Origin: a virus
Direction: 5' to 3' (one strand)
Length of the DNA stretch: 28,068 nucleotides
Virus record (IMG/VR): IMGVR_UViG_3300043431_000134
Span: 1-28,068 of that record
The notes under the pieces were generated by a model. That model worked only from the letters and a program-made list of their open reading frames with translations, made no database searches and was not told the origin of the DNA. The position numbers and the translations under genes were made by a program. This document shows, piece by piece, positions 1 through 28,068 of the stretch. Positions within the stretch are counted from its first letter, which is position 1; every line of letters begins with the position of its first letter.

Positions 1-33
1 CGCTTTCACTTACCCCTTACCTCCACGTTAGCC
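1..33 (-). other. attC-I, partial, cut by window edge
   Basis: The minus-strand box GGCTAAC (27-33) follows the methyltransferase gene and continues into GTGGAGGTAAGGGG, like the left half of the other sites. The methyltransferase stop codon lies inside it. The right half is outside the window. Confidence 0.75.
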
Positions 34-740
34 GTCAAGATGTTCCATGCCGCAGCAGCCACCGCCGGAACCTGCCCATTGCGGATGCAGTCAGTTCTGT
101 CCACTGCACGGGCCAGCCCATTACCCATTCCTCGAAGGCTGGCGTATGCGTCTTTCCAATCTCTGTTCCACGCCAAGGGTTTGAACTCCCACCCCACTCG
201 TCCAGTCTGCCCGCTACGTGGTTCTTTCCGCTCCTGCATCCGCTCGGGGTGGGTAGCGACGATCCAAAGGCGCTCCCGCTTATGTGGCGCACCAACGGCT
301 GACGCTCCGATACAACCCCATTCCGCATCGAACCCCATCGCGTCAAGGTCAGCGAGGACGGCTCCGAGTCCCCTAGTAACGAGCATTGGTGAGTTTTCGA
401 TAAAAGCATATTGCGGCTCAACCTCTCCGATGATCCTGGCCATTTCAAACCAGAGTCCACTTCGCGTTCCATTTAAACCTGCCCCTTTTCCAGCGCATGA
501 AATGTCTTGGCACGGGAAGCCTCCCGACACCACGTCAACAATTCCTCGCCACGGCCTGCCGTCAAAACTCGACACGTCAGACCATATCGGGAATGGTTCA
601 AGGCATCCATCGTTTTGCCGTTGTGCCAAAACTTGTGCGGCGTATCCGTTACGTTCAACTGCGCAAACGGTTCGCCATCCAAGGAGCCTGCTTCCCAAAA
701 TGCCCCCACCAGCGCCTGCGAAAAGAGCCAACTCATTCAT
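6..740 (-). CDS. C5 cytosine-specific DNA methyltransferase (cassette 8)
   Basis: Transfers a methyl group from S-adenosylmethionine to cytosine C5 in DNA, probably protecting phage DNA from restriction. From the upstream ATG at 755 the order is motif I FAGAGGG (about 12-18), motif IV GGFPCQDIS with the catalytic Cys (about 79), motif VI-like ENSPM (about 120), motif VIII HKRERLW (about 158) and a C-terminal RNGQVPAV element equivalent to the usual GNGQVP. About 245 residues is typical for compact phage enzymes and no motif is missing. The ATG at 740 is preferred because AGAGGT precedes it; the ATG at 755 has no visible ribosome site and lies only a few bases from the cassette boundary. The stop codon lies within the following attC. 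RNGQVP in place of GNGQVP is a small departure that might affect activity. Confidence 0.93.
   Translation of the reverse strand: MNELALFAGAGGGILGSRLLGWRTVCAVERNGYAAQVLAQRQNDGCLEPFPIWSDVSSFDGRPWRGIVDVVSGGFPCQDISCAGKGAGLNGTRSGLWFEMARIIGEVEPQYAFIENSPMLVTRGLGAVLADLDAMGFDAEWGCIGASAVGAPHKRERLWIVATHPERMQERKEPRSGQTGRVGWEFKPLAWNRDWKDAYASLRGMGNGLARAVDRTDCIRNGQVPAVAAAAWNILTANVEVRGK
35..472 (-). other. Possible overprinted ORF inside the methyltransferase gene
   Basis: A 145-codon ATG-started reading frame lies wholly inside the methyltransferase gene in another frame of the same strand. Its translation contains KTHQCSLL, RWGSMRNGV, SSLPTP and a C-terminal FEEWVMGWPVQWTEL...RFRRWLLRHG. From memory these resemble segments annotated as the C-terminal part of many phage cytosine-methyltransferase-like proteins. 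The MGWP motif and the RVDR...NGQVPAV motif of the enzyme are the same DNA read in two frames. This may mean conserved dual coding, or simply that database proteins of this type arose by frameshift. Expression is not shown. Confidence 0.2.
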
Positions 741-759
741 TTTTACCTCTGTCATAGAC

Positions 760-847
760 CGCTAACAATTCGGTCAAAAGGACAGCTACAAGCTGCGCTT
801 GTGATGCCCTCGTTTCACTCGGCTGCCTCTTACCTCAAACGTTAGAG
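760..847 (-). other. attC-H recombination site
   Basis: Minus strand: CTCTAAC at the start (841-847) and GTTAGCG at the end (760-766), 88 bp. The inner arms GGTAAGAGG and CCTTTTGACC pair except for one extra C. A central AAGCGCAGCTTG palindrome is shared with other sites. It separates the 73-aa gene from the methyltransferase cassette. Confidence 0.85.
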
Positions 848-1056
848 CGCTTCCGTATTGCCACAGCGAAGGTAGCGTTCGGATCGTCATAATCGAAAGA
901 ATCAACGGCTTCGCATGCTTTGGCGCACGATTCGCGCTCTTGCGCCGCCACGGCCTGTGCAAAATTATGCAGCCACTGCGCGCTGACGCTAATGCCATCA
1001 CTGCCTGACAATCCGCCGTCAGGAAAACAATTTTCAACCTCTTCAAAACTCAGCAT
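835..1056 (-). CDS. Hypothetical small cassette protein, 73 aa (cassette 7)
   Basis: Function unknown. The ATG at 1056 is preceded by AAAAGGATAG. The protein is short, acidic and probably cytosolic, with no membrane segment. Its central part, ERESCAKACEAV, and its ending AIRKRSNV resemble a widespread type of small phage and cassette protein (ERxxCAKxCE ... AIRxR) with no assigned role. Its last codons and TGA stop are supplied by attC-H (AAC GTT TGA), so the site and gene end overlap by 13 bases. It forms one cassette between attC-G and attC-H. Confidence 0.75.
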   Translation of the reverse strand: MLSFEEVENCFPDGGLSGSDGISVSAQWLHNFAQAVAAQERESCAKACEAVDSFDYDDPNATFAVAIRKRSNV

Positions 1057-1076
1057 TTTGCTATCCTTTTGTCTTG

Positions 1077-1160
1077 CTCTAACCCCTAGATGCAGGGGAT
1101 GGTTGGAAGCTACGTCGTTATAGGCACAGGTCTCCGCACCTCCTGATCTAAACGTTAGCC
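1077..1160 (-). other. attC-G recombination site
   Basis: Minus strand: GGCTAAC (1154-1160) to GTTAGAG (1077-1083), 84 bp. The inner arms AGATCAGGAGGT and ATCCCCTGCATCT pair with one extrahelical G. The GTTAGAG box deviates from GTTRRRY in its last base. Confidence 0.8.
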
Positions 1161-1505
1161 GCGATAAGGGCGGTCACCTTCGGCCATATAGTGAGCGTTG
1201 AATTCATGCACACGCTGCTGAGTAAAAGGCTCGTCGCCGTCGCCATCGCTACAGTCTCCGAAATACCAGACCGTCTCAACGTTCTGGCTTGCATGCAGAG
1301 CCATCAACACCGCCGCAATGCTCGGCCACGGGCCGCGCTCGTATCCCGGCCCGTAATACCGCCAGCACTGGTCAATTTCGTAATTTGCGCCTTCGCAGGA
1401 GCTTTCTTTTTCCGGCCTCAGTTCGCAGCCGACCGGCAAGCTGCCTGGTAGCTCCGGCTCTGCCCCATCAAATGTCTTCACGTAAATACAGGCATCAACA
1501 CCCAT
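1155..1505 (-). CDS. Hypothetical cassette protein, 116 aa (cassette 6)
   Basis: Function unknown. The ATG at 1505 has an AAGGAG ribosome site. The protein starts MGVDACIYVKT and carries YYGPGYERGPWPSIAAVLMALH in its middle and EPFTQQ...HYMAEGDRPYRG at the end. It is acidic and aromatic-rich, with no signal peptide or transmembrane segment. From memory it resembles a conserved hypothetical family (MGVDAxIYFKT ... YYGxGYERGPWP) seen scattered in proteobacteria. The TAA stop is the TAA of the attC-G left box GGCTAAC. One cassette between attC-F and attC-G. Confidence 0.8.
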   Translation of the reverse strand: MGVDACIYVKTFDGAEPELPGSLPVGCELRPEKESSCEGANYEIDQCWRYYGPGYERGPWPSIAAVLMALHASQNVETVWYFGDCSDGDGDEPFTQQRVHEFNAHYMAEGDRPYRG

Positions 1506-1528
1506 GTCATTCTCCTTTTGTTGCGGCT

Positions 1529-1589
1529 GGCTAACTCTTCAATCCAGCGGACCGCAGCAAGCTGCGTCCGCTGATCTCAAACGTTAGCC
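1529..1589 (-). other. attC-F recombination site, near-perfect hairpin
   Basis: Minus strand: GGCTAAC (1583-1589) to GTTAGCC (1529-1535), 61 bp, the shortest site. The arms ATCAGCGGACGCAGC and GCTGCGGTCCGCTGGAT pair throughout except for two single extrahelical bases. This is the clearest folded attC in the window. Confidence 0.92.
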
Positions 1590-1796
1590 CGCGCGGGCAG
1601 CAGCCAGCGCAACAAGAATTGCGTCCATTTCTTCCCAGCGGAACGCGCCGGCCATTCGTAGCGGCAGTTCCGGCCCGGCCCCGTGAACCATTATTGAGGC
1701 TCCCTCGTGGTTCGACCATGTATTGATCGTCACCGTCATCTTCCCGGCATCAAGAAAAATTTCTTTGCTATCGGACTTCATCGTTTCAAGTTTCAC
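1584..1796 (-). CDS. Hypothetical small cassette protein, 70 aa (cassette 5)
   Basis: Function unknown. The GTG at 1796 is chosen because AAAAGGA lies six bases upstream. The same frame also runs up to an ATG at 1823 that straddles the attC-E crossover point, which would add about nine residues. The protein starts MKLETMKSDSKEIFLD and has central TVTINTWSNHEGASIMV and an alanine-rich end. It looks like a small mixed alpha/beta cytosolic protein with no recognised domain. The stop codon comes from the attC-F left box (GGCTAAC). Confidence 0.65.
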   Translation of the reverse strand: MKLETMKSDSKEIFLDAGKMTVTINTWSNHEGASIMVHGAGPELPLRMAGAFRWEEMDAILVALAAARAG

Positions 1797-1814
1797 TATA
1801 TATCCTTTTAATAC

Positions 1815-1909
1815 GCCTAACATTGCAGTCGAGCGAATCCCCGCCTGCTGAGTTCTGTGGTTAATCGTTACCGTCGTCGTGGCGGGTCTCGCTCACTTAC
1901 ACGTTAGGG
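1815..1909 (-). other. attC-E recombination site
   Basis: Minus strand: CCCTAAC (1903-1909) to GTTAGGC (1815-1821), 95 bp. The inner arms AGTGAGCG and CGCTCGACT pair with one extrahelical C. Secondary arms CCCGCC and GGCGGG lie inside. A perfect GTTRRRY end. Confidence 0.9.
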
Positions 1910-2157
1910 GGCGGCGGCAGTGGCATCCAGTGCGTAACGTCTTCATGATCTGAGGATGGGCCTTCTCGGCTAAACCAAAGGTTGTGCTTTGCATCATAAG
2001 ACACGTCACAATTACGGGAATTAGAGTATGAGTCCCATACGTCAATTTCTGTTCCGTCTTTTGGTGCCGTACTGATTGGTTGCCAGCAACCTAACATTCC
2101 AGTCGAGCCGGACTGCCCGCAAGCTGGGTATTTTGCGTCTTGTGATTGATCGCTCAT
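1897..2157 (-). CDS. DUF551-like protein (cassette 4)
   Basis: A small protein of the DUF551 type, common in phages and of unknown function. The signature is CWQPISTAPKDGTEI near the start and THWMPLPPPP at the end. The frame opens at ATG 2157 inside attC-D with an AAAGGG ribosome site seven bases upstream, so the first 20 residues would be encoded by the recombination site. A second in-frame ATG at 2097 straddles the crossover point and gives MLGCWQPIS, closer to normal family length. Either way the start codon is supplied by the upstream attC, not by the cassette. The stop codon (AAC GTG TAA) comes from attC-E. Confidence 0.85.
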   Translation of the reverse strand: MSDQSQDAKYPACGQSGSTGMLGCWQPISTAPKDGTEIDVWDSYSNSRNCDVSYDAKHNLWFSREGPSSDHEDVTHWMPLPPPPNV

Positions 2158-2211
2158 TCTTCAACCCTTTCCTGTTCAGTGGGCGGGCATCCGCTCACTT
2201 TTACGTTATAA
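2089..2211 (-). other. attC-D recombination site (long)
   Basis: Minus strand: TTATAAC (2205-2211) to GTTAGGT (2089-2095), 123 bp, similar in length to Vibrio-type repeats. The inner arms AGTGAGCGG and CCGGCTCGACT pair with extrahelical C. The site also holds AAAGGG and an ATG that open the DUF551 reading frame. Confidence 0.82.
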
Positions 2212-2425
2212 GGTGCCGGTTACGAAGTCCGGCGCTGGCGTTACCCTCCCAGCCGCTCAAGATCAGGCCACGTCTGTCACATGGCAGCAGCACAAGCAGG
2301 CTTGGAGCCTCCGCTGTGCCATCGGTACTACGGGACGCGGTTTGCAGTAACACAGCCGCGCGATGCGTTTGCACTCGGCCAGAACATCCCAGCCCATGCT
2401 GCTGCAATCAGCGTGCAACTCATAA
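2201..2425 (-). other. Cassette 3: no convincing intact gene
   Basis: The unit between attC-C and attC-D is about 210 bp. One frame (2201-2407, starting at TTG) is open for 68 codons but has unusual composition (His/Arg/Leu-rich) and no family resemblance. Another frame gives ADCSSMGWDVLAECKRIARL and then stops. A third, shifted by one base, ends QTWPDLERLGG and stops just before the site. The two protein-like stretches in different frames suggest a small gene broken by frameshift. It could also be a non-coding cassette. Confidence 0.45.
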
Positions 2426-2490
2426 CACTACAGTCGAGGGGATTCGCTACAAGCTGCGCTTTCCGCTACCCCTCAATTACGACGTTAGCC
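2420..2490 (-). other. attC-C recombination site
   Basis: Minus strand: GGCTAAC (2484-2490) to GTTATGA (2420-2426), 71 bp. The arms TTGAGGGG and CCCCTCGA pair with one extrahelical C. A central AAGCGCAGCTTG palindrome is shared with attC-B and attC-H. Confidence 0.87.
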
Positions 2491-2491
2491 G

Positions 2492-3295
2492 TCAGTCCGC
2501 AATTTCCTGCTTTGCCATTTCGCAAAATATCCCGCACTGAATTTCAGGCTCGGTTTGGTAGTCACCAGTGCCTGGCTGCAACTCGTCAAGAAAGATTCGC
2601 GTGTCACCAGTTTTGATGATCTTCACGCCAAGCCTGCGCGATTCATAAACCATCCGGGCAAACTGATCGGGGAAGTCGTCCCTGATCTTGTTCCAATAGC
2701 CCATGCCGGAAGCCTTGCAACACCCGATGCAGTTGTTGTGCTGATAGCCCAGCTTGTACATGGACGGAAGTTCAATTCCTGCCGATTCCACTATCGCCAA
2801 GCAGTCCGGGTGTTCCAGCCCTCGGTCAATCAGCGGCGAAAAGGCGTCTATGTTGTTGGCGTCCAGAAAGCTATCCCAGCGTCCTTGCTCTTCGGCGCAG
2901 TACCCAAATACGTGTCGGTCTGTTGGCAGTTCAAACGCCCGGCGCACTTCCTTTTTAAGCAATAGCGTGCATGGCGCTCCATCGTGCCCGCTGATATATC
3001 TACGCTTGCGGAAAACCTCATAAATCGAGCCGTCGTATTTCTCTGCAATCAGGTTGGTGATCGGCACGCCAAGCCACTTTTCACAGTCGGCGGCAAATCG
3101 GTCGTTGTCCGGGTGTTCTTCGCGCACAATGCAGCGGGCCACAACCACAGGCAACCGTCCGGCGTTTTCAACAATCGCCAGCTTGGTAGCCACCGCACTT
3201 GCCGCGCCGCAGCTAAACCAGCACACAAGACGGCTAACCCGGCAGTCGAGCGGGACAGCCTCAAGCTGCGCTTTCGGTTCGTTCGTTTCACTCAT
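2492..3295 (-). CDS. PAPS-reductase-like PP-loop protein (cassette 2)
   Basis: A member of the phosphoadenosine phosphosulfate reductase superfamily (adenylate-binding PP-loop), in the phage-type subgroup with a WFSCGAASA loop (residues 26-34). Later elements are CTLLLKKEVRRAFE (about 107-120), the NNCIGCCKASGMGYW cysteine cluster (about 184-198) and QCGIFC near the end. Family members activate a substrate with ATP, but the phage enzymes have no proven substrate; roles in nucleic-acid thiolation or phosphorothioation are suggested only by kinship with DndC/TtcA. The ATG at 3295 lies inside attC-B and the first 19 residues are encoded by that site. Without them the protein would begin directly at RLVCWFSCG, where family members normally start, so the site seems to supply the start codon. 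GAGGGG lies just upstream of the ATG. Confidence 0.88.
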   Translation of the reverse strand: MSETNEPKAQLEAVPLDCRVSRLVCWFSCGAASAVATKLAIVENAGRLPVVVARCIVREEHPDNDRFAADCEKWLGVPITNLIAEKYDGSIYEVFRKRRYISGHDGAPCTLLLKKEVRRAFELPTDRHVFGYCAEEQGRWDSFLDANNIDAFSPLIDRGLEHPDCLAIVESAGIELPSMYKLGYQHNNCIGCCKASGMGYWNKIRDDFPDQFARMVYESRRLGVKIIKTGDTRIFLDELQPGTGDYQTEPEIQCGIFCEMAKQEIAD

Positions 3296-3319
3296 CTGCC
3301 CCTCACTTCTACGTTAGCC
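3232..3319 (-). other. attC-B recombination site
   Basis: Minus strand: GGCTAAC (3313-3319) to GTTAGCC (3232-3238), 88 bp. The arms AGTGAGGGGCAG and CTGTCCCGCTCGACT pair with extrahelical C. A central AAGCGCAGCTTG palindrome is present. The start codon of the PAPS-reductase-like gene is inside. Confidence 0.92.
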
Positions 3320-3523
3320 GACACGTTCAACCTCGTAGTTCGCATGGTCGCTAAATGCGATGTAGTCAATTTTTCCGTCCTCATATTGCGCAACAAACGC
3401 TGGGCGGAAATCCATTCCTTCGGGTGCGACAAAAGAGACGCCTATGATCCTGGCCCATTCACCTGAACGAAAAGAGTGGTGATTGGTTCCCCGAATCTTT
3501 GCCGCATCGGTAAGTATTCGCAC
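3314..3523 (-). CDS. Hypothetical cassette protein, 69 aa (cassette 1)
   Basis: Function unknown. The start is GTG at 3523 with AAAGGA seven bases upstream. It reads MRILTDAAKIRGTNHH, then WARIIGVSFVAPEGMDFRP and a YEDGKIDYIAFSDHANYEVE end, suggesting a small beta-barrel-like or sheet-rich soluble protein. No membrane segment. The pattern W-x-x-I-G-V...P-x-G...F-x-D-G-K-x-D-Y-I seems familiar from small phage proteins but has no assigned role. The stop TAA is part of the attC-B left box. This is the promoter-proximal cassette, the position where newly inserted cassettes normally appear. Confidence 0.75.
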   Translation of the reverse strand: MRILTDAAKIRGTNHHSFRSGEWARIIGVSFVAPEGMDFRPAFVAQYEDGKIDYIAFSDHANYEVERVG

Positions 3524-3548
3524 GTTTATCCTTTCTGCCGAGAATGTC

Positions 3549-3620
3549 GGCTAACCCTACAGTCGAGCGGGACTCGTCTTTCGCTGCGCTCATTCCTCAC
3601 CCCTCACTTCCACGTTATGC
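3549..3620 (-). other. attC-A, first site of the array, fused to a phage gene
   Basis: Minus strand: GCATAAC (3614-3620) to GTTAGCC (3549-3555), 72 bp. The arms AGTGAGGGG and CCCGCTCGACT pair with extrahelical bases. It follows a gene of the phage operon, whose TAA stop is within its left box. This is the junction between array and phage backbone. Confidence 0.9.
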
Positions 3621-3782
3621 CGCCGCCCTCTCAGCCCCTCGCCTCTGCATGTTCGCCCAGCAAGTGGCACATATCCAGCGGTAGGTTAGCCGCGAGCCTG
3701 ATACCTTCATTTGCCCGCCCGCCCGTGGTGCGTAGCCTTGATGATTGGTGCAGTAGCGCGGGTTATGTGGGGTTTGCTTCAT
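3615..3782 (-). CDS. Small cysteine-containing phage protein, 55 aa
   Basis: Not present as a separate long frame but well supported. The ATG at 3782 overlaps the upstream stop (ATGA) and the stop TAA lies in attC-A. The sequence starts MKQTPHNPRYCTNHQGY and ends with WICATCWANMQRRGAE. The Cys residues (CTNH and CATC) suggest a small zinc-ribbon-like fold, as in many phage anti-host or regulatory peptides; the function is unknown. It is the last gene of the operon from the promoter at 4282-4310 and is physically joined to the cassette array. Confidence 0.65.
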   Translation of the reverse strand: MKQTPHNPRYCTNHQGYAPRAGGQMKVSGSRLTYRWICATCWANMQRRGAERAAA

Positions 3783-3967
3783 CGCTCCGGCCTCATATCT
3801 CGCCCGTACCTGTGGGCTGGGTGTCCTGTGTAGCTCTTGCAGTCCTGCCCGTTGTCCTCTGGTAGCTGGCGCAATGGGTGCGATTTGCCATATACCAGCG
3901 GCAAGTCATCGCGTCCGGCGCAGTAGTTGAGCTTTTGTGCCCAGTGCTGGCATGTTTTGCAGGTCAT
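3779..3967 (-). CDS. Small cysteine-rich phage protein, 62 aa
   Basis: Starts at ATG 3967 (MTCKTCQHW), one base after the preceding gene's stop, and overlaps the next gene by ATGA. The frame is open further upstream to 4081 but that part lies over the preceding gene and is rejected. CKTC near the start, YCAG in the middle and DCKSYTGHP near the end suggest a metal-bound small fold of the kind found in many phage early peptides (CxxCxxW ... C ... C). The role is unknown. Confidence 0.7.
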   Translation of the reverse strand: MTCKTCQHWAQKLNYCAGRDDLPLVYGKSHPLRQLPEDNGQDCKSYTGHPAHRYGRDMRPER

Positions 3968-3968
3968 G

Positions 3969-4253
3969 TCACACCACTTTGCGAATTGATGGGAACGGGA
4001 ATGGCGCCCAGCCAAAACCATCAGGACTACCGCCCCACGACTCGGCGTCATCTGGCACCAACAGATAGTCGTCACACTCACCCGTCACGATAGGGCAGCA
4101 CAGCACGCTTTTGAGTGAGTCAGCGCGGCACTTGGCCTCTTGCTCGGGCAAGTCCTTGAAGTCGATGATGTCAATCTGCAGATCGTTCTCGGAGCCATTG
4201 ACTAGAAAGATGTTGTATAGGCCGGTGTGGTTCTTGGCGATTACGATTTTCAT
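3969..4253 (-). CDS. Hypothetical phage protein, 94 aa
   Basis: First gene of the leftward operon ending in the cassette array. The ATG at 4253 follows GGGGTAAGTG; a GTG one codon earlier is possible. It begins MKIVIAKNHTGLYNIFLVNG, with a central DIIDFKDLPEQEAKCRADSL and a Trp/Gly/Phe-rich end WGGSPDGFGWAPFPFP. It appears soluble and acidic, with no recognised domain. The leader is short, about 20 bases from the predicted transcription start. Confidence 0.7.
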   Translation of the reverse strand: MKIVIAKNHTGLYNIFLVNGSENDLQIDIIDFKDLPEQEAKCRADSLKSVLCCPIVTGECDDYLLVPDDAESWGGSPDGFGWAPFPFPSIRKVV

Positions 4254-4281
4254 CACTTACCCCTGTTTGTTTGCGTAAGTC

Positions 4282-4310
4282 ATACTAGCGCATGCGTCAG
4301 CTATGCGCAA
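4282..4310 (-). promoter_or_regulatory. Sigma70-like promoter driving the operon and the cassette array
   Basis: Minus strand: -35 TTGCGC (4305-4310), 17-bp spacer, -10 TAGTAT (4282-4287), with an AT-rich AAGATAATC upstream. The start of transcription would be near 4275. The same -35 region and flank recur at 7061-7080. With no terminator seen between here and position 1, this promoter would transcribe the whole array. Confidence 0.65.
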
Positions 4311-4313
4311 GGA

Positions 4314-4751
4314 TTATCTTGCGGCCGTTAGCGTCTTCTTAAATCGCGACAACATCGCCTTGGTTTCCTCGCTCATCTTCGTCGGCGCGGCCTTGGCTTG
4401 CTCCTGCTGTGCCTGCATGGTCTGGCGCTTCTCGATCTGCCGTTCCCGCCATTGCCTGGACTGCTCGCCAAGCTTGATGAACTTGTCGATATTGCCGCTG
4501 CGGAAGATCACGTCTAGCCCGTCATGGTCGCGCCTGCCTTCCCACGGGTCAGAGGCGACGCCTTCGATTGCTATCTGCAAGTCTTCCAGCTCGTAGCCAA
4601 TTTCAAACTGTGTGACGAGGATGCGGAACTTGACGGCATCCATGCGGGATCGTGGATGGTCTAGCACGTCGCGCCAATAGTCGAAGACTTGCTCAACTAG
4701 CGGACGGTAGATGTCGTCGTTGATGCCGATTTGGTGTGATTTGCGGGCCAT
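4314..4751 (-). CDS. Phage replication protein / helicase-loader-like, 145 aa
   Basis: The pattern VFDYWRDVLDHPRSRMDAVKFRILVTQFEIGYELEDLQIAIEG, then DVIFRSGNIDKFIKLGEQ, matches a helical domain found in the C-terminal part of phage replication proteins that load the DnaB-type helicase (the host-range region of lambda O / DnaT-like proteins). Here it stands alone, followed by a Gln/Glu-rich coiled tail (about 105-145). The start ATG 4751 lies one base after the upstream stop. It probably acts on phage DNA in the cytoplasm. The family match is from memory of the motif. Confidence 0.6.
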   Translation of the reverse strand: MARKSHQIGINDDIYRPLVEQVFDYWRDVLDHPRSRMDAVKFRILVTQFEIGYELEDLQIAIEGVASDPWEGRRDHDGLDVIFRSGNIDKFIKLGEQSRQWRERQIEKRQTMQAQQEQAKAAPTKMSEETKAMLSRFKKTLTAAR

Positions 4752-4752
4752 G

Positions 4753-5766
4753 TCATGCTCCTAGTGTGTCAGCAAAAATTCCCCACTTAGACCTGCGTCT
4801 TTTCATCAGGTCTTCGTACTTCTTGTAAGCACTGGTCTTCGTTGGGCTGAAGCCAAGATACTTGCACCAGTAATCGTTCTTCAGAATCGTTTTGCAGACC
4901 CTTCGCCAGCTCGGAGCCTTGCCGGTGTTTTCTATCTTTAGAGGCACTTCGTCTGGAATTCCTTCAGGGTATCCCCTGCTTTTCCACCAGTTGATATACA
5001 CAGCAATCTTGTTCTTGTAATGCTCTGCTGTCTTTGGCGGTGAGCTTCCAAGAAGGCTCTTTGCGAATGACTCCCATGTGTGGCCTTCAGGCAATGAAAT
5101 GGTGTGATTGCCCATCACATTACCCCTTGAGTTTGCATAGACCTTTCCGGTATTTGCACCATTCACGCGAAGCAGTATTTTCGCCCACGTCAGCGGCTCA
5201 ACTACTTGATACAGCCATAGACCTTTGCGCGACTCGTCCCCCATTGGCTCGCAGATTCTCATCTGATGAATGGTCATGCCAGCCTGATGCATGCGGTCAT
5301 AGAGCTTGTTGTAGGACTTTCCTGTCTTGCCGTGGAACGTCCAAATATCTTCAGTCTTCCAGTCATAGATCGGATACACATTCCACACGTTTTCAACTAC
5401 GTTTGTTGTGTGCCTCTTGCCTTCAAAGGCTGGCTTGTCGCGTGAGATAGCGCGAAACCTGTTCAGTGACTCTTGCGCTCTGATTCCGACAAAGCAGCCG
5501 CACAGCCCGCCTTCTGCGTACCACTGCGCAAACGTAGGTACAAACTCTTCAAACATGATTCCGTCATACCAGAACGGGAACGCTTCGCCGTCCTTGATAG
5601 ACACGTCGGACTTTTCCCTGACCCACAGATTGCGCTTACTCTCTTCCCATGCCGTCCATTCTGGCTCGCACCAGCGATGAGAAAGCCCCACGAAGCCGCT
5701 TTGAGGCAAACAACAACGTGAGTAATCCAAGCGGCAACAAACCAAGCCACAATCGCGAGGCCACAA
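4753..5766 (-). pseudogene. DUF3440/PAPS-reductase-like protein lacking its PP-loop half
   Basis: From EPEWTAWEE onward (about residue 35) this matches the C-terminal two-thirds of YbdN-type proteins (PAPS reductase domain plus DUF3440): FVGIRAQESLNRFRAI, VYPIYDWKTEDIWTF, QMRICEPMGDESRKGL and a lysine-rich tail. Family members normally have about 110 further N-terminal residues with an SGGKDS loop, absent here. The first 30 codons are the shifted frame of a membrane-protein gene (see 5463-5804), so the 5' end is a fusion joint near 5665-5685 and the nominal start is a TTG with no ribosome site. It could still be translated from an internal Met, but ATP binding should be lost. Confidence 0.7.
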
Positions 5767-5804
5767 AGGATTGTTGTATCTGACGAACCTTTTTGATTAC
5801 GCAT
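5463..5804 (-). pseudogene. Small phage membrane protein with 3' end replaced by fusion
   Basis: The ATG at 5804 has AAGGAAGG upstream. The first 45 residues (MRNQKGSSDTT, then a hydrophobic ILCGLAIVAWFVAAWITHVV and KAASWGFLIAGA) match a common type of small two-helix phage membrane protein normally about 65 residues long. After GFLIAGA the sequence becomes basic and unrelated because it runs into the PAPS-reductase-like gene out of frame, ending at 5463. The second transmembrane helix is therefore cut. A longer in-frame start at 5942 exists but has no distinct ribosome site. Confidence 0.55.
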
Positions 5805-5913
5805 TGCATGATCCTTCCTTATGAGTTGTTTAGACATAACATCCCCAAGGGTGATAGCCCCAGCTCCCGTAGGCTTGCTATCTACCTTCTCCGCATCTAG
5901 CAGGACTACGCTA

Positions 5914-6048
5914 TCAGCCAAGATACCCATGAGGCCGGACAATCACGCTTGAGGGCTGTCTCACCACTTGACCCTGCAAGCTTTCCCCTGTGCTCCAGAA
6001 CATCAGGGCCGGGCTATATCTGCGGTCGTGCTTCCCGCTGCCCGTCAT
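5914..6048 (-). CDS. Possible 44-aa peptide
   Basis: ATG at 6048 with AAGGAAG upstream; reads MTGSGKHDRRYSPALMFWST and ends RPHGYLG. No family recognised. It lies downstream of the hairpin terminator (6115-6216), so it would need its own promoter, which is not evident. Included because the ribosome site is good; may be chance. Confidence 0.25.
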   Translation of the reverse strand: MTGSGKHDRRYSPALMFWSTGESLQGQVVRQPSSVIVRPHGYLG

Positions 6049-6297
6049 GTGCTTCCTTCCACGCGGCCCATTCAAGCCCTTGCTATCGTGTGGAGTACGA
6101 CCGGCCCTAGACGCAAAAAAGCCCTTTTGGGAGCTAGCCTAGGTTCTAGGAAGTTTCTGCAATAGCCGCTATGACTCGGCGCATACAGACGACCTAGACC
6201 AGCTTCCGAAAGGGCTTCTGATCTTTACATCTGTCATAGTGTTACTGCATCGGTTTCCTAGGCCGATGGCTAACTTTGGCACATCATTTCCCGCCCG
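5943..6297. other. Intergenic region of about 355 bp
   Basis: Between the broken membrane-protein gene and the 68-aa gene. It holds the possible 44-aa peptide, the large inverted repeat/terminator at 6115-6216 and a smaller hairpin (CATCGG...CCGATG, about 6249-6269) just after the 68-aa gene. No tRNA found. Confidence 0.6.
6115..6216 (-). terminator. Long imperfect hairpin with U-tract (terminator or structured RNA)
   Basis: Arms 6120-6146 and 6191-6216 pair over about 26 bp (core AGCCCTTT / AAAGGGCT, then AGCT and CTAGG). A small GCCG...CGGC hairpin (6165-6180) sits in the 44-base loop. On the minus strand the outer stem is followed by six Ts (6120-6115), as in a factor-independent terminator for the 7014-6298 operon. 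The size and nested fold exceed a normal terminator, so a processed small RNA is possible. Confidence 0.6.
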
Positions 6298-6504
6298 TCA
6301 AGCCCCCTTACGTAAAACTGCTGTAGCCTTGAGCGTCAGGCAGTAGCGATCTGGCGCAATCATGACAATGATCCCGGACTTCTCCATCCGACGAAGCACC
6401 GACTTTGTAAATGGCGGATCGTGTGAATCTGTGCGGATGTCCGGCCCAAGCTCTTGCGGGAAGAACTCTTCAGGCATTTCTGCAAGGAAGTCAGCGATCT
6501 TCAT
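6298..6504 (-). CDS. Hypothetical phage protein, 68 aa
   Basis: Starts at ATG 6504, overlapping the preceding gene by 14 bases. The sequence begins MKIADFLAEMPEEFFP and continues FTKSVLRRMEKSGIIVMIAPDRYCLTLKATAVL, compatible with a small winged-helix shape (recognition helix, then a beta hairpin), as in short phage DNA-binding proteins. No firm family. Third gene of the leftward operon from 7044-7072. Confidence 0.6.
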   Translation of the reverse strand: MKIADFLAEMPEEFFPQELGPDIRTDSHDPPFTKSVLRRMEKSGIIVMIAPDRYCLTLKATAVLRKGA

Positions 6505-6682
6505 TTGCTACTCCTTCCGTTAAATCCACACCCAGCAGCAGGTAAGCAGCGCACATGTCCGCGTCACTGGCAGAGCGGGACAGTACGTCGATAGCCTCGT
6601 TCAGCGTGGCTATGTGGGCGTTTCTGTACCAGAGTCGGATCAGCAGGGCTAGGATGATGGCTAGCAGGATGGCGGTTGTCAT
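6491..6682 (-). CDS. Small membrane protein, 63 aa
   Basis: The ATG at 6682 is chosen because it overlaps the upstream stop (ATGA); the frame is open further to 6760 but that covers the preceding gene. The N-terminal MTTAILLAIILALLIRLWY is a single transmembrane helix followed by a soluble acidic helical part. No recognised family; it may sit in the inner membrane with the C-terminus in the cytoplasm. Confidence 0.65.
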   Translation of the reverse strand: MTTAILLAIILALLIRLWYRNAHIATLNEAIDVLSRSASDADMCAAYLLLGVDLTEGVANEDR

Positions 6683-7014
6683 TGCACAGCCCTCCGGTAA
6701 GTCCGCACCCAGTGACCATGTGTAGCGGCTGATTGCGCCGGCTCCATGCGGCCAGTCCATTGAATCACACCCTCGCGCAGCAGGGCGTTAGCGAAGGCGC
6801 CCCAAGTCTTGTGCGAAGAAGGCAGCCAGTTCTCGCCGACCTCTGCACAGTAGGCGCGGAACTCTTCCATGCGAAAGGTGCGGTTGCCGGCTGCGGTGCG
6901 ATGCTCCAGCCACGAGACGAGAACAGGGCGCATCAGGTGGCACCAGTCAAGGTTTGCGGCTGCGGTAGCGGCTAGTCCTTCGGTCTTGAGCTTCTGGGCT
7001 AGTTGTTGGTTCAT
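6679..7014 (-). CDS. Hypothetical phage protein, 111 aa
   Basis: First gene of the leftward operon from the divergent promoter region. The ATG at 7014 is preceded by AAGGGTAGGAA. Its middle reads FRMEEFRAYCAEVGENWLPSSHKTWGAFANALLREGVIQWTGRM, close to a helical pattern seen in many small phage early proteins (F-R...G-W-G-x-x-x-x-x-A-x-R-x-G-x-I), probably a winged-helix-like fold. No catalytic motif. Function unknown. Confidence 0.65.
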   Translation of the reverse strand: MNQQLAQKLKTEGLAATAAANLDWCHLMRPVLVSWLEHRTAAGNRTFRMEEFRAYCAEVGENWLPSSHKTWGAFANALLREGVIQWTGRMEPAQSAATHGHWVRTYRRAVQ

Positions 7015-7043
7015 TTCCTACCCTTGTGTGTTGTGACAGCTCC

Positions 7044-7072
7044 ACTCTAGCAAGCCATCCGACTATGCGCAA
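7044..7072 (-). promoter_or_regulatory. Leftward early promoter
   Basis: Minus strand: -35 TTGCGC (7067-7072), 17-bp spacer, -10 TAGAGT (7044-7049), upstream AAAATAATT. Nearly identical in the -35 and upstream part to the promoter at 4282-4310 (18 of 20 bases, 4301-4320 against 7061-7080). It drives the 7014-6298 genes. Confidence 0.65.
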
Positions 7073-7097
7073 GAATTATTTTAGTGCGAAGAAATGC

Positions 7098-7126
7098 TTG
7101 CAATGTGCATTCCTTTGTATTAGTAT
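7098..7126 (+). promoter_or_regulatory. Rightward early promoter
   Basis: -35 TTGCAA (7098-7103), 17-bp spacer, -10 TAGTAT (7121-7126), about 27 bases before the ATG at 7154. It is back to back with the leftward promoter, about 26 bases between the two -35 boxes. It would drive the replication/recombination operon. Confidence 0.65.
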
Positions 7127-7153
7127 TCGTACATCAACAACCAAGGGGCAATC

Positions 7154-7402
7154 ATGAACATCAATCAAGCATTCGACGCAGCACTGGCCGGCACGCTCAC
7201 ACAAGGCGAGCTACTCAAGCTGTTGTGTTCAGTGGCTGATACTAGCGCAGTAGTGGAGCGCGTAGAGCAATCCATCGCAGCGCGACACCCTGAAATGATC
7301 GGCCCGTTTCGCCCGATGACCGATGACGAAATGGACGCGGCTTACGAGTCTGGAAATCGCTCGATCTATGCGGATCAGGCTAACGGCTGGACGCTGGACT
7401 AA
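7154..7402 (+). CDS. Hypothetical phage protein, 82 aa
   Basis: First gene of the rightward operon; ATG 7154 with AAGGGG upstream. Acidic soluble protein: MNINQAFDAALAGTLTQGELLKLL, a central helix with VVERVEQSI, and a DDEMDAAYESGNRSIY end. No recognised domain. Its position directly after the promoter suggests an early regulatory or replication-associated role, but nothing in the sequence proves it. Confidence 0.7.
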   Translation: MNINQAFDAALAGTLTQGELLKLLCSVADTSAVVERVEQSIAARHPEMIGPFRPMTDDEMDAAYESGNRSIYADQANGWTLD

Positions 7403-7412
7403 GGGGCGCGCA

Positions 7413-7547
7413 ATGAAAGACTACATGCAATCAACCCGCTGCAACGCACACCGTCCGGCCATCCCGGCTCTGTACCGTGGCGGATGGATCAAATGCGCGC
7501 TGGCTCTGCTGGTTGTGTGGGGGTTTGTGATTTGGATGGGGGTGTGA
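7413..7547 (+). CDS. Small membrane protein, 44 aa
   Basis: Starts at ATG 7413, ten bases after the preceding stop, with GGGGCGCG upstream. It has a basic hydrophilic N-terminus (MKDYMQSTRCNAHRP) and one hydrophobic helix near the end (CALALLVVWGFVIWMGV). Probably a single-pass inner-membrane peptide; function unknown. Confidence 0.6.
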   Translation: MKDYMQSTRCNAHRPAIPALYRGGWIKCALALLVVWGFVIWMGV

Positions 7548-7583
7548 TGTGAAGCTGGCTGATCTGACGTTTAAGGCAAGAAA

Positions 7584-7736
7584 ATGATCGACACCGAAAC
7601 AATTACGCGCTGGCTGCATCACAACGCACTCACTGCGGCTGAGGCTGTGCGCGTACTGGAGTTGTCCGGCTTTCCGCTGGATGACGCTATAGCCATTGTT
7701 GGCGATGCTGTACTGAGTAAAGGGGAAGATGAATGA
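7584..7736 (+). CDS. Hypothetical small phage protein, 50 aa
   Basis: ATG 7584 after GGCAAGAAA; ends overlapping the ATG of the ERF gene (ATGA), so probably translationally coupled to it. It reads MIDTETITRWLHHNALTAAEAVRVLELSGFPLDDAIAIVG, an all-helical small protein with HTH-like spacing. Function unknown. Confidence 0.65.
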   Translation: MIDTETITRWLHHNALTAAEAVRVLELSGFPLDDAIAIVGDAVLSKGEDE

Positions 7737-8407
7737 CCGTGTTAAAAAAGCTGCAGCAACTTCGTGTTGATCTGCATTCAAGCGCACTGAAGAAGACGGG
7801 CAACAACAACGGAAAGCCGTTCTTTGAGCTTCACGACTTCATGCCGCAAGCAATGGTGCTGATGAACACGGCGGGCCTTTGTGGTGTGTGCAGCTTCACA
7901 AGCGAGCTGGCTTCGCTGACCCTGACCGACACAGACGACGGAACCTCTACCGTCTTCACTATCCCGATGGGCACGGCAGAACTGAAGGGCGCTCATGTGG
8001 TGCAGAACATCGGGGCTTGCGTTACTTACGAGCGCCGCTATCTCTGGCAGACCGCGCTAGACATCATGGAGCATGACGGTCTGGATATGCTGCCGCTTGG
8101 CGATGATGTGATTCAGGGCCTGATTGAAAAGATGGGCGCAGCCGAAACGCTGGCAGACCTCAAGACCGCATACGACGAAGCTCTTGCCGCTGCCGGGAGC
8201 AATCGCGATGCCGTCAAAGACATCGGAGCAATGAAGGAATCCCGCGCCAAGGCTATCAGTGCCAAGACGCCGCGCTCTGAAGAAATGTTCGACAAGGCGG
8301 TAAAGGCTTATCAGTCCGGCACTTTCACCATTGCAGGGCTGAAGGAAAAGCCGCTTACCGAACGTCAGCAAAAGATCGTGGCAGATCTTGAGGCCGCGCA
8401 GCAATGA
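7733..8407 (+). CDS. erf: ERF-family single-strand DNA annealing protein
   Basis: ERF-family recombinases bind single-stranded DNA and anneal complementary strands, allowing phage genome circularisation and recombination. The hallmark is seen at about residues 78-115: FTIPMGTAELKGAHVVQNIGACVTYERRYLW...EHDGLD (family: KGAxxxQxxGAxxTYxRRYxL). The N-terminal helical part (VLKKLQQLRVDLHSSALKKTGNN) is typical. The C-terminal third carries a Lys/Glu-rich region ending LTERQQKIVADLEAAQQ. At 224 residues it is of usual length. Overlaps both neighbours by ATGA, coupling it to the exonuclease. Confidence 0.92.
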   Translation: MTVLKKLQQLRVDLHSSALKKTGNNNGKPFFELHDFMPQAMVLMNTAGLCGVCSFTSELASLTLTDTDDGTSTVFTIPMGTAELKGAHVVQNIGACVTYERRYLWQTALDIMEHDGLDMLPLGDDVIQGLIEKMGAAETLADLKTAYDEALAAAGSNRDAVKDIGAMKESRAKAISAKTPRSEEMFDKAVKAYQSGTFTIAGLKEKPLTERQQKIVADLEAAQQ

Positions 8408-9033
8408 TCCTCATCCATCCATCATCGCTGGCGAAGATCATGCCAGAACCCAAGGCCAAGGGCGAAGTGCTATCGGTCGGCGCAAAAACCTACCTTAACG
8501 GGCTCGCTAAGGAAATCGTCTATGGCTACCGCGAGGAAATCACATCCAAGTACATGGAGAAAGGCATTCAGGTAGAGCAGCTTTCAATCGACCTTTACAA
8601 CGAAGTTAGCTTCACTTGCCACACAAAGAACACGGAGCGCCTGAAGGATGAACTGATGTGCGGAGAATGCGACATCAAGGACGATGATTGCATTATCGAC
8701 ATCAAGTCGGCGTGGTCTCTTGCGACATTCCCGGCCACGGCTGCGACGGCGCACGATCCTGACTATGAGTGGCAGTTGCGCGGGTATATGCGGCTGTGGA
8801 AGCGTCCGTTTGCAGAGCTGGCGTTCTGCCTTGTCGATACGCCTGACGAGCTGATGCGATACGAAGACCCGCGCATTCACAAGGTTAGCCACATCGAGCC
8901 GCACATGCGCGTTACCAAGGTTCGATACGAGCGCGACATGGGCATTGAGGCCCGCATCGAAGCCAAGTGCAAGGCCGCCCAGCAATACGTGCAGGAAGTC
9001 TGCGAAACCATCGTGCGCGAGCACAGCTACTAG
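8404..9033 (+). CDS. YqaJ-type phage exonuclease/recombinase nuclease
   Basis: A PD-(D/E)XK nuclease of the lambda-exonuclease/YqaJ group. It would degrade one strand from double-stranded ends to give the substrate for the ERF annealing protein encoded just before it. Visible elements are an early KGIQVEQLSIDLYN (Glu of the helix motif), GECDIKDDDCIIDIKSAWS (acidic residue, then D-I-K core), and YEWQLRGYMRLW (QxxxYM motif) followed by AFCLVDTP. 209 residues is normal. Start ATG 8404 overlaps the erf stop. Confidence 0.88.
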   Translation: MILIHPSSLAKIMPEPKAKGEVLSVGAKTYLNGLAKEIVYGYREEITSKYMEKGIQVEQLSIDLYNEVSFTCHTKNTERLKDELMCGECDIKDDDCIIDIKSAWSLATFPATAATAHDPDYEWQLRGYMRLWKRPFAELAFCLVDTPDELMRYEDPRIHKVSHIEPHMRVTKVRYERDMGIEARIEAKCKAAQQYVQEVCETIVREHSY

Positions 9034-9041
9034 AGGAAGTC

Positions 9042-9266
9042 ATGAGAGGATCAATCACAGAGTACGTCAATGAGCGCGCCACGTTTCAACCGGTCATGCC
9101 GAAGGTGCGTGACTACACGGTGCGATTCACCAAGGCAGACGGAAAGCCAGGCAGCGTGACCGTAAGCGCTGGTGACGAGAAAGAAGCGGGCCGCCAGATC
9201 AAGGCGGTTATCAAGGAAGTTTTCCCCGGCGCTACGGCGCTGCAATCTATGGAGTGTGAGGAATGA
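9042..9266 (+). CDS. Hypothetical phage protein, 74 aa
   Basis: Starts at ATG 9042 with GAGGAAG upstream and overlaps the ssb start (ATGA). Basic protein: MRGSITEYVNERATFQPVMP, then DYTVRFTKADGKPGSVTVSA and IKAVIKEVFPGATALQS. The alternating pattern suggests a small alpha/beta fold. Its place between exonuclease and SSB suggests a role in recombination or replication, but no family is recognised. Confidence 0.7.
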   Translation: MRGSITEYVNERATFQPVMPKVRDYTVRFTKADGKPGSVTVSAGDEKEAGRQIKAVIKEVFPGATALQSMECEE

Positions 9267-9691
9267 GCAATACCATCGTAGTGAAAGGCAATCTGACCGC
9301 TGACGCTGAGGTGCGATTCACGCCAGCCGGTAAGCAAGTGCTGACGTTCAATCTTGCCGACAATCAGGGCTTTGGCGACAACAAGACGGCCACATTCTGG
9401 CGCTGTCAGTTGTGGGGCGAGCGGGGCGAGAAGCTGGCGCCCTTCCTGAAGAAAGGCAATCAGACCTGCGTGACGGGCGAGGCGTCTTTGCGTAAATACG
9501 ACAAGGACGGCAGCGAGCGCACAAGTCTGGAAATCCGCGTCAATGACGTGTGGCTGATCGGCGGCAAGGAATCGTCAGAGTCTGAGCATCGCCAAGCGCC
9601 GAAGTCTGCGAATGAGCGGCAAGCGACTGCAAGCGAAGCGCCAGCATCAGGCGGATTTAGCGCTGACTTTATCGATGACTTATCGTTCTAA
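9263..9691 (+). CDS. ssb: Single-stranded DNA-binding protein (SSB)
   Basis: OB-fold SSB that coats single-stranded phage DNA and recruits partners through its tail. The N-terminal part MSNTIVVKGNLTADAEVRFT and central FWRCQLWGERGEKLAPFLKKG and LEIRVNDVWLIGG show the fold (about 1-105). A Ser/Ala/Gln-rich linker follows, and the acidic tail ends DFIDDLSF, equivalent to the DDDIPF partner-binding tip. 142 residues is normal for a phage SSB. ATG 9263 overlaps the previous stop. Confidence 0.93.
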   Translation: MSNTIVVKGNLTADAEVRFTPAGKQVLTFNLADNQGFGDNKTATFWRCQLWGERGEKLAPFLKKGNQTCVTGEASLRKYDKDGSERTSLEIRVNDVWLIGGKESSESEHRQAPKSANERQATASEAPASGGFSADFIDDLSF

Positions 9692-9707
9692 CCAAGGAGC
9701 TACACAC

Positions 9708-9962
9708 ATGCCAAGAAAGCCCACACCCAAAGCCCCTCCGTTCCGTCTTGAAGACATCAACGGACAGACCATGCTGAAGCTGCGCCTGATATTCGGCTGG
9801 AGCCAGACCAAGTTTTACGCACCCGCCGGAGTCTGCCAGTCCTCGGGATCGAAGTACGAGACCAACGAGCGCGACATTCCAGACGATACCAAGCGCGCAC
9901 TGGCTTGGACATGGGAGCGTTACATCCGCAGCAATGCGGAGCAGATCGGCGTGAGGATGTGA
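9708..9962 (+). CDS. XRE-like helix-turn-helix protein, 84 aa
   Basis: ATG 9708 after AAGGAGC. A basic N-terminus (MPRKPTPKAPPFRLED) is followed by a helix-turn-helix of Cro/C1 type: MLKLRLIFGWSQTKFYAPAG, then CQSSGSKYETNERDIPDDTKRAL. The family form (LRxxxGxxQxxFxxxxGVxQxxxSRYExGRxxP) is clear. Probably a DNA-binding regulator of phage genes; operator not identified. It lies between ssb and a winged-helix protein. No partner repressor typical of a lysogeny switch is visible, so temperate behaviour cannot be concluded. Confidence 0.75.
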   Translation: MPRKPTPKAPPFRLEDINGQTMLKLRLIFGWSQTKFYAPAGVCQSSGSKYETNERDIPDDTKRALAWTWERYIRSNAEQIGVRM

Positions 9963-9963
9963 C

Positions 9964-10290
9964 ATGCTGCCATCAATTGCAGAGCAAATGCATGCTGCGG
10001 CAAATTGCGCGACTTACGAACCCGCACCATATGCGCCGAAACACGGAGGCGGAGGCAACCTCGAAAAACGAAGAGAAAAATACTTGTTAATACTCTCCGC
10101 GCTGACTCGCAAGCCGATGAATCGGGGCGAATTAGGAAATGAATTATTGGTCTGCCCGTCAAGCGTAACGAAACACATAGCTAACATGGTCGGAGACGGA
10201 CTAATCGAAGATAGCGAATGCCGATCACTTAGGAGAGTGGTTCGAATCACTGAGTACGGTCGTATTTGGCTTCAATCAAAAAGGGGTTGA
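9964..10290 (+). CDS. Winged helix-turn-helix protein, 108 aa
   Basis: ATG 9964, one base after the preceding stop. The unstructured N-terminal 40 residues are Gly/Ala/His-rich. The rest (YLLILSALTRKPMNRGEL, LLVCPSSVTKHIANMVGDGL, then RVVRITEYGRIWL) is a winged helix of the MarR/ArsR kind: a helix, a recognition helix and a two-strand wing. Probably a phage regulator or accessory DNA-binding protein. A second DNA-binding protein directly after the XRE-like one suggests a regulatory pair. Confidence 0.75.
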   Translation: MLPSIAEQMHAAANCATYEPAPYAPKHGGGGNLEKRREKYLLILSALTRKPMNRGELGNELLVCPSSVTKHIANMVGDGLIEDSECRSLRRVVRITEYGRIWLQSKRG

Positions 10291-10291
10291 T

Positions 10292-10453
10292 ATGGAAAAA
10301 AGAAATATTCTCGATATTTTGATGCTGCTTTCCGCGCTGGAATCATGGTCGTTTTCGGTCGGCAAACCTCTGCCTGAGAACATTCATGAAAACCTGACGA
10401 ATATTATCGACGAGCTGAGTGTTTATATTACGGATGAGGCCGCGCAGAAATGA
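10292..10453 (+). CDS. Hypothetical small phage protein, 53 aa
   Basis: ATG 10292 with AAAAGGGG upstream. It reads MEKRNILDILMLLSALESWSF, then PENIHENLTNIIDELSVYIT; all helical, acidic, with conserved-looking Leu/Ile spacing that could form a small helical bundle or dimer. Function unknown. Overlaps the next gene by ATGA. Confidence 0.65.
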   Translation: MEKRNILDILMLLSALESWSFSVGKPLPENIHENLTNIIDELSVYITDEAAQK

Positions 10454-10617
10454 ACTCACGCACAATCGGCTTTATGCTTGGCGCTGCAAGCACGGTGGCT
10501 CTGATAGGTTTTCTTGCCGGTTACTACTATGGTAAAGAGCAGATCAAACCGAAGGACATCGAGCCGGTGGCATGTGTCCCGGCGTCACGTCCGTATTGTA
10601 CGAGGGGTTGGAAATGA
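10450..10617 (+). CDS. Small membrane-anchored protein, 55 aa
   Basis: ATG 10450 overlaps the previous stop. The N-terminal MNSRTIGFMLGAASTVALIGFL is a transmembrane helix or signal anchor, followed by GYYYGKEQIKPKDIEP and a tail with two Cys (VACVPASRPYC). No lipobox is evident. The last gene of the rightward operon; its stop abuts the stop of the convergent late operon with no bases between. Confidence 0.6.
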   Translation: MNSRTIGFMLGAASTVALIGFLAGYYYGKEQIKPKDIEPVACVPASRPYCTRGWK

Positions 10618-10881
10618 TTAAACAGGATCTGTCGTTGCAGATGCATTTCCTACGCACAGAACCCCATAGCTAACCGTGCCACCAGTCCCATTTTTAATGG
10701 AGATGGTGTGGCTATTTGCCGACTTGAAAACACCAGTTTTGCCAGCGGTAGGCGTATTGGTGTTCTCAAATTCACTCGATGGATTTGAAACAATTGTGAT
10801 CGTAGCCGACTTGTAATCGGCGAAGAACAGCGCCGCAGCCCAGCTTGAAAGCTTTTCGCCTATTGTTTTTTCAAAAGTCAT
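10618..10881 (-). CDS. Hypothetical phage late protein, 87 aa
   Basis: Last gene of the leftward late operon; ATG 10881 with CAGGGT upstream, nine bases after the tail-fibre-like gene. Sequence: MTFEKTIGEKLSSWAAALFFADYK, then Thr/Ser/Asn-rich beta-prone VSNPSSEFENTNTPTAG and SYGVLCVGNASATTDPV. Probably a small virion or fibre-associated protein by context. No family recognised. Confidence 0.65.
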   Translation of the reverse strand: MTFEKTIGEKLSSWAAALFFADYKSATITIVSNPSSEFENTNTPTAGKTGVFKSANSHTISIKNGTGGTVSYGVLCVGNASATTDPV

Positions 10882-10890
10882 ACCCTGCCC

Positions 10891-11748
10891 TTACGCCACA
10901 CGGATCATGACCACAGACCCATTCCTGTAAAACTGCCCGAGCACCACACCGCCCGCTGCTGCTGCTGCATCGTTTGCATAACTCGTACTTGTGTGCAGTT
11001 GTGTTGCAATTATTGCGCTTGCGTTCAGAGTCAAAACGCCCAGCACAATGATTGACACACCAGAGATCGATGTAATTGACACCGCGTCGCTGGTACTTAC
11101 CGTCACGGCGCCAGAAAATGTCGCGGTATCGCTCACTGCCAACTCGCCATTTACGGCTAGCGTTCCTGTAACACTAGGGTTCGCAAAAACTTCGCCGCTT
11201 GTGTAAGCAATTGTCCCACTCTTGTCCTGAATCGTTACCGTGCGATCTGCGGTCGGATCAGTGATAGCAAGTGATGTTTCGTAGGCGTTACTTGTGGCGC
11301 CTTCAAACGAAAGCGGAATAGCGCCAGTCAGGACAGATCCGCTAAGATCAACCGGCCCGGCAATGGGGAAGTAGAGAGCATCCGCTGCGGCTTTGGTAAG
11401 GAAGTTGCCGCTTACGTTATCCACAGTGCGCAGCGTAACGTCTGCTGAAGTCTTTTCAATCAGCTTGTAATCGTCCAGACCATACCAGAACGTCGCCTCA
11501 CCATTGGCGTTCATGATTACCGGATTGGTGGCAGGAGTGGTCAGCCCGCCATCGGTATAGACCGGGAGAGGGGTAGTCGTACCGGCTTCGTAGGTGTAGA
11601 GCTTCGCGCCTGAGAGCGGGCTTCCGCTGCTATCAACGATGCGATATACGCAGCCGGTTGCAATGATTCCTTGTGCCATGATGTTATGCCTTTTCTTCCG
11701 GCTGAATATTGAACGCAGCCAATTGGTGAATTTCTTCCAAGCGGTCAT
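10891..11748 (-). CDS. Putative tail fibre/appendage protein, 285 aa
   Basis: The pattern IIATGCVYRIVDSSGSPLSGAKLYTYEAGTTTPLPVYTDGGLTTPATNPVIMNANGEATFWY is a well-known N-terminal domain of podovirus tail fibres and appendages. It is followed by Thr/Ser/Ala-rich repeats (TGTLAVNGELAVSDTATFSGAV) that suggest a beta-helical shaft, and a C-terminal YRNGSVVMIRVA. Presumably binds a host receptor. Two starts are possible. ATG 11748 overlaps the upstream stop but adds a cationic, Trp-rich 23-residue leader (MTAWKKFTNWLRSIFSRKK). ATG 11679 (MAQGIIATG) has AAAAGG upstream and fits the family better. Confidence 0.8.
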   Translation of the reverse strand: MTAWKKFTNWLRSIFSRKKRHNIMAQGIIATGCVYRIVDSSGSPLSGAKLYTYEAGTTTPLPVYTDGGLTTPATNPVIMNANGEATFWYGLDDYKLIEKTSADVTLRTVDNVSGNFLTKAAADALYFPIAGPVDLSGSVLTGAIPLSFEGATSNAYETSLAITDPTADRTVTIQDKSGTIAYTSGEVFANPSVTGTLAVNGELAVSDTATFSGAVTVSTSDAVSITSISGVSIIVLGVLTLNASAIIATQLHTSTSYANDAAAAAGGVVLGQFYRNGSVVMIRVA

Positions 11749-12071
11749 TCCTTTGACCAGCTCTTGCGAATCATCTCTGTGAGTATGTCGAATCGCTTAT
11801 CGATTCGGTCTGACAGTCCGCCTATCTCTTGGCGCAGATCACGCACGCTCTGTTCGTGTCTTGCGTTCAGCTCGACAATCGTTCGATCGTGCTTGTCGCG
11901 TAAGTCCTTGATGGCCTCTTTGTAAGCGGCGTCCGCCTTCTCAACGTCGCGGACGTGCTCCATAAATGCCTGCGCTGACGCTTTTTCGTCTATTCGCTGA
12001 TTTGTCATTTTCCACACCACGCCCACAAGGATCATGACTACTGATGCCGGGGCGATCGATTCCCATCCCAT
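11745..12071 (-). CDS. Membrane-anchored coiled-coil protein, 108 aa
   Basis: ATG 12071 is chosen (MGWESIAPASVVMILVGVVW) because a single N-terminal transmembrane helix begins there. A longer frame to 12203 would cover most of the preceding gene. After the helix come charged heptads (ASAQAFMEHVRDVEKADAAYKEAIKDL...) predicted as a long coiled coil up to the end (KSWSKE). The layout resembles small phage membrane proteins near lysis or tail genes, including inner-membrane spanins, but no outer-membrane partner is visible. Confidence 0.65.
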   Translation of the reverse strand: MGWESIAPASVVMILVGVVWKMTNQRIDEKASAQAFMEHVRDVEKADAAYKEAIKDLRDKHDRTIVELNARHEQSVRDLRQEIGGLSDRIDKRFDILTEMIRKSWSKE

Positions 12072-12433
12072 TTTGTACCTCTTCTTGTTATTGCCGAAAT
12101 AATTAGCAGCGACTCCAGAAGCTGCACAATGATTGTGTAAGGGTCGGGATGGATGCCGACAGGGATAATGGTTGCGCCGGCCATGTGCGCCATGCAAAGG
12201 CATGTGGCGACAATGCCGACGTGTCGGCTACCTGGCGAATTGATGACGAAAGAGATTAGGCCCACTCCCATCTCTACACAGAACAGAATCCAGTACCACG
12301 ACTCCGGGCTGCGGTTCGGATCAATCGGCCAGAACACCGACATAGCCACTACGGCAAGCAATAGCAGCTCCTTCTGCGCTCTTACCTGAGTCAGCGCAAA
12401 CAGAAATACCGCCATTGCGTACCAGTTGGTCAT
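12038..12433 (-). CDS. Multi-pass membrane protein, 131 aa
   Basis: ATG 12433 overlaps the upstream small ORF stop (ATGA). Four hydrophobic stretches are visible: YAMAVFLFALTQV, LLLLAVVAMSVFW, WYWILFCVEMGVGLISFV and GIVATCLCMAHMAGATIIPV, with a basic end (RRGTKWDGNRSPRHQ). Probably an inner-membrane phage protein; a holin-like or exclusion role is possible but unproven. Overlaps the following gene by 34 bases. Confidence 0.65.
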   Translation of the reverse strand: MTNWYAMAVFLFALTQVRAQKELLLLAVVAMSVFWPIDPNRSPESWYWILFCVEMGVGLISFVINSPGSRHVGIVATCLCMAHMAGATIIPVGIHPDPYTIIVQLLESLLIISAITRRGTKWDGNRSPRHQ

Positions 12434-12498
12434 TTGGATGGCTTTGGTCGCGGCTGTGGCTTGTTGGGTGTCTTGGGTCTGTTTCCGTTGCCTGCCAT
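12430..12498 (-). CDS. Possible tiny Pro/Lys-rich peptide, 22 aa
   Basis: ATG 12498 with AAAGGAAA upstream; reads MAGNGNRPKTPNKPQ, ends PRPKPSK and overlaps the next gene by ATGA. Very short but has a good ribosome site and coupling; similar tiny Pro-rich peptides occur in phage genomes. Could act mainly as a translation leader for the membrane protein. Confidence 0.45.
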   Translation of the reverse strand: MAGNGNRPKTPNKPQPRPKPSK

Positions 12499-12583
12499 GA
12501 TGTTTCCTTTCTGTGTATTATGAGGTATGACGATTATTCTATATGCTTTGGCGCACTCTATTGGCATTATTGCCTATTCGATA

Positions 12584-14647
12584 CTACTTTCCTTGTTCCC
12601 CGGCGACAGCGCCACTAACTCCTGCGGAACCAGAGCTAAGAAGCTGGGCAAGCTTCGCCGCTACAGGCGTCGGGACGGGGCTTCTTCGTGACGTAAATTC
12701 AGGACGAAGTGCTGCAGTAGCGGACCTTTCATTCTGGAAGTTTCGGAACGAGTCGCGCAAGATATTGACGCCCGGAAACCGTCCTATCTTCCCGGAAAGC
12801 TCAGACAGCAAATTCATTGTTGCAGCAGCAGTGTTTGAGTTATTCACCGCCGATCCTTCCGGCTGAGTCTTGATGTAAGACATCACGCGCCCAGCGGCAA
12901 ATAGCTTCTCTACTTCGTCAGGCGAAAACACTTGCAACAGCTTGTCGCGGCCCATCTTGCGTAGTTCGGTGACGTAGCGATCAGGTGCAAACGGCTGATC
13001 CCCTGCCATGTCGTTGCCGAAAGCCTTTAGCCGCAAGTGGTTAGCAATCTGTGCTCGGGCGATGCTGCGAACTTCCGGCACGTCTTTTGCCGCCTGCAGC
13101 ATTCCGCGAAGCTCGTTTGTCGTTGCGCCGATGACGTACTTATTCACAAACCGGTCGGGGTCTGCTTCGTCAAGCGCAGCCTTCAGTGCTGGAGATCCTT
13201 CAATCTTCTCAAATCGTTGGCGGGCAATATTGCGCGCTTTGTCAAATGCGGCCTTGGCTTCTACGCCTTCAGTCGTCTTGATCGGAGCGCCGTTCAGTGC
13301 ATCGCGAACCTTGCCAATAGCCATAGCTTCGGCCTTGTTTCCTGACCGCTGGGCGGCAGACAGAACACGATCCATCTGCACGGCTGTATTGACGTTGAAC
13401 GGAATTTTCCCCGTGCTGACATCATTCAGCATTCCGCGCACTTGAGCCGGCAGGAAGCTACCTAGCTGGCCCTCGTCTAGCGCGTTATTTGCTGATTGGC
13501 TGAATGCTGCTGTGTCTAGCTCTGCTGCCCTGCCGGTAGCCATGTTCCTTGCCCCTGAGTACGCAGCATCAACTGATGCGCTGGCGGGTTCATCAGACTG
13601 GCGCAGAAGCCTGCTAAGGGACGTTCCTGCGGTGTATTGGTCGTCTGCTGTATTGCCGGGAGAGAATACCTTGCGCAGGGATTGGCCTTGCTCTGCAAAT
13701 CGATTGGCAATCGGGTTCTGTCCGCCGATAGAAACACCGCGCATGTTTCGCTCTTGAGCAAACTGCATGGGGTCGCGTGTGAGCTGTGCTTGTGTCGGAT
13801 TGACGCCGACCGACTTAAAGTCAGCCGCACGGATAAGTTCGGCGGGATTTAGCTGGCGTCCAGTTGAAAGAGCTTGCGCAATTTGACGTTGCACCCCTTC
13901 ACGGATAGATGCGGGAAGGCTTGCCAAATCCATGCCAGCATCGCGGGCTTCTGGGCTGTTTGCCCACATATTCAGGATGCGTTCGGCCTCTTGCGTGGCG
14001 TTCTGGCCGGCAGGGGCGCGCATACGCTGCACGATGTTATTCACACCATTTGCTAGAGAACCAACTAACTTAGACGCCACTGGAGTCAATACAAACCCTG
14101 TAGCGCCGCCTGCGCCTATTTGTATGGCTTTGGTTGTCCAGAAGTCTTCCGAGTCTGTCACGGGCGCTGCTGCGCCCATTCCGGCGCTGACGGCAGCCCC
14201 TCGCGTAGCAAGCTGTTTCAATGTATTGGCTTTCGCCAGCCATCCAGCGGGGGCAAGGTTGGCCGGGCTGATTACTCCGCCTCCAAGACGGTATGCGTCA
14301 AATCCTTCGCTTCCTCGCAATGCTCTGGTTCTTTGGTATTCCTCTTCCTTTTGCTGCACTGCTTTGTTGATATGTTCTCCCTGACCAATAGCTTTAGCAC
14401 CTAGCTGCACTAGCCCTACGATAGGATCAGCAGCGCCCATAGCTACGCCGCGAATTTTGTCTGCGGCCTGGTTGACCACGGGCGGAATATTGATGCCGGC
14501 CAGCTTCTTCTCTATCCACGACATTGGCTCAGGCTGCGCCATTGGCTTAGGTGCCGCAGGCGGTTTTTGTGACGCGATCTGTCCTGAAGCTTTTGCTTCA
14601 AGCTCTGCCATTCTTCGCAATGCCTCTAGTTCTTCGCGGTCGCTCAT
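12584..14647 (-). CDS. Large ejection/internal virion protein, 687 aa
   Basis: By position and composition an internal protein of the P22 gp16/gp20 type, carried in the head and injected with DNA. The N-terminal 40 residues are charged and Pro-rich. An Ala/Gly-rich membrane-active-looking region follows (VVNQAADKIRGVAMGAADPIVGLVQLGAKAIG, about 57-90, and ATRGAAVSAGMGAAAPV, about 147-165). Then comes a long helical segment with SGNKAEAMAIGKVRDALNG, KAAFDKARNIARQRFEKIEG and DRYVTELRKMGRDKLLQVF, seen in other podovirus ejection proteins. The end is Ser/Ala/Gly-rich. ATG 14647 overlaps the upstream stop (ATGA). Confidence 0.75.
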   Translation of the reverse strand: MSDREELEALRRMAELEAKASGQIASQKPPAAPKPMAQPEPMSWIEKKLAGINIPPVVNQAADKIRGVAMGAADPIVGLVQLGAKAIGQGEHINKAVQQKEEEYQRTRALRGSEGFDAYRLGGGVISPANLAPAGWLAKANTLKQLATRGAAVSAGMGAAAPVTDSEDFWTTKAIQIGAGGATGFVLTPVASKLVGSLANGVNNIVQRMRAPAGQNATQEAERILNMWANSPEARDAGMDLASLPASIREGVQRQIAQALSTGRQLNPAELIRAADFKSVGVNPTQAQLTRDPMQFAQERNMRGVSIGGQNPIANRFAEQGQSLRKVFSPGNTADDQYTAGTSLSRLLRQSDEPASASVDAAYSGARNMATGRAAELDTAAFSQSANNALDEGQLGSFLPAQVRGMLNDVSTGKIPFNVNTAVQMDRVLSAAQRSGNKAEAMAIGKVRDALNGAPIKTTEGVEAKAAFDKARNIARQRFEKIEGSPALKAALDEADPDRFVNKYVIGATTNELRGMLQAAKDVPEVRSIARAQIANHLRLKAFGNDMAGDQPFAPDRYVTELRKMGRDKLLQVFSPDEVEKLFAAGRVMSYIKTQPEGSAVNNSNTAAATMNLLSELSGKIGRFPGVNILRDSFRNFQNERSATAALRPEFTSRRSPVPTPVAAKLAQLLSSGSAGVSGAVAGEQGK

Positions 14648-15957
14648 GGCTTTTTGAACCTCTTGCGCAATGCATCAAGTTCCGCCCGTTCTTGTGTAGA
14701 CAGGGCGCCGCCAGAGCTAGGCGCAGCGGGAGTGGCGGGGGGCGATTCAGGAACTTGCGGGCCTGCGCGACCTGCTGCAATTCTTGCTGCTGTCAGGATG
14801 TTTTTTAGGCGATCTTGCTTGTCTTTGATCGTATCCTTGTCGTCCCCGATCTGCGGGAAGTACGATTTTGCATAGCCAAGCAATTGCTCTTTTGTGTATG
14901 CCGCGCCAGTGCCAAGGGTCAATGCTGCGTCCAGCATATCTAGCTGCGCGGCTTCTACCCGCTGGCGGGCTTGTGGCGTCATGGCGTTACTTGCCACACT
15001 TCCGATCAATGGAAGCCCGCCAACTGCCGCAGCGACAAGCCCTTGCTTTGCCGCATTAGGGTCTTTCTTCAAAGCCTGTTCTAGCTGCCTGCTGGAGCTT
15101 TCCAGTCGAGACAGAAGGGTAGCCGCCTTGCGCTCTCCCTCAGTGGCGTTTGATGCCTTTGGCGCTTGGGCTACTGGCTTGCCGTCTGGCCCGACGATAG
15201 GACGAGCTCCACCGCCGCCGCGAGTAGGAACCTGCATCGGCCCTTGTTCGGTCTGAATGATGGTCATGGGTACGCCGCCAGCGTTTGCGCCGGCTTGTGC
15301 AATGCGGGTCTTTCCTTCAAGGTATCCCGGAATCCATTCAAGTCCGTTTGCGCCCATTCGCATGCCTTCTGGAATGCGCCCGGACTCACGATTTTTGCGG
15401 TCTCTTTCGTCGTTCTTTGCGGCTTCGTCGGCGCGGTCTTTTCTGGCTTGCGCAGCCTCTTGGCGCTTGCTGAAATAAGCTGGATCAGACACGCCAAGGA
15501 AATAGTCCTGCGCATTGTCTGGCGTGAGATTCTGTTTCACCCATTCAACCTTGCCCTGAATGACTTCGGGCGGCAGGCCGATAGCGGCATACTCTTCTGC
15601 CACAGCTTCAGGGGTTCCGCCCTTCGCGCCGATGCGTGCGTGAGCGCCTGACAGGAGTTGAATCTTGCGCTGCATTTCCGCGTCTTTGCGCTGGCGTGCT
15701 GAGTCGGCCATGCCTTGCATCTTGCTGGCTTCGTCGAGATAGCCGCTTTGCATCAGGGTCTGTGACAGTTGCTCAGGGTCGCCGCCTTGTCCTAGCAGTT
15801 GCTGAAGTTTGTTCTTGCGCTCAATCCCCTGCATTTCTGCTTGGCGCTGCGCGGATTGCATTCGGCGCTGTTCTTGTGCGGCAGGGTCGAGAATGGCCGC
15901 AAGACGCATGGGCGCCTGCGTATCCACTCCCTGATAGATGTTTGCATCAATCGCCAT
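14644..15957 (-). CDS. Putative DNA ejection protein, 437 aa
   Basis: ATG 15957 (MAIDANIYQG) is chosen for its AAGGTGA upstream; the frame extends three codons further. Gln/Arg/Lys-rich helical N-terminal region (QEQRRMQSAQRQAEMQ, GMADSARQRKDAEMQR), then EAVAEEYAAIGLPPEVIQG and DNAQDYFLGVSDPAYFSK. A Gly/Pro linker with PMTIIQTEQGPMQVPTRGGG follows, then a C-terminal domain (LLSRLESSSRQLEQALKKDP, GTGAAYTKEQLLGYAKSYFP) shared with tail/ejection proteins of many podoviruses. Presumed cargo injected with DNA. Confidence 0.75.
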   Translation of the reverse strand: MAIDANIYQGVDTQAPMRLAAILDPAAQEQRRMQSAQRQAEMQGIERKNKLQQLLGQGGDPEQLSQTLMQSGYLDEASKMQGMADSARQRKDAEMQRKIQLLSGAHARIGAKGGTPEAVAEEYAAIGLPPEVIQGKVEWVKQNLTPDNAQDYFLGVSDPAYFSKRQEAAQARKDRADEAAKNDERDRKNRESGRIPEGMRMGANGLEWIPGYLEGKTRIAQAGANAGGVPMTIIQTEQGPMQVPTRGGGGARPIVGPDGKPVAQAPKASNATEGERKAATLLSRLESSSRQLEQALKKDPNAAKQGLVAAAVGGLPLIGSVASNAMTPQARQRVEAAQLDMLDAALTLGTGAAYTKEQLLGYAKSYFPQIGDDKDTIKDKQDRLKNILTAARIAAGRAGPQVPESPPATPAAPSSGGALSTQERAELDALRKRFKKP

Positions 15958-17272
15958 AGTAATCACCTTGATTCAGCATGCTGGCCAGTCGGCGCGGCTG
16001 ACCGTAAATGGATTGCGCGGGTTGCTGGCCGAGTAGCTTTTGAATATCCAGCGGGGATTGCGCGATTGCTGCATTGTAGTCTGTTGGTGCCGACGTTGCA
16101 GCAGGGGCAAAGTTGGCCGTGTAAGCCTTGAATGGCTGGTATCCGCCAGACGATCCGCCGCCAGAAAGCAAATCAGATAGCGAATTGATCGGGATGTTTT
16201 GTGATCTCTGCGCTGACTGGCCGACTGGCGACGAATGCGCGGAAGAATAAGAATTGCTGGCGTTGCCAGAATCGTTCCCTTCCATAGTTCCATATCCACT
16301 ATCACCGACCAAAGAACTCCATCCGCCGAGCCCTAAGCTCCCAACGGCATTGCCAACTGCGGATTGCTGCCCGAGATTCCCTATCGTCCCTGTAATCTGG
16401 GCTGCAGAAGAGCCACGATCATTGCCAAATAGAGAGTTTAGGTTCTGCCCAAGGTTCAGATTATTTGAGTTAATGCCGTACTGTGCGGCTGAGTTCAATA
16501 AACCCGCAGGGCCACTGTTATACAGGTTGGCTCCGGTGTTTATAGCAGCCCCGGCGGCGGGGTTAAACATGCCAGCAATCGAGCCTACCGCGTTAACGCC
16601 TTTACCTCCACCATAAGCGTTTGCAGCGCCATATAGGGCCCCTAGCACCGGATTAGCAGCGGTCAGGGCAAACTGTGCGGCTGTACTCGTCCACGGGTTG
16701 TCCTTAGACCAAGACGCCAACTGGTCAAGCCCGAATGTCGGTAATGCAGACTGCCAATTTGGGTTATACCCGACAAGCTCACCAAGCCCGCCTTTGTCCC
16801 CAAACCCCACAGTCGGGTCATACCCAAAGACCCCTTGCCAAGCCTCATTGCCTGCTTTTGAGTTTGCAGCATCAAGGGCATCCTGCTCTTCTTGCGAGTT
16901 AAACCGGCCTTCTGACAAATTCCAGCCGCCCGCCATGTTTCCGGGTTCGCCAGCCGCCGGGCCCCCGTAGACGCCAGTCGCCCCACCTTCCTGCCCCAAT
17001 CCTGCGATTGCATCAGAGTCAGAAACGTACCCACTATCCCACCCGCCGTCGTCACTCTCCATGCTGGATGAGCTTGTGTTGTCCCCATCATCATCAAAGT
17101 TGATGCCGCCAGTGAAAGGATTGGGCCTGCCAGAACCACCCATCGCTTTAAGCAAAGGGATTACCGTTGCAGCCTCTCGCGGGTTTATGTGCAGAGTGAT
17201 GGAGTCCTGCCCGCCACGGCTGGCGAGCTGGCCCGCATCACGCACAGATAGCAGGTCGGATAGGCGTTTCAT
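15947..17272 (-). CDS. Glycine/asparagine-rich virion (ejection-associated) protein, 441 aa
   Basis: ATG 17272 overlaps the upstream stop as TGATG. Starts MKRLSDLLSVRDAGQLASRGG, then a low-complexity Gly/Ser/Asp region and repeated short hydrophobic Gly/Ala/Asn segments (FALTAANPVLGALYGAANAY, GSIAGMFNPAAGAAINTGAN, LLNSAAQYGINSNNLNLGQN). Composition and place between two ejection proteins argue for an internal virion protein that can cross membranes. No catalytic motif. No firm family match. Confidence 0.65.
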   Translation of the reverse strand: MKRLSDLLSVRDAGQLASRGGQDSITLHINPREAATVIPLLKAMGGSGRPNPFTGGINFDDDGDNTSSSSMESDDGGWDSGYVSDSDAIAGLGQEGGATGVYGGPAAGEPGNMAGGWNLSEGRFNSQEEQDALDAANSKAGNEAWQGVFGYDPTVGFGDKGGLGELVGYNPNWQSALPTFGLDQLASWSKDNPWTSTAAQFALTAANPVLGALYGAANAYGGGKGVNAVGSIAGMFNPAAGAAINTGANLYNSGPAGLLNSAAQYGINSNNLNLGQNLNSLFGNDRGSSAAQITGTIGNLGQQSAVGNAVGSLGLGGWSSLVGDSGYGTMEGNDSGNASNSYSSAHSSPVGQSAQRSQNIPINSLSDLLSGGGSSGGYQPFKAYTANFAPAATSAPTDYNAAIAQSPLDIQKLLGQQPAQSIYGQPRRLASMLNQGDYYGD

Positions 17273-18126
17273 CAGTAGCCCTTTGTTTCATCGTAAGGGT
17301 CGTATTGAGTTTGTGACGGGGTGTAGTTGTCGTAGTAACCGCCATTCACGTCACCGTACTGCTGATCGTGAATATTCCCGATGTTGCTAACGTTGTCTTG
17401 TGCGCCAGTGTATGAGCCGTCGTAGTTATAAAGCAGATCGCTCAGCCAGTTTCCTGCTGCAGAAGCTCCGCTACCGATCAGGCTTCCAAGTCCGCCCGCC
17501 AGATTGCCACCGACCGTGCTATTTTTCCCCGTGCTGGAGCCAAGAAGAGCAGACAGAGACTTCACGATTGCATTTGTGCTGTTTGCGCTCAGGTTGCCGC
17601 CAGCGATACCCGCAGCGCCTTGAGCGTTGCCCAATCCCTGATAGATTCCAGCTTGTGCATTTGCTGCATTTTGGCCGACGTTAAGCAAGCTAGATAAACG
17701 ATTGAACTCGTTGCCGTATTGCTTCTGCGCGTAGCCTTGGTTGAACTTTGACAGAGCAGGAATTGAGCCGCCAGCGCCGAAGTTGCCGCGAGCAGCGAGA
17801 CCGCGATTGATAGCCTTTTCGCCCTCTTGCTGGCCGACCATGTACCCCGGCAGCCCGGTAATGTCGTAGCCCGGCTGCATCATCTTGTTCAGCGCGCCGA
17901 TAGCGTTTTGGCCTACTTGAGCGTAGGGGGCGAGGGTTTGATTGGCCTGACCGGCTGAGGCTGTCTGCGAGCCAAGAGCGCTGTTGATTGTCTTGTTGCC
18001 TTGGTTGCCAGCGTACCAAGAGCCAGCAGCCCCCAGACCAGAGCCAAAGATGTTGCCCCAATCGTAACCCTGCTGGCCGGTACTCTCATTCATTCCCATG
18101 CCGGTTGTCATCACTGGTTCTGCCAT
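17272..18126 (-). CDS. P22-gp7-like DNA transfer/ejection protein, 284 aa
   Basis: ATG 18126. Reads GNIFGSGLGAAGSWYAGNQ near the start, then the recognisable GQNAIGALNKMMQPGYDITG, GQQEGEKAINRGLAARGNFGAGGSIPALSKFNQGYAQKQYGNEFNRLSSLLNVGQNAANAQAG, a motif set common to podovirus DNA transfer proteins. The tail is Tyr/Asp/Gln-rich. Packaged in the capsid and ejected into the host envelope in relatives; that role is inferred here. Confidence 0.78.
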   Translation of the reverse strand: MAEPVMTTGMGMNESTGQQGYDWGNIFGSGLGAAGSWYAGNQGNKTINSALGSQTASAGQANQTLAPYAQVGQNAIGALNKMMQPGYDITGLPGYMVGQQEGEKAINRGLAARGNFGAGGSIPALSKFNQGYAQKQYGNEFNRLSSLLNVGQNAANAQAGIYQGLGNAQGAAGIAGGNLSANSTNAIVKSLSALLGSSTGKNSTVGGNLAGGLGSLIGSGASAAGNWLSDLLYNYDGSYTGAQDNVSNIGNIHDQQYGDVNGGYYDNYTPSQTQYDPYDETKGY

Positions 18127-18135
18127 TTTGTCACC

Positions 18136-18447
18136 TCACGCCTGCAAGTAATTCACAGTGGGGGCCACCGTGTAAGTAATTTTGAATTGATCGTTGAACG
18201 TCACGCGGAACATTCCCGAGACTTGTCCGAGATTGATAAACGCCGCGCCATTGCGGGAAAGCTCGATTGCTGAGACCGTTCCGCCGCTCACCACTACATC
18301 GCCAATCTCTGCGAATGACAACGTGCAAGGGCTGGCCGTTACCGTTTGCGCTTGCGGCTGCTGCTTTGATGGCTCAATCTGGCGCAAGAAAACTAGCCAC
18401 TCCTGACCCATCTTGTCCAAGCAGTCTTGCGGCACTTTCTTAGGCAT
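18136..18447 (-). CDS. Hypothetical virion protein, 103 aa
   Basis: ATG 18447 (MPKKVPQDCLDKMGQEWLVFL) overlaps the end of the gp10-like gene by eight bases; the frame is open further upstream but that is shadow of the gp10-like gene. After a helical N-terminus and Gln-rich linker, the rest is beta-rich (TLSFAEIGDVVVSGGTVSAIELSRNG, SGMFRVTFNDQFKITYTVAP). Probably a small tail or head-neck component by context. No family recognised. Confidence 0.65.
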   Translation of the reverse strand: MPKKVPQDCLDKMGQEWLVFLRQIEPSKQQPQAQTVTASPCTLSFAEIGDVVVSGGTVSAIELSRNGAAFINLGQVSGMFRVTFNDQFKITYTVAPTVNYLQA

Positions 18448-19864
18448 CGCAAGCCTCCACGTCGCAATAGGCGCCAGAGAGGGAGAACCTAACCGGATCG
18501 GAGCACGAAACTTCCCAAATCCGGCCGGAACGTCCTGACCCACATCGGAGCAGGTAGGCGCGCTTGTAATACTCGCCAATCTTTCCAAGCGTCGCGGTTC
18601 TTGAACTGCTCCAAGTATTACCGTTGTCGTCAGAGTAACGAATCATCACGAGCGGATCAGAACCTTGACCAGACGAAAGCCCTACGCCAAACTCGCAATC
18701 CAGTTCAATTCGCCCATACAAAACGCGCTTGCGCATTGAGTCAGGCATTGCAAAGGAACGAAGCCGGATCATTTCCGCGCCGTCATGGTCGTAAATCTCT
18801 TGCGAGGCTTGGTAAATCTTGCCGTTCTCGAAGTCGCCAACAAGGTGCTTGCCTTCGTGGAACATATGGCAATTGATTCGGTCGCGATAGATCAGTCCGC
18901 CGTCAAGGTATCCGCACTCAAACCAGGCGCCGGTCGCTACGTCGTAGGTAAAACTCTTGCTGTCAGTCGGGAATGTGAATTGAATGAACGTGTGGCCGCC
19001 ATCCTGAATAACCGTCGCAATGGCGTCGCTAATGTCATCAAGCAGGCTGATTTGATATTCAATCGCATGAGTCGAAACTCGGGCCGCTTGGTTGCCGGAG
19101 ATGCGATAAACGATTCCTGAGCCTGACTTGTCCTGACCAATCATGAATATGGCGTTGTCAGCCTTCACGATGGTCTCAGGCGCTGCGCAGCCGACATTGA
19201 TCAGGCCGGAACGAGCAAACGGAAAATCCGCGTCTCCTGAATCGGTAAAGGTCTCAGTCGTCACCACACCAAACTGATACAAAAGGCGGCCAAGCGCCGC
19301 AGTCCCAACAATCAAGTCAGGGTCAGATTCTGCCGTTCCAAAGTCGAGCGCGTTCCACACTAGACCATTGTTGAAGTCCGAGTAAAAATAGTTCTGTGTG
19401 TTTATCTGTCCAGCAATGAAATATGTGTCTAGGTACGCTACTTGCCTTGTTCCGTTGGGAAAGTCGGCGTCTGCAATCGTTGTGATGGTGTTGGTCGCCA
19501 GCGTGACGATATAGCCCTGGTCGCCATCAACGATAATCAGCTGGGTGCCGTTGTCGCACATGCCGACACGACCTGAAGACGTGCCGATGGTGCCAATGGA
19601 CGACAGGGCGCCAATGGTAACGGTATAGACAGCAGACCCGATTACAGCGTATCCAGCGCCGTTTGACGCCTTCCACATGCCGCGCACCTCGCCAACAGCG
19701 TCTAGGGCGTATTGGACGTAACCAAACCACGGAAAGAAGGCAGACGCATGCTTGCCATCAGACGAAACAGACTCCGGGTACATATTGAGCAAACGAGAGT
19801 TCGCAAGCGTCTTGTATCGCGCTTGCGTGTCCATTCCCATGATCGGAGCGGGGACTCGTTTCAT
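18440..19864 (-). CDS. P22 gp10-like packaged DNA stabilisation / tail protein, 474 aa
   Basis: In P22, gp10 seals the portal after packaging and forms the tail hub holding the needle. Length (474) is close to that of P22 gp10. The N-terminal YKTLANSRLLNMYPESVSS is the characteristic N-x-Y-P-E element; it is followed by repeated beta-propeller-like units (GYAVIGSAVYTVTIGALSSIGTI, IFMIGQDKSGSGIVYRISG, FLHEGKHLVGDFENGKIY-like) and a C-terminal SGRIWEVSCSDPVRFSLSGAY. ATG 19864 overlaps the gp4-like stop (ATGA), keeping the gp4-gp10 order of P22-type tails. Confidence 0.8.
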   Translation of the reverse strand: MKRVPAPIMGMDTQARYKTLANSRLLNMYPESVSSDGKHASAFFPWFGYVQYALDAVGEVRGMWKASNGAGYAVIGSAVYTVTIGALSSIGTIGTSSGRVGMCDNGTQLIIVDGDQGYIVTLATNTITTIADADFPNGTRQVAYLDTYFIAGQINTQNYFYSDFNNGLVWNALDFGTAESDPDLIVGTAALGRLLYQFGVVTTETFTDSGDADFPFARSGLINVGCAAPETIVKADNAIFMIGQDKSGSGIVYRISGNQAARVSTHAIEYQISLLDDISDAIATVIQDGGHTFIQFTFPTDSKSFTYDVATGAWFECGYLDGGLIYRDRINCHMFHEGKHLVGDFENGKIYQASQEIYDHDGAEMIRLRSFAMPDSMRKRVLYGRIELDCEFGVGLSSGQGSDPLVMIRYSDDNGNTWSSSRTATLGKIGEYYKRAYLLRCGSGRSGRIWEVSCSDPVRFSLSGAYCDVEACDA

Positions 19865-20805
19865 TCAAGCCCCGGCTGGAAATAGTCAGTCGTCGTTTCT
19901 GAGTTGTAGTTCTTGGCGACGGCCATAGCCTCGTCGCGAATCATCTTCATTTCCGGCGAAACAGATACCTTGTAAGGGATGGAAAGATCAATCCCAAGCT
20001 GCGAAACAAGGTAGCGATAGAAGTGCTGCGGATAATCGACGTCATCCGTCGAAGAATCCAAGTCCTCAATCGGGGCAAGGAACACGATCCGCACGACCTG
20101 CGTCGTATCGGATGGGTAGCAGTCTAGGTACAGATCGCCCGTGAATTTCTTGGGGTCGTAAAACACCCTTGACGGGGTTGATTCGTCGTATTTCTGGCCG
20201 ATTCGCTCGTATGAATAAACATCCATGAACACGAGCGGAGTGTCATTGGACGAAGTATCACGAATCGAAGCCGTCAGAATCTCCAGCGGCATGTGAATAC
20301 CGGCTGAATAGACAAAAACCACAGCGCCAGAATCTGCGGCAACGGTAGTAACCGCCGTCAGTGTTACAACATTTCCAGCAGGGGCGCCATTAACGGTCGT
20401 CCAATGCACGGAGCCGTCATTCTGGACTAGACCGATGCTGTAGCCGCTTGAAACGCCGGAAACGCTCGATAGCGTCAGCGTAGAAGCCCCAAGAGCGGCA
20501 TTAGCAGTAATGACGGTCTGGACGTAGGACGTAGCGGCTTTGTCGCCGCCATATCCAAGCGTGTATTTGCTCTGATCTTTCTGCAGGAACACATAGCCCG
20601 TTTTGCGCGACCATGTTTTGATTCCCTGTGAGAAATCTGCGTCACCTTGAATCTGCTTTACAAGGATATTCAGCTTCTTCAGGCCAAGGGCCAAGTCATC
20701 AGCGGTCAGTGTATCACCGGTCGCGAGAAGACCTAGATCCTCAAAGGCAGAATCGACGATATTTCTAGCCGTGCATGTGTAATCTACGCTGCCTGAGGTT
20801 GCCAT
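19861..20805 (-). CDS. P22 gp4-like head completion / tail accessory protein, 314 aa
   Basis: In P22, gp4 binds the portal after packaging and starts tail assembly. The N-terminal ARNIVDSAFEDLGLLATGDTLTADDLALGLKKLNILVKQ is the family signature. P22 gp4 is about 166 residues; this one is longer because of a beta-rich insertion (about 88-175, Thr/Ser/Val-rich with SSVSGVSSGYSIG and TVNGAPAGNVVTLTA) before PLEILTASIRDTSSND and the conserved DYPQHFYRYLVSQLGIDLSIPY end. ATG 20805 overlaps the methyltransferase-glycosyltransferase gene by 22 bases. Confidence 0.8.
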   Translation of the reverse strand: MATSGSVDYTCTARNIVDSAFEDLGLLATGDTLTADDLALGLKKLNILVKQIQGDADFSQGIKTWSRKTGYVFLQKDQSKYTLGYGGDKAATSYVQTVITANAALGASTLTLSSVSGVSSGYSIGLVQNDGSVHWTTVNGAPAGNVVTLTAVTTVAADSGAVVFVYSAGIHMPLEILTASIRDTSSNDTPLVFMDVYSYERIGQKYDESTPSRVFYDPKKFTGDLYLDCYPSDTTQVVRIVFLAPIEDLDSSTDDVDYPQHFYRYLVSQLGIDLSIPYKVSVSPEMKMIRDEAMAVAKNYNSETTTDYFQPGLE

Positions 20806-22319
20806 TTTGCCGGCTCCATGAATCCTTTGATTGCATCATATACGCGATCAGGGGATATATCTACTTGGCACGCTGCGCATCCAGATTCCTTATCTTCGCG
20901 GCAGAATTCCCACGAATAGTGCATTGAATGGCACGGATAACAGCTCGTGTTTTTCGGGGTGAGCGAGACGGTATTAACCCAATCCCTCGTCAGGTTTTCA
21001 ACCGACGAATGACTGAGTGTAATTACCTTCGGCACTTGCTCATGCGATACAGCATTAAGCACGCCGGTTTCAGGCCCGACGACAATATCAGCTACTTGAG
21101 CAAAAGCCAGCGATTGACGGATTGTCCATACACCAGACTTGCGAATTACTCGCGGCTCGTTTTCCCATCCTTGTTCAAGAATCTGGCACTTTGCGTCACC
21201 GACAAGAATTACCTTCATTTCCGGCATTTCGGTCATGATTGCGGCAATCACATGGTCAAGATACGGCCATGTTTTATGCACGGAAGACCCGGCGAGAGAC
21301 CACAAAACACACTTCCCGTAAGCAGCCTTTTGCTTGACCGCCCATTCCGATTCTTCTTTTGACGGATAGAACTTCGGAACGGGCTTGAATTCAACTTCCG
21401 CCAGATCGTGAGCAAATTCAACGTAATTTCGGTTCATATACTTGCGACGGACGGAAACAGGCCATGTATGCGCAGTCCGGCCTGGAATTGCAAGCCAAGT
21501 AGCTTCTACCGACTCGGATAGGTTGATTACCTTCGTGTGCTTGGTCTTCAGGTAGTCCCAGAATTCAGGCAATTGCTCATTGGGAACCTGATCCTTGCCT
21601 TGAACAACAAACTTATCGACGTGCGGATCGTGCTTCAGAATCTCGTAGCCGATATTGGTCGTGTAAAACGTGACGTAATAGCCTTGTTTCTTCAGTCCGG
21701 GAAGGACGCTTGAAGCCTGAATGGCGTCGCCAAACGCGCCGTAACGGCATACGGCTACGGTTTTCTCGGGCTTGGGGTTTTTGTGGCTGTATCGCAGCCC
21801 TTTGCCGCCGATCTTGAACACCATAAGGAAGGAATATTCGATTCCTTCGTTTCTTTGTTCGCAGCGCACCAGATCCCACGGGCCTGCGGCAATCATCCAT
21901 CGTTCAACGATTGATTCGCTCAGGTTGTGCTTGTGATCTGGATTGGCGCCGGGATCTCCTACCTTCGGGTAGAGGTCTTCATGCGGCAGATAGAGGCACA
22001 GATAGCCGCCATCCTTGATTACCCGCGTCCATTCCTTCAGGGCTTTCTTCGGGTCTTCCAAGTGCTCAAGCAAATGGCTCGAAAATACAAAGTCCATCGA
22101 CTTGTCTGCAAAGATTGAAAGGTCTTCGCAGGTAGAAACTACAACGTCTGTGCCTTGAGTACCCCACCGCTCTTTACCATTATCGACGCCGATAAAATGA
22201 GGAAAGGTCTTGAACGGGCCGCAGCCCAAATCAAGACCTCTGCCATTGGTGTATTCAACCAACTCCCATTTGACCTTCGCAGATTCGTTGCATTGGGGGC
22301 CGTCAATTCGCCAGACCAT
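20784..22319 (-). CDS. SAM methyltransferase fused to family-9 glycosyltransferase, 511 aa
   Basis: Two domains. Residues about 25-190 are a class I SAM methyltransferase: GLDLGCGPFKTFPHFIGVDN (motif I), DVVVSTCEDLSIFADKSMDFVFSSHLLEHLEDPKKAL (motifs II-IV). Residues about 195-505 are a GT9 (heptosyltransferase-like) glycosyltransferase: VAVCRYGAFGDAIQASSVLPGLKKQGYYVTFYT at its start and ADIVVGPETGVLNAVSHEQVPKVITLS in the nucleotide-sugar site. A Cys-rich tail (CYPCHSMHYSW, CREDKESGCAACQ) follows. ATG 22319 has AAAGGAGGAG. It sits in the head-tail module directly behind a terminator. It may modify a virion protein or host LPS; substrates are unknown. Confidence 0.8.
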   Translation of the reverse strand: MVWRIDGPQCNESAKVKWELVEYTNGRGLDLGCGPFKTFPHFIGVDNGKERWGTQGTDVVVSTCEDLSIFADKSMDFVFSSHLLEHLEDPKKALKEWTRVIKDGGYLCLYLPHEDLYPKVGDPGANPDHKHNLSESIVERWMIAAGPWDLVRCEQRNEGIEYSFLMVFKIGGKGLRYSHKNPKPEKTVAVCRYGAFGDAIQASSVLPGLKKQGYYVTFYTTNIGYEILKHDPHVDKFVVQGKDQVPNEQLPEFWDYLKTKHTKVINLSESVEATWLAIPGRTAHTWPVSVRRKYMNRNYVEFAHDLAEVEFKPVPKFYPSKEESEWAVKQKAAYGKCVLWSLAGSSVHKTWPYLDHVIAAIMTEMPEMKVILVGDAKCQILEQGWENEPRVIRKSGVWTIRQSLAFAQVADIVVGPETGVLNAVSHEQVPKVITLSHSSVENLTRDWVNTVSLTPKNTSCYPCHSMHYSWEFCREDKESGCAACQVDISPDRVYDAIKGFMEPAKWQPQAA

Positions 22320-22336
22320 AACTCCTCCTTTTTAAA

Positions 22337-22356
22337 AAGCCGGGTTTCCCCGGCTT
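22337..22356 (-). terminator. Factor-independent terminator after the head genes
   Basis: Minus strand: perfect stem AAGCCGGG / CCCGGCTT with a GAAA loop, followed by TTT. Lies between the decoration-like gene and the methyltransferase-glycosyltransferase gene, so it may lower tail transcript relative to head transcript. Confidence 0.8.
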
Positions 22357-22361
22357 CCTTG

Positions 22362-22751
22362 TTACACCGTCAGATTCGCGCCCGGCGTCACATAACATTC
22401 TACCGCGAAGGATTGAACGGTTGTGGCATCGGTGCCGTGAGTCAGCCAGAACTGATCGCCAGCAGCCAGAGTTACAGCCGTCGAAAGATCGTTAGTGGAA
22501 GTCGTCACAGCCGCAGAGGTCAGAGCGGTCAGAGTGGTCGTGGCCGTAGCCGTCCCAGACTTGGTATAAAGCAAAGGTTGTGATGCAGAGGTCGAGGCCA
22601 CGTTGGTAGCCATCAGCGCAGCTTTGATGGTCATTGCCGTGAATGCCGCAAACTTCTGCGACACGCCATTAGCGCCGACCGTGGTATTGCCAGCAAACAC
22701 ATACGGCGCGATATACGCGGGATGGTCATAGGCGAGGGTCTTCTTGCTCAT
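22362..22751 (-). CDS. Head decoration-like protein, 129 aa
   Basis: Ala/Thr/Ser-rich beta protein lying just after the capsid gene (interrupted by the HNH gene). Starts MSKKTLAYDHPAYIAPYVFAGN, with TTVGANGVSQKFAAFTAM, repeated Thr/Ala stretches (TATATTTLTALTSAAVTTST), and ends AVECYVTPGANLTV. Composition and position fit a capsid-stabilising or decorating protein; no specific family assigned. ATG 22751 has GGAGAAG upstream. Confidence 0.6.
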   Translation of the reverse strand: MSKKTLAYDHPAYIAPYVFAGNTTVGANGVSQKFAAFTAMTIKAALMATNVASTSASQPLLYTKSGTATATTTLTALTSAAVTTSTNDLSTAVTLAAGDQFWLTHGTDATTVQSFAVECYVTPGANLTV

Positions 22752-22823
22752 GTTACTTCTCCTTCCATATCGCCTCCCGATACAGAGTTAGTTTGCCAGC
22801 GGGGGAAGGCCCGATTAGGCGGG

Positions 22824-23423
22824 TTAAACCTGTTTCAACTTAAGACCTTTGTTCCATGGAACTCGGCCAATTTGTCTTTTGCTAATCGCGGCCCTTTGCT
22901 CTTCAGTAAGAGCATAGCTACCGTTTGCAATTCTTGTCGCCCGCACCTTTTCGGCGATCAACTTATCCTCACCCGTCAGCCTTCTTTGTTCCCAAGTTTT
23001 ACGGCGCGCTTCCGCCATATTTAGTCTTGCTTGCTCAGAAAACTTTCTAGGCGCTCTGTTTCTTCCGGCTTCGGCAATATTTTTTCGCTCTTGCTCGGAC
23101 TTGACTCTTCCTTTTTGAGCCTGCGCATAACGCTTTCTCAACCATCCAAACAGCTTGTTTTTTGATCTTCCTTTGTTTGACTGATTTTTGTTTCCTGCTG
23201 TCATGGCCTGAACTGAGTAGGCCAATCCTTTGTTTTCTGGGTAAATCTTTACTAGCAATTGGTGCGCTACAAAATGCTCTTCAGCAGTTAGCTGCACCAA
23301 GTTTTCTGCCTCATCACTACCGCCTAGGCATTTTGGGAATACGTGATGAACTTCCACATACCCGCCAAGAACGCGATTTTTTGCGCGATCAATAAGCCTA
23401 TCGTAATGTGCTTTGTAATCCAT
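22824..23423 (-). CDS. Free-standing HNH homing endonuclease with NUMOD3-type repeats, 199 aa
   Basis: The HNH nuclease domain is visible at about residues 20-55: GGYVEVHHVFPKCLGGSDEAENLVQLTAEEHFVAHQLL (the two His and the Asn). It is followed by repeated DNA-binding NUMOD3-like motifs: AQKGRVKSEQERKNIAEAGRNR, RKFSEQARLNMAEARRK and LTEEQRAAISKRQIGRVPWNKG. Such enzymes cut an allele lacking them and spread by repair. ATG 23423 is chosen for GGAGAG upstream; a GTG at 23435 is in frame. It is inserted between the capsid and decoration genes, and its base use is more AT-rich than its neighbours, consistent with recent arrival. Confidence 0.87.
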   Translation of the reverse strand: MDYKAHYDRLIDRAKNRVLGGYVEVHHVFPKCLGGSDEAENLVQLTAEEHFVAHQLLVKIYPENKGLAYSVQAMTAGNKNQSNKGRSKNKLFGWLRKRYAQAQKGRVKSEQERKNIAEAGRNRAPRKFSEQARLNMAEARRKTWEQRRLTGEDKLIAEKVRATRIANGSYALTEEQRAAISKRQIGRVPWNKGLKLKQV

Positions 23424-23431
23424 TTCACTCT

Positions 23432-23463
23432 CCACGCTATAAGGTAAATAAATTATAGCGTGG
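23432..23463 (-). promoter_or_regulatory. Perfect hairpin abutting the HNH ribosome site
   Basis: An 11-bp perfect stem (CCACGCTATAA / TTATAGCGTGG) with a 10-base loop lies between the capsid stop and the HNH start. On the minus strand the 3' arm ends at GTGG and the ribosome site GGAGAG begins within it. It may limit translation of the nuclease from the late transcript or terminate weakly; no U-run follows. Confidence 0.6.
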
Positions 23464-23482
23464 ATTGTGAAGTAAAAACGTA

Positions 23483-24490
23483 TTACACGGAACTATCCCA
23501 CTTCACAACCCGCGCGTTTGCGCTGTTTGTGGCCGTATCGAGGGTATGGACTAACCCAAAGCCGCCGAGATAATACCATGCGATACCCTTTGACCGACCG
23601 TAGTCAGTCGGGATTTTCGCCCGGACTTCTTCAGGGACAACCACACCTTCCATCACCACGTCGTCGCCGCAGAAGAAAATCCAGTCCGACTTGGCGTTGT
23701 TCCATGCGTCACCAGTGTTGGTAAATGCGTTGAACGTGGTCGAGTCGGCGGCTCCGCCTTGTGGGATGTTGGTTTGTTCGACGTAGCGGACGTTTTCGTA
23801 ACGACCAATCTCGCCATTCATGATCATGCCGAGACCGCGCTCGGTGTATTGGTGAATGGTTTCGAGGTCGTTCTTCAGCCGGCGCAGGGTCGAGGGGCGG
23901 GCCAGAGCGTAGTAGTCATCGCCGGTGTAAGCCGGGATGTTGCGCTCCTTCATGGTATCGACGATCAGCTTTGCGTGTTCCTTCTGGAATGCAATGTTGT
24001 TCGTGCCGGTACAGGTGCCGTTCGTGGTCAGCGTGATTACGTCGGTTGCCGTGCCGCTGGAGCCCGGAACGACGCGCAGCGGAGTGCGATTGAACTGGGT
24101 ATAGACCGAGGCATCAAACCACTTTGCCGCGTCGTTCTTCAGCACCTTGTTGATTACGGCCTTCACGTCATGCTGAGACAGTGCGTCGAGCTTGCCGGAA
24201 TACGGAACAGAGTTCGCGATTTCGGAAACGGTCAGCGTGCCTTGCGTGATGGTGAAGTTGGTTTCTGGAGTGGTGTTGGTTTCTACAAGGGTCGTGGTAG
24301 CGCGCACCGAAACATCCTGATAGACGTTCCAAGTGAAGCTCTCGCCCTTGCCTTTGCCGAAGGCCGAATGCACGTCAGAGAACTGACGGAACTTGGTCAT
24401 TGGCTGCACTGCGTAACGCAGCTCATTCGAGAGCTGGTTAGAGTACATATAGCCGCCAAGGCTATTTGTTGCCCAAACTTGTGATGCCAT
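23483..24490 (-). CDS. Major capsid protein (N4-gp56 / P22-coat-like), 335 aa
   Basis: Forms the icosahedral shell. It starts MASQVWATNSLGGYMYSNQLSNELRYAVQPMTKFRQF and has LVETNTTPETNFTITQGTLTVSEIANSVPYSGKLDALSQHDV, DDYYALARPSTLRRLKND, NGEIGRYENVRYVEQTNIPQG and IPTDYGRSKGIAWYYLGGFG, matching the N4-gp56-type coat proteins with the HK97-like fold. Length is normal. ATG 24490 follows GGAGAAATAATC. The scaffold gene lies 16 bases upstream in the same operon. Confidence 0.87.
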   Translation of the reverse strand: MASQVWATNSLGGYMYSNQLSNELRYAVQPMTKFRQFSDVHSAFGKGKGESFTWNVYQDVSVRATTTLVETNTTPETNFTITQGTLTVSEIANSVPYSGKLDALSQHDVKAVINKVLKNDAAKWFDASVYTQFNRTPLRVVPGSSGTATDVITLTTNGTCTGTNNIAFQKEHAKLIVDTMKERNIPAYTGDDYYALARPSTLRRLKNDLETIHQYTERGLGMIMNGEIGRYENVRYVEQTNIPQGGAADSTTFNAFTNTGDAWNNAKSDWIFFCGDDVVMEGVVVPEEVRAKIPTDYGRSKGIAWYYLGGFGLVHTLDTATNSANARVVKWDSSV

Positions 24491-24506
24491 GATTATTTCT
24501 CCTTAA

Positions 24507-25445
24507 TCAGTTTCTGCCGCGAGCTTTTCGCATTCCGGCGATGATGTCATCTACGGTTTGCTCTTTCTCTGCGGCTGGCGGGGCTTTTCGAGCCGCTGCC
24601 GAAGGGACATTGGTAATGGTTGCTTTGCGTTCCTGCTTTTGCTGCTGCGTTGCGACTACATTACTTTGCCCGCCGCGCCATTTCCGAAGATCATTGCCGA
24701 TGTCTGAAAACAGTTCGCGATGTGGCCGGTTGTCACCTTCGGCGCGTCGCCTGTCTTCCTCAACCGTCAGCAATCTGACTAGGTAGGGGTCACTCATTAC
24801 GTCGCTGTACTCTCGCTTAAACCACTCGGCATCACCTTCAAGGCGCATTTGCTGAATAGCCATCTGCGAGGCGGCATGAATAATCTCTTCAGGGGTAGCC
24901 TGCTGGCGCCCCGCAAGATGATTCATAACCTGCGCTGCCTCTTCATCACTTCCGTGACGGACAAGCCGCGCCAAATCTTCACCCGATACTTGCGGCCCTT
25001 GCACCTTCGCCTGGGCATCTCGAAGAATCCGGGTGGCTTCTTCAAGTCGTTTATCTGCCGAAACTTCCTTCTGGAGCGTTCGCACGCCCATTTCAAGAAC
25101 ACGATCACGCGGAACCTGCATCGGCACACCATCAACACGGATGGTCACCAGTTCCACTTCGGGCTCTTTCTTCGGCGCAGTCTTGACTTCTTCAGCCTTT
25201 TCTGCCTCAGTCCCATTATTTGACTCTGACCCTACTTTGTCAAGTGCTTCATTCTCTTCAGATTCTTCCTGCTTCTCTTCTGGCTCAGGCTTTACGCCAG
25301 CCTCTTCATCCAGCACTTTTTGATGCTGTGCGGCAAGTTGAGCGAGAACTTCGTCTCGCGGGTTAGGAGGTCGCTGGACGGTATCTTCAGAACCATCATC
25401 AGCAACGCCTGTTTCGGTGGCTGCATCGTTGTACTCCAGCGGCAT
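24507..25445 (-). CDS. Capsid scaffolding protein, 312 aa
   Basis: Position directly before the capsid gene and composition fit an assembly scaffold. An acidic disordered N-terminal half is Glu/Lys/Pro-rich (EEKQEESEENEALDKVG). Then come TIRVDGVPMQVPRDRVLEMGVRTLQKEVSADKRLEEATRILRDAQ (coiled coil, about 98-145) and RLLTVEEDRRRAEGDNRPHRELF. A basic C-terminal end DDIIAGMRKARGRN could bind the coat protein, as in P22 scaffold. ATG 25445. Confidence 0.78.
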   Translation of the reverse strand: MPLEYNDAATETGVADDGSEDTVQRPPNPRDEVLAQLAAQHQKVLDEEAGVKPEPEEKQEESEENEALDKVGSESNNGTEAEKAEEVKTAPKKEPEVELVTIRVDGVPMQVPRDRVLEMGVRTLQKEVSADKRLEEATRILRDAQAKVQGPQVSGEDLARLVRHGSDEEAAQVMNHLAGRQQATPEEIIHAASQMAIQQMRLEGDAEWFKREYSDVMSDPYLVRLLTVEEDRRRAEGDNRPHRELFSDIGNDLRKWRGGQSNVVATQQQKQERKATITNVPSAAARKAPPAAEKEQTVDDIIAGMRKARGRN

Positions 25446-25447
25446 GT

Positions 25448-25708
25448 TTATTCCTCCAGTGCTTGTTTGGCTTGATTACCTCGGATAATCAATTCAGCAA
25501 GCCAAGACTGAATCGACTGTGCGCGCCAGATTTGATTCTGGAGCGTTTGGATACGTTTTCTGCGCCACGGATAGACTCGGGCCAACTCGTTCATGGCGTC
25601 CTGCGCTTCCTGTTCTGCACATCCGATCAGATATTTGCCAAGATCGCTATGCAGGAATTCTTCCGCGTCCTTGCCCATGATTGCTTCGGCGATAAGCTGT
25701 CTGTCCAT
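25448..25708 (-). CDS. Small phage head-region protein, 86 aa
   Basis: ATG 25708 with GCGAGGATTGC upstream. All-helical: MDRQLIAEAIMGKDAEEFLHSDLGKYLIGCAEQEAQDAMNEL, then ARVYPWRRKRIQTLQNQIWRAQSIQSWLAELIIRGNQA. Similar small proteins (EAQDAxxxLxxVxPxxxxxIxxLQxxIxRxxxxxxWL) lie next to portal/scaffold genes in several podoviruses; role unknown. Confidence 0.7.
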   Translation of the reverse strand: MDRQLIAEAIMGKDAEEFLHSDLGKYLIGCAEQEAQDAMNELARVYPWRRKRIQTLQNQIWRAQSIQSWLAELIIRGNQAKQALEE

Positions 25709-25731
25709 GCAATCCTCGCAATATTAAACTT

Positions 25732-27042
25732 TTATACAACCTGCTCATGCCAGTTAATAATAGCAGTTGTAGTAGCTGTACCTGAAAAAGAGGTCGCGCA
25801 TATCGTTAAGTTGATCTGGTTTGCAGTTAGCGCGTCAATCTGTGAAAGCGTGAGGGGCGATCTAATATCCGCACCTCCAGCAAGCTGATTTGCGGTTGTG
25901 CCACTACCAGAAATAGAGAACTGCGCTTGTATAGTAACTCCACCTGTGATGGCCGTAGCAGTTGTGTCGTATTCAGCAACTGAGTTAGCGCCAGCGCTTG
26001 TCCATGCGGCGCCAGTGAGCACGCCACCCATGACAATCTCGATGAAACTATCCCCGCTCGTATTGCGGGTCAGGAAGTCGATGTCGTCGATATGCGCCCT
26101 GTTTGTCACCCCGTTATACGTTGTCTTTGGCCTGATAGACATGATTGGGATTCGGGTTGTAACTGACTTTGTGACGATGCCTGACGGCGCTGAATTCGGA
26201 TAACCACGGGGCTTCTCGCCACCTTCCGACTGCACAGAACAGCAGACAAAGTACATCGTCCCACCCGCAGCGCAGACGTTCTTCAGCAGAATCCCGTTAT
26301 TGGCATCAAAGTACCCGACTGCGTATGTAGTAGCTCCACTAGCTGTTCTAGCTTCAAGCCGCACCGGAAGGTTAAATGACTGCGTGTAGGGAACTGACAG
26401 TGCATTGGCATTTAGAAACTCATGTGCGGGCCATAGAATACCATTCACATCGAACCCGACCACTACACGCCCAACTCCGAGCCATTGCGCAGTCATGAAC
26501 ATAATCTGCGTCTTTGTAAAATCAATGATTATTCTGCTTGGGCCAGTGCCGTCAAAATTGTCGATATTCCAGTCTGCTTGCGCAACATCCGTATCAACTA
26601 CCGCCCCAGATGTTGATGTTCTACGCGTGATATATGCTGCGCCATCCGACTCAGTGGAGAAAACTCCTGTAATGAATACGAGGTGTGATTTGCCCGGAAT
26701 GTAGCGCGTGTATTGCCGAGACTGGAGCACTGAGTAATGCCCGTCAGTGCCTGACACGGTAATCGGAACCATGCGAGTATCCACATTACGCGGGCCTACT
26801 GAATTACCACCACTTACCGCACTGCCATTGCTGGAAGCCGTGTGAGCTGTTCCGTTTGCAATAGCGTCCCACAATCGGAGAGTGTCTAGCCCGTATTCCT
26901 GCTGAGAGTCAAACAACGTAGTGGAAGTGCTTACGCGAAGGCGACCGAATGAATCGACTGCGGGCGAATCGTCAAACAATATCGGCACGGCACTGACAAA
27001 CCTGACCGGTAGTGGCGTAGGCGAATAATCTTCTGCGCTCAC
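25732..27042 (-). CDS. Putative structural/adhesin-like virion protein, 436 aa
   Basis: The start is GTG 27042, with AAGGGTAAGG upstream in the preceding gene. Contains DSFGRLRVSTSTTLFDSQQEYG (about 30-51), a motif seen in large structural proteins of environmental phages and algal viruses. A beta-rich body follows with QSRQYTRYIPGKSHLVFITG, DWNIDNFDGTGPSRIIIDFTKTQIMF and SIRPKTTYNGVTNRAHI, then a Thr/Ser-rich end (SGSGTTANQLAGGADI). Probably a head fibre or adhesin-type virion protein; the function is inferred. It lies between holin and the small head protein. Confidence 0.6.
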   Translation of the reverse strand: MSAEDYSPTPLPVRFVSAVPILFDDSPAVDSFGRLRVSTSTTLFDSQQEYGLDTLRLWDAIANGTAHTASSNGSAVSGGNSVGPRNVDTRMVPITVSGTDGHYSVLQSRQYTRYIPGKSHLVFITGVFSTESDGAAYITRRTSTSGAVVDTDVAQADWNIDNFDGTGPSRIIIDFTKTQIMFMTAQWLGVGRVVVGFDVNGILWPAHEFLNANALSVPYTQSFNLPVRLEARTASGATTYAVGYFDANNGILLKNVCAAGGTMYFVCCSVQSEGGEKPRGYPNSAPSGIVTKSVTTRIPIMSIRPKTTYNGVTNRAHIDDIDFLTRNTSGDSFIEIVMGGVLTGAAWTSAGANSVAEYDTTATAITGGVTIQAQFSISGSGTTANQLAGGADIRSPLTLSQIDALTANQINLTICATSFSGTATTTAIINWHEQVV

Positions 27043-27044
27043 AA

Positions 27045-27467
27045 TTAAGCCTTACCCTTTATCCGCTCAAGCGTTCGAAGGCCGCCAAGTCCGAGCATGC
27101 CCATCAGGATTGGCAACATCTCTGACAGGTCTGCCGGGGACAGCATCAGCGGGTGTCCGTTCATGTCGGCCACCAAGCGCACGACAGGCAAGCCAACCCA
27201 GTTCCAAGCGCACCCAGCCACGCAAACCCAACCTACTGCCGGTCGCCATCCACCACGGAAAAAATCCGGCGACTTAGCCTCTTCGGCATTGATCGCCATC
27301 TGGCCCTTCGCAATCTCGATTGACGCTTCCAGCTCGCGGAATTCCCCGGCCTGCTGAAGCTCCATCATCTTGAGCTTGGCTGCGTTTGCCGCGTCCTTGT
27401 CGGGGAAAATCTTGTCTATGACCTTGCTTCCAAAATCGAAGATACTGCCGATTCCGATTGCGTCCAT
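27045..27467 (-). CDS. Three-helix holin (GTA_holin_3TM-like), 140 aa
   Basis: ATG 27467 overlaps the lysin stop (TGATG). An N-terminal amphipathic and charged coil (KIFPDKDAANAAKLKMMELQQAGEF) is followed by the recognisable DFFRGGWRPAVGWVCVAGCAWNWVGLPVVRLV and LSEMLPILMGMLGLGGLRTLERIKGKA. Family members lodge in the inner membrane and let the lysin out. 140 residues is normal. A GTG one codon earlier is also in frame. Confidence 0.85.
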   Translation of the reverse strand: MDAIGIGSIFDFGSKVIDKIFPDKDAANAAKLKMMELQQAGEFRELEASIEIAKGQMAINAEEAKSPDFFRGGWRPAVGWVCVAGCAWNWVGLPVVRLVADMNGHPLMLSPADLSEMLPILMGMLGLGGLRTLERIKGKA

Positions 27468-27892
27468 CACTCAAGTCTCCCATTAGCAATTGAATTAGTC
27501 CCTGACCACTGACAGTGGCAACGCTCCCTGAGCTTACCTGCCCAACGGCCCGCCCACTCCAGCCCAACGCTTTCCGCAATCTCACCGCATCTTGTGTATA
27601 GGGCCACATCGTTCCACTGAGGTTTTCCACCCAGCATAGGCACGAAGTCAAATGCCCTGCCGTAGTTATGCCAGCTATAGCCACCGCGTGCCATAGTAAC
27701 AATAGCGCCTTTGGCTGTGCGCCCGCTGGCATACAGAACATCCTGTTCCAGCTTACTGCGCAATGTGCAGTAAATCAGAACATCTATGCCAGCTTTGCTG
27801 CAGGACGCAATGAAAGCTTCTGCCCTGCGTTTGGTTTCTGGGTCAAGATCGTTGAGGGATTTACTGGCCACGCTGCCAACTCCTAATTGCAT
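27467..27892 (-). CDS. M15-type peptidoglycan peptidase (endolysin), 141 aa
   Basis: A zinc peptidase that cuts the peptide links of the cell wall (L-alanyl-D-glutamate or D,D-peptidase group). Visible are DLDPETKRRAEAFIASCSKAGIDVLIYCTLRS, the zinc motif SWHNYGRAFDF (His and Asp) and CHCQ, equivalent to the usual H-F/C-Q site with the third ligand. 141 residues is typical. ATG 27892 is preferred over an in-frame TTG at 27931 as family members begin near the SLNDLDP segment; it overlaps the upstream gene by 32 bases. No signal peptide, so export depends on the adjacent holin. Confidence 0.85.
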   Translation of the reverse strand: MQLGVGSVASKSLNDLDPETKRRAEAFIASCSKAGIDVLIYCTLRSKLEQDVLYASGRTAKGAIVTMARGGYSWHNYGRAFDFVPMLGGKPQWNDVALYTRCGEIAESVGLEWAGRWAGKLRERCHCQWSGTNSIANGRLE

Positions 27893-28068
27893 ACTGCTTT
27901 CGAATGTAGCGCCCTGATGGCTTTTGAACAATCAGCCCCGTCCGAACATATCGCTCAAGCACGGCCACAACCAGTGCGACCGGTAGTTGTGCTTTGCGTG
28001 CGATGGTTTCTGCGCATAGGGCCAGCGTGCCGACCGACTCAAGCACGGTGTCGGCAATTCCCCTTCCC
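27861..28068 (-). CDS. Partial helix-turn-helix-like phage protein at window edge
   Basis: The frame is open to the window edge (GRGIADTVLESVGT...), so the gene probably begins upstream; a GTG at 28046 is a possible start. The sequence AETIARKAQLPVALVVAVLERYVRTGLIVQKPSGRYI resembles a winged helix (helix, recognition helix, wing). Ends AIRSWQRGQ at 27861, overlapping the endolysin start. Function unknown. Confidence 0.55.
   Translation of the reverse strand, partial: GRGIADTVLESVGTLALCAETIARKAQLPVALVVAVLERYVRTGLIVQKPSGRYIRKQYAIRSWQRGQ

Follow-up and report, generated by a model that had tools for sequence, protein, structure and literature searches.

Among the devices known to let bacteria acquire and reshuffle genes, those for resistance included, integrons are one of the main ones; their attC sites are recombined by the integron integrase, mainly as the bottom strand. 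Integron cassettes in phages have been published as well: the available portions of Qi et al. 2023 (PMC9892861) report 17 CALINs in phages, including MW202573, and an assay of phage-borne attC sites with IntI1, which overtakes the statement in the original prediction that no established description of such an array as a normal part of a phage genome was known. Like the locus described here, these CALINs are attC clusters without an integrase in tailed phages and include methyltransferase cassettes; MW202573 also has a related P22-like module, with an Hc3 that is 40% identical, and the attC covariance model used below (R2) recovers four sites in it. The same portions of PMC9892861 make no mention of systematic gene inversion relative to attC, of a viral integrase clade or of phage-phage cassette exchange. 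Vibrio phage Va_90-11-286_p16, a P1 isolate and Shewanella M16-3 carry intI and an attC array in a phage genome, as do the viral intI contigs considered below. These three temperate-phage integrons have been described as parts of integrons, either host or class 1 ones, and the viral intI contigs differ from them in that their cassettes are inverted and, in those checked, a phage integrase follows intI. The sedentary chromosomal integrons of Beta- and Gammaproteobacteria (Gallionella, Rhodoferax, Methylobacter and others) belong to the same attC family as our locus by the same covariance model, but their genes are canonical with respect to attC, their intI is divergent from the genes and their cargo is richer in defence and toxin-antitoxin genes. 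Phage-borne cassette arrays are already known, and the variant here is the inverted gene polarity.

The window, that is the whole stretch of DNA analysed (28,068 nucleotides), is, as predicted, a contig of a tailed phage, here a P22-like one, according to profile matches of its genes: head closure Hc3 (E 1.5e-102), major head protein, Erf, exonuclease and SSB were all matched. The Hc3 relatives are P22-like phages, and in the phage collection searched the tail-machine gene of MW202573 is among those closest to that of the window phage. We put the probability at about three in four that positions 1-3782 belong to a phage-type array of integron cassettes that ends the phage early/replication operon, with genes inverted relative to attC. 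The features are listed below; R2 is a covariance model made from 100 attC sites of bacterial integron loci, the window's sites not included, and strands of attC sites are those of their canonical polarity.

6-755, minus strand, cassette gene 1, orphan C5-cytosine DNA methyltransferase (Dcm type; PF00145 E 1.9e-31, phrog_363 E 4.7e-62)
13-34, plus strand, half attC site at the edge of the contig, with just a single arm and the R' box (R2 6.4 bits; box CACGTTAGCC)
759-848, plus strand, attC site (R2 39.3 bits, on the minus strand)
835-1056, minus strand, cassette gene 2, 73 aa, no assigned function (36% identity to a translated stretch of phage DSL-LC05)
1076-1161, plus strand, attC site, the weakest (R2 26.4 bits)
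1155-1505, minus strand, cassette gene 3, 116 aa (stop TAA inside box GGCTAAC)
1528-1590, plus strand, attC site (R2 48.3 bits)
1584-1823, minus strand, cassette gene 4, 79 aa (ATG in the next attC, AATGTTAGGC; stop in GGCTAAC)
1814-1910, plus strand, attC site (R2 48.9 bits)
1897-2157, minus strand, cassette gene 5, DUF551 family, phage-type (PF04448 E 7.9e-6, phrog_924 E 1.1e-7)
2088-2212, plus strand, attC site, the longest at 125 bp (R2 42.1 bits)
2213-2418, no strand, cassette interval without a convincing gene (an ORF of about 30 codons only, judged by eye)
2419-2491, plus strand, attC site (R2 35.9 bits)
2492-3295, minus strand, cassette gene 7, PAPS-reductase-like, SspD/DndC-like (phrog_424 E 1.2e-41, PADLOC SspD E 1.4e-7)
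3231-3320, plus strand, attC site, the best (R2 60.2 bits)
3314-3523, minus strand, cassette gene 8, 69 aa, no assigned function (stop TAA in box GGCTAAC)
3548-3621, plus strand, attC site, the outermost (R2 54.2 bits)
3615-3782, minus strand, zinc-ribbon-like gene, 55 aa (ends within the outermost attC)
4314-4751, minus strand, flanking phage gene, resembles the C-terminal part of a replication initiation protein (phrog_16167 E 1.8e-6)
4753-5766, minus strand, flanking phage gene, DUF3440/PAPS-reductase-like (at most 83% identity in other viral contigs)

The original prediction read the repeats as nine attC sites and proposed a covariance-model search as a check. R2, a model of bacterial attC, bears out this identification with eight full sites at 759-3621 (26 to 60 bits, E 1e-4 to 1e-12), the next-best match in the whole 28 kb scoring 11 bits; the ninth, at 13-34, is a half site only, because the contig end cuts it. 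The eight lie in a single orientation within 2.9 kb, a spacing at which such clusters are called CALINs, and all are matched on the minus strand in the model's reading, which corresponds to a canonical polarity of plus. A cruder, rule-based scan gave 4 matches in the window versus 0.21 per shuffled window; Rfam at its gathering threshold gave no match in the window and thus did not recover the sites. Paired R'' and R' boxes with a GTTRRRY-type core are present, TAACGT and GTTA are invariant in 8 of 8 sites, and in the R2 alignments the L'' and L' arms pair, leaving an extrahelical base and spacers unpaired. Counted over these eight sites only, 75% of cells are paired in register versus 33-48% when the arms are slid by 1-3 columns. 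The case for pairing rests on this slide control and on R2, because covariation counts over the eight sites gave no clear excess over column shuffles.

As predicted, the attC sites delimit cassettes, here seven genes and one gene-poor interval; the expectation of one gene per interval holds for 7 of the 8 and fails at 2213-2418. The array had been placed as ending at 3620, and it reaches about 3782 instead, since the gene at 3615-3782 stops inside the outermost site; beyond this gene R2 found no further attC in the window. Some of the cassette genes are phage-type, and all are co-directional with the flanking operon. The DUF551 gene has 40% identity to a stretch of phage DSL-LC05, and no relative of cassette gene 3 turned up among 349 Burkholderiales genomes, plasmids or phages. 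The frame of cassette gene 7 extends through the attC site at 3231-3320, which gives an ATG after GAGGGG; its homologues in viral contigs are at most 83% identical, most of them without an adjoining attC match.

Boxes at the 3' ends of genes were also found as predicted; the canonical polarity of the sites is nevertheless opposite to the genes. In a canonical array a gene points to the attC that belongs to it, in the canonical polarity of that site; in the window the asymmetric features of the sites give a polarity of plus and every cassette gene lies on the minus strand. Elsewhere, polarity was scored as the strand of the attC profile match versus that of the gene, with gene orientation taken from ORF length and, for a minority, Pfam. 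Bacterial integron loci had 87 of 95 scorable sites canonical and 8 inverted (loci 42:0 canonical to inverted), versus 92 of 123 sites inverted and 31 canonical in viral contigs (loci 41:9 inverted to canonical; Fisher p = 2e-24 on site counts). A second bacterial set, anchored on intI, gave 15:2 loci in favour of canonical. Pfam matches among viral ORFs on the inverted strand were N6_N4_Mtase (seven times), Mom, Tad3, C5 MTase, PAPS and DUF551, and those on the canonical strand yielded one HTH among 31; bacterial canonical ORFs matched TIR, AbiJ, AbiV, HicA and others. The window and most of the related phage sequences examined thus have genes opposite to those of bacterial integrons, which suggests a phage-adapted gene-swapping system.

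No integron integrase was found in the 28 kb, which agrees with the claim that the array lacks its own as far as this fragment goes; in viral relatives, intI lies on the side at which this contig breaks off. In at least 20 viral contigs intI adjoins an inverted-cassette array (genes inverted in 20 loci, canonical in 5), and shuffling by a host integrase, as originally proposed, becomes one option only. Relative to intI, 87 of 88 attC sites in these contigs are 5', which is the canonical relation, and 17 of their attC scored canonical. We considered and rejected a reversed intI in these contigs: by comparison with bacterial loci the intI-attC relation is the usual one, and the genes are inverted. 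A phage integrase (phrog_1) comes after intI in 3 of 3 viral contigs checked, and the 16 distinct integrases found with inverted arrays all belong to one 50-row, all-viral group (support 97/95). The viral evidence comes mostly from metagenomic IMG/VR contigs, and phage status is firm for some of them only, because the terminase family phrog_2 was matched in few (3 of 24 intI contigs and 7 of 20 attC contigs).

Exchange of cassettes was followed in other viral contigs, since our searches found no close relative of the window phage covering the array; a search with the head-closure gene yielded a 7.3-kb contig only, and one for close relatives of the flanking gene 4314-4751 found none. Where otherwise unrelated viral contigs share a block of similarity, 31 of 104 block ends fall at attC (13.3 expected), a count reached in 0 of 2000 shifts. 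Two contigs that are 95-97% identical (L272 and L287) differ by whole cassettes with ends inside attC sites, and several cassettes ending at attC sites are common to different viral contigs. The predicted gain and loss of whole cassettes at attC boundaries is thereby observed among viral contigs. None of the loci compared had a cassette common to viral and bacterial loci, a further reason to treat shuffling by host integrases as one option only; taken as a whole, the original interpretation is partly supported.

These comparisons bear on whether the array is simply an ordinary CALIN, a piece of a host chromosomal integron acquired by a phage, having neither a special polarity nor a phage-specific system. 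Phage CALINs with methyltransferase cassettes are published, the attC family of the window is that of hosts, and donors are common (integron integrases were found in 109 of 300 Burkholderiales genomes sampled). However, same-family host arrays have the opposite gene direction in 42 of 42 decided loci as against the window and 41 of 50 viral loci, viral and host cargo differ, and the cassettes in common are viral ones; we regard this origin as rather improbable. Still less probable, in our view, is that the sites are fossils, no longer recombined and serving a phage operon only as intergenic hairpins that bring start and stop signals. Their boxes do double as stop and start codons, the contig yielded no integrase and one site is degenerate (26 bits), but matched boxes, extrahelical base and spacers are retained, and other viral arrays exchange whole cassettes at attC ends.

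An assembly chimera, in which a phage contig is joined to an integron fragment at about 3620, would fit the position of the array at a contig end and the break of the contig within an attC. On sequence grounds we consider it very unlikely, because a complete circular relative, phage G002, whose ends overlap by 127 bp, carries attC sites at the matching location, between ninG and terL, that is 3' of the replication/nin genes and 5' of the terminase-portal-capsid genes; a search of G002 for intI found none. In another sequence examined (G001) an array begins 0.2 kb downstream of the DUF3440 gene that also flanks the array in the window, and several viral contigs with homologues of this gene (4753-5766) also have attC sites. 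The partly phage-type cassette genes, their shared direction with the flanking operon and the similar GC on either side of about 3620 likewise speak against a chimera.

In the inverted phage array that we favour, each cassette consists of one short gene and one attC, with the gene inverted relative to the canonical polarity of its site. The phage operon, transcribed on the minus strand, would read every cassette gene, and the array would therefore need no integron promoter; stop codons, and at some places start codons as well, lie in the attC boxes. Whole cassettes may be excised and inserted through folded single-stranded attC by an integron integrase, which could be the phage's own, with its gene next to that of the phage integrase where the array ends on its 3' side, as in viral contigs, or the host's. 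The cargo would serve mostly counter-defence and DNA modification (methyltransferases, Mom and Tad3 in relatives; Dcm and the PAPS/SspD-like gene here). We also lean towards a broader proposal, in which phages of freshwater Proteobacteria own an integron lineage, with a viral integrase clade beside the phage integrase and inverted arrays expressed by the phage operon. Their pool of counter-defence cassettes would be exchanged among phages, apart from bacterial integrons, in which cassettes crossing over would be antisense, and the window would be one such array, either cut before its integrase or using those of others. If phages run such mirrored integrons, counter-defence genes would be swappable one cassette at a time, and the orientation would account for the separate phage and bacterial cassette pools. 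Gene strand relative to attC polarity is a sequence signature that can be scanned for in any collection, and phage use of integron recombination becomes a directly testable question.

Two smaller observations concern signals within the array. A sigma-70 scan of the gene strand inside it gave no promoter-like match, which is weak evidence only. We had also supposed that the PAPS cassette was cut exactly at its start codon, with R' GTTAGCC where some homologues have ATGAGCC. This was dropped, as just 17 of 79 PAPS homologues have ATG at that codon, and what is retained is a box at the gene start.

The window, an IMG/VR virus record of 28,068 bases with linear ends, carries genes for recombination (Erf and an exonuclease), SSB, a major head protein and Hc3, a P22-type head-closure protein (E 1.5e-102). 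Compared by Hc3, its closest annotated phages belong to the P22-like group and come from lake water, spring water and Rhodoferax (36-40% identical); no terminase or portal gene was recognised within the 28,068-base fragment. An ORF at 22824-23435, adjoining the major capsid gene, was judged by eye alone to resemble an HNH homing endonuclease. Eight candidate attC sites of the window were folded and aligned to build a covariance model, R1. A DNA pattern derived from these sites matched 48 stretches in a bacterial genome collection, nearly all from freshwater, soil and sludge members of the Betaproteobacteria or Gammaproteobacteria, and an R1 search of the matched loci gave 100 attC sites. A second model, R2, was trained on these 100 bacterial sites, with none of the window's included. 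Each of the eight window sites was recovered by R2 (26-60 bits), everything else scoring 11 bits or less, which bears out the original prediction that the window contains attC sites. To judge from a half site at 13-34, the array seems to continue beyond the contig end.

We considered whether the array could have been joined to phage DNA by chimeric assembly. G002, a separate phage with the window's DUF3440 gene at about 80%, is a contig of 36,236 bases with a 127-base self-overlap and is therefore complete and circular. Its attC sites lie at 4.8-5.4 kb, between ninG and the terminase-portal-scaffold-capsid genes, with one further attC elsewhere, and no integron integrase was found in this circular genome. 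On the comparison contig G001, an attC array begins 0.2 kb past the DUF3440 gene. The window runs from replication genes through the array to the contig end, and its opposite end carries genes for lysis and capsid in the same strand orientation, an order that fits the location of the G002 array if the genome is circularly permuted. Based on these array locations and gene order, a chimera appears unlikely.

All cassette genes of the window lie on the - strand, and most have their stop codons within or at the edge of the box GGCTAAC or a variant. The start codon of gene 4 is inside the adjacent attC, and the reading frames of gene 5 and the PAPS-like gene pass through their attC sites. The array closes with the following gene:

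3615-3782, - strand, outermost gene, ending within the attC at 3548-3621

No attC was found beyond this gene. It is followed by a small gene, then by one resembling replication-initiation genes and then by the DUF3440 gene, all co-oriented.

Bacterial loci bearing the integron integrase gene, intI, have the usual layout, with genes divergent from intI and each running to its own attC. R2 matches the strand opposite to the genes in these loci and the same strand as the genes in the window. The + strand of the window also looks like the Vibrio and class 1 sites in the literature, when these are read in the direction of their genes. Polarity was scored per site from the longest ORF stopping at either attC end, as canonical (gene running toward its own attC in the site's polarity) or inverted (gene on the opposite strand); because the attC ends are near-palindromic, with TAA at both, stops do not bias the score. 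Bacterial loci gave 87 canonical versus 8 inverted sites, and viral contigs, with known duplicates removed, 31 versus 92 (Fisher p = 2e-24, taking sites as independent, which is not quite so). Per locus, canonical:inverted counts were 42:0 for bacteria versus 9:41 for viruses. The coding strand was confirmed by Pfam: viral inverted-strand ORFs matched DNA methylases (seven N6/N4, one C5), Mom, the Thoeris inhibitor Tad3, PAPS reductase and DUF551; the 31 viral canonical-strand ORFs gave a single HTH match, and canonical bacterial ORFs matched TIR, AbiJ, AbiV, HicA, NYN and others. Judged by these matches, host arrays therefore tend toward defence genes and phage arrays toward counter-defence genes.

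Some attC-bearing viral contigs encode a full integron integrase, among them G004 (450 bits, cut-off 265), a candidate phage-encoded complete integron. An integrase search of IMG/VR with an alignment of five returned 111 relatives, of which 80 were kept. In these contigs, 87 of 88 attC are located 5' of intI and in canonical relation to it, and gene polarity by locus was inverted in 20 and canonical in 5; intI was followed by a phage integrase in all three contigs checked. In a tree rooted only at the midpoint that also included 33 integrases of bacteria (30 from loci in Burkholderiales genomes, 3 from elsewhere), one all-viral group of 50 rows (support 97/95) took in every one of the 16 distinct integrases that accompany inverted arrays, and 21 further viral rows clustered with bacteria. 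The bacterial integrases of loci L177 and L207 were excluded for a stop in each translation. An integron integrase was offered by 109 of 300 sampled Burkholderiales genomes. G004 (locus L332, IMGVR_UViG_3300044629_000509, 57-4254) carries a terminase, the complete integron integrase and a second tyrosine recombinase, of phage type, with cassettes at both contig ends.

Comparison of related phages for gain and loss of whole cassettes at attC, proposed with the original prediction, revealed such changes between two viral contigs of one metagenome, L272 and L287 (95-97% identity; both carry phage genes for DNA polymerase, primase and Sak4), whose differences are whole cassettes with ends within attC sites. 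At the same array position, L272 4400-7700 and L287 6400-9300 each hold a DNA methyltransferase gene; the two genes differ but their ends are similar. When viral contigs with no other relationship were compared, 31 of 104 shared-block ends were at attC; random local shifts gave a mean of 13.3 and reached 31 in none of 2000 trials. A whole cassette that starts at an attC box (L217 1132-1845 and L250 2009-2721, 87% identical over 715 bases) is common to two otherwise unrelated viral contigs, one with intI and the other with a terminase. Viral and bacterial loci, in a small sample and at the sensitivity used, had only integrase-gene or SSB-like stretches in common.

The simplest account is that the window holds an integron array adapted to phage transcription. 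The inverted cassette genes would be expressed by the phage operon, not an integron promoter; intI, where present, stands at the far end of the array. The enzyme acting on the window's array may be the phage's own, whose intI would be left of position 1, beyond the contig, or one from a host. A phage cassette in a bacterial integron, or a bacterial cassette in a phage array, would be antisense, and the two cassette pools would therefore stay apart. A possible reason for this site orientation is that the recombining strand would then lie on the lagging-strand template at the phage fork.

It had been supposed that phage arrays lacked an established description, a view contradicted by Qi et al. 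2023 (PMC9892861), who surveyed 10,705 phage genomes, report 17 attC clusters and 3 complete integrons among them, and saw recombination with IntI1 at 5 of 6 phage sites tested. By Hc3, their phage MW202573 ranks with the closest annotated relatives of the window phage, and R2 recovers its cluster of four sites. Beyond that paper, our literature search, which mostly did not cover subscription papers, found no further paper describing phage integron arrays as such.

Gene 2 and the genes for Dcm, DUF551 and the PAPS-like protein have relatives in phages. In other viral contigs, most homologues of the PAPS-like gene lack an adjacent attC (80 loci by model search, 15 by eye). On a further circular phage contig with a 144-bp end overlap (L026/G008, 11706-12540), an attC directly precedes a PAPS-reductase-like gene, as in the window, with 37% identity. 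The DUF3440/PAPS-reductase-like gene (window 4753-5766; loci L002-L081) is widespread in small environmental phages, conserved up to 83%, and lies near attC sites in several of these loci.
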